Shown piece by piece: positions 1 through 64,000 of a stretch of DNA of 64,000 bases. The number at the start of each line of letters is the position of its first letter. The stretch's first letter is position 1. The notes beneath the pieces are model-generated. The model was given only the letters and a program-made list of their open reading frames with translations, did no database searches and was not told where the DNA came from. The translations under genes and the position numbers were made by a program. Origin of the DNA: Verrucomicrobiales bacterium (GTDB lineage: Bacteria; Verrucomicrobiota; Verrucomicrobiia; Verrucomicrobiales; DEV007); contig JAPYUT010000002.1 of the NCBI GenBank assembly GCA_029940475.1, forward strand, positions 4,934-68,933, given 5' to 3'.

Positions 1-70
1 GGGTTTCCTCTGCCGGGGTTTCCTCTGCCGGGGTTTCCTCTGCCGGGGTTTCCTCTGCCGGGGTTTCCTC
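1..70. repeat. 15-bp tandem repeat in the 5' end of rpsE
   Basis: Four exact copies of a 15-bp unit (gggtttcctctgccg on the plus strand) fill 1-60, and a fifth copy is intact for its first 10 bases. On the coding strand each unit encodes one acidic five-residue block, Pro-Ala-Glu-Glu-Thr. The unit is a multiple of three, so slippage would change the length of the S5 leader without shifting the frame. The array touches the window edge and may be longer. Confidence 0.95.
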
Positions 71-148
71 CATAGAGGAATCTCCAGTAACTTCTACTTC
101 CTCAACCTCATCGGTCTCGGGTGTATTTGATTTTTCTTCGCTACTCAT
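1..148 (-). CDS. rpsE: 30S ribosomal protein S5, N-terminal part (runs off the left edge)
   Basis: Only the first 49 codons are in the window, starting at the ATG at 148. They encode an acidic leader (MSSEEKSNTPETDEVEEVEV...) that passes into repeats of Pro-Ala-Glu-Glu-Thr. The conserved S5 fold is not in view. The call rests on position: rpsE follows rplR in spc operons, here 9 bp downstream of the rplR stop. An acidic Ala/Pro/Glu extension ahead of S5 is an addition to the usual roughly 165-residue protein. It would also be compatible with another acidic protein, so the identity is inferred from synteny. Confidence 0.7.
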   Translation of the reverse strand, partial: MSSEEKSNTPETDEVEEVEVTGDSSMEETPAEETPAEETPAEETPAEET

Positions 149-157
149 AGGTATTTA

Positions 158-517
158 CTAGAATTGAAGTCCACCTTCGCGTGCCGCATCGGCCAACGCT
201 TTAACCTTCTGACCGTAAAGAAATCCACCTCGATCAAACACGACCTTCTCAACACCCGCTGATTTCGCACGATCAGCGATCATCTTCCCCACCTTCGCTG
301 CACAATCCGAATTCGCTCCGCAAGACAACCCGCCTTTTTTATCTTTTGTCGAAGCCGAAGCGATAGTCTTGCCATCCGTATCATTAATCAGTTGTGCGTA
401 TACATTCTTGTTGGAAAAATGAACAGCCAACCGTGGACGTTCACCAGTCCCTGAAATCTTCTTGCGTATACGGTAATGCACGCGGTAACGATTTTTCTTG
501 CGATTGATCTGTGCCAT
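158..517 (-). CDS. rplR: 50S ribosomal protein L18
   Basis: 119 residues, normal for bacterial L18, which binds 5S rRNA in the central protuberance. The Arg/Lys-rich N-terminus ([20 protein letters not shown]) and the C-terminal segments [26 protein letters not shown] are typical. It sits between rplF (37 bp upstream) and rpsE (9 bp downstream), the standard spc-operon position. Confidence 0.97.
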
Positions 518-554
518 GATGTTCGAAGTGTTAAATGATTCTTATCTGACAATT

Positions 555-1097
555 CTATGCTGAAACACTCTTGCCAGCTTTACGCCGGACATGCTCGCCC
601 GCATAGCGTACACCTTTACCTTTATAGGGTTCCGGCGGATAATAAGCTCTGACCTCCGAGGCGAACTGCCCCACCGCATGCTTATCAATACCCTCCACGG
701 TGATTTTCGTATTCTCTTCCACGGTGATCTTAATCCCCTCGGGAATGGGATGCCTTAGCGGATGGGAAAACCCCAGGGAAAGATCCAGTTCCTTGCCCTT
801 GACCGAAGCACGAAAACCGACTCCGTGGATTTCCAACTTGCGCTGGAAGCCATCACTAACGCCCTCAACCATATTTGCAATAAGGCTGCGACTTGTGCCA
901 TGCATGGCCCTTTGCTGTCGCGACTCATTGGACCTGGTGATGGAAACAATGCCGTTCTCCTGATTGAGTGCTATACCCTCGGGAAGAGTCCACTCGAGTT
1001 TTCCCTTTGGTCCTTCCACTGATAATCCTCCCCCATCGGCAACCGAGACGGCTACCTTTTCGGGTAAGGATATTGTTTGATTTCCGATGCGTGACAT
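555..1097 (-). CDS. rplF: 50S ribosomal protein L6
   Basis: 180 residues, the usual L6 length. It begins MSRIGNQTISLPEKV and ends in the conserved PPEPYKGKGVRYAGEHVRRK block that contacts 23S rRNA near the sarcin-ricin loop and factor-binding site. It lies 27 bp downstream of rpsH and 37 bp upstream of rplR. Several long open frames on the opposite strand here are shadows of this gene. Confidence 0.98.
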   Translation of the reverse strand: MSRIGNQTISLPEKVAVSVADGGGLSVEGPKGKLEWTLPEGIALNQENGIVSITRSNESRQQRAMHGTSRSLIANMVEGVSDGFQRKLEIHGVGFRASVKGKELDLSLGFSHPLRHPIPEGIKITVEENTKITVEGIDKHAVGQFASEVRAYYPPEPYKGKGVRYAGEHVRRKAGKSVSA

Positions 1098-1124
1098 TGT
1101 TTTCGTTTAATTAGATCTCAATCT

Positions 1125-1523
1125 TTACCAAACTGAAGCTATCAGTTCGCCTCCCACCTGCTCCTTCTTTGCTCGATGACCCGCCATTAACCCTCTCGAG
1201 GTAGATATAATTGTCATCCCAAGTCCACCCAGCACCTTGGGTATTTCATCAACCCCAACATACCGTCGCCGTCCGGGCTTGCTCTCTTTCTTGAGATCCG
1301 TCAGTGCCGGAATGCCATCAATATACTTCACCTTGACTTTAAGTTGCGGAAACTTTTCGCCAGTATCCACTTCATAGGCCCAGATATATCCTTCCTCCTT
1401 GAGAATTCCGGCAACTTCAGCCTTTAGCTTAGAAAAAGGCGTAACGAATTCCTCCTTGTTAGCCCGGCAGGCATTCTTGAACCGGGTGAGAAAATCAGAG
1501 ATTGGATCACTTAAAACAGCCAT
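1125..1523 (-). CDS. rpsH: 30S ribosomal protein S8
   Basis: 132 residues, normal for S8, a primary binder of 16S rRNA helix 21. It starts MAVLSDPISDFLTRFKNA and contains the conserved C-terminal signature TSRGLMAGHRAKKEQVGGELIASVW. It directly follows rplE (44 bp gap). In most bacteria rpsN lies between these two genes. There is no room for it here, and an S14 gene is found at 39956-40225 instead. Confidence 0.98.
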   Translation of the reverse strand: MAVLSDPISDFLTRFKNACRANKEEFVTPFSKLKAEVAGILKEEGYIWAYEVDTGEKFPQLKVKVKYIDGIPALTDLKKESKPGRRRYVGVDEIPKVLGGLGMTIISTSRGLMAGHRAKKEQVGGELIASVW

Positions 1524-1567
1524 CGTGTTATTACTTTAAAGATTCTTTTTGTTTATTCTGGCTAGCG

Positions 1568-2131
1568 TTATGCAGCCTTCTTTTCCCGACCACGGAACGG
1601 CATTCCCATCAAATGAAGCAATTCCCTGGCCTCGTCATCGGTGTTTGCAGTAGTGACAACACAGACGTCAAATCCCAGTGCCCGGCGGATCTTGTCCAAT
1701 TCAATTTCCGGAAAAATCGTGTGATCTGAAATACCAAGGGTGTAATTGCCTCGACCATCAAAAGCTTTTGCTGAAACACCGCGAAAATCACGAATCCGAG
1801 GAATAGCAGTTGCGATTAAACGATGCAAAAAATCATACATCTGCCCACCGCGCAGAGTTACCTTCGCTCCAACTACTTCGCCGGCACGCAACTTGAAGTT
1901 TGAAATGCTGCTCTTCGCCACCGTGGCAACCCCACGCTGCCCGGTAATGAGTGCCATTTCATCAAGGGCATCCTGAACAGCCTGTTTACGCTCAGATTCA
2001 GCCCTGCCAACACCACAATTGATAACGATCTTTTCAACAATCGGCACTTGATGTGTATTCTTATATCCAAACTTCTCCCTCAGAGCAGGGACTACATTCT
2101 CTCTGTATTTTGTAAGCAATGACGCTGTCAT
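1568..2131 (-). CDS. rplE: 50S ribosomal protein L5
   Basis: 187 residues, a typical L5 that binds 5S rRNA. Recognisable blocks are KIVINCGVGRAESERK, the loop IRDFRGVSAKAFDGRGNYTLGI, and the C-terminal TTANTDDEARELLHLMGMPF. It is preceded by rplX (41 bp) and followed directly by rpsH because rpsN is missing. Confidence 0.98.
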   Translation of the reverse strand: MTASLLTKYRENVVPALREKFGYKNTHQVPIVEKIVINCGVGRAESERKQAVQDALDEMALITGQRGVATVAKSSISNFKLRAGEVVGAKVTLRGGQMYDFLHRLIATAIPRIRDFRGVSAKAFDGRGNYTLGISDHTIFPEIELDKIRRALGFDVCVVTTANTDDEARELLHLMGMPFRGREKKAA

Positions 2132-2172
2132 GGGATTTGGTGAACTGTGTTTTCTGGTAAAAAAACCGGCAC

Positions 2173-2421
2173 TTACTTTGCCGGCGACTTGGGAACAAGC
2201 TTAACGTTGGAAATGTGAATCGGTCCTTCACGCTCAATAATTCCGCCATCAGGACGATCCTGGGTGCGCTTAGCGTGTTTCTTTATCATGCGTATTCCTT
2301 CAACAAGAACCTGATTTTTCTCCGGAAAAACCTGAAGGATATTTCCGGTCTTACCTGTCTCTACACCGGAAATCACGACAACGGCATCACCCTTTCTGAC
2401 ATGTGTTTTGACTCTGCTCAT
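2173..2421 (-). CDS. rplX: 50S ribosomal protein L24
   Basis: 82 residues, at the short end for L24, an early assembly initiator of the 50S subunit. The N-terminal KOW segment ([25 protein letters not shown]) is clear and is followed by [13 protein letters not shown]. Its start overlaps the rplN stop by 4 bp (ATGA), which predicts translational coupling. Confidence 0.97.
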
Positions 2422-2783
2422 AAAACTTCCGGGGCAAGGGATACAATTTTCATGAAATTCTTTTCGCGAAGTTCCCGTGCCACCGGCCCAAAAATGCGGG
2501 TGCCACGCGGGTTCTTATCTTTGTCGATGAGAACAATCGCGTTCTTGTCAAAACGCAGGACCGAGCCGTCATCACGGCGAATGGGTGCCGCAGTCCTGAC
2601 CACAACAGCCTGCACTACGGAACCTTTCTTGACGCTGGCCGTCGGAGTTGCCTCACGAACATGGGCCGTGATCACGTCACCCACCCCCGCGCTCCTTGAT
2701 CGCTTACCGAGCACTCCAATCATTTTCGCCATACGCGCACCAGTATTGTCAGCAATCTGGACCTTGGATTCCATCTGGATCAT
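2418..2783 (-). CDS. rplN: 50S ribosomal protein L14
   Basis: 121 residues, the standard L14 length. It shows the family pattern [17 protein letters not shown] at the N-terminus, followed by [37 protein letters not shown]. The neighbours rpsQ (53 bp upstream) and rplX (4-bp overlap) are in the usual order. Confidence 0.98.
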
Positions 2784-2836
2784 AACATTTACAGTTTAAA
2801 GTTTTTCAAACAGTCAAAAAATACTGGGATTTCGCA

Positions 2837-3112
2837 CTAGTGAGCTAAAATTTCAATGAGCCGCCAGCGCTTGTTCTTACTCATGGGCTTAATCTCGGTC
2901 ACCCGAACCTTGTCTCCAGCCTTAGCCTCGCCTTTCGCATCGTGAGCATGAAGCTTAGTGGACCGCTTGATTATCTTGCGGAACTTGGGATGCGGCACAC
3001 GACGCACGACCTCAACAATGATGGTTGAATCCATCTTGTCGGATACCACAATACCAACACGTTCCTTGCGCAGAGTGCGTTTACTTTCTTCAGTTACTAC
3101 TTCTTGGCTCAT
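2837..3112 (-). CDS. rpsQ: 30S ribosomal protein S17
   Basis: 91 residues, a normal S17. The OB-fold core [32 protein letters not shown] and [19 protein letters not shown] is plain. The first dozen residues ([12 protein letters not shown]) form a short acidic leader. It lies 49 bp after rpmC and 53 bp before rplN. Confidence 0.97.
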
Positions 3113-3161
3113 CGATTAATTCATTTAAATCTTTTTTATGCAAACCTCATCCTAGCCACCC

Positions 3162-3374
3162 TTAGCTGGCTACAGCGACATCTTCAAGGCGACGGTTCGA
3201 TAAAACAGTTTCAATGCGTGCAATGGTGCGGCGCACTGCCCTGATTCGTGCCGGGTTCTCCAGTTGACCGCTCTGCTGCTGAACGCGCAGGTTAATCGTC
3301 TCGTGCTTCAGGTCACGACGCTGGGTAGCCAGTTCCTCATTCGTCATCTCTTTAAGTTCTTTTATTTTCATCAC
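3162..3374 (-). CDS. rpmC: 50S ribosomal protein L29
   Basis: 70 residues forming the two-helix L29 hairpin: KIKELKEMTNEELATQRRDLKHETINLRVQ, then QLENPARIRAVRRTIARIETVL. L29 lies at the exit of the peptide tunnel. It sits between rplP (24 bp) and rpsQ (49 bp). An ATG one codon downstream of the chosen start is an equally good initiator. Confidence 0.96.
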   Translation of the reverse strand: MMKIKELKEMTNEELATQRRDLKHETINLRVQQQSGQLENPARIRAVRRTIARIETVLSNRRLEDVAVAS

Positions 3375-3398
3375 CGTCTTTAAATTTTCAGATTATTA

Positions 3399-3815
3399 TC
3401 AGTGCGATTCACGTTTAACAAAGCGACAACGAATCCCAATCTTGTTGGCCGCTCTCCGGAGAGCCTCGCGGGCAAGTGTCTCAGGTACACCAGCTACCTC
3501 GAACAGCATTAACCCGGGGCGGACAACCGCCACCCAGTGCTCGGGAGCACCTTTACCTTTGCCCATCCGAGTTTCCGGCGGACGGGAAGTAGTGGGTTTA
3601 TGCGGAAAAATCCGAATCCAGACTTTACCTTTACGCTTTAGAAATCGGTTAATTGTAACCCGGCACGCTTCGATCTGGTTGTTCTTAATCCAATCGCGTT
3701 CCAAGGCCTGGAGACCATAATCGCCAAAATCCAATCGCGTGCCACGCTGGGCATTACCGGCACGGTTGCCGCGCTGGCTCTTGCGATACTTCACCTTTCT
3801 TGGCATCAGGGGCAT
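3399..3815 (-). CDS. rplP: 50S ribosomal protein L16
   Basis: About 138 residues. The conserved start [18 protein letters not shown] is preceded by two extra residues, so the fourth codon (ATG at 3806) is an alternative start. Other L16 marks are [35 protein letters not shown] and the C-terminal [17 protein letters not shown]16 helps organise the A-site tRNA elbow region of 23S rRNA. Confidence 0.97.
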
Positions 3816-3888
3816 ATCTCAGTATCCTTTCTTGATTGTTAAATTTTAAGATTATTGCTGGAACTTCTGGCGTACAGAGCATGCTCTA

Positions 3889-4593
3889 TTAAAAACGAGC
3901 ACGTGCAGGACGCTTACTCTGTGGACGACGACGCGGACCACCACCTGTTTCCTGCTTCGGTTTCTCGATTTCCTCTTTTTTGTTAATCCAGCATTTCACT
4001 CCAATGATTCCATAATTCGTGCGAGCCTCTGCAAATCCATAGTCAATCGGCACCCGTAGGGTTTGTAAGGGAACCTTCCCCCGCTTATACCACTCTGCCC
4101 GGGCAATATCAGCCCCCCCAAGACGTCCGCCGCAACGAATCCGCACCCCATCAGCACCAAAGTCCATTGTGGTTTGCAACGCGCGCTTCATGGCTCGTCG
4201 GAATGCAATCCGCCGCTCCAACTGTACAGCAACATTCTCCGCCACAAGTTGAGCGTCCAGTTCCGGTTGCTTGATTTCACATATATCAACCTTGATTTCA
4301 CGGCCAGAACACATTTTCGAAACCATTGTGGTCATTCGCTCAATCTCTGATCCCTTGCGACCTATAACCAGTCCAGGACGGGCGGTGAACAACGTTACAC
4401 GCACGCTGTTCCAGGCACGCTCAATCACAATCTTTGAGACAGCTGCAGTGTGAAGTTTCTTTTTCAGATAGGTACGCACCTTAATGTCCTCATGGAGAAA
4501 CTGGGTGTATTCCTGTTTTGCCGCATACCACTTTGAGCGCCAGTCCTTCTGGACAGCGAGGCGGAAGCCGATCGGATTTACTTTTCGTCCCAT
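3889..4593 (-). CDS. rpsC: 30S ribosomal protein S3
   Basis: 234 residues. The N-terminus MGRKVNPIGFRLAVQKDWRSKWYA, the KH-type RNA-binding segment ARPGLVIGRKGSEIE and the C-terminal domain GADGVRIRCGGRLGGADIARAEWYKRGKVPLQTLR are all intact. The last 25 residues form a basic, low-complexity tail (GGGPRRRPQSKRPARARF). S3 lines the mRNA entry tunnel. It lies 41 bp downstream of rplV. Confidence 0.98.
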   Translation of the reverse strand: MGRKVNPIGFRLAVQKDWRSKWYAAKQEYTQFLHEDIKVRTYLKKKLHTAAVSKIVIERAWNSVRVTLFTARPGLVIGRKGSEIERMTTMVSKMCSGREIKVDICEIKQPELDAQLVAENVAVQLERRIAFRRAMKRALQTTMDFGADGVRIRCGGRLGGADIARAEWYKRGKVPLQTLRVPIDYGFAEARTNYGIIGVKCWINKKEEIEKPKQETGGGPRRRPQSKRPARARF

Positions 4594-4634
4594 AATTAAT
4601 GAATGCGTGCGGTGGTGATTAATTGGTTGCTGGA

Positions 4635-5066
4635 TTATGCCTCCCCGGCTTCGTCTGCGACGGCAACCGGCTCATTACTGCTGGCCTTCGAAACAGATTT
4701 CTTCTTCGGCGCCTCTTCTTTGGAATCGGCAACTGGTTCATCCGTTAAGACGATACGAATGTGGCTGGTACGCTTGCGAATCGGCCCGGCAGATCCGCGT
4801 GCCCGTGGCTTATAGCGTTTAAAAGTGGGCCCAACATCAACAACCGCTTCCTTGACCACAAGTCCATCAACGGAAAGCTCATGATTGTTTTCAGCGTTAG
4901 CGAGCGCGGATTTCAGTGTCTTGCTAATAAGAAGTGCCGCCTTGCGTGGAGTAAAGCTCAGCACATCAAGTGCCACTGATACAGGCATACCCTGAATCTC
5001 GCGGGCAACATCGCGCGCTTTTTGAGGCGATATTCGTGCGTAACGGTGAAGGGAGCGGACTTCCAT
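4635..5066 (-). CDS. rplV: 50S ribosomal protein L22 with a C-terminal extension
   Basis: 143 residues against about 110 in most bacteria. Residues 1-110 are a standard L22, which lines the exit tunnel: RYARISPQKARDVAREIQG, then KALANAENNHELSVDGLVVKEAVVDVGPTFKRYKPRARGSAGPIRKRTSHI. The remaining 30 or so residues form a Lys/Ala/Glu-rich tail (SKEEAPKKKSVSKASSNEPVAVADEAGEA) absent from typical L22. The gene that normally precedes it, rpsS, is separated from it here by an inserted reading frame. Confidence 0.97.
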   Translation of the reverse strand: MEVRSLHRYARISPQKARDVAREIQGMPVSVALDVLSFTPRKAALLISKTLKSALANAENNHELSVDGLVVKEAVVDVGPTFKRYKPRARGSAGPIRKRTSHIRIVLTDEPVADSKEEAPKKKSVSKASSNEPVAVADEAGEA

Positions 5067-5095
5067 TGGTTTGAGTATAGTTTGAAAAGTTCTAA

Positions 5096-5929
5096 TTATC
5101 GGGTGGTTGCCACGGATGCGATATCTCCTACTCGGGGACCATCATCTGCAACGATCAAAGTTTGCACGAGTGCGGCAGAAATATTATCGCGCACATCCAC
5201 CACGATTGTACGTCCAATGGGACGGTCTTTACGGTGAAGCCTGAAGGGCATCCCGATGCGAACACCTCCCTCACGCCCGACATTAAACACAATAACCCCG
5301 TAATCTTTCTTAGCGCTGATGATACGTGCATGGTGAAGAGTCCCCGCAGCAAGTTGCGGGTCATTCGCCTTCGCACTTTCGATCCCAAGTGCCACGTCAG
5401 CATCCGCAACTGCCTGCTCCACTGAACTAACTGCCTCAGGGCTGTTATCCCCTACCGAGTCAATAAGCCGCAATGCAGCATCAGATAAAGCGATCAACGC
5501 ATCCGATATCCTCATTTTCTCCTCATCAAGCAGGCGAATGTCGTTCACTGCCTTGAGCAATTTGCCTTCAACTCCTTTTGTCCCCTCAGTGACAGCCTCA
5601 ATACCTAGAGCTTCCATCTGGAGCCTTATTTCCCCATACGATCTGCGGAATTCCTCCGACTCTGCGTTGGCTGCCATCAGGCTATCACTCAGATTTTTAT
5701 TGACCTGCTTCAGGCTGGAGTTTGCAGCCTGAAGTGAACGATTCTGTGAAATCGCCGCCGCCAGGGCAGTCCGCAATTCCTCACTCTCAACTTGCCCTTG
5801 CCCTTGCCCTTGCCCTTGCCCTTGCCCTTGCCCTTGCCCTTGCCCCGAGGCTGAAGCCAAGCCAATGCCCATCGCTGCTGCAATGGCAAGCGAAAGGCCA
5901 GGTGAGCTGTATAGGTAAGACATGAGCAT
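5096..5929 (-). CDS. Putative exported coiled-coil protein inserted between rpsS and rplV
   Basis: 277 residues, not a ribosomal protein. The N-terminus (LSLAIAAAMGIGLASASG) looks like a signal peptide or membrane anchor. It is followed by nine Gly-Gln pairs (residues 29-46). A strongly heptad-like coiled coil rich in Ser/Asn/Glu covers about 47-110, and a second helical stretch follows. The last 75 or so residues (KKDYGVIVFNVGREGGVRIGMPFRLHRKDRPIGRTIVVDV...GPRVGDIASV) resemble the small beta-barrel seen in MreC-like and similar envelope proteins. It has the strand of its neighbours and sits 37 bp after rpsS and 29 bp before rplV, so co-transcription is likely. Function unknown. The cell-surface location is an inference. 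Confidence 0.85.
   Translation of the reverse strand: MLMSYLYSSPGLSLAIAAAMGIGLASASGQGQGQGQGQGQGQGQGQVESEELRTALAAAISQNRSLQAANSSLKQVNKNLSDSLMAANAESEEFRRSYGEIRLQMEALGIEAVTEGTKGVEGKLLKAVNDIRLLDEEKMRISDALIALSDAALRLIDSVGDNSPEAVSSVEQAVADADVALGIESAKANDPQLAAGTLHHARIISAKKDYGVIVFNVGREGGVRIGMPFRLHRKDRPIGRTIVVDVRDNISAALVQTLIVADDGPRVGDIASVATTR
5791..5844. repeat. Hexanucleotide microsatellite (CTTGCC)9
   Basis: Nine perfect head-to-tail copies of cttgcc on the plus strand encode (Gln-Gly)9 on the minus strand, inside the inserted coiled-coil gene. The period is a multiple of three, so slippage would lengthen or shorten a flexible linker between the predicted signal peptide and the coiled coil without breaking the frame. 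Confidence 0.97.
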
Positions 5930-5966
5930 GAAATTGAAAATGGTGAAATACGGCTATTAATACATT

Positions 5967-6236
5967 TTACTTCTTGCCCATGCCCCCATGGGAAACGAAC
6001 TTCCGGGTTGGTGAAAATTCACCGAGTTTATGTCCCACCATGTTCTCTGAAACATACACGGTGATGAAGTCCTTGCCATTATGAACAAGGAAAGTATGCC
6101 CAACAAAGTCCGGCGTAATCATCGACCGACGAGACCAGGTCTTGATCGGGCGCTTCTCGCCCGAGTCATTCATCTTGTCAATTTTGTTGAGCAACTTTTG
6201 ATCAACAAACGGACCTTTTTTTAGAGATCGTCCCAT
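5967..6236 (-). CDS. rpsS: 30S ribosomal protein S19
   Basis: 89 residues, the canonical S19 length. [19 protein letters not shown], the core [32 protein letters not shown] and the ending [20 protein letters not shown] are all diagnostic. S19 is in the 30S head. It follows rplB by 44 bp. The next gene downstream is the non-ribosomal coiled-coil protein rather than rplV. Confidence 0.98.
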
Positions 6237-6280
6237 ATTGTAAATTAGTTAATTAGGTATTAGAAAGGTGTAAATTGAGG

Positions 6281-7132
6281 TTAGCGTGCATTGTCGTTCC
6301 TTGTCTTCCGTCGCTGAACAATGAACTTATTGCTCGTCTTGTATTTTTTACGTGTCTTTTGCCCCTTAACGTGTCCCCACGGGCTCTTTAAATGCTGACG
6401 TCCACCTCCGGATTTCGACTTGCCTTCACCGCCACCATTTGGATGATCAACGGGATTCATGCACATCCCTCTCACGGTGGGACGAATTCCCAGCCAGCGA
6501 GTACGCCCCGCCTTGCCCGAAACAACGTCACCGTGAGTAATATTTCCCACCCGCCCAATGGTACAATAACAAGCCGCGTTAATCCTGCGAATCTCACCTG
6601 AGGGAAGCTTTACCAGGGCATATTTTCCTTCACAGTTTGCAAGTGTTGCGTGGCCACCTGCACTGCGGGCGATACAAGCACCCTTACCTGGAACCAGTTC
6701 AACGTTGTGAATGTCCGATCCGATGGGCACTCTGCTCAATGGCATCGCATTCCCGACATCCGGCTGAACCGACTCGCCAGACTCTACTTTCGCTCCCACC
6801 TCAAGACCAACCGGAGCAATGATATAAGCCTTTACCCCGTCCTCATATCGCAGCAGGGCAATGCGCGCCGATCTGTTGGGATCGTACTCGATTGACTCCA
6901 CCTTTGCGACCACATCACGTTTTGTACGCTTAAAGTCAACCAGACGATACTTGCGCTTGTGACCACCTCCACGGTGGCGACAGGTAATGCGTCCCTGATT
7001 ATTACGGCCCCCGCTCTTCTTGATAGGCCGGCACAGGGATTTCTCCGGAGTAGTCTTGGTGATCTCCGCAAAATCCGGCAGCTCTTTATAGCGGCTGGAA
7101 GGTGTATATGGTTTAAATTTTTTAAGGGGCAT
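6281..7132 (-). CDS. rplB: 50S ribosomal protein L2
   Basis: 283 residues, slightly longer than the 275 of E. coli. The RNA-binding core [22 protein letters not shown] and the C-terminal block [39 protein letters not shown] are conserved, including the His of the peptidyl-transferase-proximal NPVDHP motif. It is adjacent to rplW (22 bp) and rpsS (44 bp). Confidence 0.98.
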
Positions 7133-7154
7133 TACCGTAGATTGAGCTCAGATT

Positions 7155-7439
7155 TTATACGAGGTCGATTGACTCACCCTCTTTGAGTTTAACAAATGCC
7201 TTCTTCCAACTGGCAGTGCGTCCAAAATCAGCACGACGTTCACGTTTCTTCTTGCCGCGATAATTGCATGTGCGAACCGACTCAACCTTCTTGCCAAAAA
7301 TCTTTTCAACAGCCTCCTTGATCTCAAGCTTGTTGGCTGAACGATCGACCTTGAAAACGTACTCATTATTGAGCTCCCCAAGAAGCGTCGCCTTCTCGCT
7401 GAGTTGAATTGTCTTAACGACCTGGAAAATGTCTTTCAT
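7155..7439 (-). CDS. rplW: 50S ribosomal protein L23
   Basis: 94 residues, a normal L23, which sits at the tunnel exit and docks trigger factor and SRP. Signature parts are QLSEKATLLGELNNEYVFKVDRSANKLEIKEAVEKIFGKKVESVRT and the extended basic loop GKKKRERRADFGRTASWKKAFVKL. It lies between rplD (24 bp) and rplB (22 bp). Confidence 0.97.
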   Translation of the reverse strand: MKDIFQVVKTIQLSEKATLLGELNNEYVFKVDRSANKLEIKEAVEKIFGKKVESVRTCNYRGKKKRERRADFGRTASWKKAFVKLKEGESIDLV

Positions 7440-7463
7440 GATTATCCGTTCTCAGAATATTTG

Positions 7464-8078
7464 TTACACCACCGTGCGGCTTGCAAGGATCTCCATCGCC
7501 CCCGAAGTAATCACCAGTTTGTCGTATGCCAGCAACTGCTCGCTGTTAACTTCATCAGCAGTTATCAACTGCACGGTCGCCACGTTACGTGCCGCGAGGT
7601 AGGTCTTGTCAGTAAAAGAATCGGCAATTAGCAGCACTTTCTCCGTGCCTGCGATACTATCCATCTCGGCAACAAAACTCTTTGTTTTACCGTCAGCGAT
7701 CTCAAATCCATCAACGGTAAAGACGTCACCGGAAGCGATGCGGTCTTTAAGTACAACCGTGAATGCCAGTCGCCTGGTCTTACGGTTAACTTGCTTGGAA
7801 TAATCACGTGGGCGCGGTCCAAATGCCACACCACCACCACGCTTAATCGGCGATGCATTACCTCCCTGCCTCGCATTACCGGTTCCTTTTTGCCGGAATG
7901 GCTTCCTGCCGGATTCGGCAACCTCGCCGCGGGTCTTTGTATTCGCAGTGCCTGAGCGCCGGTTGGCACGAAGCGCTGTAATGACATCATGAATAGCCTG
8001 CATAGCAGTCTCTTCTCCTTCACGGAAAGTCAATTTAGCCTTTTTCGCAGCCTCTATAGTTAAAACGTTCGCAGACAT
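7464..8078 (-). CDS. rplD: 50S ribosomal protein L4
   Basis: 204 residues. The long tunnel-reaching loop is clear (NTKTRGEVAESGRKPFRQKGTGNARQGGNASPIKRGGGVAFGPRPRDYSKQVNRK). L4 in E. coli also represses its own operon, but no leader structure of that type was identified here. It lies 30 bp downstream of rplC. Confidence 0.98.
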   Translation of the reverse strand: MSANVLTIEAAKKAKLTFREGEETAMQAIHDVITALRANRRSGTANTKTRGEVAESGRKPFRQKGTGNARQGGNASPIKRGGGVAFGPRPRDYSKQVNRKTRRLAFTVVLKDRIASGDVFTVDGFEIADGKTKSFVAEMDSIAGTEKVLLIADSFTDKTYLAARNVATVQLITADEVNSEQLLAYDKLVITSGAMEILASRTVV

Positions 8079-8108
8079 TTCTCGAAAATTTGATAATCGG
8101 GTTAATTC

Positions 8109-8756
8109 TTATTCTGGTGCAGCCGACTTTTTGAAGGCCGGACGGATAATGACGTAGCCCCCCTTAGCCCCTGGAACAGCACCACTAATGAGCAGCACAT
8201 TGTCATCCGGACGCGATTCAATAACCTTCAGGTTCTGGACAGTAATACGCTGACCTCCCTGTCGACCGGGCATCTTGGTATTTTTCCAGACGCGACCGGG
8301 CGTGGAACCGGCACCAATTCCCCCGGGACGACGATGCATCATTGATCCATGGGATTGCGGCAATCCCCCAAACCCGTATCTTCTGTAGACGCCCTGAAAA
8401 CCCTTTCCCTTACTGGTGCCAATAATATCAACGAACTCTCCATTCTTGAACATTTCAGCCGATGGATGCTCCCCTGCTGCAGGGATTTCTTCATCGTTCT
8501 CAAGGCGAAACTCACGAATCAAACGCTTGGATCCGGATCCGAATTTCTTAAAATGACCTTCACGGGCCTTGGTAACACGGGATTGCCTTTGCTCGTCAAA
8601 CCCCACCTGTATGGCAGAATATCCGTCGTTCTCTTGGGTTTTTCTCTGCAAAAACGAATTATCGCTGATGTCTATAACGGTAACAGGGATCATGGCCCCG
8701 TCATCGTTATAGATACGAGTCATCCCGATCTTTTTTCCTAGAAGTCCTATGCTCAT
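8109..8756 (-). CDS. rplC: 50S ribosomal protein L3
   Basis: 215 residues. It begins MSIGLLGKKIGMTRIYNDDGAMIPVTVI and carries the characteristic internal segment GTSKGKGFQGVYRRYGFGGLPQSHGS...HRRPGGIGAGSTPGRVWKNTKMPGRQGG, which reaches the peptidyl-transferase centre. The gap to rpsJ (89 bp) is the widest inside the operon. It shows no convincing promoter. Confidence 0.98.
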   Translation of the reverse strand: MSIGLLGKKIGMTRIYNDDGAMIPVTVIDISDNSFLQRKTQENDGYSAIQVGFDEQRQSRVTKAREGHFKKFGSGSKRLIREFRLENDEEIPAAGEHPSAEMFKNGEFVDIIGTSKGKGFQGVYRRYGFGGLPQSHGSMMHRRPGGIGAGSTPGRVWKNTKMPGRQGGQRITVQNLKVIESRPDDNVLLISGAVPGAKGGYVIIRPAFKKSAAPE

Positions 8757-8845
8757 GTCGCGTTCAGGTCTTGATGGCGTCGCGTTTAAATGATTCGCTT
8801 GGTTGCAGTTTCTGGCAGCTCACGGAAGTCCGCCCTAAAGGTTAT

Positions 8846-9154
8846 TTAAATCTTAATTGTGATATCAACACCGGCCGGGAGATTAAGTTTCTTCAGCTCA
8901 TCAACGGTGCGTGACGTCGGATCAATGATATCAAGGAGGCGCTTGTGAGTGCGGATCTCGAACTGCTCCGCAGATTTTTTGTTAACGTGCGGCGAGCGAT
9001 TGACGCTGAACTTCTCAGTACGGGTCGGCAATGGGATCGGTCCGATAACCTTGGCGCCGGTGCGTTTGGCCGTATCAACGATTTCCTCAGCCGAACGGTC
9101 TAGCGCGCGATGATCGTATGCTCTCAGGCGGATTCGGATACTTTGGCTTTCCAT
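8846..9154 (-). CDS. rpsJ: 30S ribosomal protein S10
   Basis: 102 residues, the standard length. [66 protein letters not shown] is a textbook S10 sequence. It follows rpsG with only 48 bp between them. In many bacteria fusA and tuf occupy that gap, and both are absent here. Confidence 0.98.
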
Positions 9155-9202
9155 CTTTTTAAAATTTCGTGAATAAAGTTTTACGCAATCGCAAGGCGCT
9201 GA

Positions 9203-9676
9203 CTACCAGCGGAAATGAGCAAAGGCGCGGTTTGCCTGCGCCATCTTGTGCATCTCGTCGCGTCGACGCACGGCACTGCCGCTATTGGAGGCGGCATCGC
9301 GGATTTCGTTAGACAATGCAACATGCATCGGTGTGCCCCGGCGCGCACGGGCAAAGTTCACAAGCCAGCGAATAGCCAGAGACTCCTGACGACTGCCAGT
9401 TACCTCAAGGGGAACCTGGTAAGTTGCTCCCCCAACGCGACGTGATTTGACCTCCACTCGCGGCTTGGAGTTTTCCACCGACCGGGTCAGTATTTCCAGG
9501 GGATCCACGTTATCACTGCCATCATTAGCGCGCTCAATAGCCGCATATACAATACGCTCAGCAAGCGATTTCTTGCCCGCTCCCATCACGGTATTAACGA
9601 ATTTTGCAACCAACACGCTGTCATAACGCGGGTCCTTGACTTCGATCTTGTGCCTTACTCTTCTACGACGGGACAT
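9203..9676 (-). CDS. rpsG: 30S ribosomal protein S7
   Basis: 157 residues. MSRRRRVRHKIEVKDPRYDSVLVAKFVNTVMGAGKKSLAERIVY and the C-terminal KMAQANRAFAHFRW are diagnostic of S7, the primary binder of the 16S 3' major domain. It lies 32 bp downstream of rpsL. Confidence 0.98.
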   Translation of the reverse strand: MSRRRRVRHKIEVKDPRYDSVLVAKFVNTVMGAGKKSLAERIVYAAIERANDGSDNVDPLEILTRSVENSKPRVEVKSRRVGGATYQVPLEVTGSRQESLAIRWLVNFARARRGTPMHVALSNEIRDAASNSGSAVRRRDEMHKMAQANRAFAHFRW

Positions 9677-9708
9677 TACTTGAATCTGTTTGGTTCTTTA
9701 CTGCCGCC

Positions 9709-10080
9709 TTATTTCGGACGCTTCGTGCCGTATTTTGAACGGGCTTGTCGACGCTTATCAACGCCCAGGGTATCCAGGGCACCGCGGACAATGTGGTAAC
9801 GCACCCCCGGTAAATCCTTCACTCTTCCCCCGCGAACGAGCACAATAGAGTGTTCCTGCAGGTTATGTCCCTCGCCGCCTATGTATGCAATAATCTCCTG
9901 CCCATTGGTCAGGCGCACCTTAGCGACCTTCCGCAATGCGGAGTTCGGTTTCTTCGGCGTCCGGGTATAGACCTGCAGGCAAACTCCTCGTCGCTGCGGG
10001 CAATCAGAGAGTGCCGGTGACTTGGATTTCTCCACGGGACGCTTACGACCGTGACGAACGAGTTGATTGATAGTGGGCAT
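9709..10080 (-). CDS. rpsL: 30S ribosomal protein S12, first gene of the fused operon
   Basis: 123 residues. [12 protein letters not shown], then the decoding loops [20 protein letters not shown] and [23 protein letters not shown], are intact. The Lys of KKPNS and the neighbouring residues where streptomycin-resistance substitutions usually fall are wild type, so no resistance allele is seen. It is the promoter-proximal gene of a run of about 22 genes; a promoter-like sequence lies 156-183 bp upstream of the ATG. Confidence 0.98.
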
Positions 10081-10520
10081 AATTTGGTGCGAAATGTCTC
10101 GGGAAAGAAAGGACGAGACGATACTTCGACACGCGGTTAACCCGCAGAGCGTCAGAAAGTTTCGACCCGTCGTCTGTCACATCATCACCCGCAGGTGCGA
10201 GAACAGAGCGCAATCATCCCCGAAAAGGGAGCGCGAATATAGAGAGTAAAGACATTCTGGCAAGGCGAATTCATAGTATTTTCAATGATTCGTGGCAAAA
10301 AATCACCAAATTTCTCTAATTACCCTGATTCCAACTGATCTTGGACTTTACCCCCCCTCAAGTGATTATCAACAATACCCTGAATGTAACAATCTCATGA
10401 CTATTCATTGCCATTAAGATCAATGCCATACACGGCCACCATATCGTGCGTAGTGGGGTTCATTGTGACAAAGCAATTACCCACCGCTGTGAATCAATCA
10501 TCAGGCAATCAGCACACAAC
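10081..10520. other. 440-bp intergenic region between the PQQ fusion gene and rpsL
   Basis: No reading frame with recognisable protein character is present on either strand. The part next to rpsL (10081-10270) is GC-rich and holds the candidate promoter and untranslated leader. The part next to the PQQ gene stop (10271-10520) is AT-richer, with no clear hairpin-plus-T-run terminator. No structured RNA family was recognised. Confidence 0.6.
10236..10263 (-). promoter_or_regulatory. Candidate sigma-70 type promoter for the ribosomal operon
   Basis: On the minus strand TTGCCA (10263-10258) is followed after 16 bp by TATATT (10241-10236), each matching the consensus at five of six positions. It lies about 155 bp upstream of the rpsL start, leaving a leader long enough for regulation. 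Confidence 0.5.
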
Positions 10521-13500
10521 TTATTGACGGATCTCCCGGGCACCCGATCGGATCACCTCGATGCCACTCAGGATCGATGCGCCTGTCGTGGCCTCCGGTA
10601 GATCAATCGTCAGTCCTCCTGCCACGATAATATCGCGAAACTCCAAAATACGGCCATTCTCAGCACCGGTGACTTTTGCCGCACGCGCAATCTTGTCTTC
10701 AAGTCGAATCCCGTCGGCATCTCCGCCGGCTGCAAAAAACAACCGCACTGTGTAACTCGCATGGGGCTGACCCTTGGCCAATAGCGGAAGTTCACAGTGG
10801 GTGAGGCCATTGCCACCGGAGACATAGATCCAGCTTGGAGGCGTATCCTTGTTCCCGGAATCAGCCATCTCCCCGGCATTCCCGCTCGAGAACCTCCCGG
10901 CATCGGAAAATACCGGTTTCAAGTCCAGCGGCAGGTCAAGACCCGCCCGCGAGCTGGGACGCGGATATCCGAGCCAGAGTTTTCCGGAAACATCACGACG
11001 GTCACCAGGGGCCCCAAGATTTAAAACCATGTGACGAACGGGCTGCGAGCTCCCCTCGGCAGTGAACACTCCCCAGTTCTCACGACCGTCGTTTGGCTCA
11101 AAGACAACCGTCGCCGCAATGGAAAACAGGCACACACACCCGGCACTCGCTTCCGGAACCATCACCAGGCCGTTGGCAGGTATCGAGTTGATCCAGCAGC
11201 CGGTCCGGTGACCGGCGAAATGCTGCGTGCCGCTGTCGGTCTCGAGATTGTAGTATGCCGTGTAACGGGACCGGAAGAACAGCATGTTCGGTGTCGCTGA
11301 AATCGCACCGCAATGGTGACCCGGGCGGATGAATTTCCACGGGGTCGATTCCCCTGTCAGTGGATGGGTACGAGTTTTCTGCGTTCCAGTGTAAAGGTCA
11401 TAGGACCACGGCTCGGCGACCACTTCGTTGCCGATCACGATGGGGCGATGACGATAATTTGCATCCTTTGCCCATATCTTCTCGCCGCTGGCGGACGACA
11501 GGACCACCAGCCGGCGCCGTTCGAACTCGCCGCTGAGGAACTGTTTCCAGTAGTGCCCGTTCGCGTTCGCCCCACCGAGGACAAGATGCCCATCCGCGTG
11601 CATCAGCGTGAGTGAACCCGCACCGATACCGATCCCCGAGCAGTCGGTGACATCGACCGCGCGCTCCCACGCCTTCTTGCCTGTCCTGCTCTCAAGCGCG
11701 GTTGCAAGCCGCAGATCCTGTTTCTTCAACCGCTCTTCAGCAAGTTCCCTCGCCTTACCCGTCAGTTTCTTGAACTCGGACTTATCCTGGCGCAAAAACG
11801 CCTCACGCTGATCAGCTCGCATCGTGGCATCAATAAAAAAGATCCGCCCGTCACCAACGGCAATCGAGACATGTGAAACACTTTTCCCCTGGTAGGTCCA
11901 GAGACGTTGACCGCTCTTCGTATCATATGCGAAAAGCTGGTCGGTCGCAGCGGCAGCCGTCTGCCCCTTGGTCGCGCGCACCTTGAGCAGCCGGCGCTGG
12001 TCAGTGCTGGTGCCGAAAAGAATACCATCGCTGTGGGAAATATAGGTCCAGCGCCTGCTCTCCGAACTGCCGTCCCCCGGGTCGGGAATTGTGTAGGTGC
12101 GAACCACCTCACCACTGGCAGCATCAATATGAAAACATCGCTTGCCCTCAACCATGAAAAGACTGTCATCGCTGGCAGCCATGTTGCCGGGCTCATAGGC
12201 CTTCTTCAACCCGGTGCGCATCGCACCGGGATTCTCCACCTCCCACAGGAACAAACCGTTGTAGGCATCATAAGCCATCACGCTGTGATCGGTGGGGATG
12301 AATAAGCGGCCGTTGGCTGAAACCGGGCCCACAGCACCGGCATGCCGGTTCACCATGTGCTCGGGTCCCGGATCCCCGTACCAAAGGACACTCAGTCCAT
12401 CACGCACCCGGGTATCCCTGTTGCTCGAGGTATTACCGGCATTGCCGTATTGGTGGGACCAGTCGTCTGTTCCGGGCAGTCGTCCGCGCGTGAGCAGCGA
12501 CCAGCCGTTACGGGATCTTAGCGTTGCCTGTTTGTCCTTTATCAGCCCGGTCGATGCAAGCCAGGGAACAACTTCACCCTTGAGTATCTCCCGCACCTCC
12601 CCAGGTTCACCGGGCCTGCCAAGGCAAATGACTCCACCCCCCGGCTTGAGATGCCTGACCACTGATTGCGCACGTCCGGGAACATGTCCGCTGAGAAGCA
12701 GCGTATCCGAGGTGACCAGGTTGGCAAAATAGTTCGGGTAGGGAACCGGTGAGCCTGCCGGTACGTGATCAATGGTAATGCGCGAACCGTATAGCCCGGT
12801 AGCGGATAATTTCTCACGGGCAGCCGCCACCCTGGCTCCATCCGGATCAATGCCGTAGATCAGCAGTTCACTCCGCTTCGCCAACTGGTAGGCCAGCCTA
12901 CCGTTCTCGGCACCTAGAATCAGGCAAAATCCGCGTATCATGCCGGACTCCTCAAGGATTGACTGTGCAGCTAGCGCATAGGTTTTGGAGAGGGCATCCT
13001 CCGGGTAGGGATTCGTAACGGCAGCAGTCGCCGCTACCGCGCTGTTCTTAACCGGAGGTGCAAAACAGTAAATCACACCCTCAGTGGTACTGACAAACAA
13101 CCGGCCATCGGCAATGGCAAGCCCGCGTGCCTCCCCTTTAAGCTTTGACTGCCATTTCGGTTTCCCTGTGACAATGTCCAACAATGCCACCTCGCCGATC
13201 CCGCCGGCCACCACCGAATTTCCGGCCACCACCAGCGATGATTCATTCTTCGAGCTGAAGCGCCACTTGATGCCAACCTGCTTGAATTTCTCGATCCCCG
13301 ACTTCAGCTCCTTATACTGCACCTGCTTCGCATTGAAGTCCCGGCGGCTTTTTTCATACTTTTTCGCCGCTGACGCATAGGCGCTACTTGCCGCTTTTAC
13401 CGATTCTCGCGCCGCCGCATGACCGGGCGCTCCGGATTCTCCACTGCCGGTCAACTCCTTGAGCCGCAGCATCGCCGTGTCCAGTTTCGCCTTGAGTGAT

Positions 13501-14639
13501 TCCGCGCTCTTCAGCTCTGAGGGTGCCTTGTGGCGGGCAATCACTCTTGTTAAATCGTTCATCTTCAGGTCAAGAGGATGCCGCTTGCGTGTCGCCACGG
13601 CATGCTCACTGTGGTCAACGGCAATAATTTCCTTGCCGTTGGCCATATAGGCCATGTCACCGGCCATGGTCATGCGCCGGGCAAGGAACCAGCCAAAGCC
13701 GGTCTTGCCGCGTTCCTGATCGAGAGCGAGGACATGGTGCTCGGCAAGGGAATAAAGCTGATCGTTGGCGAGCATGGCCTCCGTGCCGCCGATCTGCCCG
13801 CCACCATCACGCCTCCATGACGGCGCCGACTTGTAGATTCGCTCACCATTGGAGCGCCTGATTGCCGCCGGCATTGAACGCCCGGAGGGCACAAAAAGGA
13901 TTTCCTTTGAAGCAAGCATGTAACCTTGCGGAGAGAGATCATCGCGACCGGCATCACGCTGGCTGATCCAGTCGTTTTTCCAGAGCACCTCGCCGGTGGC
14001 GGCATCGACCGCATAAAGGTAAACCGTTTCATGTGGAAAAACACCCGCACCGAAATAAGCGATGTCGTCATCAACCAGAACCCCGGTGCGCACTGCCCAG
14101 CGTGAGGTCATCCGGCCACGGGCGAGGATGCGCTCGTCACGCGGGCCCGCCCGCCGTTTCCAGATCAGTGCCCCCGATACCGCATCAAGACAATAGACAC
14201 AGCCGTCATCCGACCCGGCATAAACCCGCCCACCGGCGACAGTTGGTACCAGGCGGATCGGGCCATCAGTGAAGAACGTCCAGTGCTCGCTGCCACTCGC
14301 CGCATCCTTGCAGTGCACCCTGCCGTCAACCGATGACCCGAAATAAACCCGCCCCGCCGCAATCACCACATGGAACACGTCATCGAAGCGGATCCGGGAA
14401 CGCAGTTTCTTACCCTCATGCACCTTGTCGTGCGGTCCCGAGAACGCTCGCTTCGGCGGCACTGGTGATTTATAGGTCCAGCTCAAGGCCAACGGCGCAC
14501 CAAGCGAATCCGGTGTCGCTCCAACACGCGAGTTGTCATGCATATAGGTCGGCCAGTCGGAAGCCGCGCAAATAGCCGTGATGGCGATGGTAAACACAAT
14601 GGCAAAAACTCCCCACAAAGCAGATCTCATAATATCCAA
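10521..14639 (-). CDS. Secreted PQQ-type beta-propeller / methyltransferase / malectin-like fusion
   Basis: 1372 residues. An N-terminal signal peptide (about 1-26) precedes 'DWPTYMHDNSRVG', the usual opening of PQQ-like propellers. Residues 90-350 hold blades of the pattern GRVYFGSSVDGRVHCKDAASGSEHW. Residues 370-450 form a Lys/Ala/Glu-rich coiled coil. At about 550-690 there is a Rossmann methyltransferase-like domain (LILGAENGRLAYQLA as motif I, IYGIDPDGARVAAAREK, then HLKPGGGVICLG). A second propeller fills about 720-1230. The last 130 residues look like a malectin-type carbohydrate-binding sandwich (SYTVRLFFAAGGDADGIR...). Similar giant proteins are known in Verrucomicrobiota and Planctomycetota. 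The substrate is unknown. A SAM-dependent enzyme outside the cytoplasm would be odd, so the domain may bind another ligand or be inactive. Confidence 0.85.
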   Translation of the reverse strand: MDIMRSALWGVFAIVFTIAITAICAASDWPTYMHDNSRVGATPDSLGAPLALSWTYKSPVPPKRAFSGPHDKVHEGKKLRSRIRFDDVFHVVIAAGRVYFGSSVDGRVHCKDAASGSEHWTFFTDGPIRLVPTVAGGRVYAGSDDGCVYCLDAVSGALIWKRRAGPRDERILARGRMTSRWAVRTGVLVDDDIAYFGAGVFPHETVYLYAVDAATGEVLWKNDWISQRDAGRDDLSPQGYMLASKEILFVPSGRSMPAAIRRSNGERIYKSAPSWRRDGGGQIGGTEAMLANDQLYSLAEHHVLALDQERGKTGFGWFLARRMTMAGDMAYMANGKEIIAVDHSEHAVATRKRHPLDLKMNDLTRVIARHKAPSELKSAESLKAKLDTAMLRLKELTGSGESGAPGHAAARESVKAASSAYASAAKKYEKSRRDFNAKQVQYKELKSGIEKFKQVGIKWRFSSKNESSLVVAGNSVVAGGIGEVALLDIVTGKPKWQSKLKGEARGLAIADGRLFVSTTEGVIYCFAPPVKNSAVAATAAVTNPYPEDALSKTYALAAQSILEESGMIRGFCLILGAENGRLAYQLAKRSELLIYGIDPDGARVAAAREKLSATGLYGSRITIDHVPAGSPVPYPNYFANLVTSDTLLLSGHVPGRAQSVVRHLKPGGGVICLGRPGEPGEVREILKGEVVPWLASTGLIKDKQATLRSRNGWSLLTRGRLPGTDDWSHQYGNAGNTSSNRDTRVRDGLSVLWYGDPGPEHMVNRHAGAVGPVSANGRLFIPTDHSVMAYDAYNGLFLWEVENPGAMRTGLKKAYEPGNMAASDDSLFMVEGKRCFHIDAASGEVVRTYTIPDPGDGSSESRRWTYISHSDGILFGTSTDQRRLLKVRATKGQTAAAATDQLFAYDTKSGQRLWTYQGKSVSHVSIAVGDGRIFFIDATMRADQREAFLRQDKSEFKKLTGKARELAEERLKKQDLRLATALESRTGKKAWERAVDVTDCSGIGIGAGSLTLMHADGHLVLGGANANGHYWKQFLSGEFERRRLVVLSSASGEKIWAKDANYRHRPIVIGNEVVAEPWSYDLYTGTQKTRTHPLTGESTPWKFIRPGHHCGAISATPNMLFFRSRYTAYYNLETDSGTQHFAGHRTGCWINSIPANGLVMVPEASAGCVCLFSIAATVVFEPNDGRENWGVFTAEGSSQPVRHMVLNLGAPGDRRDVSGKLWLGYPRPSSRAGLDLPLDLKPVFSDAGRFSSGNAGEMADSGNKDTPPSWIYVSGGNGLTHCELPLLAKGQPHASYTVRLFFAAGGDADGIRLEDKIARAAKVTGAENGRILEFRDIIVAGGLTIDLPEATTGASILSGIEVIRSGAREIRQ

Positions 14640-14867
14640 TTGTGGCAGGTAACTTCCTCATAACAAGCAAATCCAAGGAACAGTGCAGAACTATCTCATG
14701 TCGCTCTCCATCTTTTCCACCGGACCTTGTGCCAACATCAATTTAAGCAATGCCTGCATTCATATTATGCATTTCCATGGTATACAGGAAGCGGATTACG
14801 CTTACCTAATACCGGGAGATTGTTACGCGGTTCCTGGTTTTAAGTGCGCGATCAAAAGGCAACTCAA

Positions 14868-15437
14868 ATGAAATTACATTGCCCCCACTGCAACCAGTTG
14901 CTTGAGGCAGCGGACTCTATGTCCGGACAGGCAATAAAATGCCCCGCGTGCTCAGGAGATTTGCGGGTACCCACAGTGGCTGACAGCAAGCCACCCAGCC
15001 AAAGTGTCCAACCGGAGCCTTCATTAAGGCAGGCGTTAATCACGAAGAGCCGTAATCCCGGGCAATCAGATAAACCGGAACACCCTCCAGAACCTGATCC
15101 TGCAGTCCTTCAACCAACGCCCGCCGGCAGGCGAGCACCGGGATCGGTTAGCAGCCTGGTGCTGGGGATACTCTCAATTCCCCTTGCCTTGGTTATCGGT
15201 GGCTACGTTTTCTTATTAATAGCCTTTGGCAGCGACGACGAAGTCCTTGTCTTTCATTTCGGAAGCCTGATGCTGGGAATACTCGCGATCGTGCAGGCCG
15301 CCAAGGCAAAACGCGCCATTCAATCTTCCGCTGGCCGCTATGACGGCCACGGGATGGCCACAGCCGGCATGGTATGTGCCATCATTGGCATCACGACATT
15401 CTTGTTCTTTATGTTCGCAATTTTAAGCGAAATTTAA
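14868..15437 (+). CDS. Zinc-ribbon and DUF4190-like membrane protein
   Basis: 189 residues from the ATG at 14868, chosen because it starts directly at the zinc ribbon and has a purine-rich stretch (aaaagg) just upstream. Residues 3-30 carry two CxxC pairs (CPHC, CPAC) in the pattern of GYF/zinc-ribbon leaders. A Pro-rich linker follows to about residue 85, then hydrophobic helices separated by Gly-rich turns and a region rich in Ala/Lys (AIVQAAKAKRAIQSS), as in DUF4190 proteins. Function unknown. It converges with fusA. Confidence 0.75.
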   Translation: MKLHCPHCNQLLEAADSMSGQAIKCPACSGDLRVPTVADSKPPSQSVQPEPSLRQALITKSRNPGQSDKPEHPPEPDPAVLQPTPAGRRAPGSVSSLVLGILSIPLALVIGGYVFLLIAFGSDDEVLVFHFGSLMLGILAIVQAAKAKRAIQSSAGRYDGHGMATAGMVCAIIGITTFLFFMFAILSEI

Positions 15438-15494
15438 GCGTCTGGGAAATTCCCAATCTGCTCGTCCTCCCACACCGACGCCATCGGTGCTGGA

Positions 15495-17651
15495 TCAAAC
15501 CCCATACCCTCCGCGTTGCTCAACGAGTGTCTCGACAATGGCGGCAGGGACTTCTTCAAAGTGCGAAGGCTCCATTGAATAACTGGCACGCCCTGAGGAA
15601 AGGGTGCGGATGTCCGTGGAATAGCCGAACATTTCGGCAAGCGGCACCTCGGACTTGATGATGCAGATGTTGTTCCTGCCATCAATCTCACCGATACGTC
15701 CACGGCGCCTGTTAAGGTCCCCCATGATATCCCCCTGGAACTGCTCCGGGGTGGTGCATTCCACAGACATAATCGGCTCAAGCAGGTGGCAGCCGGCATT
15801 CTTGAATGCATCCTTCATGGCGAAAATCGCAGCCATCTTGAATGCCTGCTCATTGGAATCCACGTCATGACTGGATCCGTCAAGCAGCTCAACATGGACA
15901 TCAATCACCTGATACCCTGCCACAATGCCGGATATCATCGCCTCCCTGATCCCGGCCATGCAGGCATTGATGAATTCCTTGGGAATGGTGCCACCGACAA
16001 CCTTGTTCTCGGTGCTATGGCCCTCACCGCGCTTATTGGGGGAAACCTTGAGGATCACATGGCCATACTGACCGCGCCCCCCGGTTTGCTTCTTGAGCAG
16101 GCCCTCGCCGCCGGCTGCCAGTGAAATACTTTCACGATAGGCTATCTGCGGCTTACCGGCATTGGTCTCGACACTGAATTCCCGCTTCATTCGATCCTGA
16201 ATCACCTCAAGGTGAAGCTCCCCCATTCCTGAAATGATCGTTTGCCCGGTCTCCTCGTCACTCTTGACGACAAAAGTCGGGTCCTCTTCCCCGAGGCGCT
16301 GCAGGGCCACTGCCATTTTTTCCTGACCTGCAGTTGTTCTGGGTTCAACTGACATTGAAATAACCGGCTCCGGAAAAGACGGCGGTTCCAGAAGGACGTC
16401 GAGCGAAGCATTACACAGGGTGTCACCGGTTGTAATGTTCTTTATCCCCACAATGGCTGCAATATCACCGGCATAGCAGGTATCTATATCCTTGTGCTCG
16501 TCGGCCTGAATCTGAATCAGGCGCCCGACACGTTCTTTGCGGCGGGTGCGCGTATTATAAACCTGATCCCCCTTGGAGACTGTTCCCGAGTAAACCCGGA
16601 AGAAAACCAGCTTGCCGACAAACTTGTCACTCCAGAGCTTGAATGCCAAAGAGCAGAACTTGGCGTTGTCATCGGTGATGATCTCAACCTTCTCATCCTC
16701 ATTGCTCGCCTGCAGGGCCTCTGCTGCAGGAATATCAAGCGGGCTGGGCAGGTAATCCAACACCGCGTCCAGTGTCGCCTGTACCCCCTTGTTCTTGAAG
16801 GCAGAACCACCGGCGACCGGGATGATTTTATTGGCGATGGTGGCACGCCGCAGGGCCGCCTTGAGCTCAGTCCTGCTTATTTCCTTTTCCTCAAGGAACA
16901 TTGTCCCGATCAGCTCATCGACATCGACCAGTTTATCAAGCAGTTGGGAGTAGGCCTCATCAGCAATTCCCCGCTCCTCCTCATTGAGGTCGCGCACATC
17001 ATAGGTAGAGCCTAAAAGATCATCATCAGAGTATACAATCGCCTTGCCGTTAACGACGTCAATCTGGCCACTGAGGACATCCTCGGCACCTATTGGGATC
17101 AATACCGGTGCAGCATTAGCACCCAGTTTCTCGCGAATATCGCAGAGCACATTGTTAAAGTCGGCCCCGACACGGTCCATCTTGTTCACAAAGACCATGC
17201 GTGGCACATTGTATTTATCAGCCTGACGCCAGACCGTTTCCGATTGAGGTTGCACGCCGGCCACTCCGCAAAAGACCACAACCGCCCCGTCAAGAACACG
17301 CAGAGAACGTTCCACCTCAGCGGTAAAGTCAACATGCCCGGGAGTATCAATAATGTTGACGCGATGCCTAACCCCCTCAAAAAGCTTCATTAAACCAGCG
17401 CTTTCAATTTGCTTCCAGGCACATGTAACCGCGGCGGAGGTAATGGTGATCCCCCGTTCCTGCTCCTGCTCCATCCAGTCAGTGGTCGCCTGCCCGTCAT
17501 GCACTTCCCCAAGCCTGTGAATCATGCCGGTATAAAACAGCACCCGCTCGGTAAGCGTTGTTTTCCCCGCATCAATATGCGCGCAGATCCCGATGTTGCG
17601 CGTATGCTGCAACGGAAAATCACGATCTGGGGAATTGGGGTTATCCGGCAC
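15495..17651 (-). CDS. fusA: Translation elongation factor G
   Basis: 718 residues. The GTPase motifs are intact: AHIDAGKTT (P-loop), [11 protein letters not shown] (switch I), DTPGH (switch II), NKMD (base recognition). Domains II-V follow, with the domain IV loop region at about residues 500-600. A short insertion, [21 protein letters not shown], lies between switch I and DTPGH, which partly explains the length over the usual 690-705. EF-G drives ribosomal translocation and recycling. The gene stands alone instead of lying between rpsG and tuf in the str operon. Confidence 0.96.
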
Positions 17652-17697
17652 GCTGTAACTAAAATAAGATAATCAATGACTGCCAGCATGTGGGCAG

Positions 17698-17772
17698 TGG
17701 TAGCAGGAGGGAGAGTTGAACTCCCGACCTTAGGCTTATGAATCCTCTGCTCTACCGCTGAGCTATCCTGCC
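17698..17772 (-). tRNA. tRNA with CAU anticodon (elongator Met most likely)
   Basis: A full cloverleaf reads from G at 17772 to an encoded CCA ending at 17698. Acceptor GGCAGGA pairs with TCCTGCT, the D-arm is GCTC/GAGC, the T-arm is GGGAG-TTCAACT-CTCCC, and the anticodon loop is TTCATAA. It lacks the three G-C pairs of initiator tRNA, and its first pair is G-U rather than the initiator mismatch. The anticodon stem (GAGGA/GCCTA) has only three Watson-Crick pairs, with G-A and A-G mismatches at its two ends. tRNA-Ile with a lysidine-modified CAU is a less likely alternative. Confidence 0.88.
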
Positions 17773-17805
17773 ATCTCGTGCCGCGCACTTGAACGCAACA
17801 GGCCG

Positions 17806-17833
17806 ATTTTACTCCCCTATTATTTATTGTCAA
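17806..17833 (-). promoter_or_regulatory. Promoter of the tRNA(CAU) gene
   Basis: A perfect TTGACA (17833-17828) is followed after 16 bp by TAAAAT (17811-17806) on the minus strand. The -10 ends 34 bp upstream of the first base of the mature tRNA. Confidence 0.7.
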
Positions 17834-17896
17834 ATCAACCCGTGACCATGAAGCATTCCCGAGTATTCCCTGCCCGTCGGCAAAAAGAATCCCGAC

Positions 17897-17916
17897 AATA
17901 CTCTGCGCAGAGTATT
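17897..17916. promoter_or_regulatory. Perfect 20-bp palindrome upstream of the CCA-adding enzyme gene
   Basis: The sequence AATACTCTGCGCAGAGTATT reads identically on both strands with no spacer. It lies 42 bp upstream of the cca ATG at 17959 and 63 bp upstream of the tRNA promoter. There is no T-run, so it looks more like a protein-binding operator than a terminator. A related half site (gagtattc) occurs about 27 bp to the left. Confidence 0.55.
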
Positions 17917-17958
17917 TGAAGAGCTGGCGTAATGGGTTAATTGAGGAGTTACCGGGCA

Positions 17959-19305
17959 ATGGACCAGAAAAGAACAGAGGCGATCGCGATCGTGCGCACA
18001 CTGCAGGATAAGGGCTTTATCGCCTACTTCGCCGGCGGGTGCGTGCGTGACTCCATCCGTGGCGCCACTCCCCAGGACTACGACATCGCTACCAGCGCGC
18101 AACCTGAAGAAGTCGGGAAGATGTTCCACAAGACCCGCGCCGTGGGTGCCCACTTCGGTGTCATGCTCGTGTTAAAAGGGGACTTCGCCTTTGAGGTCGC
18201 CACTTTCCGCAATGAGGGTCCCTACGGTGACGGCAGGCGTCCGGACTCCGTGGAATTCACAACGGCAAAGGAAGATGCAATACGACGCGACTTCACCGTC
18301 AACGGGCTTTTCCAGGACCCGGTCTCCGGGGAGGTGATTGACCATGTCGGGGGGCAAAAAGATATCGCCGGCGGTATTATCCGGGCAATTGGCGATCCCT
18401 CCCGGCGTTTCAGCGAGGATCACCTGCGCCTGCTGCGCGCAGTACGTTTCTCGGCACGCCTCGGCTACCAAATAGAGGCGAACACTCTTGCCGCCCTGGA
18501 AATGGGCGCTGCAAACAATGATCTGGAAAAAATCAGCGCCGAACGCATACGCGACGAATTCTCCATGATGATGCAGGATCGTAACCGAGTGGAGGCATTT
18601 GACCTGCTGGTGGAAACTGGCCTGATAACCGGCATTATCCCGGAGATCCTAGAGTTAAAGGGTTGCGAGCAGCCGCCGCAGTTTCATCCCGAGGGTGACG
18701 TATTTGTCCACACCCGGTTGATGCTCGAGAAGGTCGGAAAAATCAAAGCCACAAGCGGCCTGAACCTGGTGTTGAGCATCCTGCTGCATGACATCGCCAA
18801 GCCGGCGACCTTCTCCTATGATGAAGACGCACAAAGAATCCGCTTCAACGGTCACGACAGGTTGGGGGCGGAAATGGCAACAAATATCCTGAAACGCCTG
18901 AAATATCCCAACACCGTAATCGAGTCAGTCGCCGCCATGGTGGAAAACCACATGGCCTTCAAGGATGTTCAGCACATGCGTATCGCCAAGCTCAAGCGCT
19001 TCATGGATCGCCCCACCTACCATGATGAAATGCAATTGCACCTCATTGATTGCCAGTGCAGCTCGGGATTGCTCGATAACCACGAGTTCCTGCTCACAAA
19101 GCAGCAGGAATTTGCCGATGAACCGATCATCCCGCCACCACTGCTCACTGGCAATGACCTGATCAGCCGGGGTATTCCGCCGGGACCGCAACTCGGGGCA
19201 ATCCTGCGCGAAATCGAGGATCTTCAACTGGAGGGAACCCTGAGTGGGCGCGATGCCGCCCTGCAGTGGCTTGAAGATTGGCTTGCTGCACGTAAGGATC
19301 CCTGA
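17959..19305 (+). CDS. cca: CCA-adding tRNA nucleotidyltransferase / poly(A) polymerase family
   Basis: 448 residues from the ATG at 17959, preceded by GAGGAG nine bases upstream; a TTG at 17941 is in frame but less likely. Class II nucleotidyltransferase marks are all present: GGCVRD, the catalytic DYDIATSA (DxD), RRDFTVNGLFQDP, and RRFSEDHLRLLRAVRFSARLGY. A C-terminal HD-type domain follows (HTRLMLEKVG, ILLHDIAKP). The enzyme adds CCA to tRNA ends. Two of the three tRNA genes in the window do not encode CCA, so the activity is needed. It stands next to the tRNA(CAU) gene, divergently transcribed. Confidence 0.93.
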   Translation: MDQKRTEAIAIVRTLQDKGFIAYFAGGCVRDSIRGATPQDYDIATSAQPEEVGKMFHKTRAVGAHFGVMLVLKGDFAFEVATFRNEGPYGDGRRPDSVEFTTAKEDAIRRDFTVNGLFQDPVSGEVIDHVGGQKDIAGGIIRAIGDPSRRFSEDHLRLLRAVRFSARLGYQIEANTLAALEMGAANNDLEKISAERIRDEFSMMMQDRNRVEAFDLLVETGLITGIIPEILELKGCEQPPQFHPEGDVFVHTRLMLEKVGKIKATSGLNLVLSILLHDIAKPATFSYDEDAQRIRFNGHDRLGAEMATNILKRLKYPNTVIESVAAMVENHMAFKDVQHMRIAKLKRFMDRPTYHDEMQLHLIDCQCSSGLLDNHEFLLTKQQEFADEPIIPPPLLTGNDLISRGIPPGPQLGAILREIEDLQLEGTLSGRDAALQWLEDWLAARKDP

Positions 19306-19367
19306 GAGCTTGAAAAAGATTCCGCAGTAAAACCCGGGCCCTGCCCCGTAAAGATTTCCCCAGAGCG

Positions 19368-20129
19368 CTAAAGGGCGGCGGCAATGCGATCACGGAAAGC
19401 ACGTGCGCGTTCAGCAGCACTGCCTTCACCAACCATCACGCCGCGTGAAACATTGATGACAACCGGCGCCTTGCGCCCACTGCCCTTCAGCAGGTCAAGA
19501 TCCCCTCCCTGCGCCCCGAGCCCGGGCAGCAGGAGCGGCGCATCGGGGATGGCGGCCACGATTCCAGGCTGCGCGTTGGTCAAACCCACCACAAAACCGA
19601 TTTCCCCGTCATGCTTATCCGCGCGCTTTTCCATGTCTGCGACAAGGTGAAAAACCTGCCTGCCGTCAGCGAGAATCTGCAGTTCAATGTCCTCGGCTCC
19701 CGGGTTTGAAGTAACTCCAAGAAGGTACACACAACGGCCCGGGTAAGTGAGCATCGGCTCAACCGAGTCAAACCCCATGTAGGGACTTATGGTAAGGGCA
19801 TCAACACCCTTCATGCTCTCAAAGTAAGCCCTGGCATAATAGGCCTGGGTGGCGCCGATATCACCGCGCTTGGCATCAAGAATCACCGGGATCTCCCCAG
19901 GAATATCGGCAACCAACCTCTCAAGGAGAGCATAACCTTTTGAACCCGCCGCCTCAAAATAAGCGATGTTGGGCTTGAAGGCAGCCGCATAGGGGGAAGT
20001 TTGCTCAACGAGGGAATACACAAAGCCCTCGAGATCATCACCGGTTAACTCAGGGCGTGGATCAATACCGACACAAAGGTTTGACCCGGTGGCTTCTATT
20101 CGGGCAGTAAGTTTCTCGGAATAAGTCAT
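19368..20129 (-). CDS. pyrF: Orotidine 5'-phosphate decarboxylase
   Basis: 253 residues, of the longer type 2 OMP decarboxylase branch. Key motifs are LCVGIDPRPE, KPNIAYFEAAGSKG, the catalytic LDAKRGDIGATQ (the Lys/Asp tetrad), DALTISPYMGFDSVEP, and the phosphate-binding end VINVSRGVMVGEG. It converts OMP to UMP in the last step of pyrimidine synthesis. It is the last gene of the purC-pyrF run, 26 bp after pyrC, and ends convergently with cca. Confidence 0.95.
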   Translation of the reverse strand: MTYSEKLTARIEATGSNLCVGIDPRPELTGDDLEGFVYSLVEQTSPYAAAFKPNIAYFEAAGSKGYALLERLVADIPGEIPVILDAKRGDIGATQAYYARAYFESMKGVDALTISPYMGFDSVEPMLTYPGRCVYLLGVTSNPGAEDIELQILADGRQVFHLVADMEKRADKHDGEIGFVVGLTNAQPGIVAAIPDAPLLLPGLGAQGGDLDLLKGSGRKAPVVINVSRGVMVGEGSAAERARAFRDRIAAAL

Positions 20130-20155
20130 ACAGCAGAGAGTAGCCTGCGGCTGGT

Positions 20156-21445
20156 TTAATCACGCTCCAGCAGTATGTCTCCCCCGCCAAGCACCATATC
20201 GACACTGCCATCGAGCGTTTGATCCAGCAACGGGGTGTTGCATGCCTTTGAACGCATGAATTCCCTGCTGAAGGTGGTTGTTCCCTCGGGATCGAAAAGC
20301 ACAAGATCCGCTACTGAAGTTTCTGTAACGGCAACCTGCTCCAGTTGCAGGATGTTTCGCGGTTGCGCGACATAACGTTCCACGAGCAGGTCCCAGCCAA
20401 ACACTCCCGGCTTGATATAATAATGAAAAAGTGAAGGTAGAGCAGTCTCAAGCCCGGTGATACCAAAGGGTGCACTGGCAAAATCCTGCTGCCGTTTCTC
20501 AAAATCAGTATGCGGTGCATGATCAGTGGCAATAACGTCAAACACCCCCTCAATAAGCCCCGCGAGAAGGCGTTCGTTATCCTCCGGCGTACGCAGGGGC
20601 GGATTCATCTTGAAATGAGTATCGTAATCAATGACATGCTCCTCATTAAAGATCAGGTGATGCGGGGAGACCTCACAGGTAACGTGAACTCCATCGTTCT
20701 TCGCACGGCGGATGATCTCCATGCCCCGTGCAGTTGTGACGTGTTGGATATGCAAATGTGCCCCGGTGTATTCGGCAATCTGGATATCCCGGGCGATACA
20801 GATCTCCTCACTGATCGCGGGGATTGCGGGAATGCCAAGCTGATAGGAAACCCTGCCCTCGTTCATCGCCCCATGACCGGAGAGCTCCATCGTCTCACAA
20901 TGGGAGGCGAGCGGCAGGTCAAACTCACGCGCATACTCCATCGCATGGCGAAGCAACTGCGGGTTACAAACCGGCGAACCGTCATCGGTCAGCATCACCG
21001 CGCCGGCGGACTTCATTCCCGCGATCGGCGCCATCTCTTTGCCCGCACGTTCCTTGGTAATGCAGCCGGTGGTATAGACCGGGATACGCGCCTTGCGCTG
21101 GGCAATATCCAGAACACTGTGAACCAGCCCGGCGCTGTCAATTGCCGGCGAGGTGTTCGGCATGGCAACGATGCCGGTAACCCCACCGTTAATAGCCGCC
21201 TCAGAGCCGGAACTTATGTCCTCCTTGCCCGTCTGTCCGGGTTCACGAAGATGGACATGCAAATCAAACAGGCCGGGTAACAGCACCTTACCGGCTGCCT
21301 CAACCACCCTCCCCACTTTATCTTCCCCTAGGCCCGGTGCCACGCTCTTGATCCTGCCCTTTTCAATGAGCACATCGGCAACCGCCAATTCCTTCTGCCC
21401 GGCAGAGGCGATTGAGGCATTCTTGAAAAGAATCGTGGCACTCAT
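20156..21445 (-). CDS. pyrC: Dihydroorotase
   Basis: 429 residues, a type I dihydroorotase of the amidohydrolase superfamily. The zinc-ligand motif DLHVHLREPGQTGKEDISSG is intact, as are VAMPNTSPAIDS, ASHCETMEL, HIQHVTTARG and the late Asp in DVIATDHAPHTDFEK. It closes carbamoyl aspartate to dihydroorotate. Its start overlaps the pyrB stop by 4 bp. Type I enzymes of this kind are often physically paired with aspartate transcarbamoylase. Confidence 0.95.
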   Translation of the reverse strand: MSATILFKNASIASAGQKELAVADVLIEKGRIKSVAPGLGEDKVGRVVEAAGKVLLPGLFDLHVHLREPGQTGKEDISSGSEAAINGGVTGIVAMPNTSPAIDSAGLVHSVLDIAQRKARIPVYTTGCITKERAGKEMAPIAGMKSAGAVMLTDDGSPVCNPQLLRHAMEYAREFDLPLASHCETMELSGHGAMNEGRVSYQLGIPAIPAISEEICIARDIQIAEYTGAHLHIQHVTTARGMEIIRRAKNDGVHVTCEVSPHHLIFNEEHVIDYDTHFKMNPPLRTPEDNERLLAGLIEGVFDVIATDHAPHTDFEKRQQDFASAPFGITGLETALPSLFHYYIKPGVFGWDLLVERYVAQPRNILQLEQVAVTETSVADLVLFDPEGTTTFSREFMRSKACNTPLLDQTLDGSVDMVLGGGDILLERD

Positions 21446-22383
21446 AGCGAGGATTCCAGTTGGGGTTTCAGCCAGTAGAGCACTGCCATACGCGTTGCGA
21501 TGCCGTTCTCAACCTGTTGATTGATCAGGCAACGCTCATAATTCATCACCGAGTCGGTCAGTTCCACGCCGCGGTTGACCGGTCCCGGATGCATCACCCA
21601 GATTCCTTCCTCACGCACACGCCCAAGTCGCTCTTCAGTAAGCCCATACACCGAGTGATACTCACCGGCACTCGGAAAAAACTGTTCTCCCTGGCGTTCA
21701 AACTGTACACGCAGCAGATAAATCACATCAGGCTTCCAGTTGAACGCCTCCTCAAAGTCAGGAAACTTCTTCATATCCGCCGGTCGATGCTCCGGCACCA
21801 GCGTTCCCGGACCGAGAACACCCACCTCAGCACCAAGCTTGCTTAGAATGCAGCCGGTGGAACGCGCCACGCGCGAGTGCAATATATCACCGACAATAAG
21901 GACCTTCCTCCCGGAAAAGTCAGCACTGTCGAACACGTCATGGAGAGTAGAGGCATCAAGCAGGGCCTGGGTCGGGTGCGCATGAAACCCGTCACCGGCA
22001 TTAATCACCGCAGCCCCGGTGTGGCGCGCAACCAAATTCGGGATACCCGCCTGCTTGTGACGGATAATGATGTAATCAGCACGCATCGCCTGCAGGGTGT
22101 CGACGGTATCAAGCACCGACTCACCTTTCACCACCGATGATGTCGCGACCGCCAGGTTGGTGACATCAGCAGAAAGGCGGTTGGCCGCTACCTCAAAAGA
22201 GGAACTGGTGCGAGTTGAAGGCTCGTAAAAGAGGCTCAAGACTGTTTTCCCCTGCAGTGTCGGCACCTTCTTGACCGAACGCTTAAAAAGCTCCTTGAAT
22301 GGCTGGGCAGCGGCAAGCACATGCTCGATCTCCTCGCGACTGAGGTCTGCTATCTGCAGGAGATCTTTGCGAGGCTCAATCAT
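21442..22383 (-). CDS. pyrB: Aspartate carbamoyltransferase catalytic subunit
   Basis: 313 residues. Carbamoyl-phosphate-binding FYEPSTRTSSSFEVAA, the SVVKGES loop lysine, NAGDGFHAHPTQALLD and HPGPVNRGVE are all present. It commits carbamoyl phosphate and aspartate to pyrimidine synthesis. No regulatory subunit (pyrI) is nearby. It overlaps pyrC and pyrR by 4 bp each, so it is expected to be translationally coupled to both. Confidence 0.96.
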   Translation of the reverse strand: MIEPRKDLLQIADLSREEIEHVLAAAQPFKELFKRSVKKVPTLQGKTVLSLFYEPSTRTSSSFEVAANRLSADVTNLAVATSSVVKGESVLDTVDTLQAMRADYIIIRHKQAGIPNLVARHTGAAVINAGDGFHAHPTQALLDASTLHDVFDSADFSGRKVLIVGDILHSRVARSTGCILSKLGAEVGVLGPGTLVPEHRPADMKKFPDFEEAFNWKPDVIYLLRVQFERQGEQFFPSAGEYHSVYGLTEERLGRVREEGIWVMHPGPVNRGVELTDSVMNYERCLINQQVENGIATRMAVLYWLKPQLESSL

Positions 22384-22943
22384 TCTGCGGTAATTAAACT
22401 GATAGAGTCTTCCCCGTCATGCTCCCTGAAACAGACCCTAATCTGGTCAAGGCGCTGCGTGTCCAGCGTTTCTCCGACATAATCAGGCTGAATGGGAAGC
22501 TCGCGATTACCCCGGTCAATGATTACTGCGAGTTCAATTTTTGAGGGACGTCCATAGTTAAGCAACCCGTCTATCGCAGAACGGATCGTTCGTCCGGTGT
22601 AGAGGACATCATCAAAGATAATAATCTCAGCGCCTTCAACCTCGAATGAAATTTCTGAGGCCTGCACGACAGGGTTGGTCGTGCAATGATCTAGGTCGTC
22701 CCTATAAAACGATATATCCAGTGTTCCAAGGACAACATCAGTGCCACCCTCACCAAGGGCAGAGCGTACCCGTTGCGCAACAGTAACCCCGCGGGTATGA
22801 ATGCCAACAAAGGCAGGAATCCTGGATGGATGCCGCTCGGTAATCTGGGCCGCCAGACGCTGGATCTTATTGGAAAGGTCATTCTCACCGAGGATCCGAT
22901 GCCCCTCGGTGTTCGCACTTCCCACATCATCTATGCTACTCAA
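22380..22943 (-). CDS. pyrR: PyrR-type bifunctional regulator / uracil phosphoribosyltransferase
   Basis: 187 residues. The PRPP-binding motif IIIFDDVLYTGRTIRSAIDGLLNYGRPSKIEL and the downstream VIIDRGNRELPIQPDYVG are diagnostic of PyrR. In Firmicutes PyrR binds pyr mRNA leaders and promotes attenuation. Here the gene is immersed between purE (8-bp overlap) and pyrB (4-bp overlap), and no PyrR-type leader was seen, so its regulatory role in this organism is uncertain. Confidence 0.93.
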   Translation of the reverse strand: MSSIDDVGSANTEGHRILGENDLSNKIQRLAAQITERHPSRIPAFVGIHTRGVTVAQRVRSALGEGGTDVVLGTLDISFYRDDLDHCTTNPVVQASEISFEVEGAEIIIFDDVLYTGRTIRSAIDGLLNYGRPSKIELAVIIDRGNRELPIQPDYVGETLDTQRLDQIRVCFREHDGEDSISLITAE

Positions 22944-23349
22944 GTCCGGCGAATTTTAGTATCCTATACGCATACATCGCAGCATTCAATGGCGCTTTAC
23001 TGTGAAGTCCAACCGTAGTGACCGGAACCCCGCCCGGCACCTGACACATGGCAAGCAGGGCATCAACGCCATTTAACGGGCCACCCGGGACAGGAACGCC
23101 AATACAGGGCAATTCGCTCTCCACGGCCACGACTCCGGGCAAAGCCGCCGCCAGTCCTGCAACGGCCAGGATCACGGCTTTCTCACCGGAAGCGTTGAGT
23201 ATGCGAAGAAACTCAATTAACTCGGGTAGATTGCGGTGAGCCGAGATAACATGCTCATCATACCCGATGGCCTTCTCCTCAAGGTAAGATCGGGCCGGTT
23301 TCATGTAATCCTTATCGTTCGCACTTCCGTAAATAATAATAACCTTCAT
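22936..23349 (-). CDS. purE: PurE-family carboxyaminoimidazole ribonucleotide mutase/carboxylase
   Basis: 137 residues, short against the usual 160 or so. The SAHR motif with the active-site His is present (VISAHRNLPEL), as is ILAVAGLAAALPGVVA and the GVPVPGG loop. The N-terminal phosphate loop, GSxSD in classical PurE, reads GSANDK. It makes CAIR from either CO2 plus AIR or N5-CAIR; no purK is near, which would fit the CO2-using class II, but that is inference. It lies 64 bp downstream of purD and overlaps pyrR by 8 bp. Confidence 0.88.
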   Translation of the reverse strand: MKVIIIYGSANDKDYMKPARSYLEEKAIGYDEHVISAHRNLPELIEFLRILNASGEKAVILAVAGLAAALPGVVAVESELPCIGVPVPGGPLNGVDALLAMCQVPGGVPVTTVGLHSKAPLNAAMYAYRILKFAGLE

Positions 23350-23413
23350 CTCTTGTTTTAAGTATCCTGGGCTTCTTTAAAAACGTATTCGGGCGGGATT
23401 TAGTTTGGTGCTC

Positions 23414-24664
23414 CTAATTAAAATGCATGCTACCGATGTCGCTGCGAGACTGCGCCCCGTCAAACGTAACCTTCTGCGCCTCGGCGTAAGCCCTGGTTCG
23501 CGCCGATTCACGGTCACTGCCCCGAGCCACGACCGCAAGCACCCTGCCACCATTGGTTTCAAATTTCCCATCCCTGTTTTTTACCGTTCCGGCATGGTAA
23601 ACCCGAGCATCGCTAACATCATCGAGACCTGAAACCACGTCTCCGCTGCGCGATGAGGTGGGATAACCCGCCGATGCCATGACCAGACAAATGCTCCAGC
23701 TCTGATCAAAGGAAATCAGGCTTTCATCAATCTCCCCTTCCGCCGCCTTCTTCAGGTAAGTTGCCAAGTCGCCGCCGACAAGAGGCAGCACCGCCTGGGC
23801 TTCGGGATCACCAAAGCGGCAATTATACTCAAGCACCTTAGGCCCATCATTGGTCAGCATCAGCCCGGCATAGAGAAAACCCCTGAAATCAAGTCCATCC
23901 TTTACCAACCCGTCCACACTTGCGCGCATTACCCGTTCCTCAATTGCAGCCAATAACTCTGGTTCGATCAATTCCCGCGAGGCAACCGCTCCCATGCCCC
24001 CTGTATTCAAACCCTCATCACCGTCCCCCAGGCGCTTGTAATCGCGAGCCGGGGTGAAAATCTGATAACTGCCATCGGCAACTGTCGCAATCACGGAAAC
24101 CTCCGGCCCCTCAAGGTATTCCTCAACGAGCACCCTGCCCTCTCCGAAACGGCGATCTTCAAAGACTTCGCCAAGAAACGCATCCGCCTCGGCCTCCTTA
24201 TTGCAGATCACCACGCCTTTACCCGCGGCAAGTCCGTCAAATTTCAACACCGTCGGGTAACTGCTTATCGCCGCCTTCGCCTCACTTGCGTTCTCCGCAA
24301 CCGCATAAGCGCCGGTTGGGATATCATGCCGAATCATGAATTCCTTGGCAAATTGCTTGCTGGCCTCCAGTTGCGCGGATTGCGCCACCGGGCCCCAGGT
24401 CGGGATTCCAGCCGCCCGGGCTTTATCTGCAAGTCCGTTTGCCAACCACACTTCCTCACCGCCGACACAGAGGTCAATTCCCTCCGCAACCATCGCCGCA
24501 ACCAGCGAATCGACATCGGACACCACGCCGGGCAGTTCCCTGGCCACATCAAGAATCGCATCGCTCCCCGGGTAACAGTAAACTTCCGGTGCGCAATCCG
24601 ATTCCACCAAAGCCGTGACCAGCGCATGCTCACGACCACCTTTCCCCACTACAATTACTTTCAT
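23414..24664 (-). CDS. purD: Phosphoribosylamine-glycine ligase
   Basis: 416 residues with the ATP-grasp fold. MKVIVVGKGGREHALV at the N-terminus, PTVLKFDGLAAGKGVVICN, EGPEVSVIATVADG, ARDYKRLGDGDEGLNTGGMGA and YAGLMLTNDGPKVLEYNCRFGDPEAQ are the classical PurD blocks. It joins glycine to phosphoribosylamine. It lies 14 bp downstream of purF. Confidence 0.96.
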   Translation of the reverse strand: MKVIVVGKGGREHALVTALVESDCAPEVYCYPGSDAILDVARELPGVVSDVDSLVAAMVAEGIDLCVGGEEVWLANGLADKARAAGIPTWGPVAQSAQLEASKQFAKEFMIRHDIPTGAYAVAENASEAKAAISSYPTVLKFDGLAAGKGVVICNKEAEADAFLGEVFEDRRFGEGRVLVEEYLEGPEVSVIATVADGSYQIFTPARDYKRLGDGDEGLNTGGMGAVASRELIEPELLAAIEERVMRASVDGLVKDGLDFRGFLYAGLMLTNDGPKVLEYNCRFGDPEAQAVLPLVGGDLATYLKKAAEGEIDESLISFDQSWSICLVMASAGYPTSSRSGDVVSGLDDVSDARVYHAGTVKNRDGKFETNGGRVLAVVARGSDRESARTRAYAEAQKVTFDGAQSRSDIGSMHFN

Positions 24665-24678
24665 AAGATTGCTTGTTC

Positions 24679-26604
24679 CTAAAATCCCAGGTCATAAGGA
24701 CGCCCCTCGATGCCGTCGCAATACTGGATGAACGCGCGGTTTGCCACCGCAATACCCGCCGGAGTCGGGTAATTACCGGTAAAATACCAATCCCCGCAAT
24801 GCTTGCCCAAGGCCACATGCAGGTTCTCTATGTCCTGATAAATCACCTTTACCTCACCTCTCCACTTGGTTTCCTGCGGATATATCAACCGTGCAATCTG
24901 ATCAGAAATCTCCTGCGCGGTGAAAGGCTCATAGATATCACAAACGGCATTAACCGCCTCGCCGTCCGGTTTCTCGATCTCCAGCTTGCACTGGTCATAA
25001 ACCACCCCGATCCGGGAAGTCCGTCCGGTGTTCTTCAACAAATCAATCGCCGCCTGAAAAGCGATGAATTTCCCGAGTTCCGACATGTCAATCCCATAGC
25101 AATCGGGATACCGAATCTGCGGACAACTGGAAACCACGACAATCTTCTCCGGATTGGTGCGCGCGAGGATCTTCAGGATTGATTCGCGCAACGTAGTGCC
25201 ACGCACGATGGAGTCATCAATGACAACCAGGCTCTGCCCGGGCTCAACAACCCCGTAACTGATATCGTATACATGGGAAACCAGTTGCTTGCGTCCCTTC
25301 TCCTGACTGATGAAGGTTCGCATCTTGATGTCCTTGTGCGCGATTTTTTCCCCGCGCGGCCAATTGTGAACCACCAGATCATCAATTTCCTCATCATTCA
25401 GTCCGCCATTGCTCATGGCATGCACAATTGCCTCCTTTACCTTCTGTCGGCGATACTCCCGTAACCCGCCCATCATGCCGTGATAGGCCACCTCTGCAGT
25501 ATTTGGAATGAAGCTGAAGACCGTGTCCTTGAGATTAAAGTCAATCGACTTGAGGATCTCCGGGGCAAGCAGACGGCCAAGCTCTTTACGCTCGCGGTAA
25601 ATATCCGGGTCATTGCCACGGGAAAAATAAATTCGCTCAAAGGAACAGGGCGTATGCTCACGTTCCTCTGCAAACTGCTCAACACTCAATTCCCCGGTAT
25701 TCTTGATCGCAACCACATGCCCGGGAGGCACTTCGCTAATGGCGTCCTTTTCAAGGCCAAACACAGTCATCAACGGCACTCGCTCGGAGGCGAATCCCAC
25801 AAACTCGTCGTTCTCAAAATAGAATGCCGGACGAATGCCATTCGGGTCACGCATCACGAAGCAGTCTCCGTTACCAACTGTCCCGGCAATCGCGTAGCCA
25901 CCGTCCCATACCTTTGCTGCCTTACGCAGCAGGCGCGGCATGTGCAAACGATCACTGATCATGCCGGGAATCTCGCTTCCCGACATTTTCTTCTTCTTCG
26001 AATACTGGTAGATCTTCTGGTGCGCCTGATCGAGGAAGAACCCGATTTCCTCAAGAATTGTCTGGGTGTCGGTACCAAACACCGGGTGCTGACCCCGTTC
26101 AACAAGTGCACGGTTTAACTCTGGCGCATTGGCCATATTGAAATTTCCGAGCAGCATCAGGCTGCGGGTCTCCCAATTGCTGCGACGCAGGAACGGATGG
26201 CAGGAACCTTCTTCAAATTCTCCTGATGTCCCGTAGCGCAGGTGCCCCAGGAGCACTTCACCGCCGAAGTCAAAATAACGACTCACGTTGCCAGGGTCAT
26301 CAGGGTTGATCCCGCGCTTACTGCAAACATTCGCGTATTTTTCCATCAATTCCTGGAACACCACGGTAAGGGAATCCCTTGCCGCGGAACGCTCACGGAA
26401 CATATACGGTTCACCAAGCTCCATGTTGAGTTTCACACAACCTATGCCAATCCCGTCCTGCCCGCGATTGTGCTGTTTCTCCATCAACAGAAACAATTTC
26501 TGGAACCCGTAGAGTGCCGAGCCATACATATCGTGGTAGTAGGCCAAGGGCTTCTTCAGCCGTAGCAGCGCGATGCCGCACTCGTGTTTTATAAAGTCAC
26601 TCAT
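24679..26604 (-). CDS. purF: Amidophosphoribosyltransferase, long form
   Basis: 641 residues, well over the 470-500 of classical PurF; a long branch occurs in some other phyla. The Ntn-type glutaminase nucleophile is Cys9 (MSDFIKHECGIALL), so a short propeptide would have to be removed. Glutaminase motifs RGQDGIGIG, LGHLRYGT and LLGNFNMAN follow. The phosphoribosyl domain carries the PRPP motif VVIDDSIVRGTTLRESI. Long insertions lie between the domains, and about 100 residues follow the PRPP region (DIYEPFTAQEISDQIARLIYP...). It makes phosphoribosylamine, the first committed step of purine synthesis. It abuts purM with no gap. Confidence 0.95.
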   Translation of the reverse strand: MSDFIKHECGIALLRLKKPLAYYHDMYGSALYGFQKLFLLMEKQHNRGQDGIGIGCVKLNMELGEPYMFRERSAARDSLTVVFQELMEKYANVCSKRGINPDDPGNVSRYFDFGGEVLLGHLRYGTSGEFEEGSCHPFLRRSNWETRSLMLLGNFNMANAPELNRALVERGQHPVFGTDTQTILEEIGFFLDQAHQKIYQYSKKKKMSGSEIPGMISDRLHMPRLLRKAAKVWDGGYAIAGTVGNGDCFVMRDPNGIRPAFYFENDEFVGFASERVPLMTVFGLEKDAISEVPPGHVVAIKNTGELSVEQFAEEREHTPCSFERIYFSRGNDPDIYRERKELGRLLAPEILKSIDFNLKDTVFSFIPNTAEVAYHGMMGGLREYRRQKVKEAIVHAMSNGGLNDEEIDDLVVHNWPRGEKIAHKDIKMRTFISQEKGRKQLVSHVYDISYGVVEPGQSLVVIDDSIVRGTTLRESILKILARTNPEKIVVVSSCPQIRYPDCYGIDMSELGKFIAFQAAIDLLKNTGRTSRIGVVYDQCKLEIEKPDGEAVNAVCDIYEPFTAQEISDQIARLIYPQETKWRGEVKVIYQDIENLHVALGKHCGDWYFTGNYPTPAGIAVANRAFIQYCDGIEGRPYDLGF

Positions 26605-27591
26605 TTACACGGTCCTGACTGTCAAATTACCTGTTCCCACCTCGCCAAGGCGCAATGCTCCGGGAATCAGTCCCATCGCGCAGTCCACATCATGGGTGGC
26701 CACCACGACCACCCAGCCAACACCCATGTTAAAAGTTGAAAAAGCCTCGTCAGCATCAACGTGAGCGAGCATTTTCTGAACTGCACCCAGTTCCCATCGC
26801 GGCACCTCCAGCGCAGCACCGCGGCCGCCAAGCACACGCTCAAGATTCTCAGGTAACCCGCCACCGGTGATATGGGCCATCGCCCTGGGCTTCACTCCGT
26901 TCTCACGTAATCCCCTGACCACATCATGATAGAGACGTGTCGGGGCAAGCATTGAAATCACATCATCGGCGGAAAATTCATCGGGGAAAGAGGAAATTAC
27001 CTTGCGCACCAAACTCCAGCCGTTGGCATGTATTCCCTCTGAAGGATAACCGATCAACACGTCACCCTCACTCACTGTCCCCGGGTCAACCACGTCGGCT
27101 TTCTCCGCAGCACCCACACCAAAACCTGAAAGCTCTATCATGTCATCGGCAACCAAGCCGGGCATTTCCGCTGTTTCCCCTCCCGCAAGGACGCAATCAC
27201 ATGCCTCACACCAGTCAACAATGCCTGTAATGACCCGGGAAATCTTTTCCTTATCGAGTTTTCCAACCCCTATGTAATCAAGAAACATGATTGGGTCCGC
27301 TCCGGTAGTGAGGATGTCGTTAACCGACATTGCCACCAGGTCCTTGCCGGCTATTTCAAGTAAATCGTATTCCAGCAGCAACTCCAGCTTGGTGCCAACA
27401 CCGTCACATCCGGTGAAAATAACAGGCTCACTGTAGGAGCTAAGGTCAAACCCTGCGGCAAACAAGCCGAATGCTCCGAAGAGTTTACGCTTCTTCTCTG
27501 TCCTTGCCCGTAGTGCCCCGATATCACCAACAAGTTGCGCTGCGGCGTGAATATCAACGCCGGCCTCTTTGTAACTGATCTGATCTGCCAT
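26605..27591 (-). CDS. purM: Phosphoribosylformylglycinamidine cyclo-ligase
   Basis: 328 residues. Typical blocks: SYKEAGVDIHAAAQLVG, VIFTGCDGVGTKLELLLEYD, DLVAMSVNDILTTGADPIMFLDY, VLAGGETAEMPG and the C-terminal HITGGGLPENLERVL, FSTFNMGVGWVVVV. It closes FGAM to AIR. Its stop directly precedes the purF start, and purQ ends 5 bp upstream of its ATG. Confidence 0.96.
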   Translation of the reverse strand: MADQISYKEAGVDIHAAAQLVGDIGALRARTEKKRKLFGAFGLFAAGFDLSSYSEPVIFTGCDGVGTKLELLLEYDLLEIAGKDLVAMSVNDILTTGADPIMFLDYIGVGKLDKEKISRVITGIVDWCEACDCVLAGGETAEMPGLVADDMIELSGFGVGAAEKADVVDPGTVSEGDVLIGYPSEGIHANGWSLVRKVISSFPDEFSADDVISMLAPTRLYHDVVRGLRENGVKPRAMAHITGGGLPENLERVLGGRGAALEVPRWELGAVQKMLAHVDADEAFSTFNMGVGWVVVVATHDVDCAMGLIPGALRLGEVGTGNLTVRTV

Positions 27592-27596
27592 TGAAT

Positions 27597-28340
27597 TTAA
27601 ACTGACACGACGGCGAGCTCCGCCGCGATGGTGTCGTGAATTGATTTAAACATCATATACCCCCATCCCCACTCACTGCCATCCCCCTGCCAGTCGGGAT
27701 CATAATGATTGCACGCCCAGAGAAATCTCTCAGGATGCGGCATCAGCCCCAATACCCGTCCGCTCTCGTCGGTAAGGCCGGCGATTGCGCTGGATGAGCC
27801 ATTAATGTCCGAGCTGTAAGTGAGAGCAACGAGCCCCTTGGCAAGGTAACTCTTCGCAGCCCCTTCAGGCGCAATAAAGCGTCCCTCGGCATGGGCAACC
27901 GGCAACTCAAAACTCTCCGGTAATCCGTTCATGAACGGATTACCGGAAACTTCCCGCTTAAGCCCCGTCCAGTGGCAGATAAAACGTCCTGAAGTGTTAT
28001 TAATCAGGCTACCCCGCGGAAGAAATCCAAGTTTTGTCAGGATCTGGAAGCCATTGCAAATACCCAGCAGGTAACCACCCTTATCCCGGAAACGGATCAG
28101 GGAATCACCAAGTTTACGCTCAGTTTCAAGCTGGGCAAGACGGCCGGCCATCACATAGTCACCATAGCTGAACCCGCCGCTGAGAACCACCAGGTGAGCC
28201 GCCTCCAGAGCAAGCTCAGTGACACGCGTGATCGGCAATACCTCGGTCACGAAACCGGCAACCTCAAGCGCGCGAGCAGTCTCGCCGTCACAGTTGGTTC
28301 CAGGAAACTTTAGTAGTAATGCGTTAGGCCGTTCTTCCAT
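27597..28340 (-). CDS. purQ: FGAM synthase glutaminase subunit PurQ
   Basis: 247 residues of the class I glutamine amidotransferase type. The nucleophile is the Cys of GYLLGICNGFQIL, and the His and Glu of the triad are in LGLMPHPERFLW. The start FPGTNCDGETARALE is typical of PurQ. It supplies ammonia to PurL. Its start overlaps the 3' end of purL by 31 bp, an unusually long overlap that favours coupled translation. Confidence 0.95.
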   Translation of the reverse strand: MEERPNALLLKFPGTNCDGETARALEVAGFVTEVLPITRVTELALEAAHLVVLSGGFSYGDYVMAGRLAQLETERKLGDSLIRFRDKGGYLLGICNGFQILTKLGFLPRGSLINNTSGRFICHWTGLKREVSGNPFMNGLPESFELPVAHAEGRFIAPEGAAKSYLAKGLVALTYSSDINGSSSAIAGLTDESGRVLGLMPHPERFLWACNHYDPDWQGDGSEWGWGYMMFKSIHDTIAAELAVVSV

Positions 28341-30736
28341 TGCTCTTTAATGGACGCCAATTCAGCGTCCAGGATATATTCACCTCCATCAGTAAAGCGA
28401 AGTTTTGCATGCGCAGCATTTGTCCTGCCGATCACGGCAAACTCAATGCCCGTGAAAAGTTCCTCAAGCTGCCCCGAGGCAGCCTCGGCAACTTCAATAA
28501 GGATACGTGAAGGAGATTCACCAAAAAGGCGGGCAACACTTCCCGGGGAACCGCTCACCGGCAAGGCATCAAGGTCAATCTCAAGACCGGCCTGCATTGA
28601 AAATCCCATCTCGGCGGCAGTCACCGCAAGCCCTCCCTCGGAGATATCATGTGCGGCAAGGATCAGTCCTGCCGCAACCGCCTTGTGGAATGTCCTGTAA
28701 CTCTCCAGCGCCGCACCCAGGTCAATCTCCGGCACCTTCACACCCTCAACACCCTTCACCCGTGCATAAACACTGCCGCCCAGATCCGAACCGCTAAGCC
28801 CGACAATAGCCAACAAACTCCCCGCCTTCCTGATGGAAGCTCCCGTGACATGTGACTGCTGCTCGACAATTCCCATGGCGCTGATCAGGCAGGTTATCGG
28901 AATAGATACTGCACCCTCTTCCGTCTCGAAATAATTGTAGAACGAATCCTTCCCGGAAACAAAGGGCGCACTATAAGCCTCCGATGCCTCAGCAATTCCC
29001 TTGCAGGTTTCCACCAGCATTCCCAATTCCCGTGGATCCTCGGGATTACCAACGCAAAAATTATCCAGCAGGGCTATACGTTCCGGATTCGCTCCAGCCA
29101 CCACCAATGATCGAACGCACTCATCAACGGTCGCGCGCCCCATGGCACGGGGATCAGACTTACCCCACTCGGGAAGCAGGGCAAGACCCATTGCCATGAG
29201 TTGATCACTGCCGTCAATGCGAACCACTGAGGCGTCCTGGGGCGCATCGCCACTTGCCCCGGCAAGGGGCTTGAGGACTGTGTTCCCCTGCACCTCGTGA
29301 TCATATTCACGAATAATGGGTTCACGTGAACAAATCGCAAAGTCACCAAGCACCTCACGCAGATCGGCAGCAAGGTCACCCGCAACCCAATCCATGTCCG
29401 CTTTCGAAACACCGGGAATAAATTCAGATCGCATGTGCCGCACCGGCGCATCATGCAGGCGGGAGTTATCAAGCTCGCATACCAGTTCACCATCGTGCCA
29501 GATTTTAAGAAGTCCTGAATGATCGGATTCTCCTATCTCGGTTAACTCCGTCTCATAGGTTTGCGCAAGTTCCCGCAACTGGGGTAATGCACTTTCCTCG
29601 ACTGCCAACACCATGCGCTCCTGGCTTTCCGAAAGAAAAATCTCCCAACTGGTCATCCCGGGTTCCTTGAGAGGCGCACGCTCAAGGTAAAGGTTGCCGC
29701 CAACTTCACTGAGCATCTCGCCGGCAGCGCTTGAAAATCCCCCTGCTCCACAATCAGTGATAAAGATCACCAACCCGCGTTGCCGCGCATCAAGCACGAA
29801 ATCAGCAGCCTTCTTCTCCTCGATCGGGTTGCCAATCTGCACCGCTTGCTGATCATCTTCATGGCTCTCTGTATCAAGAGCCATCGAGGAAAACGTGGCG
29901 CCCTTTAACCCGTCCCTGCCGGTGCGACCACCAACAGCAATGATCCTGAGATCACTCCGCATTTGCTTGTCGATATCAGTAATCGGGATCACTCCGGCAG
30001 TACCACAGAAAACAAGGGGGTTGTAGATATACGCCGGATCAAATTGAACCGCCCCGCTGATGGTCGGGATACCCATGCGGTTGCCATAGTCGCGCACTCC
30101 ACGCACCACTCCACGCATAATTCCCAGTGGATGAATAACATCGACAGCCTTAATGTCAGCTGAATCGATATCAGGCGGGCCAAAACAGAAAACATCGCAA
30201 CTGGCGATCGGCTTAGCCCCTTTACCGGCACCGAGAATATCACGGATAACACCACCAAGGCCGGTATTTGCACCTGCATAGGGTTCGATGGCCGAAGGAT
30301 GATTATGGGTTTCCACCTTAAGGCAGACAGCCTTGTTTTCATCGAGCCTGATAAAACCGGCATTATCAATGAAGCAACCCAGGACGAAGCCCGGCTTACG
30401 CTCCATAATGCGCTCGGTAACCTCCTTGATGTAGGTCTTGAAAAGACTATGGATCACCTCTTCTCCACCCGGCCCGCAATGTTCTATACGAGCCCCGAAA
30501 ATCCGGTGTTTGCAGTGTTCACTCCAGGTCTGGGCAATGCACTCAAGCTCAACATCAGTTGGCTCGCGACGCATCTCCGCAGCATAATAGAGCTGAATCT
30601 CAATCATGTCATCGATCGAGAGTGATAACTTCATGTCCTCACTGAGCTCCCCCAGGCCTTCAGGATCGAGATCACGGATCGCTATCCTGCGGAAATTCTC
30701 TACAGGCAAATCAGGCGACATCACGGTCATTGGCAT
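28310..30736 (-). CDS. purL: FGAM synthase large subunit PurL (small-type)
   Basis: 808 residues, so it is the small-type PurL that needs separate PurS and PurQ, both of which flank it. ECIAQTWSEHCKHRIFG, the ATP site KVETHNHPSAIEPYAGANTGLGGVIRD, and repeated ADP-binding core motifs (VSGKDSFYNYF, HDISEGGLAVTAAEMGFS) are present. The start at 30736 is one of three ATGs (30736, 30730, 30721); all overlap the end of the purS-like gene. Confidence 0.95.
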   Translation of the reverse strand: MPMTVMSPDLPVENFRRIAIRDLDPEGLGELSEDMKLSLSIDDMIEIQLYYAAEMRREPTDVELECIAQTWSEHCKHRIFGARIEHCGPGGEEVIHSLFKTYIKEVTERIMERKPGFVLGCFIDNAGFIRLDENKAVCLKVETHNHPSAIEPYAGANTGLGGVIRDILGAGKGAKPIASCDVFCFGPPDIDSADIKAVDVIHPLGIMRGVVRGVRDYGNRMGIPTISGAVQFDPAYIYNPLVFCGTAGVIPITDIDKQMRSDLRIIAVGGRTGRDGLKGATFSSMALDTESHEDDQQAVQIGNPIEEKKAADFVLDARQRGLVIFITDCGAGGFSSAAGEMLSEVGGNLYLERAPLKEPGMTSWEIFLSESQERMVLAVEESALPQLRELAQTYETELTEIGESDHSGLLKIWHDGELVCELDNSRLHDAPVRHMRSEFIPGVSKADMDWVAGDLAADLREVLGDFAICSREPIIREYDHEVQGNTVLKPLAGASGDAPQDASVVRIDGSDQLMAMGLALLPEWGKSDPRAMGRATVDECVRSLVVAGANPERIALLDNFCVGNPEDPRELGMLVETCKGIAEASEAYSAPFVSGKDSFYNYFETEEGAVSIPITCLISAMGIVEQQSHVTGASIRKAGSLLAIVGLSGSDLGGSVYARVKGVEGVKVPEIDLGAALESYRTFHKAVAAGLILAAHDISEGGLAVTAAEMGFSMQAGLEIDLDALPVSGSPGSVARLFGESPSRILIEVAEAASGQLEELFTGIEFAVIGRTNAAHAKLRFTDGGEYILDAELASIKEQWKNGLTHYY

Positions 30737-31178
30737 CAGTCACGCTCCAGACGTGGATTGCTGAATTGCAAACATCACGGATGAAGCGCTCGGGCGCCAC
30801 TCCGCCATCGGAGAAAATATAAATACGCTGAGTAAGCTTGAGAGAGAGTATCTCCATAGCCTTGTCCCGGGCTCCCCGATGGCTGGCCAGGATTGCCTCC
30901 CGTTCCAGGTCAAGCGCCCCGGGCTTCATGCCATAATCGATAAAAAATGCGAACCCGCTGAGAACCGGCTCACACCCAAAACTGACATCCTCTGCATAAC
31001 TGTCAACCAATGTGCGCTTCACGAATTGTTCGGCATCCGTAACTTTCCCCGCATACTCAATGAAATAAACTCTCGTCTTTTGATAGCTGGCATTCTCATT
31101 AAGGGGCGCATATACGAGTTTGTTCGCATCAACCTTGCCGTCAAATTCACTGATCACTTCTGCGGTAAGAATCGCCAT
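30711..31178 (-). CDS. purS: PurS-like subunit of FGAM synthase, extended form
   Basis: 155 residues, about twice the 80 of ordinary PurS. The second half carries the PurS pattern: PGALDLEREAI near a Gly-rich turn, then a beta strand (RIYIFSD) and a terminal strand with a motif like NPVI (NSAIHVWSV). The first half (TRVYFIEYAGKVTDAEQFVKRTLVD) may be a second degenerate copy. PurS dimers hold PurL and PurQ together. Its position between purC and purL strongly supports the role, while sequence similarity is weak to the eye. Confidence 0.75.
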   Translation of the reverse strand: MAILTAEVISEFDGKVDANKLVYAPLNENASYQKTRVYFIEYAGKVTDAEQFVKRTLVDSYAEDVSFGCEPVLSGFAFFIDYGMKPGALDLEREAILASHRGARDKAMEILSLKLTQRIYIFSDGGVAPERFIRDVCNSAIHVWSVTDANDRDVA

Positions 31179-31186
31179 CGTCTTTG

Positions 31187-32512
31187 TCAGCCAATCCCGT
31201 TAATTTCCCTAAGGGCATCACGCCACTGCCCCCTGGTATAAAAAGCCACCTCACGCTGCCCGCAATCCTCCAGTGCCTGGGTGACATCCTCGCCGTCCCG
31301 ATGACCGAGGATGCAATCCTTGATCAGGTTCATTTTTTCAACCTGAACAGCAAGAAACTCACTGTCCACCTGCGGATCCTCCGGCACAGCTCCCGCTGCC
31401 TGCCTGTCACGCAAAACCTCCACAAAAGGCACCCCGTCAGCACGGGCATCCCTCTTCGCATCATCCACCGCGGCCAGCCAGTCAGCATGGGCAATCCCGT
31501 AATAATCACGCATGGCCTGCTTGTTATAATGAACAATAAACCGGTCATCGCCGTCGTTTAATATCGAGGTGGCCCTGAAGGAATCCGTGTCAATAGTATC
31601 CACAAAAACCAAATCCTCACCATCCCTGGCAAATTCCCATTTCAAATCCCAGAGCTGCAGCCCCATCTTTTCCACCAGCACCCTCACTGCCCAGCCGCCA
31701 AGCACTGCCAATTTTCCCATCTCGCTGAAGGCCCCGGCATCAAGCCCTGACATATTAAGAGCCTCCTGCTTGGTCACTGCCCGATCCTCCGGTTCATATT
31801 TACTGGTAAAATCAACAATGGGCGTCGCCAGGTATTGCCAGGCCTGCAACTCACCATCGCTACCCAGCTCCTTCTCAAAACTACGCCGCTGGACATCGGA
31901 AAGCTTTAGATATTTGCGGAACACCGAACTGCCGCTGGTGATCCCAAAGCGCACAATGCACTCTAGTGGCACAACATTCCGGTCCAGGCTCTTGAACTTG
32001 CTGTAATCGTAAACAGAATGCCTCAGGAAGGATGACAGCTCGGGCTTTTCTATCTTGTAGCGGCGAACGATATTAAAAGCACTCTCGTTCTCCGGCAATC
32101 CGTCGTGCATGACCTCACCGCTCTGCGCGTCCACCATTCCACAGTGATGGGTAACTGCGCCACTTGCTGTGAGTTTATCAATTGTGTCCTCAAGTAAGAG
32201 TTTGCGAATCGAGCCATCAAGCCCATCGGCTGATTCAACAGCTGACTTCACCTCTTGCCACATCTCCCGCTTTCCCAAAGCAGTATAAAGAACATGGCGA
32301 AAAACCGCCCGGGCAACATCACTTCCCTCAATAGAGAAGATGGTCCCGACATCAAACACCGACCCGCCGGCGGTGGTTTCAGTCACCATATAGTCCGGCT
32401 CACCGGGAATCGCATACAGGCGCTGAACTGAACCCTCGTAAAAGGGCTCGCGCAATGCATCGAGAGGAACTTTACTAATGAGGTAACTGGCCTTAGCCGT
32501 CTCGTTGGTCAT
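31187..32512 (-). CDS. purC: SAICAR synthetase-like PurC, long divergent form
   Basis: 441 residues against about 240-300 in most bacteria. The SAICAR-synthetase N-lobe pattern is present (PFYEGSVQRLYAIPGEPDYMVTETTAGGSVFDVG), as are NVVPLECIVRFGITSGSS, ITSKYE-like PIVDFTSKYEPEDR, and LWDLKWEFARDGEDLVFVDTIDTDSFR. The C-terminal 110 residues are an extension. It would join aspartate to CAIR. It is the promoter-proximal gene of the purine-pyrimidine run and is divergent from pyrD across 104 bp. Confidence 0.88.
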   Translation of the reverse strand: MTNETAKASYLISKVPLDALREPFYEGSVQRLYAIPGEPDYMVTETTAGGSVFDVGTIFSIEGSDVARAVFRHVLYTALGKREMWQEVKSAVESADGLDGSIRKLLLEDTIDKLTASGAVTHHCGMVDAQSGEVMHDGLPENESAFNIVRRYKIEKPELSSFLRHSVYDYSKFKSLDRNVVPLECIVRFGITSGSSVFRKYLKLSDVQRRSFEKELGSDGELQAWQYLATPIVDFTSKYEPEDRAVTKQEALNMSGLDAGAFSEMGKLAVLGGWAVRVLVEKMGLQLWDLKWEFARDGEDLVFVDTIDTDSFRATSILNDGDDRFIVHYNKQAMRDYYGIAHADWLAAVDDAKRDARADGVPFVEVLRDRQAAGAVPEDPQVDSEFLAVQVEKMNLIKDCILGHRDGEDVTQALEDCGQREVAFYTRGQWRDALREINGIG

Positions 32513-32616
32513 GGATCTTTAGATGGCGAGACTTAGCCCTGTAGACCAAGATGTCACGCAAAAATAGTTAGGGAATCTTTAATTAAAAACTACGCCCTCA
32601 AAAGACCCCAAAATTC

Positions 32617-33639
32617 GTGGATTTTTACAAACTAACCCGCCCTCTCCTGTTCCGTCTGGGTCCCGAACAGGCACACCGCTTAACACTGGCCGGGTTACGA
32701 ATGACGAGACGCCTCGGAGTCGAATGGCTGCTCCATCCTGGCATCCGCTCAGAACCCGTTGAAGTTATGGGTATTGAGTTTCCCAATCGGGTAGGCCTGG
32801 CTGCCGGTCTCGACAAGGCAGGTGATTGTATCTCCGGGCTGGGTGCAATGGGCTTCGGCACCATCGAGGTGGGAACAATCACCCCACTACCCCAGAGCGG
32901 AAATCCCAAACCACGACTCTTCCGAATAAGGGAACGTCAGGCGATCATTAACAGGATGGGATTCAACAACCCAGGAATCGACGCTGCACTCAGGAATATT
33001 GCCCGATCGAGAAAAAACTTTGATGGGGTCCTGGGGATTAATATCGGCAAAAACAAGGACACCGGCAATGCCCAGGCGATTGATGATTACCTGACTTGCT
33101 TTCGCAAAGCCTATCAGGCAGCCGACTACATTGCCGTCAATATCTCATCACCCAATACAGCCGGGCTGAGGGACCTTCAGCAACCGGCAACTGCGGAACA
33201 ACTCCTGCTCCGTCTCAAGGAGGAACAGCAACTTCTGCATCAGCAAAGCGGGAAGCTTGTTCCCTTCGCCGTAAAAATCGCACCTGACATGGAACACGGT
33301 CAACTCCTTGCCCTTGCCAAGCTCTTTAACGCCTTGCATGTCGATGCGGTAATCGCCACCAACACCACCACCCGCCGCGATGGCCTGCAGGATTTGCCTC
33401 ACGCCAGCGAGAGCGGCGGCCTGAGCGGCGCTCCACTTGCCCGGGACAGCACAGAAGTTATCGCCACACTCCATGGCGCCCTCGACAAAACCATTCCAAT
33501 CATCGGCGTTGGCGGCATAGGCAGCGCAGAAGAGGCACGGGCAAAGATTGCAGCAGGCGCCAAGCTCGTGCAGATCTACACAGGGCTCATTTACCGCGGC
33601 CCGGCACTGGTTCGCGAACTCCTGAACGCCAAGCTATAG
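32617..33639 (+). CDS. pyrD: Dihydroorotate dehydrogenase (quinone), class 2
   Basis: 340 residues with a GTG start at 32617; the sequence MDFYKLTRPLLFRLGPEQAHR matches the membrane-associating N-terminal helix of class 2 enzymes. FMN and substrate motifs: VGLAAGLDKAGDCISGLGAMGFGTIEVGTITPLPQ, INRMGFNNPG, NISSPNTAGLRDLQ (with the catalytic Ser of class 2), IATNTTTRRDGL and GVGGIGSAEEARAKIAAGAKLVQIYTGLIYRGP. It oxidises dihydroorotate to orotate and passes electrons to quinone. It is the only de novo pyrimidine gene here not in the main operon. Confidence 0.96.
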   Translation: MDFYKLTRPLLFRLGPEQAHRLTLAGLRMTRRLGVEWLLHPGIRSEPVEVMGIEFPNRVGLAAGLDKAGDCISGLGAMGFGTIEVGTITPLPQSGNPKPRLFRIRERQAIINRMGFNNPGIDAALRNIARSRKNFDGVLGINIGKNKDTGNAQAIDDYLTCFRKAYQAADYIAVNISSPNTAGLRDLQQPATAEQLLLRLKEEQQLLHQQSGKLVPFAVKIAPDMEHGQLLALAKLFNALHVDAVIATNTTTRRDGLQDLPHASESGGLSGAPLARDSTEVIATLHGALDKTIPIIGVGGIGSAEEARAKIAAGAKLVQIYTGLIYRGPALVRELLNAKL

Positions 33640-33653
33640 AGCCCGGTCATCGC

Positions 33654-33675
33654 CTTGATCCTGCCCAGGACCAAG
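33654..33675. terminator. Hairpin between convergent pyrD and thuA-like genes
   Basis: CTTG-A-TCCTG ... CAGGA-C-CAAG forms an imperfect stem of nine pairs with one mismatch. It lies 15 bp beyond the pyrD stop. There is no clear T-run on either side, so the terminator call is tentative. Confidence 0.3.
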
Positions 33676-33687
33676 CCGTGGTTGCGT

Positions 33688-34605
33688 TTACTCAACCTGG
33701 CTGATCTTATCGGCAGTCGGAAAATTCTCAGGCACGGCAATAGTCACCTTGCCGGTTGCCACCCACTCGCATGAGCGGGCAACCAGGGTAAGGAAGCCAA
33801 CACATTTCATCGCCGGGTCCCTCTCCAGGTTGCCGACATGCCCCAGGACATTGGTCACCGCTTTGCCCTTGCCAACAGGAATCCACCAGAGCATTGGCTC
33901 GTGGACCCCGGTGCCTCTCTTCTCCTTGGCGGAAAACGCTGTTGCCAGAATCCTCATGTTCTCACCGGGGCCACGCTGACCGTGATAAAGCTCATCCCTG
34001 GTGTGTAGCCATTCGGCGGGAATACCCTTGGTTATAGGATGCTCCGGTTGACGAATCTTCACCAGATATTCATGCTGGGGACCATGCCCCGCTCCCGGTC
34101 CGGCACCAACATCCATGCGCATGACTTTACCCACCTCATCAAGGTATACCCGGGCACCGTCTTTATTTCCCCGCCAGAGAAGTCCCGTTGCCTTCTCAAA
34201 CTCTTCCCATCCTTTATGTGCATTGTTTGCAGCATGCACATTGACGAGTCCACCACCACCGGCGAGGAACTTTTCAAATGCCTCACGCACACCCGCAGGC
34301 TGCCATTTCGGGCCGTTGTAATTACTCAGCACCACATCACATGCCGCAAAATCAGGTTTAAAATCTTCCCAGGCTTGCGCGTTGCCTCCCCTCGGCGGCG
34401 TGGTCGCAACACTGACCTCAAACTTTCCGGTCTTTTCCAGCTGCGCCTTGAGGAACGGGGTAGTGTCCTTCCAGTTGTGATTATTCTGCCCGTCAATAAT
34501 GAGCACGCGAATCTTCGGATTGCTTGATTTGGAAATGCCAAACCCGGCAACCCCCAACAGGGCTGCGGCGGCAAGGAACAACGGCAGAAAACTCTTATGG
34601 CTCAT
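33688..34605 (-). CDS. Secreted ThuA-domain protein
   Basis: 305 residues from the ATG at 34605, chosen because a signal peptide follows directly (SHKSFLPLFLAAAALLGVAGFGIS). The ThuA fold is clear: KIRVLIIDGQNNHNWKDTTPFLKAQLEKTGKFEV, CDVVLSNYNGPKW, FLAGGGGLVNVHAANNAH, EHPITKGIPAEWLHTRDELYHGQRGPGENMRILATAFS, MLWWIPVGKGKAVTNVLGH. ThuA-type proteins are abundant in Verrucomicrobiota and are tied to sugar metabolism, but the reaction is not established. It follows a VOC protein gene by 48 bp. Confidence 0.88.
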   Translation of the reverse strand: MSHKSFLPLFLAAAALLGVAGFGISKSSNPKIRVLIIDGQNNHNWKDTTPFLKAQLEKTGKFEVSVATTPPRGGNAQAWEDFKPDFAACDVVLSNYNGPKWQPAGVREAFEKFLAGGGGLVNVHAANNAHKGWEEFEKATGLLWRGNKDGARVYLDEVGKVMRMDVGAGPGAGHGPQHEYLVKIRQPEHPITKGIPAEWLHTRDELYHGQRGPGENMRILATAFSAKEKRGTGVHEPMLWWIPVGKGKAVTNVLGHVGNLERDPAMKCVGFLTLVARSCEWVATGKVTIAVPENFPTADKISQVE

Positions 34606-34653
34606 AATTATAATTTTCACAGAGCGCAGCCATCCTGACAAGCCCAAAGCTCC

Positions 34654-35028
34654 CTACGCCGGATTCTGGCAGAATTCGATCCAGTAACCGTCCGGGTCTT
34701 CAATGTAAATCTGGAATGCGCCATCAGGGCGCGTCTGCCGCGGGGTGTGCTCAATGCCCCTCCCGGCGAGATAGGCTTCAGTTTCGTCCATGTCCTCGAC
34801 CCCCAGCGCAAAATGGTTGCCCCGCGTGGAAGAATTCACCTCGGCATTCCGCCCGGCAATGAGGTGCAACTCCTGAAGTTTCCCCAACCGGAACCATGCG
34901 CCGGGAAAATCAAAATCGGGACGCGCTATCTCCTCAAGCCCCAGATGTTCCCCATAAAACTCCATGCTCAGATTGAGATTCTCCACATGCAGGGCGATAT
35001 GGTTCAGGTCCTTTGTCTTCATGTTCAT
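34654..35028 (-). CDS. VOC (glyoxalase/bleomycin-resistance) family protein
   Basis: 124 residues from the ATG at 35028, which follows the stop of the GcvH-like gene by one base; a longer frame upstream reads through that gene and is not needed. LNHIALHVENLNLSMEFYGEHLGLEEI, ELHLIAGR, GNHFALGVEDMDETEAYLAGRGIEH and IYIEDPDGYWIEFCQN show two paired beta-alpha-beta-beta-beta units. The metal ligands His (residue 10), His (in ELHLI), His (in NHFAL) and Glu (in WIEF) are all present, so it may be an active metalloenzyme. Substrate unknown. Confidence 0.85.
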   Translation of the reverse strand: MNMKTKDLNHIALHVENLNLSMEFYGEHLGLEEIARPDFDFPGAWFRLGKLQELHLIAGRNAEVNSSTRGNHFALGVEDMDETEAYLAGRGIEHTPRQTRPDGAFQIYIEDPDGYWIEFCQNPA

Positions 35029-35029
35029 T

Positions 35030-35485
35030 CTAGTCGTAATTGCCACTCTCCTGCATCTTGCTGATGGTGGCCTCAAGAAGTGCAATATAACCGTCAACAT
35101 CAAGACTCCCCTCCTCCGGGTCACCTTTTACCTCATACAGCCAGCCCTCGGTATATGGCGAAGAGCGCACAATACAGGCATCAACTTCAAGGACCGGGTT
35201 ACCGCCAACAAATTCCCCCCGCATCACGCTGAACACGTCGCTTGCCGCCTTAAATCCCTCCACCCAGCCGATCTGCTGTCCTGGCTCAACCGTGCCGCCC
35301 GCCCCGGTCTGCCATTGCGCCTCGACAAGTTCACCAAGCATGCGGGTGGCAAATTTGGTAAATCCCACCCGCCACAAATTTTGCCCGGATTCTGCCTCAG
35401 ACATCCAGTAATGCGATCCCGAATACCTGAAATTTTCAGGAAACCGAGCCGAGAAACGGGCGTGCTTGAACCGACGATACTCCAT
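35030..35485 (-). CDS. GcvH-like lipoyl carrier protein
   Basis: 151 residues. It aligns with glycine cleavage H protein: SHYWMSEAESGQNLWRVGFTKFATRMLGELVEAQW, GWVEGFKAASDVFSVMRGEFVGGNP and SPYTEGWLYEVK. Lys79, in EGFKAASD, is at the lipoylated position. Two features depart from classical GcvH: the ESVKA signature reads EGFKA, and there is a 20-residue N-terminal lead. No gcvP, gcvT or lipoate ligase is near. The gene is coupled to a VOC protein and lies divergent from a cysteine desulfurase. It could be a housekeeping H protein with its partners elsewhere, or a specialised lipoyl carrier. Confidence 0.85.
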   Translation of the reverse strand: MEYRRFKHARFSARFPENFRYSGSHYWMSEAESGQNLWRVGFTKFATRMLGELVEAQWQTGAGGTVEPGQQIGWVEGFKAASDVFSVMRGEFVGGNPVLEVDACIVRSSPYTEGWLYEVKGDPEEGSLDVDGYIALLEATISKMQESGNYD

Positions 35486-35557
35486 AACGCATGACTAATG
35501 CGTGGAAACAAGGCAGAGTTCTGCAGGAAATACAAGATGAGTTTAAAGGCGTAAAAT

Positions 35558-36721
35558 ATGAGTTTTTATTTTGACCACAATGCCACAACCCCGCTATCGG
35601 TTGCCGCCCGCCAGGCTTGGCTGGAAGCGGTGGAGAAATTCTGGCAAAATCCCAGCAGCCTTTACCCGGAAGCCGGTGCCGTTGCCCGTCGCCTTGAGGA
35701 CGAGCGGGAAAGTCTCGCTCAATTACTGGGAGTGAACGATGTCGAGGATCCCGGCATTGTCTTTACTTCAGGGGCCACTGAATCCAATAACGCCACCATC
35801 GCTCACTTCGCACACGCCAACCCGGACAAATACTGTGCGTTATCCGCCATTGAACATCCCTCCGTTGATGCCCCCGCCAGCCTGCACTTCGGTGAACGCC
35901 TCATCAAAGTTGCGGTAAGCACAGATGGCACAATTTCACTTGCCAATCTTGAACAAATCCTTGCCAAAGGAAATGTCTGCCTTGTTTGCATTATGGCCGC
36001 CAATAACGAGACCGGGGTAATTCAGCCATGTTCCGAGGTGTCCTCCCTGTGTCGCAAATACAACGTTCTGTTTCACTGCGATGCAGTGCAGTGGTTCGGC
36101 AAGTATGACCCCACTGCAATCGTTGCACTGGCGGATATCGTCGTTGGCAGCGCCCACAAATTCGGCGCGCCAAAGGGAACCGGATTCCTCAGGACCAGCG
36201 AGCGGGCACGACACCTGCAGCTGCAATCCGGCGGACCACAGGAACAGCGAAGACGGGCGGGAACAGAAAATCTACCCGGGATTGCCGCAATGGTAAGGGC
36301 CCTTGAGGAGACAACTCCCAATCTCTCCCTCTGGGAGCAACAACGCGAGGCTCGTGATTGCTTTGAGGCAACAATTGTCGCCAATCTTCCCGGCACCTCG
36401 ATAATAGCGGGAAATTCACAACGGCTGCCAAACACCTCAATGCTCATTATGCCAAGCGGACGAAACCTGAAATGGCTCACCCGCCTCGGGCAGCGCGGTT
36501 TCTCCGTGTCCACAGGATCCGCCTGCAGTTCCGGAAGCGAGGACGGTTCCCATGTCCTCACCTCAATGGGATTAAGCCCCTCGGAAATCAACAGGGCATT
36601 GCGTATCAGTTCCGGCCTCGACACTGGTCGCGATCAATGGGACGCACTCGCCAAAGCACTGAACGAAGTCGCTGAAGACATCAACTCCGGAGGGTCACCA
36701 GCCGGTAAATGGATTCCTTAG
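35558..36721 (+). CDS. Cysteine desulfurase, NifS/IscS class
   Basis: 387 residues. FDHNATTPLSVAARQAWLEA, FTSGATESNN, MAANNETGVIQP, the PLP lysine in GSAHKFGAPKGTGFL, and the active-site Cys in STGSACSSGSEDGSHVL are intact. The enzyme takes sulfur from cysteine for Fe-S clusters or thiocofactors. No iscU or sufE is nearby. It is divergent from the GcvH-like gene across 72 bp. Lipoyl synthase consumes Fe-S sulfur, so a link is possible but not shown. Confidence 0.93.
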   Translation: MSFYFDHNATTPLSVAARQAWLEAVEKFWQNPSSLYPEAGAVARRLEDERESLAQLLGVNDVEDPGIVFTSGATESNNATIAHFAHANPDKYCALSAIEHPSVDAPASLHFGERLIKVAVSTDGTISLANLEQILAKGNVCLVCIMAANNETGVIQPCSEVSSLCRKYNVLFHCDAVQWFGKYDPTAIVALADIVVGSAHKFGAPKGTGFLRTSERARHLQLQSGGPQEQRRRAGTENLPGIAAMVRALEETTPNLSLWEQQREARDCFEATIVANLPGTSIIAGNSQRLPNTSMLIMPSGRNLKWLTRLGQRGFSVSTGSACSSGSEDGSHVLTSMGLSPSEINRALRISSGLDTGRDQWDALAKALNEVAEDINSGGSPAGKWIP

Positions 36722-36757
36722 CTCTCATCAGCTCCCAGTGGATTGACCCGGTGAGAT

Positions 36758-36786
36758 AACCCCAATCTGTTATTGCAGAAGGGGTT
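36758..36786. terminator. Hairpin between convergent desulfurase and EEP genes
   Basis: AACCCC (36758-36763) pairs with GGGGTT (36781-36786), and an inner TCTG (36766-36769) pairs with CAGA (36776-36779), with a small internal loop. It is placed 37 bp past the desulfurase stop and just before the EEP-gene stop, as expected for a bidirectional terminator. There is no U-tract. Confidence 0.4.
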
Positions 36787-36791
36787 GCCAC

Positions 36792-38060
36792 TCAGTCGCC
36801 GGCGCTATCACGCCCAGCCTTCCCCAAGCCCACACGAACCAGCACCGGAAAATGATTCATCCTGCCAACTTGTACGGACTCCAGCACACGATAGGCGGTA
36901 ATGGGCATCTTCGAATCAACGACAACCCAGTCACTGCGCCGCCCCATTGAGGAAGTTGCCTGCAAACCAAACCCCGGGTCCCTGCCCAATATACTCAAGG
37001 CCCGCCAGGTAGCCCGGTCAAAGGACAGGGAATCACTTAACAGCGGCGCGAGAAAAGTCCACCCACGGCTGGTGTCGATATTGAAATCACCAGTGACCAC
37101 CGTGTTGTTTTTCGAATCCCTCAGTTCATGCAGTACCCATTCAACCATCTTTCGCCGTTGCCCGGAATTTCGCCCCGGGCTTGCATGGCAACTGACAAAT
37201 TGAAGCATGCCCTTGTGGCTCCTTATCCTCAATACCGTGGGACCGCCATGATCCATATCCTTGAGCGGAGACTCGATCTCCCCGCCAATCCGGCTTAGAA
37301 CAGCTGTTGCTTTGCCATTACCCTCCGATCCTCCCCCTTTCCAATCACTGCCCAGAACTGCCTGTAATTTACCCAAAAACTTCTTCGAAGATACCTCCTG
37401 GAGGCAAAGCACGTGCACATCATGGTGCCTCACAATTGCAGCAATCCTATCAATATCACCATCGTCACTGCCCGGGAAGAAAGGGGCTCCACCCCCAACG
37501 TTCCAGGACATCACCCATACATCATCATCCTGTGCCCCTGCCAGGGGCACAGTATCTGCAACTTTGCCTTCCGGAATCGTGAACAGCCTTGTGCAGGTAA
37601 CAATCAACACCCCGACGGCACAAAGGCAACTCTTCACCCCCATGCCCCGGCCAACTGTCCAGAATAGCGCGACCGCCATTACAAACGGCACAAAGGTAAA
37701 GGCAAGCCCAGTCAATGAAAGTTGAAACAACGCCCCCGTCCCGGAAATCATTATCAGCGATACAATGGTGATCATTAAAAACCTGACCCAGGACGGAAAA
37801 CTCCCACCGCGGGGCATCATTGCCGGCAACACGAAAACCGTCACCCGACAAACTGTGACTACAGCAACCCAGGAGATGATCACAAAAACCATCGCCAACC
37901 CCCACCATGATGCCAGCTCATCAGTCGCTTTGACTGAAAAAACCGCCAACAGCGTAGCTACAAAAACACCCGCAGAAAATCCAACAACGGCCCGAACCGC
38001 CCACCAATCACGTGGTCGTTTATCGTTGAATTTAAGCAAAAACTGACTGGCAAGTTCCAT
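36792..38060 (-). CDS. Membrane-anchored endonuclease/exonuclease/phosphatase family protein
   Basis: 422 residues. Residues 20-165 hold four or five hydrophobic helices, after which an EEP catalytic domain starts with VWVMSWNVGGGA. Catalytic residues can be followed: Asn in SWNVGG, Glu in LCLQEVS, the His of SCHAS, Asp and Asn in VTGDFNID, Asp in RRSDWVVVD, and the terminal His in MNHFPVLVRV. Members cut nucleic acids, phospholipids or phosphoinositides. The membrane part puts the domain at the membrane, but its substrate is unknown. Confidence 0.88.
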   Translation of the reverse strand: MELASQFLLKFNDKRPRDWWAVRAVVGFSAGVFVATLLAVFSVKATDELASWWGLAMVFVIISWVAVVTVCRVTVFVLPAMMPRGGSFPSWVRFLMITIVSLIMISGTGALFQLSLTGLAFTFVPFVMAVALFWTVGRGMGVKSCLCAVGVLIVTCTRLFTIPEGKVADTVPLAGAQDDDVWVMSWNVGGGAPFFPGSDDGDIDRIAAIVRHHDVHVLCLQEVSSKKFLGKLQAVLGSDWKGGGSEGNGKATAVLSRIGGEIESPLKDMDHGGPTVLRIRSHKGMLQFVSCHASPGRNSGQRRKMVEWVLHELRDSKNNTVVTGDFNIDTSRGWTFLAPLLSDSLSFDRATWRALSILGRDPGFGLQATSSMGRRSDWVVVDSKMPITAYRVLESVQVGRMNHFPVLVRVGLGKAGRDSAGD

Positions 38061-38156
38061 TGCTATAGGTTATCGGGGCCACCGGCTTAAAATCATACAA
38101 CACACAGCCGGAAAAAATTCGCTACTCCATGAAGCTCCTCCAGTTCTCAGGAAAAT

Positions 38157-39578
38157 TCAGCCCCCTGGTGATTCTTCCACCTGTCGCCTGAGTTCCGGAG
38201 GAAATTCCTCCTCGCTATCTCGCTTCTCGAATTTCATCGCAATTACCCGCCTGCCGTCAGTTTCGGTAACCGTGACCTCATAATTCTCAATGCGCACCCT
38301 TTCGCCTTTGCCGGGAAGATGACCCAACAAATGCGTCACGTAGCCACCCATGGTGCTGGCCTCGGCATCCTTAATCTCCAGCTCGGTATACTGCGGCAAC
38401 TCACGCGGACACATCATCCCTTCAATAAGAAAATTATTGTCGTCAATCCTCTTGAACTCAGGTTGTTCCTCATCATCAAATTCATCCCGAATCTCACCCA
38501 CCAGCTCCTCAATGATATCTTCCATGGTCACAATACCCACCGAGTTTCCGAACTCATCAACTGCCAGCGCAAGATGCGAGCGCCGGCTCTTGAGATTACC
38601 CAACAGTTCATCGATTGCCTGCATCTCCGGCACCTCCAGCAGTTCCCGCCTGATATCCATTAGATCAGGACTGGCTTCTCCGGTAAGCCGCAGCATATCC
38701 TTGACATGAACCAAGCCTGCAGATTCATCGAGGTGTCCGTCAACCAGAGGAAATCGTGTGTGTTGCGAGGCGACAGCCTTGGACACGTTCTCCTCAAAAT
38801 TATCATTGACATCAAGACACACAACATCGCTGCGCGCCGTCATGATATCCCTGACCACGTAATCATTAAGGGCCAGCGCATTAATCAGGATGTCGCGCTC
38901 AGTCTCCGTAACTTCGGAAACCTTCTCACTCTCCTCCACCAACAATGCCAGTTCGTCTGAGGTATGGATGAGTTCATTCTCATTAACGGGATCAACCCGG
39001 AAAATGAGCTTCAACATCCAGTTCGAGGCAATATTCAGAAACTTGATCGGTAAACCAAACACCCTGAAGAACAGGTTTAGCGGAATAGTCGAGAACAACG
39101 TTGTCCCTAACGGCCTGCGGATTGCCAGTGTTTTCGGCACTTGCTCACCAAGGGTGATATGCAAAAACGTCAGTGCAATGATTGCAATCGACCAGGAAAT
39201 GCCATGCACCCATGCCCCGGAAAGTTGCCAATCAAAAGAGTCAAACAAGGGTTCAATCATTCCGGCAAGCCATTTCTCTCCGAGAGCCCCTAGGATCAAA
39301 CTGGCCACGGTTATCCCGAACTGGCACGCCGAAAGATACGCGTTCAACTGGTGGAGCATGCGCTTACCCGCCACCGCGGCACTGCTTCCGCCGGCAATTT
39401 TCTCATCAAGTTGACTCTCACGCACCTTCACCAAAGCAAACTCGGCAGCCACGAAAAAACCGTTCAGAATCACAAAAAGAAGGATGATGAAAAGCTCAAA
39501 AAGAATAGTGCCCAAAGACGGCCACTCACTCGGGACAACCCCCTCAGCGAGCAGTAAAACTGTAAATTCCGGGATCAC
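38157..39578 (-). CDS. CNNM/CorC-HlyC type membrane transporter
   Basis: 473 residues with a GTG start at 39578. An N-terminal DUF21 domain (about residues 25-205) has the helix pair FILLFVILNGFFVAAEFALVKVRESQL and TLGEQVPKTLAI. Two CBS domains follow (DIMTARSDVVCLDVNDNFEE..., LLGNLKSRRSHLALAVDEFGNSVGIVTMEDIIEELVGEIRDEFDDE). A CorC/HlyC C-terminal domain ends the protein (STMGGYVTHLLGHLPGKGERVRI). The family exports Mg2+ or other cations; older names call it hemolysin. It lies 6 bp downstream of the FmdB-type gene. Confidence 0.93.
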   Translation of the reverse strand: MIPEFTVLLLAEGVVPSEWPSLGTILFELFIILLFVILNGFFVAAEFALVKVRESQLDEKIAGGSSAAVAGKRMLHQLNAYLSACQFGITVASLILGALGEKWLAGMIEPLFDSFDWQLSGAWVHGISWSIAIIALTFLHITLGEQVPKTLAIRRPLGTTLFSTIPLNLFFRVFGLPIKFLNIASNWMLKLIFRVDPVNENELIHTSDELALLVEESEKVSEVTETERDILINALALNDYVVRDIMTARSDVVCLDVNDNFEENVSKAVASQHTRFPLVDGHLDESAGLVHVKDMLRLTGEASPDLMDIRRELLEVPEMQAIDELLGNLKSRRSHLALAVDEFGNSVGIVTMEDIIEELVGEIRDEFDDEEQPEFKRIDDNNFLIEGMMCPRELPQYTELEIKDAEASTMGGYVTHLLGHLPGKGERVRIENYEVTVTETDGRRVIAMKFEKRDSEEEFPPELRRQVEESPGG

Positions 39579-39584
39579 GTGCGA

Positions 39585-39836
39585 CTAAAGTTTCTCATAT
39601 GTCCCCTTATCACGCTTTTCCAGGACGGTAAACCCGGCCGACTTGGCACTGGAAACCGATAGGGGCTTGGAAAGCTTCGGACTACTGACAGTTGAAACCA
39701 GTTTGCGAACCGGCGCCCTGCACAGAGGACACTCCCCAAGCGGAAGTCTGTCCACGGGGCGCCGCAATTCGAAGCCCTTCGAACAAGTCCTGCAACCCCC
39801 TTCCGGGTCTTCCGCTATGTATTCGTAGAGCGGCAT
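39585..39836 (-). CDS. FmdB-family zinc ribbon protein
   Basis: 83 residues. It starts MPLYEYIAEDPEGGCRTCSKGFELRRPV and continues LGECPLCRAPVRKLVS, the two CxxC pairs of the putative regulatory FmdB/CxxC_CxxC_SSSS family. An extra Gly-rich insert (DPEGG) precedes the first pair. The Ser-rich segment STVSSPKLSKPLSVSSAKSAGF is also typical. Role unknown. It lies between rpsN and the CorC-type gene in one direction. Confidence 0.85.
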   Translation of the reverse strand: MPLYEYIAEDPEGGCRTCSKGFELRRPVDRLPLGECPLCRAPVRKLVSTVSSPKLSKPLSVSSAKSAGFTVLEKRDKGTYEKL

Positions 39837-39955
39837 TTGCTGGCGTTAAAAATCCGCCGTCACTACCTTAAGATGCTTTACCCTCCATTGAAAGCCTCCA
39901 AAAGAGACTGAGGGGCTCAGAAAAGAACTTCGTTCCTACTGATATTATTGCTTTA

Positions 39956-40225
39956 TTACCAACTCGATTTGGTAACCCCCGGAATTTGTCCTTTTGAGGC
40001 TAATTCGCGGAATGTAATCCGGGACATCTTGAAACGACGCAGGAAGCCATGACGACGACCGGTGACCTCACAACGGTTCACCAAACGACATGGACTCGCA
40101 TTACGGGGCAGCATTGAAAGTCCGATGAAATCACCTTTTTCTTTCAATTCCGCACGCTTCTTCGCGAGTTTCTCAACAATTCGCCGCTTCTTCTTGTTGC
40201 GTTCAATCCAACACTTCTTGGCCAT
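39956..40225 (-). CDS. rpsN: 30S ribosomal protein S14, outside the spc operon
   Basis: 89 residues, of the zinc-free (C-minus) type. [69 protein letters not shown] is the long-form S14 pattern: [14 protein letters not shown] lacks the paired CxxC of the zinc-binding type. This is the only S14 gene in view; the expected site between rplE and rpsH is empty. It leads a small run with the FmdB and CorC-type genes. Confidence 0.95.
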
Positions 40226-40358
40226 AAGGGCGAAAAGAGTTAGCGAGATTTTCCCTTATTGCAAGTTCAAAAATAACACTCACCGTTCACAGCCCGATCA
40301 CTTATACTCCCTGCTTTTACATCTTGAACACATCCCAATTGCCAATCACCCTGCACAT

Positions 40359-40817
40359 ATGTCCGAAACAAGCGAACTGCTCAACTGCGGCCTGCTGTCC
40401 GAATCAGCCGGCATCAACACGGAAACACGCGCCCTTCTGGCAAGCGAGAATTTCTCGGAAGTCATTAAATATACCGAGGACACACTAATGCTCCAGCAGG
40501 GGCAGGAGTCAGATTCAATCTATTTCACAATATCAGGCTTATTCCATGCGGTAAGTCATGCCAATCAACAAACTCCGCAGAGACTTCTTGGCCGCATTGA
40601 GCCCGGTGAGTTCATTGGTGAGATTTCCTTTTTCGACTCAGCTGCTCATGCGTGCGCCTCAGTAAAGGCAATGAAGAACGCCATCGTCCTTAAAATAAAC
40701 AGGGACAACTACAAGGCCCTGTGCAAGTCCCATCCTGCACAAGCACTTGAATTGACTTCCGCTGTGGCTACTGGCCTGGCCCGCCGCCTGAGAGACGCCA
40801 ACGAAAAGGTACTCTAA
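40359..40817 (+). CDS. Cyclic-nucleotide-binding-fold protein
   Basis: 152 residues from the ATG at 40359. Upstream sequence in frame overlaps rpsN and was rejected. LMLQQGQESDSIYFTISGLFHAV, LLGRIEPGEFIGEISFFDSAAHACASVKAMKNAIVLKINRDNYKALCKSHP follows the CRP-type beta-roll. The phosphate-binding cassette has GE in place, but the Arg that usually contacts the cyclic phosphate (RSA motif) is replaced by Ala/His (SAAHACAS), so ligand binding is doubtful. There is no helix-turn-helix, so it is not a CRP regulator. It lies near a nucleotide cyclase gene (41.2-43.4 kb). Confidence 0.8.
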   Translation: MSETSELLNCGLLSESAGINTETRALLASENFSEVIKYTEDTLMLQQGQESDSIYFTISGLFHAVSHANQQTPQRLLGRIEPGEFIGEISFFDSAAHACASVKAMKNAIVLKINRDNYKALCKSHPAQALELTSAVATGLARRLRDANEKVL

Positions 40818-40836
40818 CTCATATCCCCGAGCGAAC

Positions 40837-41229
40837 GTGCCCTTATCCCATCAAATCGAGGCCCTTGCTGAGGGTAACCTTTCTGCTGCGTTGCCTGTCT
40901 TTCTCGCATTGCTCATTGCGCATGCATTGTGTGATCATCCCCTGCAGGGACGATTTCTCGCACTCAATAAAAATCGACACTACCTCCCGAAAGATGCGCA
41001 GCTGCGCACCACCACCCTTTGGCCATACTGCCTCTCCGCCCACGCCCTGATTCACGGCGGCGGTGTCTGGCTTGTCACCGGCAGCCAGCTTCTTGGCATC
41101 ATTGAACTCGTGCTGCACTGGGTCATCGACTTGCTCAAGGAGGAGAAAATCATTAACCTGCACGTCGATCAACTGCTTCACCTGCTCTGTAAGGCCGCTT
41201 ATATAATTGCCCTAGCCTATTGGCTCTAG
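40837..41229 (+). CDS. DUF3307-like small membrane protein
   Basis: 130 residues with a GTG start at 40837, 19 bp after the cyclic-nucleotide-binding-fold gene. The pattern HALCDHPLQGRFLALNKN near residue 30, AHALIHGGGVWLV and the terminal helices HWVIDLLKEEKIINLHVDQLLHLLCKAAYIIALAYWL match DUF3307, a family of unknown function with conserved His/Asp. Four hydrophobic segments are predicted by eye. It converges with the cyclase gene, with only 4 bp between stops. Confidence 0.75.
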   Translation: MPLSHQIEALAEGNLSAALPVFLALLIAHALCDHPLQGRFLALNKNRHYLPKDAQLRTTTLWPYCLSAHALIHGGGVWLVTGSQLLGIIELVLHWVIDLLKEEKIINLHVDQLLHLLCKAAYIIALAYWL

Positions 41230-41233
41230 CTGC

Positions 41234-43369
41234 CTATTTCTCTTCAATTGCCAGAGGCATGCGCATCAAGCCTGGATTGCCCTGCACTTTGGCAAGCCGG
41301 GCAAGGAACACCTCGACCATCCTGTCTTCAGGTCGCAAGGCGGCACAACGGCGGAAAAGGTCGAGCGCCTTTTCCGGGTTCGCCTCGCACCACGCGCCAT
41401 GCGCCTGGTTATAAAGTTTCAGGAACTCTATTTCACCAGGACTCAGCTCAGGTTCACTTGCGGCAGGCACTGAGAATATCATCAAGCTTTCCGTTTTTCC
41501 CCTTGGAATAACCTCATGGACCGGGCGCAACAGCACATTTCCCCCCAGCTTTTCTGCCACTCTACCACTCACCAGCAGGTCAACGCCAAACTGCTTGGTA
41601 AGGCCTTCCAAACGTGAAGCCAGATTTACCGCATCACCAATCACGGTGAGCTCCATTTTCTCCAGTGATCCTATATTCCCGAAAACCGCAGGCCCCTGAT
41701 TTATCCCGATTCCGAACCTGTATGTGCGACGACCCTCAATGGACCATTTCTCATTAAGTTGCGAAAGCCGTGCGCGCATTGCAAGCGCTGCCCTTACAGC
41801 TCCCAACGCATCACTATCTTCGCCGTCACTGTGCACAGTTCCCCACACCGCCATTACTGCATCCCCGATGAACTTGTCTATCATTCCGCCATTCTCAAAA
41901 ACACAGTCAACCATCGCTTTAAGGTATTCGTTCAGCTGCGTCACTATCTCTCTTTCATCCGTCATTTCGGAATTAGCCGTGAAATCCCGCAAGTCCGAAA
42001 ACAGGACCGTTACCTCCACCCGCTTGCCTCCAAGGGAATCCAGGAATCCTTCCGGACGGGCCAGTATTTCAGCACTTAGATCTTTAGAGAAATAACGGTC
42101 GAGCGCCCTTCGTAATCGCAGTTTCTCCAGCCTCTCCAAGCTATATTGCGCAGCAAAACACAAGATTCCCGCTGAAATAAGAGTGCCAACCGGAGCCGCC
42201 CCATTAAGCATTAATCCCCTGTTATATACGGCCACCACACAGCAGACATACCCGACACCAATACCAAGCAGCAGCCCGATTCCAAGCAACGGGTGCCGAA
42301 AACTGTGCGCCACGATAAAGGCCAACAACGCCCCAAGCAATACCGTGGTACAGCGGAGGGTAAACCCGGCAAACAGGAACCCGTCCTCGTTTAACAGGCT
42401 GGCAATGGCGTTGATATGAACCTGAGCACCGGCAATTGTACCCACCGGAGTGTCTACCACGTCGCGGTGCTCTATAAGATTCCAACCCCCAACCACCACG
42501 ATCTTATCGTGGAAAAACCCGCCGTTCTCATAGTTTCTCGACCAGGCTTTCTCGTCAAAGATGCTGTATAGTGGCACTGGCTCATAAGCTCGAGGAGATG
42601 CGTGCATCTCGGCAAAGCGAATCCCAATTACCGGGTCATCGGGAACCATGTGCCCATAACCGGACTGGCTCAAGCCTGCAGCGGCAAGCGATCGGTATTC
42701 GGGTGCTTGCGGGTGAGGTCCAAGGCGCATCCTGAAATGCGCCTGCCACACCAACTGGTCCGGACTCTTAAAAAAGTTGGCATAGCCCTGCCGCCGATCT
42801 TCCACGCCCCCGGGATCCAATACAGTCGCCGCAGGCTCATTCATTGAACTTCCCCCCATCACCTTGCCCGCTTCCGTATAGGAAAACCTAGAAGCGATCA
42901 CTACCCGGTCACGATGCCTGTCAAGCGCCTCCTTAAGTAACCGGTCTCCTTCGCTCTCCGCTTGCCCGTGACTGAAGACAATATCAAACACCACCGCCTT
43001 TGCCCCGCTTGCCAACAAACGATCAACAAGTATTGCCCATACTTGCCGGGGAAAAGGATAACCGTAGCTCATCAGGTCGAGGGCAGGTGATGCGGCAATC
43101 TCCTCCTCACTCATGACGCCGGTCTCCAGAAGGTTCACCGACACGTTATCAACCCCGACAAAGACAATGTCATTCCTCTCCGGGGATTTTTCGCCCCAAT
43201 CAACGATTGCACGCGAAAACGCCAACTCGACCCGTTCCAAGGGCTCTACCCCATCAAACCAAAGCGGTATAACCACAAACAATAAAAGAAAAATGGTACC
43301 ACACCCCGAACAGATAATCGCGAATATCCTTGTCGGGCGCACAGATCTGTTTGTGGTAGGATTCCCCAT
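41234..43369 (-). CDS. CHASE2-domain adenylate/guanylate cyclase
   Basis: 711 residues from the ATG at 43369; a GTG at 43393 is the longer alternative. An N-terminal helix (IFAIICSGCGTIFLLLFVVIPLWF) leads into a periplasmic CHASE2 sensor with its signature of a Phe/Asp motif (VVFDIVFSHGQAE, VVVGGWNLIEHRDVVDTPVGTIAGAQVHINAIASLL). Three hydrophobic helices follow, then a class III cyclase domain: VTVLFSDLRDFTANSE, DKFIGDAVMAVWG, TVIGDAVNLASRLEGL. Both metal-binding Asp residues and the transition-state Arg are present. It should make cyclic AMP (or GMP). A divergent promoter and a FecR/beta-barrel pair lie on its left flank, a common pairing with CHASE2 proteins. Confidence 0.92.
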   Translation of the reverse strand: MGNPTTNRSVRPTRIFAIICSGCGTIFLLLFVVIPLWFDGVEPLERVELAFSRAIVDWGEKSPERNDIVFVGVDNVSVNLLETGVMSEEEIAASPALDLMSYGYPFPRQVWAILVDRLLASGAKAVVFDIVFSHGQAESEGDRLLKEALDRHRDRVVIASRFSYTEAGKVMGGSSMNEPAATVLDPGGVEDRRQGYANFFKSPDQLVWQAHFRMRLGPHPQAPEYRSLAAAGLSQSGYGHMVPDDPVIGIRFAEMHASPRAYEPVPLYSIFDEKAWSRNYENGGFFHDKIVVVGGWNLIEHRDVVDTPVGTIAGAQVHINAIASLLNEDGFLFAGFTLRCTTVLLGALLAFIVAHSFRHPLLGIGLLLGIGVGYVCCVVAVYNRGLMLNGAAPVGTLISAGILCFAAQYSLERLEKLRLRRALDRYFSKDLSAEILARPEGFLDSLGGKRVEVTVLFSDLRDFTANSEMTDEREIVTQLNEYLKAMVDCVFENGGMIDKFIGDAVMAVWGTVHSDGEDSDALGAVRAALAMRARLSQLNEKWSIEGRRTYRFGIGINQGPAVFGNIGSLEKMELTVIGDAVNLASRLEGLTKQFGVDLLVSGRVAEKLGGNVLLRPVHEVIPRGKTESLMIFSVPAASEPELSPGEIEFLKLYNQAHGAWCEANPEKALDLFRRCAALRPEDRMVEVFLARLAKVQGNPGLMRMPLAIEEK

Positions 43370-43464
43370 TGAATTAAATGCCCATACTCTCACCTAATCA
43401 GAGGAAATGCCTGATATTTTCTATCACTTGCCCCAAGGAGTCGATCCTCTCGCTTGAATTGCAC

Positions 43465-43493
43465 TTGAGCAAAATCCATACAGAGACTATATT
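43465..43493 (+). promoter_or_regulatory. Candidate promoter of the beta-barrel / FecR gene pair
   Basis: TTGAGC (43465-43470), a 17-bp spacer and TATATT (43488-43493). The -10 ends 12 bp before the first ATG at 43506, so the mRNA leader would be very short or absent, in keeping with no visible Shine-Dalgarno site. Confidence 0.45.
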
Positions 43494-43505
43494 TTCCATA
43501 GATTA

Positions 43506-44444
43506 ATGATGAATGAAAATAAGGGTTTTGGGATCGTAATCATCATCAGTTTTTGGGCCTGTGGAATCTACGCTCAAGAAAGCCAGAGGGACACCGACAA
43601 CCAGTCCGCCCCCTTCGACAAAAACAACCCTGCTCAGGCAATTCTTGCAGGGCAGGCTTCTGCCCGTATGCACGCCCCGGAAAGCCCGGGTGACACCGAC
43701 CTCGGTGAACAACTGCTCCTGCAACCAGTCAACAGCTACAGAGCGTTGAGTATTTACGCCAGCGGCAACGCTCACTGGACTTCAAACGCGGCACTTACCG
43801 AATCCGACAAACTGGAGGATTTCTTCTGGCGTCACAACTCAGGCGCGACCTTTCTGCCGCATCTCACAGGAAATCTTTACGGCGAAATCTCCGGAGCCTA
43901 CGGCTCTTATCATTATGCCGACAACAGTGACCTGGATTTCGAAGCTCTTGACACCGGAGGCGGACTGGTAAACATCTTCCCGAACCTGGGCAACCTCTCC
44001 CTGTCGACACGCTACAATTACACCCGGTATTCAGGCAATGGGGAGGAATTATTCAGTGACCACAGTATAGAGATCGCTGCATTCAAACCAATCCCGCTGG
44101 GGCTTTATCATTATTTCTACTTCGGATGGGAATCAGATTTTTCAGTCGATGCCGACCCGGGATATGCGCAACGTCACGAGCACAGCATCACATCAGGCTA
44201 TCACTACAGTCCTGCCGAGAAACTTTCACTGGAAATTTACTACCGGTTCGCAATCAACGATTATGACTCAAGCGGGCGAACGGACCTCAACCACACCGTT
44301 GGCGCAGCCGTCGGGTATCACCTCAGAGACAATCTTCTTATCCGTGCCGCCGCCTCTTTTGTGGTCAACGACTCCGATATGAGCGGTGCCGACTACCAGG
44401 CAACCACCGCGGGAGCGACAGCCGGAATTATTCTCAAATTCTGA
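43506..44444 (+). CDS. Predicted outer-membrane beta-barrel protein
   Basis: 312 residues. A signal peptide (IVIIISFWACGIYAQ) is followed by a Gln/Pro-rich stretch and then alternating amphipathic beta strands with aromatic girdles: LSIYASGNAHWTSNAALTE, GNLYGEISGAYGSYHYADNS, LSTRYNYTRYSG, HEHSITSGYHYSPAEKLSLEIYYRFAIND, DLNHTVGAAVGYHLRDNLLIRAAASF. It ends in a terminal strand finishing in Phe (GATAGIILKF), the BAM recognition signal. Two ATGs in frame (43506, 43509) are possible starts. It lies 38 bp upstream of the FecR gene and divergent from the cyclase. Confidence 0.8.
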   Translation: MMNENKGFGIVIIISFWACGIYAQESQRDTDNQSAPFDKNNPAQAILAGQASARMHAPESPGDTDLGEQLLLQPVNSYRALSIYASGNAHWTSNAALTESDKLEDFFWRHNSGATFLPHLTGNLYGEISGAYGSYHYADNSDLDFEALDTGGGLVNIFPNLGNLSLSTRYNYTRYSGNGEELFSDHSIEIAAFKPIPLGLYHYFYFGWESDFSVDADPGYAQRHEHSITSGYHYSPAEKLSLEIYYRFAINDYDSSGRTDLNHTVGAAVGYHLRDNLLIRAAASFVVNDSDMSGADYQATTAGATAGIILKF

Positions 44445-44482
44445 ATAAGCACTGCATCCTGATCGTCAAGCAGGGGTCTAGC

Positions 44483-45562
44483 ATGAAATTCAGATACATA
44501 ATTGCCTCCCTAACTGCACTGCTGTTGCTGGATTGCGCGCAAGCGGCAGGATTCACCTCAGCCGAGATAACCCGTGCAATAAACGATGTGCGACTCTTGT
44601 TAAGCGGAGGCATCGCGCGGACAGCCAGTGAGGGTAACCAGCTAAACAGGGGCAGCGAACTGCTCACCGGGAAAAAGTCCCGGGCGGAACTCACTTTGCC
44701 GGACAATTCGATCATACGACTCGGGCAAAACACTTCTTTTAGTTTCCTTGAGGGACGACGCGAACTTGGGCTCAAGACAGGAACCATCCTCCTCCAGCAA
44801 CCCAAGTGGCGGGGACGCACTGAGATCCGTACTGCAGGGATCAGTGCGGCAATCACAGGTACAACGGTAATGGTTGAGAGCAGCCCGGACGCCGGAATCG
44901 TTAAACTGCTTGTTCTGGAGGGCACCCTGCGCTTCAGCCTGAACATCTCCCCAAACAAGGTGCTTAAACTTGAAGCAGGTGAAATGGTGACCATGGCGAT
45001 AAACGCCGCGGAACTCCCCCGCGTCCTGGTATTCGACATCGCTCAACTCCGTAAAACCTCACAACTGCTTCAAGGAGGATTCTTGGAATTGCCCAACATG
45101 TCAAAAATTGACGACAGCGTTAACGCTCAGACCAGATTGAAACGCAAGGCAAGGTTGATCGAACTAAACGTTGACGGCGCACAAGGTCCCAAGCAACAGG
45201 CAGCAAATCAGGACAAACACCGCAACCAGAGTCGTCGAGCCGGGCTCATCCAGACCAGTTTCATGCATCACGGAAAATCCCCGCATTCTGCAAGAGACCG
45301 CAAAATCCGCCGCGATAAGGCACAGGAAGCACGTAATCGCCAGCCAACCCCCTCGCTCATGTCCCATGCCCCGCCGAAACATGAAAAAGAACCTCCGTCC
45401 CAGGGACCTCCATCCCAGGGACCTCCATCCAAAGGATCTCCACCATCTCAAAACTTGAGGCGATCTCCCGGCGGTAACGACTCCCCCCCGCCCCCCGGTA
45501 ACGACTCCCCAAACTCTCCCGAAAACCAACTCTTAAAAGCCTTTGGTGGCCCGGAGAACTAA
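44483..45562 (+). CDS. FecR-domain protein with a Pro/Ser-rich tail
   Basis: 359 residues. After a signal peptide (IIASLTALLLLDCAQA) a FecR domain covers about 55-170 (GSELLTGKKSRAELTLPDNSIIRLGQNTSFSFLEGRRELGLKTGTILLQQPK, ITGTTVMVESSPDAGIVKLLVLEGTLRFS). The remaining 180 residues are basic and then disordered, with repeats of Pro-Pro-Ser-Gln/Lys-Gly. FecR-type domains in the envelope relay signals or bind partners; many sit beside CHASE2 proteins, as here. No sigma/anti-sigma gene is visible. Confidence 0.88.
   Translation: MKFRYIIASLTALLLLDCAQAAGFTSAEITRAINDVRLLLSGGIARTASEGNQLNRGSELLTGKKSRAELTLPDNSIIRLGQNTSFSFLEGRRELGLKTGTILLQQPKWRGRTEIRTAGISAAITGTTVMVESSPDAGIVKLLVLEGTLRFSLNISPNKVLKLEAGEMVTMAINAAELPRVLVFDIAQLRKTSQLLQGGFLELPNMSKIDDSVNAQTRLKRKARLIELNVDGAQGPKQQAANQDKHRNQSRRAGLIQTSFMHHGKSPHSARDRKIRRDKAQEARNRQPTPSLMSHAPPKHEKEPPSQGPPSQGPPSKGSPPSQNLRRSPGGNDSPPPPGNDSPNSPENQLLKAFGGPEN
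45395..45439. repeat. 15-bp repeat in the FecR gene tail
   Basis: Three 15-bp units (ccgtcccagggacct, ccatcccagggacct, ccatccaaaggatct) encode successive Pro-Pro-Ser-Gln/Lys-Gly blocks. The third is the most diverged. About 35 bp further on the element ggtaacgactcccc also occurs twice (near 45473 and 45506). Confidence 0.85.
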
Positions 45563-45622
45563 GGTTTTCTGCTATGGGTTGCCGACGTCATTTACGTGGC
45601 ATGGAATTTCGGGCTATGATGT

Positions 45623-45660
45623 CAGCTCCTCTGTGAGCTGTGTGCTGGCAGCAGCTCACA
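45623..45660 (+). promoter_or_regulatory. Two mutually exclusive hairpins upstream of the YwqK-like lipoprotein gene
   Basis: CAGCTC (45623-45628) can pair with GAGCTG (45635-45640), or TGTGAGCTG (45632-45640) can pair with CAGCTCACA (45652-45660), a perfect 9-bp stem. The middle element is shared, so only one can form. The second ends 20 bp before the ATG at 45681 and is followed by tttgcc. This is the geometry of an attenuator or a terminator/antiterminator switch, but no ligand or leader peptide was recognised. Confidence 0.4.
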
Positions 45661-45680
45661 TTTGCCCCTATTATATACCA

Positions 45681-46172
45681 ATGTGTATCAATCACGGAAA
45701 ATTACTCACTGCCATGGCTATTGTGTTGCTGAGCCTTGTCTCCTCATGCAAGGACAGTGCTGTCCCTTCCGCTGCAAGCGCAGGCGACAACCCGCCGGGA
45801 GCAGCAAACAACGATCCGGTAATTCCGGAATTCGCGTATAAAGACCTTGGGTATACAAAGGGAATCTTCACCAAGGACGGCATCCCCTTTTCAGGACGCG
45901 CAATACAGCATTACCCGGACGGCACACTCAAGAGTCGTTGGAATTTTGTTGACGGCCTCCTGGATGGCCTTGTCGAGGAATGGTATGAAAATGCCCAAAG
46001 AAGTACCTACAAGCTTTACAAGAAAGGCATGCGCCATGGCATCACCAGATACTGGGATGAAAACGGCACACCTACCAAGCAGGTGCTCTACAAAAATGAC
46101 GAGGAAATTGAAGAGATCCCTGAAACCCCAGTCCCTCAAAATACCGGACAATCCCCCCCGCCGGAACAATAG
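45681..46172 (+). CDS. Lipoprotein with YwqK-like repeats
   Basis: 163 residues from the ATG at 45681. A lipoprotein signal peptide ends in the lipobox VSSC (MCINHGKLLTAMAIVLLSLVSSCKD). The body carries short beta-hairpin repeats like those of the YwqK antitoxin family and MORN proteins: GIPFSGRAIQHYPDGTLKSRWNFVDGLLDGLVEEWYENAQRSTYKLYKKGMRHGITRYWDENGTPTKQV. The C-terminus is acidic and Pro-rich. It is probably anchored to a membrane. No toxin gene is adjacent, so an antitoxin role is not supported here. Confidence 0.8.
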   Translation: MCINHGKLLTAMAIVLLSLVSSCKDSAVPSAASAGDNPPGAANNDPVIPEFAYKDLGYTKGIFTKDGIPFSGRAIQHYPDGTLKSRWNFVDGLLDGLVEEWYENAQRSTYKLYKKGMRHGITRYWDENGTPTKQVLYKNDEEIEEIPETPVPQNTGQSPPPEQ

Positions 46173-46239
46173 CCCCTCTACCCGGTCCGGTGCCTCTTTC
46201 AACTTGCCGCCAGCGGATTTTCACCCATCGTCTTAGACA

Positions 46240-47283
46240 ATGCAGGGATTGCTCCACATATTATTGACAGTTTTACTCATCGGTTTTTCCGCCGGTGCCG
46301 ATACCCGGTTGGCAAAGGACGCCCTTGATCATCCCGTATTCAGTAAACCGGCACCGGAATCCCCTGAGGACCTCCTTGTAATTCAAAAGCAAGTACGTTC
46401 CGTCCTGAAGAGTGCCAAGGAGGCGACAGTCTGCATTCTTGGTAATGGATCAGGCAGCGGGGTCATTGTATCAGAGGATGGACTGGTGCTCACCGCGGGC
46501 CATGTCAGTGGCGAACCAGGCACTAAGGTTCACGTGATCATGCCGGATGGAACCAAGCTTGAAGCGGAATCACTCGGCCGCTCGGCAGCCGCGGATTCAG
46601 GATTGATCCGCATCACGGAAAAAGACAAGCACCCCTTTGTCAAAATTGCTCCGGCGGCCACACTCTTTCGGGGAGACTGGATTTTTTCCATTGGCCACCC
46701 CGGAGGCTTCGACAAGGAACGCGGCATCGTTCTCCGTGTAGGCCGCGTAATTCACCGTAGTACCAACACCATCCAGAGCGACTGCAAATTGATAGGCGGT
46801 GACTCCGGCGGCCCGTTGTTTGATATGCTAGGAAGAGTCGTTGGCATCCACAGCCGCGTGTCAAAGAAAGTCGAACAAAACTTCCACGTCACGGTTCGGG
46901 CCTTTAAACGTGACTGGGATCGAATGCTTGCCGGTGAAATCGTCACCATTGACGATTCATACGCAAAAATCCAGCGCAAGGGAGGATTCCTGGGAGTGAA
47001 ACGTATTCCTCATTCTAAAGGCGTCCAGATCACTGGCGTAGTGAAGAATTCACCAGCCGCACAGAGCAAGCTCCGGGCAGGAGATGTCATTAGCCATATC
47101 GATGGAAAAAAAATCGAGAGCCTGAACTCCTTCAGGACACTCATCAATCAACATGGTCCCGGCGAAAAGGTTCTTCTCGATATCCTGAAACGCTGGGAAG
47201 GCGGAACAAAACAAGTCGAAGTCGTTCTCGGTAACCGAAATGATTTCCTTCCCGCCAGAAAACCCACAATCCCCGGCAAATGA
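46240..47283 (+). CDS. HtrA-like trypsin-fold serine protease with PDZ domain
   Basis: 347 residues. After a signal peptide (GLLHILLTVLLIGFSAGA) comes a trypsin-like domain with a full triad: His88 in LTAGHV, Asp119 in SAAADSGLIRI, Ser189 in GGDSGGPLF. A PDZ domain covers about 245-330 (GGFLGVKRIPHSKGVQITGVVKNSPAAQSKLRAGDVISHIDGKKIESLNSFRTLI). Substrates would be misfolded or specific envelope proteins. Its stop codon overlaps the start of the next gene, a related but degenerate protein (ATGA, 47280-47283). Confidence 0.93.
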   Translation: MQGLLHILLTVLLIGFSAGADTRLAKDALDHPVFSKPAPESPEDLLVIQKQVRSVLKSAKEATVCILGNGSGSGVIVSEDGLVLTAGHVSGEPGTKVHVIMPDGTKLEAESLGRSAAADSGLIRITEKDKHPFVKIAPAATLFRGDWIFSIGHPGGFDKERGIVLRVGRVIHRSTNTIQSDCKLIGGDSGGPLFDMLGRVVGIHSRVSKKVEQNFHVTVRAFKRDWDRMLAGEIVTIDDSYAKIQRKGGFLGVKRIPHSKGVQITGVVKNSPAAQSKLRAGDVISHIDGKKIESLNSFRTLINQHGPGEKVLLDILKRWEGGTKQVEVVLGNRNDFLPARKPTIPGK

Positions 47284-48317
47284 TACCTCAAAGACAAGCA
47301 CAACCCTTCCTGCCGGTGCTGGTTATTATCTCCATTACCCTCACACATTCTGCACTTACTCAGGATTCCCTGGACGAACTTCCCTCAAAACTCCGCCTCA
47401 ATGGTGCGCAAACAGTGCAAGCCTTCGGTCGCGGTGGTGAAGCTGCAAGAATGTCAACGCTGGCTATCCTGCTGGAAGGGGAACACATCGCCCTCGCAAC
47501 GGCAATCGATGCCAAAGGACATCTCCTCACCAAGGCCAGTGAGCTTGAAACCAAAGGGGAAATCTCAGCCGTTGCTCCCTCCGGAGAAAAACTGGCAGTC
47601 ACAATACTCGCCAGTGACCCGGTCACCGATCTCGCACTGCTCAAGGTTATTCCCGGTAAGGCGACTCCGGTTGACTGGGGTAATCCCGACAATCTGGTCC
47701 AGGGCAGTTGGGTCGGTGCAATGACTCATCAGGCCGATTCATTGATGATCGGAGTGATTTCCGCTACCAGACGGGAAATTAAACGCCGTCCCGGAGTTCT
47801 TGGCGTGACTCTTGATCCAAATGACGATCCTGATGAACTTGGCGTCGCCATCGATGGCTTCGGCCCAAATAGTCCCGCCCAAAAACAGGGCATTAAATCC
47901 GGAGATCTTATCATTCGGGTGGAAACCAAAGACATCAGGAGCCGCAAGGAGCTCGCCGGACAAATCAGCAAATTTGATCCGATGGACGAAGTTAACCTCA
48001 AGATACTCCGGGGCGAGGAAGGCATTGCCTTCACCGTCACTCTCAATTATAAATCAAATGTCTTCGACATGCTTGATCGCAACCAGCGCATGAGCGGCCT
48101 GACATCAAAGCGAAAAGCGGGCTTCAGCGATGTAATTCAGCATGAGTTACCACTCAGTCCCAAGGCCATGGGCGGCCCCTTGGTGGATCTCCGAGGCAAG
48201 ACCATGGGCCTGAACATTGCGCGTGCGGATCGGGTCACCACCTTCGCCCTGCCCGCCAGCGTGGCAGTCAAGGCAGTCGAGGAATTGAAAAGGAAAGCAA
48301 TCAATAAAGCTGAATAA
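47280..48317 (+). CDS. Pseudoprotease partner: HtrA-like protein with inserted PDZ and lost triad
   Basis: 345 residues, overlapping the preceding protease by 4 bp. The trypsin-like N-barrel is recognisable, but the His of TAGHV reads TKAS (Ser87), and the catalytic Ser of GDSGGP reads AMGGP (Met297); only the Asp of DPVTDLALLKV (117) is kept. The PDZ domain lies in the middle (about 170-260: GVLGVTLDPND...GPNSPAQKQGIKSGDLIIRV), so the C-terminal half of the protease domain follows it. Proteins with this PDZ-in-the-middle order occur in Planctomycetota and relatives. Being inactive and coupled, it may act as an adaptor or decoy for the upstream protease. Confidence 0.88.
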   Translation: MIPQRQAQPFLPVLVIISITLTHSALTQDSLDELPSKLRLNGAQTVQAFGRGGEAARMSTLAILLEGEHIALATAIDAKGHLLTKASELETKGEISAVAPSGEKLAVTILASDPVTDLALLKVIPGKATPVDWGNPDNLVQGSWVGAMTHQADSLMIGVISATRREIKRRPGVLGVTLDPNDDPDELGVAIDGFGPNSPAQKQGIKSGDLIIRVETKDIRSRKELAGQISKFDPMDEVNLKILRGEEGIAFTVTLNYKSNVFDMLDRNQRMSGLTSKRKAGFSDVIQHELPLSPKAMGGPLVDLRGKTMGLNIARADRVTTFALPASVAVKAVEELKRKAINKAE

Positions 48318-48406
48318 CATTCCGCGGGTTACGCGCTCGCAAGGTATCCATCTAGAATTTGCCCCCAACGCATTACGCCATATTGTAGGACACTTAAAAT
48401 GCCACG

Positions 48407-48436
48407 CGACAGGAGGCAATTAGCTCCGCACTGTCG
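48407..48436 (+). promoter_or_regulatory. metF leader hairpin containing a Shine-Dalgarno-like sequence
   Basis: CGACAG (48407-48412) pairs with CTGTCG (48431-48436), and inside it GAG (48413-48415) can pair with CTC (48424-48426). AGGAGG (48411-48416) is enclosed in the structure. The next start, the metF GTG at 48451, is 34 bp from that AGGAGG and has no nearer Shine-Dalgarno site. The function is unproven; a SAM riboswitch of known type was not recognised. Confidence 0.35.
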
Positions 48437-48450
48437 ATATCCTTACTTCT

Positions 48451-49377
48451 GTGCACATCAGCGACATCTTTGCCCGCCAAGGGACCACCTTCTCATTCGA
48501 GTTCTTCCCGCCAAAGTCAGCAGATGCCTCGGAAAAACTCTTCAAGAGCATCAAAGCTCTCGAGGCCTGCCAACCTTCTTTCGTCAGCATCACCTACGGT
48601 GCCGGAGGATCCACCCGCCAACTGACACACGATCTGGTCGTCCGAATCAAAAATACGACCTCACTCACTCCCATCCCTCACCTGACCTGCGTCTGCCATA
48701 GCAGGGCTGAGATTTCCGAGATCCTCACACGCTATGCAAATGTGGGTGTAGAAAACATTCTCGCGCTCAGAGGCGACCCTCCCAGTAATCACCCGGAACA
48801 CGATCACTCTGAAGACACATTCCAGTTTGCCGGCGAACTGGTAAGGGCCATCAAGGACTTTAACAACGCGGAGAAGCACCCGCAGGCAAAAGGCTTCGGC
48901 ATCGGGGTTGCCGGATTCCCCGAGGGGCACCCGGCAACTCCCAACCGCATTAAGGAACTCGATCACCTCAAGTCCAAGGTTGATCAGGGAGCTGACTACA
49001 TCTGCACGCAGATGTTCTTCGATAACCACGATTTCCTTGATTTCCGCGAACGCTGTGAACTCGCAGGAATTACTGTCCCGGTCATTGCCGGCATCATGCC
49101 AATCAATTCTATCAGTGGCATGCAGCGGATGGCCGAACTTGCCGCAGGCACCCGATTCCCTGCAAGATTGCTAAAATCGTTGGAACGCTGCCACAACGAC
49201 ACCGATGCCGTCAGGAAAATCGGCATACAATACGCGACAGATCAATGCGCAGATCTTCTGGATAATGACGTCAAGGGCATTCATTTCTACACTCTCAACC
49301 AAAGTGATGCCACCAGGAAAATCTTTGCTAACCTGGGGTTGCAGAATTCTGGAAACCTCCCGGCAGAGAACCCGTAA
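48451..49377 (+). CDS. metF: Methylenetetrahydrofolate reductase
   Basis: 308 residues with a GTG start at 48451. The TIM-barrel motifs are complete: FEFFPPKSADA, FVSITYGAGGSTR, HLTCVCHSRAEI, NILALRGDPPSNH, GFGIGVAGFPEGHP, ADYICTQMFFDNHDFLDFRERC and PVIAGIMPINS. It reduces 5,10-methylene-THF to 5-methyl-THF for methionine synthesis, using FAD. The gene stands after a region with a hairpin and is followed 6 bp later by the ROK kinase gene. Confidence 0.96.
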   Translation: MHISDIFARQGTTFSFEFFPPKSADASEKLFKSIKALEACQPSFVSITYGAGGSTRQLTHDLVVRIKNTTSLTPIPHLTCVCHSRAEISEILTRYANVGVENILALRGDPPSNHPEHDHSEDTFQFAGELVRAIKDFNNAEKHPQAKGFGIGVAGFPEGHPATPNRIKELDHLKSKVDQGADYICTQMFFDNHDFLDFRERCELAGITVPVIAGIMPINSISGMQRMAELAAGTRFPARLLKSLERCHNDTDAVRKIGIQYATDQCADLLDNDVKGIHFYTLNQSDATRKIFANLGLQNSGNLPAENP

Positions 49378-49383
49378 TAGTCC

Positions 49384-50301
49384 TTGAATACACCGGAAAA
49401 TCACCCGCTGATCGCAGCAATGGAGGCAGGAGGCACAAAGATGGTCTGTGCCGTTGGGAGTGGTCTAAATGATCTGGAGGAAACCCGTTTCGCAACCACC
49501 TCTCCCGAGCAAAGCATACGCGAGGCTGTCAGCTTCTTCATATCCACACAACAACGCCGGGGCTCAATCCGGGCAATCGGGATAGGCACTTTCGGACCGG
49601 CAGACATCGACGTTAACTCTGCAACTTTCGGCTCCATCAAAAATACTCCAAAAGCCAACTGGAGTAATACTGACCTTGCCACACCACTCCGCTCGGCACT
49701 TGGCGATATCCCTCTGGCCTTCGAAACCGATGTAAATGCGGCTGCCTGGGGAGAAAGAAAATGGGGAGCTGCGCGCGATCTTGATGATTTTGTCTACATC
49801 ACGGTGGGCACCGGTATTGGCGGTGGAGCAGTTTCCGGTGGAAAAATCCTCCATGGCGAAGGACACCCGGAGATGGGACATCTCCGGGTCCCTCATGACA
49901 GGGAAATTGACCCGTTCGATGGCGATTGTCCATTCCACGGTAACTGCCTTGAAGGCCTGGCCAGCGGCTCTGCCCTCCAACAGCGATGGCAATGTGATCC
50001 CCGTGAGCTCAAGGAAGATCATCCCGGCTGGGAACTGGAGGCTCACTATCTCGCCGATGCGTTGGCCAATCTAACCCTCACCCTGTCACCAGGGCGCTTC
50101 ATCCTTGGAGGGGGTGTCATGGAGCAATCTCACCTGTTCCACAAAATTCGACAGCGCCTGTCCCAACGTCTGGCAGGGTATTTAAGCCTCCCGGAATTAG
50201 AAGAGTTCATTATGCCGCCCGGGCTTGGAGCGCAAGCCGGTGTCCTTGGAGCACTGGCACTGGCACAGGATCTCATCTCAACAATCCCTTCCCAGCCCTG
50301 A
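49384..50301 (+). CDS. ROK-family sugar kinase, fructokinase-like
   Basis: 305 residues with a TTG start at 49384; the ATG at 49420 would delete the first beta strand (PLIAAMEAGGTKMVCAVG) that holds the phosphate loop. GIGTFGPADI, FETDVNAAAWGERKWGAARDLDDFVYITVGTGIGGGAVSGGKIL, and the catalytic/zinc region EMGHLRVPHDREIDPFDGDCPFHGNCLEGLASGSAL are typical of ROK fructokinases. It would phosphorylate fructose or a related hexose. It is 6 bp after metF and overlaps the LysE-type gene. Confidence 0.9.
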   Translation: MNTPENHPLIAAMEAGGTKMVCAVGSGLNDLEETRFATTSPEQSIREAVSFFISTQQRRGSIRAIGIGTFGPADIDVNSATFGSIKNTPKANWSNTDLATPLRSALGDIPLAFETDVNAAAWGERKWGAARDLDDFVYITVGTGIGGGAVSGGKILHGEGHPEMGHLRVPHDREIDPFDGDCPFHGNCLEGLASGSALQQRWQCDPRELKEDHPGWELEAHYLADALANLTLTLSPGRFILGGGVMEQSHLFHKIRQRLSQRLAGYLSLPELEEFIMPPGLGAQAGVLGALALAQDLISTIPSQP

Positions 50302-50915
50302 GTTCCTATATTCTCTTCAGCTTGGTAATGCTGATCGGGCAGTTTTCACCTGGCCCGGACTTCTTGCTGATTCTCAAAAACGCCCTCAACCACGGGCGCA
50401 AGAGCGCACTTTTCTCCGCTGCGGGAATAACCCTGGGACTGATAATCCACACCACCCTGGCCATCGCCGGCCTGGCATTCCTGTTCAATAGTTCTGAGGC
50501 TATAGGACAAGCACTACGCTACGCCGGGGCCGCCTATCTGATCTACTTGTCCATCCGGCTTTTCATCTCGACAAAGGCACTTTCCTCCGCGAGTGCAGCA
50601 CACGATCCGCCCCAACAAGCCCCCCTGCCCTGCTCTGCTGCGTTCCGTCAAGGTTTCCTGACAAACCTTCTCAACCCAAAGGTTGTCGTGTTCATTTCCG
50701 CAATGCTAGCTCGTTTCCTTGATCCCTGCTCACTGCCCCTTGAAAAAGGGATTTACGCAACAATCATTGTCGTTCAAGGAGCAGTTTTCTGGGCATTATT
50801 CGCCAACCTGCTCCAAGCACGGATCATCAGGAACGCATTCTTGCGCTATCAACGCCAGCTCAACCTGGGCTTTGCTCTGCTGCTCATCGTGGCGGCAATC
50901 ACAGCAATACGCTAA
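50298..50915 (+). CDS. LysE/RhtB-family amino-acid exporter
   Basis: About 205 residues. The family core is clear: QFSPGPDFLLILKNALNHGRKSALFSAAGITLGLIIHTTLAIAGLAFLF, then YLIYLSIRLFI, and GFLTNLLNPKVVVFISAMLARFLDP. No ATG fits the first transmembrane helix. A CTG at 50298 overlaps the ROK stop as CTGA and gives a full helix (SSYILFSLVMLIG), while TTG at 50322 or ATG at 50328 would cut it. Exporters of this type move amino acids or derivatives out of the cell. The start is uncertain. Confidence 0.8.
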   Translation: MSSYILFSLVMLIGQFSPGPDFLLILKNALNHGRKSALFSAAGITLGLIIHTTLAIAGLAFLFNSSEAIGQALRYAGAAYLIYLSIRLFISTKALSSASAAHDPPQQAPLPCSAAFRQGFLTNLLNPKVVVFISAMLARFLDPCSLPLEKGIYATIIVVQGAVFWALFANLLQARIIRNAFLRYQRQLNLGFALLLIVAAITAIR

Positions 50916-50947
50916 CTGAACACTCCAATGACACAGCGCATCCGCTT

Positions 50948-51637
50948 CTAATCGAGCAGGTCAAGATTATCGCGGGACAGGTCACCGCTGTGAACCCTCG
51001 AACCCGCCTCCGGAGATAAACGCATCCCCTCTGCAACATCAGCGTCCACAGGTTTCTCTGGCAGCGCCACTGACACTGAATCGGCATTCACCTTGATTCC
51101 CAGCAAGGTCAGTTCGTACACCAAGGTTTGCCCTCCGGGAATCTGGGCCAGGCCGTGCGTGCCATAGGCAAGTTCAGGAGGCACGAACAGTTTCCACTTC
51201 GCTCCAACCTTCATCTCATGAAGAGCCTCACGCCAACCGGCAATTACTTTGTCGATCTCGAACTCCTGAGGTTCGCCGTAATCCATCGAGTCATCGATGA
51301 GTAAGCCCTCGACCGTATGTAACTTGTAGTGGGTAATCACCGTATCACCCAGTCTCGGTCGGGATCCGGAACCTTCTCTGAGCACAAGAAACTGCAGCCC
51401 GCTGGGTTTTTCCTCCACCCCGGGCTTCGTTGCATTCCTTGCCAAGAATAATCGTCCTCTTGCAGCACGCGCATTGGACAAATGTTCCTGCATCCCATTG
51501 GTACGAAAATTCTGACCACCTAGTGGTATCCGGGAGGGAACTTCCCCTTGTTTGAAGAAATTACAGGAATTCAGAATTAACCCCGCAAATCCAATGCAAA
51601 TTGTTCCATAAAAGCATGTCGTCCCTTGTTCCGGCAT
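50948..51637 (-). CDS. FKBP-type peptidyl-prolyl isomerase lipoprotein
   Basis: 229 residues. A lipobox ends a hydrophobic leader (GLILNSC, Cys25). The FKBP domain covers about 80-180: LQFLVLREGSGSRPRLGDTVITHYKLHTVEGLLIDDSMDYGEPQEFEIDKVIAGWREALHEMKVGAKWKLFVPPELAYGTHGLAQIPGGQTLVYELTLLGI. The FKBP fold residues Tyr (HY), Asp (DD), Ile (VIAGW) and Tyr (AYG) are kept. It folds prolines in envelope proteins and is probably anchored to a membrane. The final 40 residues are an acidic tail. It converges with the LysE-type gene. Confidence 0.9.
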   Translation of the reverse strand: MPEQGTTCFYGTICIGFAGLILNSCNFFKQGEVPSRIPLGGQNFRTNGMQEHLSNARAARGRLFLARNATKPGVEEKPSGLQFLVLREGSGSRPRLGDTVITHYKLHTVEGLLIDDSMDYGEPQEFEIDKVIAGWREALHEMKVGAKWKLFVPPELAYGTHGLAQIPGGQTLVYELTLLGIKVNADSVSVALPEKPVDADVAEGMRLSPEAGSRVHSGDLSRDNLDLLD

Positions 51638-52035
51638 TGTTTAGGAAACATAAACTAATTTGTCATCATTCTCAAATTCCAAGCCTCTAGACACAATAAT
51701 TTCGCTGATCCCGCGCTTTTTAGCTCCAGCAGGTGCGATACCGCACAGAAAGATTGCTCGATTTTGACGAGCAAGCCCGCAAAAAGCCAGTTTATCGGCA
51801 TCCGCTTCTTAAGTCTCTTTGGGGGAAAACCCTCAGAAATGAACTTTTTTGCTGATAAGAATGCCTGTAAAGACTGATTTTCCATTATGTAAATAGAAAA
51901 TCAACAAATATGAAACTTTCATTATTGAGAATAAATATTCTCGCGTTACGATAACTCTTAAATTAGCTAATTAATCTTTATCATTTGAGATTGTTGGATG
52001 CTAAGAAGTCCAAAAACCACAACCACACCACGATA
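51638..52035. other. 398-bp intergenic region rich in inverted repeats, upstream of the NtrC-like regulator
   Basis: No credible protein-coding gene. The AT-rich right half holds an inverted repeat TGATTTTC/GAAAATCA with a 13-bp gap (51875-51903), a perfect GAGAATA-AA-TATTCTC palindrome (51927-51942), a 12-bp palindrome AATTAGCTAATT (51961-51972) and a candidate promoter (51925-51952). A 76-codon frame on the minus strand (51655-51885) has no recognisable features. Confidence 0.6.
51925..51952 (+). promoter_or_regulatory. Candidate promoter for the NtrC-like regulator overlapping an operator-like palindrome
   Basis: TTGAGA (51925-51930), a 16-bp spacer and TACGAT (51947-51952). The 16-bp palindrome GAGAATAAATATTCTC (51927-51942) starts inside the -35 and fills most of the spacer, the classical place for a repressor site. 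The start codon is 83 bp beyond the -10. Confidence 0.4.
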
Positions 52036-53409
52036 ATGGCCAAACTTGTAATCATTGATGATGAGGCAGCAATCCTTCAACTCATGACCAAACTCTGTGA
52101 AGGATTGGGACATGAAGTCCACGCTACGCAAAGCGGCGCGGATGGAGTGGAGGCAATCAAAACCAAGCGACCCGATCTGCTAATCGTTGACCTTCGTATC
52201 GGCGACATGAACGGTCTCGATATTATTGAAATGTGCGGCAACGAATACCCCGGAATGCCAATCATTATGGTAACCGGGTTTGGCAGCATTGAAAATGCGG
52301 TCGAAGCAATGCGCCTTGGCGCTTTTGATTACCTCGCAAAGCCTTTTGAACTGGATGATCTACAACGCACAGTTAACCGAGCACTCAAACAACTCAGCGT
52401 CCCCAGGGATCAAAACCAGGCCACAAGTTCGCCCGAGGCCATCCGCCCCAGCAGCCAACTCATAGGAGCAAGCTCAGGAATAAAGGAAATATTGCGGATC
52501 GTGGAGAAAATTGCCGATAATGACAGCCCTGCGTTACTTGAAGGTGAATTCGGCTCAGGCAAGCAAATAGTGGCCAGGGCTATTCATGATCGCAGTCACC
52601 GCTGCAACGAACCCTTCAAAATCCTGCATTGTTCATCACTCCCTGAAAACTTGTTGGAAGCAGAACTTTTCGGTGGTGACGGGCGGCAGACAATTTTCAA
52701 CCGCGCTCAGGGGGGCACGGTCGTACTCGAGGAAATCAACGTCCTGCCAATGCGCCTCCAATCTCAACTTGACAGTCTGCTTGAAGATATTGGAAATCAG
52801 CGACTCTCCGGTAATCTATCAGCGAACCTCGATTTCCGGTTTATCGCCACTTCAACAGAACCCCTGGAGCAATGGGTCGCCGAGGGAAAATTCCGTGAAG
52901 ACCTTTATTACCGGGTTTCGGTTATTCCAATCCTGATTCCTCCACTACGCAAGCGACAGGAGGACATCGCACTGCTTTCCGATCATTTCCTGGAAAACTA
53001 TTCCCGATTAACCGGCACCAAGAAAAAAGAAATCGACAAGTATTCGATGAAAATGCTCACCAACTACAAGTGGCCAGGTAATGTCGGTGAACTGCAAAAC
53101 GCCATTGAGCGCGCCTGCGCATTCTCCGATGACGATGAAAAACGAATTCGCCCGGTCGATCTTCCTCCCAAGATCACACAAAAAATTGAAATTACTGATG
53201 AGGAAAATGAGGCATTCAAGCATCAACTGCCAATCGGATCAGCACTTTCTGACTACATTAAAAAACAGGAAAAAATATTTATTCGTGAAACCCTGAGGTT
53301 CAACGAGGGATCGCGGGAAAAAACTGCCAGTATGCTCGGTGTCAGCATTGCCACTCTCTATCGAAAGATGGGATTGAAAGTGGAACGCGATAAGTTACTT
53401 AATTTATAG
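52036..53409 (+). CDS. NtrC-family response regulator lacking the GAFTGA loop
   Basis: 457 residues from the ATG at 52036, which starts directly at the receiver. Residues 1-120 are a response-regulator receiver with Asp52 (phosphorylation site), Thr80 and Lys102 in AKPFE. The AAA+ domain has a Walker A-like GEFGSGKQ (about 170-177), a Walker B-like GGTVVLEEIN, KFREDLYYRVSVIPI and WPGNVGELQNAIERACAF. The stretch after AELFGG reads DGRQTIFNRAQGG, with no GAFTGA, the loop that contacts sigma-54. A Fis-type helix-turn-helix ends the protein (EKTASMLGVSIATLYRKMGL). It may work without sigma-54. No kinase gene is adjacent. Confidence 0.9.
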   Translation: MAKLVIIDDEAAILQLMTKLCEGLGHEVHATQSGADGVEAIKTKRPDLLIVDLRIGDMNGLDIIEMCGNEYPGMPIIMVTGFGSIENAVEAMRLGAFDYLAKPFELDDLQRTVNRALKQLSVPRDQNQATSSPEAIRPSSQLIGASSGIKEILRIVEKIADNDSPALLEGEFGSGKQIVARAIHDRSHRCNEPFKILHCSSLPENLLEAELFGGDGRQTIFNRAQGGTVVLEEINVLPMRLQSQLDSLLEDIGNQRLSGNLSANLDFRFIATSTEPLEQWVAEGKFREDLYYRVSVIPILIPPLRKRQEDIALLSDHFLENYSRLTGTKKKEIDKYSMKMLTNYKWPGNVGELQNAIERACAFSDDDEKRIRPVDLPPKITQKIEITDEENEAFKHQLPIGSALSDYIKKQEKIFIRETLRFNEGSREKTASMLGVSIATLYRKMGLKVERDKLLNL

Positions 53410-53836
53410 CCCCTCAGCACATCACCCGATTAGTCGGATCAGTCCCAATGCTGTGAGCTATATCTCGTAATTCTCAGGTTCTCGATGCCATAGGGATTCC
53501 GGTCAGGATCTGCGGAATTCAGGCATATCGTCTACGGCAGCCGGCAGGGGAAAATGCCTGGGCATTCTCACACATAATAATGTGTCATTTCCCTGAAAAT
53601 TGAATAGAGACAGTTCGACCAGATCATTGCGAGATCCCCCAAAAAAAACTCGCGCAGATTTATCCAGCCGAACTGCCTCTATTCAACCCAATATTGCCCG
53701 TTATCACGGACATTATCTAAATACCATTCTACCAGCCGATGCGCAAGGTTCTTTTCACCCACCCTATCCATCACTAAACAAGGAAATACGTTCATTGTGA
53801 ACGCTTAACGAATGAATTCACCGCCCTCTCTCAAGT
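53410..53836. other. 427-bp convergent intergenic region with two small hairpins
   Basis: The region lies between the stop codons of the NtrC-like regulator and galE. Near its centre are two adjacent inverted repeats: AATGCC-TG-GGCATT (53553-53566) and ACACAT-AATA-ATGTGT (53570-53585). They may form terminators for the two convergent genes, though neither has a T-run. A 66-codon plus-strand frame (53600-53800) is not convincing as a protein. Confidence 0.55.
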
Positions 53837-54844
53837 TCAATCCTTATATTTTCCACCTTTATCCCCATTCATCCAAGCCCATGCACTTTCAATAATTGTC
53901 TTAATGTCAGTAATTTCCGCCTCCCAGCCCAGTAAATCCTTTGCCAAAGTGGAATCAGCTATCAATTCCGGCGGGTCGCCTTCCCTGCGCTCTCCATACT
54001 GCAAAGGCACTCGTTTTCCTGTCACGGCTTCAGCGGCATCAATCACTTCTTTTACCGATGCTCCCTTGCCGGTCCCTAAATTACACGAGAATGACTCTCC
54101 GTCATTCTCGAGATAATTTAAAGCCCTGACATGCGCCCGGGCTAAATCCACCACATGTATGTAATCCCGGATGCAAGTTCCATCAGCAGTAGGGTAATCA
54201 CTACCAAACACGGTCATTGGACCAATCTCCCCCTTGACGGCCCGCAATACATTTGGGATCAGGTGAGTCTCCGGTTCGTGATCCTCGCCAATCACACCAT
54301 CCGGAGAACACCCCGAGGCGTTGAAGTAGCGTAGCCTCACGCTACGAATGCCATAGGCTTCATCACAATCCTTGAGGATCCTCTCCAGCATAAGCTTGCT
54401 ATGACCATAAGGATTGATCGGTTCCTGGCGATGTGTTTCAGGCATTGGTATATCCTGAGGATCACCGTAAGTTGCACATGTCGAGGACAGGATAAATTTA
54501 TCGCATCCGTGAGCGCGCATCGCTTTAAGGATAGTCAAAGGTGCAGCAGTGTTATTGGCATAATACTTAAGCGGATCAGTGACAGATTCACCCACAAAAC
54601 AGAATGCAGCAAAATGCACTACCCCATCAATCTTATACCTAGAAAATACATCTTCAACAGAAGCCGCATCCGCGATATCCGCTTCCACAAGAGTGACTCC
54701 CTCTGAGATCAGGGCATCGCGATGCCCAAAGACCAAGTTGTCAATCACCACCACTTCATAGCCAGCCTCTTCGGCCAACATCCGAACCGTGTGAGAGCCT
54801 ATGTAGCCGGCTCCTCCGGTCACCAGAATTGCACCCTTACTCAT
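53837..54844 (-). CDS. galE: UDP-glucose 4-epimerase
   Basis: 335 residues from the ATG at 54844, which precedes the NAD-binding GAILVTGGAGYIGSHTVRML directly. VVIDNLVFGHRDALISEG, VHFAAFCFVGESVTDPLKYYANN, SSTCATYGDPQ, the catalytic Tyr and Lys in NPYGHSKLMLERIL, and RYFNASGCSPDG are the usual extended short-chain dehydrogenase motifs of GalE. It interconverts UDP-glucose and UDP-galactose for polysaccharide or LPS synthesis. No other sugar-nucleotide genes are adjacent. Confidence 0.93.
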   Translation of the reverse strand: MSKGAILVTGGAGYIGSHTVRMLAEEAGYEVVVIDNLVFGHRDALISEGVTLVEADIADAASVEDVFSRYKIDGVVHFAAFCFVGESVTDPLKYYANNTAAPLTILKAMRAHGCDKFILSSTCATYGDPQDIPMPETHRQEPINPYGHSKLMLERILKDCDEAYGIRSVRLRYFNASGCSPDGVIGEDHEPETHLIPNVLRAVKGEIGPMTVFGSDYPTADGTCIRDYIHVVDLARAHVRALNYLENDGESFSCNLGTGKGASVKEVIDAAEAVTGKRVPLQYGERREGDPPELIADSTLAKDLLGWEAEITDIKTIIESAWAWMNGDKGGKYKD

Positions 54845-54925
54845 TGTTTGAGAAAAGCGTGCCAGCACATAAAGTCAATACTCGAGTGAATTCCCTGAGC
54901 ATAATTCCAACCCGCGAGGGGGTAA

Positions 54926-54999
54926 TGCCGACGGCGGGACTCGAACCCGCACTTGAGCGATTTTAAGTCGCTTGCCTCTACCAGTTGGGCTACGTCGGC
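54926..54999 (-). tRNA. tRNA with UAA (Leu) anticodon but a short, class I variable loop
   Basis: A complete cloverleaf reads from G at 54999 to A73 at 54926. The acceptor stem GCCGACG/CGTCGGC, anticodon stem AGCGA/TCGCT and T stem GCGGG/CCCGC are fully paired. The anticodon loop is CTTAAAA, giving anticodon UAA (Leu codon UUA). The variable loop is CAAGT, five bases, where bacterial tRNA-Leu should have a long paired arm. The D stem has one mismatch. No CCA is encoded (TTA follows). The tRNA-Leu(CAA) at 61220 has the normal long arm, so the contrast is within one genome. Confidence 0.9.
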
Positions 55000-55016
55000 A
55001 AAATTCAGCAGGCAAA

Positions 55017-55045
55017 CTTGTAGTGGAGTTCACCAGACCTATCAA
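55017..55045 (-). promoter_or_regulatory. Candidate promoter of the tRNA(UAA) gene
   Basis: TTGATA (55045-55040), a 17-bp spacer and TACAAG (55022-55017) on the minus strand. The -35 overlaps the stop codon of the XdhB-like gene. It is weaker than the promoter of the tRNA(CAU) gene. Confidence 0.4.
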
Positions 55046-57291
55046 GGAGCACTGGTTTCAATTGTAAAATACACTGCCTCGGGAGAAGCGGGTAGCGGCA
55101 GGATCAAACCCGGCTTTGCCCCGCCAAATGCCGCAATCCCATCCCGAATCGCCTCGCGAACCGAAAGCGCCAGGCAAAATGCCGCTGCCTGTGGATCCTT
55201 TGGATATCTGCCCTGACTTGCAAGTAATTCACAGTTAAACTGCCGGGGCACCTCTCCGGCGGTGGCAACCCGGTAACTGTCAACCTCGCCGGTAATAAGC
55301 TCGCCATTTGCAGCCCATTGCAGTTCCTCACAGGTCAGCCAGCCAAGCCCTCTCATGAAAGCCGAACATATCAGGTTTTTTGCGGTAACCGGCTCAATTT
55401 GAAATCCCACGTCCTGGACAATATCCACCCGCAACACCGTCACCTCCCCGGTAAAGCCATCAATCAACACCTCTGCCGCGGCTGCTCCGCATGCAAAGTC
55501 TCTGAAATTACGATCACCCAGCACCTCAAGCGCATTGAAGCAACCTGTGGCCTTTACATCAATTCCATCAGCAATTGCCCTGTCGACAATCTCACTCAGC
55601 GAAACCGGCATATCGGGGTGTTCCGGATCAGACACGCCTCCCTCTGAAAATTTGAGCTCCATTATGTCGGTAATATCCACATCGCTCTCCCCAAGCCGTG
55701 CGGCAGCAATCATCCTTAACCGGTCACGCAGTTGACGACACGCATCAAGAACCGCCTCGGCATAAAGTTCATCGCAATGTAACGCCGCACCCTGATCAGG
55801 ATCGCCTGCAGCAATTCGCACCGATGCCCCGCAGATCCCAAGCTCTTCTTCAACAATCACCGCTACTGATCTGCGCAGGATCTCGCCGGCATCCACACCA
55901 TCGCAAGTGACTTGTGCACTGCCATCGGCAAACAGGCATACACCGGCTTGCACCGGCTTGGCTTCCTCCCGACTCGCCCCGCACCCGATCTTAACCGGCA
56001 CCACTGCAAGTCCGCGCTTGGCAAAGGAGGAGGTTCGATTCCACTCACTGATTTCTCTCAGGCGATCCTCATACGATGAAAGCTTGGTCACCCTCTTCCA
56101 GGCATCCCTCAGGCGCAACCCATCAACGTTCTGGCCATAGTGAGTCACTGCGCGATCACTTCCTGGCGCATAGAAATTCCTCTCCCTTACCATCTTGGGG
56201 TTCATTTTCAGATGCAGGGCAACCTCGCTAATGATTTCCTCGACAATCAAAGCCGCGATCCCCGTGCCATTTGAAAACGATGAAGTAGAAGAGAGGCAAT
56301 TTGTCTTACAGATACGTCCCGAAACCTTGATGTTCGGAAAAAAATACGCGCTGTCCAGATGATGGAGTATGTTGCACAGCACGGATGCCGCCTGATCAAT
56401 CTGCCATCCGCCGTCAAGATGCACTGCGCATTCAACGCTCTGGATACAGGCACTGGAATCATGAAACGCCCGGATTATCACACTCACGGGATTCTGCTTT
56501 GCCGTCAATTTTACCCCGGTCTCACGCCTGAGTCCTATCCGCACCGGCGAAGCACTTAATTTTGCCGCCAAAGCCGCAATAGCCGGGGCGATAAGAGCTC
56601 CTGCGGACGTATCGCCATAGCCACCCACAAGCGAACGCTCAACCCTGATATCACTTTTCTCAACATTCAGCAATCCTGCCAATCCCCTCCGGACAAATCC
56701 ACGATCCCCAACTGATGTCCGAAGCTTTATTTTACCATCCTGCCCCGGTTCAGCCAGAGCAACGCAGGTTTCCAAAGAAAAATTGTCCTGCCCTCCAACA
56801 GTAAACTCCTTGTTAATCTCGCTAAGTTTCTTTTCATCCGCAGCATTGACATCCCCTCTCTGCAATACCTGCTCTTCGCCATGAAAAGACTGCACTGCGA
56901 TTGCCTCCCTAATCCCCAAAACCGGCACTCTCGGCTTGTAGTCGACCCGAACCAGCCCGGTAGCTTCACGGGCAATTACAAAATTGTCCGCAATCACCGC
57001 GGCCACAGGCTGACTATGGAAAGACACACAATCCTCCGCAAATAACGGCATCTGCCCAAACTCTGTGGAAAGATTGTTCTGTCCCGGAATATCCCGGGCG
57101 GTAAGGACCGCATGCACGCCTTCCAGCTTCAATGCCTCTTGAATGTCAATGGCATTCACCGATGCATGTGCGTATGGAGCAAGAACGAGCGCAGCTTCAA
57201 GCATTCCCCGAACTGCATCCGCATCGTCAGCGAATACCGCCTTTTCGCTGTCCGAGGGGCACCCCCGTGTATCTGGATGAATACTAGCCAT
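55042..57291 (-). CDS. Xanthine dehydrogenase large-subunit-like protein with altered Moco motifs
   Basis: 749 residues of the XdhB/molybdenum-hydroxylase large-subunit type. The N-terminal domain (LVLAPYAHASVNAIDIQEALKLEGVHAVLTARDIPGQNN...QPVAAVIADNFVIAREATGLVRVDY) is normal. The cofactor-contacting segments are not. The usual GGGFGGK reads VGGYGDT. The usual EMGQGxxT region reads CDGVDAGEILRR. The region expected to hold the catalytic Glu (GEPP before an LALSV helix) reads QAAAFCLALSV, so Glu is absent. It may be inactive or use another substrate. It overlaps the small-subunit gene by 8 bp. Confidence 0.85.
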   Translation of the reverse strand: MASIHPDTRGCPSDSEKAVFADDADAVRGMLEAALVLAPYAHASVNAIDIQEALKLEGVHAVLTARDIPGQNNLSTEFGQMPLFAEDCVSFHSQPVAAVIADNFVIAREATGLVRVDYKPRVPVLGIREAIAVQSFHGEEQVLQRGDVNAADEKKLSEINKEFTVGGQDNFSLETCVALAEPGQDGKIKLRTSVGDRGFVRRGLAGLLNVEKSDIRVERSLVGGYGDTSAGALIAPAIAALAAKLSASPVRIGLRRETGVKLTAKQNPVSVIIRAFHDSSACIQSVECAVHLDGGWQIDQAASVLCNILHHLDSAYFFPNIKVSGRICKTNCLSSTSSFSNGTGIAALIVEEIISEVALHLKMNPKMVRERNFYAPGSDRAVTHYGQNVDGLRLRDAWKRVTKLSSYEDRLREISEWNRTSSFAKRGLAVVPVKIGCGASREEAKPVQAGVCLFADGSAQVTCDGVDAGEILRRSVAVIVEEELGICGASVRIAAGDPDQGAALHCDELYAEAVLDACRQLRDRLRMIAAARLGESDVDITDIMELKFSEGGVSDPEHPDMPVSLSEIVDRAIADGIDVKATGCFNALEVLGDRNFRDFACGAAAAEVLIDGFTGEVTVLRVDIVQDVGFQIEPVTAKNLICSAFMRGLGWLTCEELQWAANGELITGEVDSYRVATAGEVPRQFNCELLASQGRYPKDPQAAAFCLALSVREAIRDGIAAFGGAKPGLILPLPASPEAVYFTIETSAP

Positions 57292-58816
57292 CCTCTACAG
57301 TTTCCCGATGTGTTTCAAATGGCAGCAGATTCTCAACCAAACCACCATCAACCGGCGTATATTGACCCGGTGTCCTGTGCTCGGCAAAGAACTTCCTCCA
57401 GAGTTGCCCTGCCATTGCATTACGATAATCGGCACTGGCCATGTCATCGGATTGTGCGGGAAATGTCTGCCGCAATGATATCGCCACTTTACGGGCCACC
57501 TTTGGTCCCCAGAGCGCCCCAGTTAAAAGTTCTTCAGCCTCATATGCGCGCATTGCTTGCGCTGAAACTCCTCCGTAACAAAGCCTTGCCCTGCTGACCC
57601 GCCCGGCTTCGTTGAGTGCCACCAGAAATGCTGCACAGACAATTGCCCTGTCATTGTGGTGTCGTCTGGAGACCTTATAGAAACCGGACAAGTTACGACC
57701 AGAATCCTGTTCACGGGCTGTTGAGTCCGGACATTCTACCAGCACTGTCTTGAGGATTTCCCCTCTGCTCAAGACCGTTCGTGAGGGACCTCCAAGAAAT
57801 TCCTCCAGCCTGAGCTTCCTCTGCTCTCTGAGATTGCTGATCACCACTTGCGCATCAAGGGCAAGCAACACGGGAACCAGGTCTGAATCATGCTCTGCCA
57901 ACGCCAGGTTGCCGCCTACAGTCGCACGGTTGCGCACCTGCGGACTGCCGAAGCGGCTTGCCATTTGGGCAATGAGCGGAAATTTTCCGGCAAGGGCATC
58001 AAACAATGATCGGATCGTGACTGCGGCACCTATCTGCCACTGCCCCTTCTCCCTTGCCACTTGCCGTAATTCAGTAACTGATTCCAGCGAAATTATCGTC
58101 CGCCGACTTGCCTTGGAGCGTGGCGAAAATTGCCGCGAAGAAGAATATGCAGTGCCTCCCGCAACCAGTTTCGAATCAGGATGCGCCTGAAGCAACCTCA
58201 AGGCCTCCGTCAGCGTCCCCGGCCTGTAGAACAGATCCCCTACCTGATCCCTATAGGCAAATGCCGGCAGCAGTCCGTCACACGATGAAGTCAGGAAACC
58301 GGCTTGTGACTTGTTTGTAGACATTTTCTCATGTCGCAGCAGCTCATTTAAGGCTGAATACAGGGGCCAATAGCCGGTGCATCGGCAAATGTTCCCCACT
58401 GCCGGCAGCAACGGGCCGCTGGAACATGTTTTTACGGGATTTTCGTAAATTTCCCCAAAAGCCATTGAGAATCCGGGCAAACAGTAACCACAGGAGAATT
58501 GTTTACATTCCGACAGGGCTTTCTGTAAAGGGTGCTCTTCTTCTCCTCCTGTCATGGCCTCCGCCGTCCAGATTTCCCGCCCGGCAACCATAGGCAAGGT
58601 CAGCTGGCACGCATTTACCACCCGGAGAACCGGGCGCTGCCGGCAATCACTATCAACCAGCAGCACCGAGCACGCCCCACAAGCCCCCCTGTCACATGCA
58701 TCCTTGGCGGAAGTCATTCGGTTTTCCCGCAGATAATCGAGCAAACCCCATTGCGCAGGAGTTCCTCCACCACGGTGGGAATTTCCATTAATGAAAAACT
58801 CAAAATCACTCTGCAT
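57284..58816 (-). CDS. Xanthine dehydrogenase small-subunit-like protein ([2Fe-2S] and FAD)
   Basis: 510 residues combining the two electron-transfer domains of XdhA. The plant-type ferredoxin site has Cys41, Cys46, Cys49 and Cys70 (DACDRGACGACSVLL...NAC). The second cluster has SCGYC and ICRCTGYWP. An FAD domain begins at about 190 (FYRPGTLTEALRLLQAHPDSKLVAGGTAYS) with the typical SRFGSPQVRNRATVGGNLALAEHDSDL. These domains look intact, in contrast to the large subunit. In the family this chain passes electrons from the molybdenum centre to NAD. No cofactor-insertion gene (xdhC) or purine-uptake gene is adjacent. Confidence 0.9.
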   Translation of the reverse strand: MQSDFEFFINGNSHRGGGTPAQWGLLDYLRENRMTSAKDACDRGACGACSVLLVDSDCRQRPVLRVVNACQLTLPMVAGREIWTAEAMTGGEEEHPLQKALSECKQFSCGYCLPGFSMAFGEIYENPVKTCSSGPLLPAVGNICRCTGYWPLYSALNELLRHEKMSTNKSQAGFLTSSCDGLLPAFAYRDQVGDLFYRPGTLTEALRLLQAHPDSKLVAGGTAYSSSRQFSPRSKASRRTIISLESVTELRQVAREKGQWQIGAAVTIRSLFDALAGKFPLIAQMASRFGSPQVRNRATVGGNLALAEHDSDLVPVLLALDAQVVISNLREQRKLRLEEFLGGPSRTVLSRGEILKTVLVECPDSTAREQDSGRNLSGFYKVSRRHHNDRAIVCAAFLVALNEAGRVSRARLCYGGVSAQAMRAYEAEELLTGALWGPKVARKVAISLRQTFPAQSDDMASADYRNAMAGQLWRKFFAEHRTPGQYTPVDGGLVENLLPFETHRETVEDG

Positions 58817-58999
58817 GCAGCGGGCTCCCTTAAAAAAGGCTCAGCTTACCCGTGGCTTGACTCTCGCTCAAGCCTCGATCACCGCTGACTATTCACCCAC
58901 AAATCTCCCTTCCCCCATTTAAAGGAGGAAACAATCTGTTTCGAGCTTTGACATTGATCCTTACAAATCCCACATTCCAAAGACCATGGGTTCCAATCG

Positions 59000-59494
59000 A
59001 TGAGCTTGATTATTCTCCTAGCACTGGCAGGCATTGTCCTCATTTCCCTGGAGATTATCCTTCCCGGGATGATTTTGGGAATTATCGGGGGTATTGCAAT
59101 CATTGCGGCAATTGCGCTTACCTTTGGAACGGCGGAGCTTGACTCCCTGGGAATGGCAGGGCGCATATTGGTGGCAACGGCCATCCTGTTTTCCTGCATG
59201 ATGTTCATCGGGTTGTGGCTGAAATATTTCGACCGCCTGCCGTTCTGCCGTAGGCTCGTGCTTACCCTTGCCAATAAAGACAAGGTTGCCGGTAACGAAA
59301 TTGCTGAATACCTCGGGTGCAAAGGCATCGCCCTCACTGACCTGCGCCCCTCCGGCCGGGTCGAGATCAAGGGCCTGCCGAAAACCTGTGACATCATCGC
59401 CGAGACCGGGTTCATTGAAAGTGGCTCAAGCATTGAGATCATCAAGGTCGACGGCCGCAGGGTCCTTGTTCGCAAGGCACCTTGCGCCACATGA
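59000..59494 (+). CDS. NfeD-like membrane protein
   Basis: 164 residues, a short NfeD without the N-terminal ClpP-like protease domain. Two or three hydrophobic helices cover about 1-80 (SLIILLALAGIVLISLEIILPGMILGIIGGIAIIAAIALTFG, ILVATAILFSCMMFIGLWL). A soluble OB-fold-type domain ends it (GCKGIALTDLRPSGRVEIKGLPKTCDIIAETGFIESGSSIEIIKVDGRRVLVRK). NfeD proteins accompany flotillins and stomatins. The flotillin-like gene starts 47 bp downstream. Confidence 0.9.
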   Translation: MSLIILLALAGIVLISLEIILPGMILGIIGGIAIIAAIALTFGTAELDSLGMAGRILVATAILFSCMMFIGLWLKYFDRLPFCRRLVLTLANKDKVAGNEIAEYLGCKGIALTDLRPSGRVEIKGLPKTCDIIAETGFIESGSSIEIIKVDGRRVLVRKAPCAT

Positions 59495-59541
59495 GTTCAT
59501 CTGCACATCCAGATCCAAATCACCAACAACAAAGATAAATC

Positions 59542-60591
59542 ATGACTCCTCTCCTCGCAGCTCTGCCCGACAACGTCACCCTGATCATTCTCGGCATCAC
59601 TCTGGTCATCATTCTGGCACTGCTTGCGGTGATTGGAATGTTCTTCAAGATCTGGCTACGTGCCAAGGTTTCCGGCGCGCCGGTCAGTTTTGGAACCCTT
59701 GTCGCCATGTGGTTGCGGAAGGTTCCCAATTCCCTCATCGTCGACAGCCGCATCGCCGCATCAAAGGCCGGGCTCATCCTCTCGACCGACCAGCTGGAGG
59801 CTCACCTCCTGGCAGGCGGTGACGTCTCCCAGGTTGTCCTGGCACTGATCGCAGCGGAAAAAGCGGGCATCACCATGAACTTTGACCGTGCCTGTGCGAT
59901 TGATCTCGCAGTGAAAGGCACCGGTAAGACCGTGCTTGAGGCGGTGCGCACCAGTATCAACCCGAAGGTCATCGACTGCCCGAACCCGACCTCCGGGAAG
60001 GATAAGATCGAGGCTGTTGCCCGAGACGGTATCTCGTTGAAGGTACGTGCCCGGGTTACCGTGCGCACCAACCTCGACCGCTTTGTCGGCGGTGCCACTG
60101 AGGAAACCGTTGTCGCCCGGGTCGGCGAGGGCATCGTCACCTCGATCGGCTCCGCCGCATCCCACAAGGATGTCCTTGAGAATCCGGACAACATCTCCAA
60201 GCTGGTGCTGGGCAAGGGTGTGGATGCCGCGACGGCTTTTGAGATCATTTCCATTGATATCGCCGATGTCGATGTCGGCGTGAATATAGGCGCCAAGCTG
60301 CAGACCGAGCAGGCCGAGGCCGACAAGCAAGTCGCGCAGGCCAAGGCAGAGGTGCGCCGTGCGGCGGCAGTCGCCAACGAGCAGGAAATGCAGGCCCGCA
60401 CCCAGGAGATGCGCGCAACAGTCGTCGAGGCTGAGGCTCAAATCCCGCAGGCAATGGCAGAGGCCTTCCGCACCGGTGGCCTCGGGGTGATGGACTACAC
60501 CAAGTACAAGAACCTGATCGCCGACACCAAGATGCGCGACTCGATTGCCGGGGAAGGCGGGGAAACCTCAGGTGAAGACCCAAGCGTATAA
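59542..60591 (+). CDS. floA: Flotillin-like protein FloA (YqfA family)
   Basis: 349 residues. One N-terminal hydrophobic segment ([28 protein letters not shown]) precedes a domain with [32 protein letters not shown] and [44 protein letters not shown], then an Ala/Glu-rich coiled coil ([48 protein letters not shown]). This matches FloA, a scaffold for membrane microdomains. It is in an operon-like run with NfeD and a small membrane protein. Confidence 0.93.
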
Positions 60592-60632
60592 GAGAAATAT
60601 AACCGGAATCATTCACATCGGCATTTTCAATA

Positions 60633-61169
60633 ATGGACGGAATCGGCGAACAGGGTCTCTTCATCATAGCCGCGCTGGTGATTGCCTTTATCAACTGGCT
60701 CTCAGGCACGCTGAAGAAAAGGAAGTCTGCCCAACACGGTGATGATGAGCAAAGTCAGGCCCATCACCGCGAGGCCAGTGCAGATGCCCTCTCCCACGCC
60801 GATCATGACAGCTGGCCTGCCCCTGATGATGAACAGGAGTCTGCTCCACTGGTTGCCTCAGCTCCCAATCCGGAGCCGGATGATCCCAACAGTGAAATCC
60901 GTGAATTCTTCGCAGCGCTCTCCGGAACCCCGCCAGTGGAAGCCCCGCCTGTGCCCGTCATGGAGGTGGAAGAACAAGCCCCGCCACCGCCTCCCACTGA
61001 ACCTGTTCATGAACTTCCATCAAATGAGGGCTATCACGTTGTCGGCTCAAGCCGCAGGTCCAGTCAACATCCCATCATTCAAAAGCTGCTCAAGGAGGGC
61101 GGAGCCAGGGAGGCATTCATTTTTACTCAAATACTGGGCAAGCCCAAAGCCCTTGGCGAAAACCGGTAA
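60633..61169 (+). CDS. Hypothetical membrane-anchored acidic/Pro-rich protein
   Basis: 178 residues from the ATG at 60633. One N-terminal hydrophobic helix (GLFIIAALVIAFINWLSG) is followed by a Lys-rich turn and a long acidic region rich in Asp, Glu, Pro and Ala. The last 40 residues (QHPIIQKLLKEGGAREAFIFTQILGKPKALGE) may form an amphipathic helix. No family was recognised. It follows floA by 41 bp, so a role in the same membrane system is plausible but not shown. Confidence 0.65.
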   Translation: MDGIGEQGLFIIAALVIAFINWLSGTLKKRKSAQHGDDEQSQAHHREASADALSHADHDSWPAPDDEQESAPLVASAPNPEPDDPNSEIREFFAALSGTPPVEAPPVPVMEVEEQAPPPPPTEPVHELPSNEGYHVVGSSRRSSQHPIIQKLLKEGGAREAFIFTQILGKPKALGENR

Positions 61170-61219
61170 ACCCCGGATGACTCAACCCTGACCCTCACTG
61201 TATACTTGATAATGAACGA

Positions 61220-61302
61220 GCCGATGTGGCGGAATTGGTAGACGCGACGGATTCAAAATCCGTTGTCCTCTGGACGTGTCGGTTCGAGTCCGACCATCGG
61301 TA
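61220..61302 (+). tRNA. tRNA-Leu (CAA anticodon), class II
   Basis: The acceptor stem GCCGATG/CATCGGT, anticodon stem ACGGA/TCCGT with loop TTCAAAA (anticodon CAA, codon UUG) and the T arm GTCGG-TTCGAGT-CCGAC form a full cloverleaf. The variable region TGTCCTCTGGACGT is a long paired arm, as expected for bacterial tRNA-Leu. CCA is not encoded (TTT follows A73). Confidence 0.95.
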
Positions 61303-61323
61303 TTTTCCTTTATTTAGAGTGTG

Positions 61324-61339
61324 CCTTTCCCGGGAAAGG
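61324..61339. terminator. Palindromic hairpin between tRNA-Leu(CAA) and the CotH gene
   Basis: CCTTTCCCGGGAAAGG is a perfect 16-bp palindrome 22 bp beyond the tRNA and 12 bp from the stop of the convergent CotH gene. It can form a six-pair stem with a four-base loop. A T-rich stretch precedes rather than follows it on the tRNA strand. Confidence 0.4.
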
Positions 61340-61351
61340 GGGCTCACCCAG

Positions 61352-64000
61352 CTATTGGGCAATCTCGATCCGCAAGCGGATTTGCCGGGTAAGGGCACCA
61401 AGCACCGGATCATTAGCACGCAGAGTCAACCACTGCCGGCCGTCATCTGTGGCAATAGCATCCCCGACAACAGTTGTCGCACTCTGCCAGGAGCTCAAGT
61501 CATCAGAAACCTCGCCGCTAATCTGCAGGTCGTTGCCGGATGGACGCGCAAGAAAACGCACAGCGAGGTAATCCTCGTCCTCAACATTGACTACCAATAC
61601 CTCGATCTGCGGCATGTCGGATGAATCATTGGGGCCGGTGCCAAAAGCGTATTCCGCAGCATTGCTCATGGTATCGCCATCAGGGTCAGCAGCGGGCCCT
61701 GAAACCACGTCAAAATCCGGGGAACTGGGATCAAAGTGCTCCGTTACCCAGAAGGCGTAGCCGATTGAGGAGGTCTCCCCGCCCGGGTCACCATCGATGC
61801 GCTGGGAAGCTGTCCAATTCTCGGGTAGTCCATGATCAGGGTTACTCCCGGGATCAACAAGGACAAGGGTGAAGCCCTCTCCGTCCGGCTCGCTGGGCCA
61901 GGGTTGCTCATCGGAATACAAGAAGGTCTTGATGAGCTCTCCGTCCGCCGCCAGGAGGGTAATATTCTCGCCATCGTTACTGAGCTTGCTGTCATCCTCA
62001 AATTCCCCGGCGATTCTTTCCAGAATCGCGTTGCCGTAACGCGCCGCAAGCGAGGCGGCATCCTCTGCAATCAGCAGTTCCTCCCCGGGGGCAAGCATGC
62101 GCAGCGGGGTATCAAGGTCAAAGGTGAACCCGATCCCCTGTGAAAAGCTCAAGCCCGTCAGGTCGATGGTGGAATTGCCGATGTTTTTCAACTCAATGAA
62201 CTCAAAGTCCGTGCGGCTGTCAGCGACAGCCAACTCGACTTCCCCGGAAGGCGGACGGGGCCGGTAGTTGAGCTCACTGACCACAAGGTTTGATGCCGAG
62301 GCAAGCTCACCCACAAGGAACGTAGTCTCCGTCAACGCCGACCACTCATTGCGAGCGGCACTAAATGCCCGGGCCTTCATCAGGACACTCTCCTCAAGGG
62401 CAAAGGCGCCCGTATAGCGCACTGCCTCATTAGACAAGCGCGGATCACTGCCGTCAGTGGTATAATAAATTACCGCACCGCCGGCAGCCATACTGAGGGC
62501 GAAGCCATCAGGCACACGCCCGCCGTGCTGGTTAAAGACCGGAGCATCCGTGTCCGGGTACAATCCCCGGTCCCGGAATTGATCAATTACTATTGCCGTA
62601 CGCACCCCCATGAAGTCATTCCTCAACCAGGCAACCTCCGGCAACCAGGTGCCATCACGGGTAAACGGGGTTGGCTGACTGGTTCCCTCATCTCCCCAGC
62701 GAGCGGACTCACCGACCATCGGCGCGTGCAACTCCTCAGTCATCGCATCCCAGCGGATGCGGTTCTCCCCGACAGTCATCAGCCCGTCGTTGAAAAAATG
62801 CCTGTGCAAATGATCAGCGAAAAGCAGCTGAAAGTCAGGATACGAGCGCAGCGCGCCATAGAACTCCATGGCCGAGCCACTGTCGTTCACGCGGCTCAGG
62901 TCAAAGTTGGTGATCCCCTGGTCACCCGGTTGGCCGAGATGAAGCCCCATCGACATTTCCGCGTCCCATGTGAAGAAGCGGAATTTCCCGGGAATTCCCC
63001 GGCTCCTGCGACCGGCATACCAGTTCTTTCTGCGGAAATGCGTCTCGTCAACACCGTTGAGGTAAAGCGGGCCGCACCAGTCATAATCTCCCGACCAGAT
63101 ACGCACAATGAGGTGATCAATGTAGTCATCAAGGCCTATATACTCCTGTATCGCGGCATACTCTGCCGCTGAGGATATACCCCCGGCAACGATTGAGCGG
63201 GCCTGGTTCCACGCCGTGGTGTTGCCATCCACCACGGTGCCGCTCGGATGGTGGAGGACATCATAGTCCTCCTCCTCGCCACCAAGGTGGGACTCAAAGA
63301 ATGCCGCGTTGGCGCGCTCATGAAGATCATAGACACCCCAGTAACGGGTATTGATATAGACATGAACATAACGACTGCGCGGGGTAAGGATCCCCATCTC
63401 CAGCTCAGTTTTGCGCAGGAACTGGTCACGCATGACTGTGCCGTGGGGGGGCAGGTTGCGAATCGGGTTGCGTCCGAACCTTGCGCCAATCGACCAGGAA
63501 TCATGTCCGCCGCTCCTCAGCAACAGCTGATCGAAGGATTCAACCGGGCTATCGGGAAAAATTGAATGTTCAAGACGGCGATCTCCGTAATCTCCGCGAA
63601 AATAGAAGCGCAGGTGCTTCTTGGGATGGGTCCGAGCATTACCGCCATGGATACGGACACCGGCGTCTATCTGGAACTGGTCAAAGGCATCTGCCGGGTT
63701 AAAGAACTCCATCGATACAGGCACCTCCGAGCCCCTCCCGGTTCGGCTGGGGTTGCTATGGATGCCATTAGGCCCGAAAAAGGAATCGTTATCAACGGTG
63801 AGGGAGAATACCGGAAGGTTTGCAGAAAGATCCGCCTCTATGGTTGCCGAATATGCCGGGTCATCAACCACGTCACTGTCCATGTCAGCCTGTCCCTTGA
63901 CATCGGAGACAAAGAAATAGCTTTGTGTATCAACATTGGTTGACTGGTAGCCCTCCCTGTAAGCGAGAGCACGCAGGGTAGTGCTGGAATTAATGGTAAC
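61352..64000 (-). CDS. CotH-family surface protein with chitobiase and lamin-tail domains (runs off the right edge)
   Basis: At least 882 residues; the frame continues without a break past an internal ATG at 63883 to the window edge, so the N-terminus is missing. The first visible part (LRALAYREGYQSTNVDTQSYFFVSDV) looks like the end of a chitobiase-type C-terminal repeat. A CotH kinase-like region follows (VRIHGGNARTHPKKHLRFYFRGDYG, LLLRSGGHDSW, FRFFTWDAEMSMG), then another chitobiase-type repeat (GFALSMAAGGAVIYYTTDGSDPRLSNEA) and a lamin-tail domain (SELNYRPRPPSGEVE...FEFIELKNIGNSTIDLTGLSFSQG). CotH proteins can phosphorylate other proteins in spore coats. Substrates of this one are unknown; export is an inference. 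Confidence 0.85.
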   Translation of the reverse strand, partial: VTINSSTTLRALAYREGYQSTNVDTQSYFFVSDVKGQADMDSDVVDDPAYSATIEADLSANLPVFSLTVDNDSFFGPNGIHSNPSRTGRGSEVPVSMEFFNPADAFDQFQIDAGVRIHGGNARTHPKKHLRFYFRGDYGDRRLEHSIFPDSPVESFDQLLLRSGGHDSWSIGARFGRNPIRNLPPHGTVMRDQFLRKTELEMGILTPRSRYVHVYINTRYWGVYDLHERANAAFFESHLGGEEEDYDVLHHPSGTVVDGNTTAWNQARSIVAGGISSAAEYAAIQEYIGLDDYIDHLIVRIWSGDYDWCGPLYLNGVDETHFRRKNWYAGRRSRGIPGKFRFFTWDAEMSMGLHLGQPGDQGITNFDLSRVNDSGSAMEFYGALRSYPDFQLLFADHLHRHFFNDGLMTVGENRIRWDAMTEELHAPMVGESARWGDEGTSQPTPFTRDGTWLPEVAWLRNDFMGVRTAIVIDQFRDRGLYPDTDAPVFNQHGGRVPDGFALSMAAGGAVIYYTTDGSDPRLSNEAVRYTGAFALEESVLMKARAFSAARNEWSALTETTFLVGELASASNLVVSELNYRPRPPSGEVELAVADSRTDFEFIELKNIGNSTIDLTGLSFSQGIGFTFDLDTPLRMLAPGEELLIAEDAASLAARYGNAILERIAGEFEDDSKLSNDGENITLLAADGELIKTFLYSDEQPWPSEPDGEGFTLVLVDPGSNPDHGLPENWTASQRIDGDPGGETSSIGYAFWVTEHFDPSSPDFDVVSGPAADPDGDTMSNAAEYAFGTGPNDSSDMPQIEVLVVNVEDEDYLAVRFLARPSGNDLQISGEVSDDLSSWQSATTVVGDAIATDDGRQWLTLRANDPVLGALTRQIRLRIEIAQ

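Follow-up and report, generated by a model that had tools for sequence, protein, structure and literature searches.

A class I tRNA-Leu(UAA) without a long variable arm is probably a working leucine isoacceptor in four related genera of Verrucomicrobiales

Results

Gene content of the locus and structure of the tRNA

The window, a stretch of 64,000 nucleotides from a Verrucomicrobiales genome, carries a tRNA gene with a UAA anticodon between a galE-like epimerase gene and the two genes of a molybdopterin-binding dehydrogenase (Table 1). The tRNA gene stands alone on the chromosome, outside any tRNA array. The large subunit gene of the dehydrogenase (F1) lies upstream of it, in the same direction and at a distance of 42 bp.

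Table 1. Features of the tRNA-Leu(UAA) locus, in window coordinates
Feature	Coordinates	Strand	Evidence or remark
Class I tRNA-Leu(UAA) gene (74 nt, no encoded CCA)	54926..54999	-	ARAGORN, Rfam, fold
Acceptor stem 5' strand GCCGACG (C2-G71)	54993..54999	-	stem comparison
D arm GCCCAACUGGUAGAGGC: A14, A15, G18G19, A20a	54974..54990	-	
Anticodon UAA	54963..54965	-	within loop CUUAAAA, 54961-54967
Variable loop CAAGU, 5 nt	54951..54955	-	final base U48 able to pair with A15
T arm GCGGG-UUCGAGU-CCCGC	54934..54950	-	
Acceptor 3' strand CGUCGGC and discriminator A73	54926..54933	-	
galE-like epimerase, downstream of the UAA tRNA	53837..54868	-	Pfam, synteny
Molybdopterin-binding (xanthine dehydrogenase-type) large subunit, marker F1	55042..57291	-	Pfam MoCoBD_1/2, Ald_Xan_dh_C
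FAD/2Fe-2S subunit of the same dehydrogenase, marker F0	57284..58816	-	Pfam, synteny
tRNA-Leu(CAA), ordinary class II, comparison gene	61220..61302	+	ARAGORN, Rfam; long variable arm

ARAGORN called a tRNA-Leu(taa) at c[54925,55000], and the Rfam model RF00005 aligned end-to-end with 54999-54926 (64.9 bits, E 8e-12, cut-off 29, model positions 1-71). The predicted fold is a cloverleaf of -30.2 kcal/mol (z -2.77), and 0 of 200 shuffled sequences were equally stable. The tRNA reads GCCGACG UA GCCCAACUGGUAGAGGC A AGCGA CUUAAAA UCGCU CAAGU GCGGG UUCGAGU CCCGC CGUCGGC A. The first-pass annotation had described perfect acceptor, anticodon and T stems, A73, UAA in the loop and a variable loop of five bases, and all of this was confirmed. 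ARAGORN, Rfam and the fold agree that the long paired variable arm of a class II tRNA is missing and replaced by the 5-nt loop CAAGU. The contrasting description of the neighbouring tRNA-Leu(CAA) as a long-armed class II tRNA was equally correct. The copies of the gene in congeneric genomes encode CCA, whereas the gene in the window genome does not. Scans for promoters and terminators near the gene, on its own strand, gave nothing that exceeded shuffled sequences. An allo-tRNA, with a 12-bp helix split 8/4 or 9/3, was ruled out, as the acceptor and T arms are of the ordinary 7/5 type. Elsewhere in the window (17698-17772, minus strand), a tRNA with a CAU anticodon has mismatches in the first and last pairs of the anticodon stem, and may be a lysidine-type tRNA-Ile instead of a tRNA-Met.

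Search for UAA tRNAs in the genome and in its relatives

The window genome (G000; 3.97 Mb in 130 contigs, 92% complete) yielded 38 tRNA matches. Judged by the anticodons read, its leucine tRNAs with CAA, CAG, UAG and AAG are all class II, and the one with UAA, an anticodon found in no other tRNA of G000, is class I. Five other expected tRNAs (Asn GUU, Ile GAU, Ala UGC, Val UAC and Thr UGU) were not found in G000, and at 92% completeness absence from a single genome is therefore weak evidence. It is the relatives, and not G000 alone, that settle at the level of sequence comparison whether the gene is the sole UAA tRNA.

The class I gene is carried by 13 genomes, namely four of four in the window's genus (g1), seven of ten in g16, and the single genomes of g12 and g15. 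The three g16 genomes that lack it have a completeness of 53-71%. Identity to the window's tRNA is 96-99% in g1 and g16, and 92-97% in g12 and g15. A strict class I pattern had no match beyond the window genome among 289 genomes sampled across the phylum, and other genomes in the family retain a class II tRNA-Leu(UAA). A search for a second, normal tRNA-Leu(UAA) and a survey of relatives had both been proposed in the first-pass annotation. The search, with two class II patterns, found none in any of the 13 class I genomes, and the survey revealed fixation of the class I form across four related genera. Among the family's other genomes with a completeness of 90% or more, the two patterns combined match 29 of 34; their sensitivity is imperfect, since the class II UAA tRNA of G041, a genome of another family, was missed and recovered only by a full tRNA listing. 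In G018 (94% complete), every tRNA match of at least 80 nt was read, and no UAA anticodon was among them. These long tRNAs were Leu CAA, CAG, UAG and AAG, together with Ser and Tyr tRNAs; with its class I UAA tRNA, G018 has the same leucine set as G000.

As a separate observation, three genomes of the same order (L037, L433 in G018, and L438 in G041) have a tRNA-Leu with an AAG anticodon (A34) where GAG would be usual. Such a tRNA would require editing of A34 to inosine or an unusual mode of decoding.

Leucine determinants, UUA codons and leucyl-tRNA synthetase

A review lists A73, A15-U48, G18G19, A20a and the D/T-loop contacts U55, C56, U54 and A58 as determinants of E. coli tRNA-Leu, and states that the variable arm is no determinant; U8:A14 is important in Aquifex, and C2-G71 counteracts SerRS (PMC9976931). 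The set scored here comprised A73, A14, A15-U48, G18G19, A20a, U54U55C56 and A58, with C2-G71 against SerRS. Scored position by position, the UAA tRNA has the complete E. coli-type set. Among the 36 tRNAs of G000 that were scored, only the four scored leucine tRNAs, including the class I UAA tRNA, have the full set. The closest non-leucine tRNAs are incomplete, with Arg CCG lacking A20a and Gln UUG lacking A73.

UUA accounts for 257 of the 4,145 leucine codons (6.2%) in 125 long open frames of the window genome. Homologues could be aligned at 37 UUA sites, and 65% of the 74 aligned cells hold leucine, compared to 42-59% for the other leucine codons. By the established decoding rules, the C34 of the CAA isoacceptor cannot read UUA, and the class I UAA tRNA should therefore be the sole UUA reader.

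Each genome contains one full-length bacterial LeuRS; further matches were weaker and were taken as related synthetases. A LeuRS variant as the cause of the unusual tRNA was set aside, because this single LeuRS is an ordinary one. In the LeuRS tree, the class I genomes form one clade with a support of 1.0, which fits a single origin in this clade. We also observed 23 LeuRS residues that all five class I genomes compared share (LeuRS genes L445-L449) and that none of seven class II genomes has; two of these residues sit in a short insert. They may be the result of co-adaptation or, because the class I clade is monophyletic, mere lineage markers.

The sequence data strongly support the reading of the window's UAA tRNA as a working leucine isoacceptor. 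Of the three options left by the first-pass annotation, a non-standard leucine isoacceptor is favoured by the sole UAA gene, the determinants, the alignment of UUA with leucine and the fixation in the clade. The other two, charging with another amino acid and a specialised tRNA, lost ground.

Synteny and composition of the gene

In g1, the gene order is two-gene molybdopterin dehydrogenase, class I tRNA and galE. Of the four class I genera, three (g1, g12 and g15) share the galE neighbour, and the dehydrogenase pair is found upstream in g16 as well. In G009 and G023 (g7), an F0-F1 pair that agrees in order and direction lies directly before a class II tRNA-Leu(UAA). The class I gene may thus occupy the old class II site, which would mean replacement in situ. 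As the dehydrogenase proteins of the class I genomes are only 27-30% identical to those of G009 and G023, the synteny is suggestive only.

The acceptor stem GCCGACG is identical at 14 of 14 positions to that of class II UAA tRNAs of relatives (3 of 39), and the best agreement with any of the 222 other class I sequences compared is 12 of 14. The body outside the D loop and the acceptor stem agrees at 54 of 54 positions with the class I tRNA of L171, and the acceptor stem at just 6 of 14. The simplest reading of this pattern, which comprises only 14 + 54 positions, is that the gene would be a mosaic, with a class I body joined to a resident acceptor stem of the class II type. Convergence is possible because the D arm is uniform among class I leucine tRNAs. 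L171 (WGMU01000047.1) is a class I tRNA-Leu(UAA) in an 8.1 Mb genome, and may be kin of the donor.

Class I tRNA-Leu(UAA) in other bacteria and in phages

For a wider scan, the pattern consisted of a D arm TAGYCCAA..AGARRC, a UAA anticodon and a T arm at the fixed distance of class I; the window's UAA tRNA matches it. In 84,980 species genomes, the matches listed were mostly from Actinobacteria, with single ones from Planctomycetota, Rokubacteria, a deltaproteobacterium and tRNA arrays. Class I tRNA-Leu(UAA) was also among the matches listed in a scan of viral contigs (many IMG/VR contigs), and annotated phages, for example Bacillus phage P59 and Rhodococcus phage Trina, carry it labelled as tRNA-Leu. 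A class II UAA tRNA was not found by pattern in 37 of 40 carrier genomes tested, mostly actinobacterial; of the three in which one was found, two carry arrays. In many Actinobacteria, class I is apparently a usual form of tRNA-Leu(UAA) (L125-L204, among the matches listed). The premise of the first-pass annotation that bacterial tRNA-Leu genes are class II does not hold in general, as class I UAA genes are frequent in actinobacterial genomes and in phages.

The actinobacterial class I tRNAs (L125-L204; Nocardia, Mycobacterium, Corynebacterium, Microbacterium and others) resemble the window's tRNA in the 5-nt variable loop, the UAA anticodon, A15/U48 and the D arm TAGCCCAA..AGAGGC. They differ in the acceptor stem, which is mostly of the GCCCC type, whereas the window's GCCGACG is that of the family's class II tRNA, and in the D loop, with GGCAG instead of GGUAG. 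The phage tRNAs have the same class I body. They are virus-borne and often occur in tRNA groups, in contrast to the lone chromosomal gene of the window, for which no class II partner was found. The Streptomyces bldA tRNA-Leu(UAA) reads UUA like the window's tRNA, but is class II. Published work on bldA assigns it a regulatory role and describes UUA codons as very rare in Streptomyces. In M. tuberculosis, long loops have been noted for Leu-2, 3 and 5. A mycobacterial tRNA cluster contains a tRNA-Leu(TAG) with a short variable loop (PMC6582537), which has a leucine anticodon and a short variable loop in common with the window's tRNA. Copies in arrays occur alongside normal class II genes, whereas no UAA tRNA other than the window's gene was found in its genome. 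Human mitochondrial tRNA-Leu(UUR) also lacks a long arm and is charged by LeuRS via A73 and A14 (PMC9976931), but it is organellar and read by the mitochondrial LeuRS. In the open-licence literature, we found no paper that describes a chromosomal class I tRNA-Leu(UAA) as such, the nearest being PMC6582537.

In some genomes of the window's family, class I leucine tRNAs are members of tRNA arrays, and a normal class II gene is present as well. The arrays of relatives (L049, L050, L051, L052, L063, L200, L397-L400) hold 5-15 tRNAs per stretch read, and their leucine tRNAs are class I. Many array tRNAs have a T loop with GTGCRA instead of GTTCRA and a D loop with AG instead of GG; the two changes look like a paired swap of the 18:55 contact.

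Discussion

With a probability of roughly 0.87, the gene encodes a functional and probably essential class I tRNA-Leu(UAA) that is charged by LeuRS, reads all UUA codons, and replaced the class II tRNA in the ancestor of the four genera. A specialised tRNA, for instance a spare insensitive to phage-defence nucleases or a regulator of rare UUA codons in the manner of bldA, appears very unlikely. Relatives do hold class I leucine tRNAs in arrays beside a native class II set, and phages carry them too, but the window's gene is the only UAA tRNA found and is solitary, its G18G19 and TTC loops are normal, and UUA, at 257 of 4,145 leucine codons, is not rare. Even less probable is a decaying pseudo-tRNA next to a working class II tRNA-Leu(UAA) that is missing from the assembly. 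The incompleteness of the assembly, which lacks some other tRNAs as well, would permit this, but the stems are intact, conservation is 96-99%, and no class II UAA tRNA turned up in the 13 class I genomes or among the long tRNAs of G018. Charging with another amino acid, with UUA reassigned or ambiguous, is hardly credible: the overall class I cloverleaf is that of most non-leucine tRNAs, but none of those scored has the full leucine determinant set, and UUA aligns with leucine as frequently as other leucine codons do.

With respect to origin only, a class II tRNA might have lost its variable arm in place, with no foreign donor and with convergent, compensating changes in the D arm. We consider this unlikely, and less likely than recombination of a foreign body. 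The acceptor stem and the apparent locus are the same as those of class II UAA tRNAs, and the D arm TAGCCCAA..AGAGGC is present in 165 of 222 other class I leucine tRNAs, a uniformity that may be structurally demanded. Against it, several specific changes would have been required together, no intermediate was seen, and the body outside the D loop agrees at 54 of 54 positions with the L171 tRNA.

In the favoured reading of a LeuRS-charged replacement tRNA, the D/T-loop core and A73 would carry the features read by bacterial LeuRS. The cell's single LeuRS would charge the tRNA with leucine despite the missing long variable arm, and the tRNA, presumably expressed, would decode all UUA codons. In the ancestor of the four genera, it would have displaced the class II tRNA-Leu(UAA) and apparently taken over its site on the chromosome, most likely by recombination of a class I body from a phage, a tRNA array or another genome onto the resident acceptor stem. 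More tentatively, and with some doubt on our side, class I tRNA-Leu(UAA) might represent one mobile phage and array lineage that has repeatedly displaced chromosomal class II genes in unrelated phyla, each time placing its body onto the resident stem. If this were true, the leucine variable arm would be dispensable in bacteria.

A tRNA of this kind already exists in public records, in actinobacteria, phages and arrays, and counts as a variant that has been under-noticed, not as a new system. What appears to be new is the replacement of class II by class I in this clade, where one isoacceptor of one amino acid would have switched structural class at apparently the same locus. It may also be an example of an essential host gene that gave way to a mobile tRNA body. 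Textbooks and annotation models treat the long variable arm as a hallmark of leucine tRNAs. According to in vitro work, E. coli LeuRS requires A73 and the D/T-loop core, but not the variable arm (PMC9976931), and a conserved, natural sole isoacceptor without the arm provides a natural test of that work. The dispensability of the leucine variable arm thereby becomes testable in vivo.
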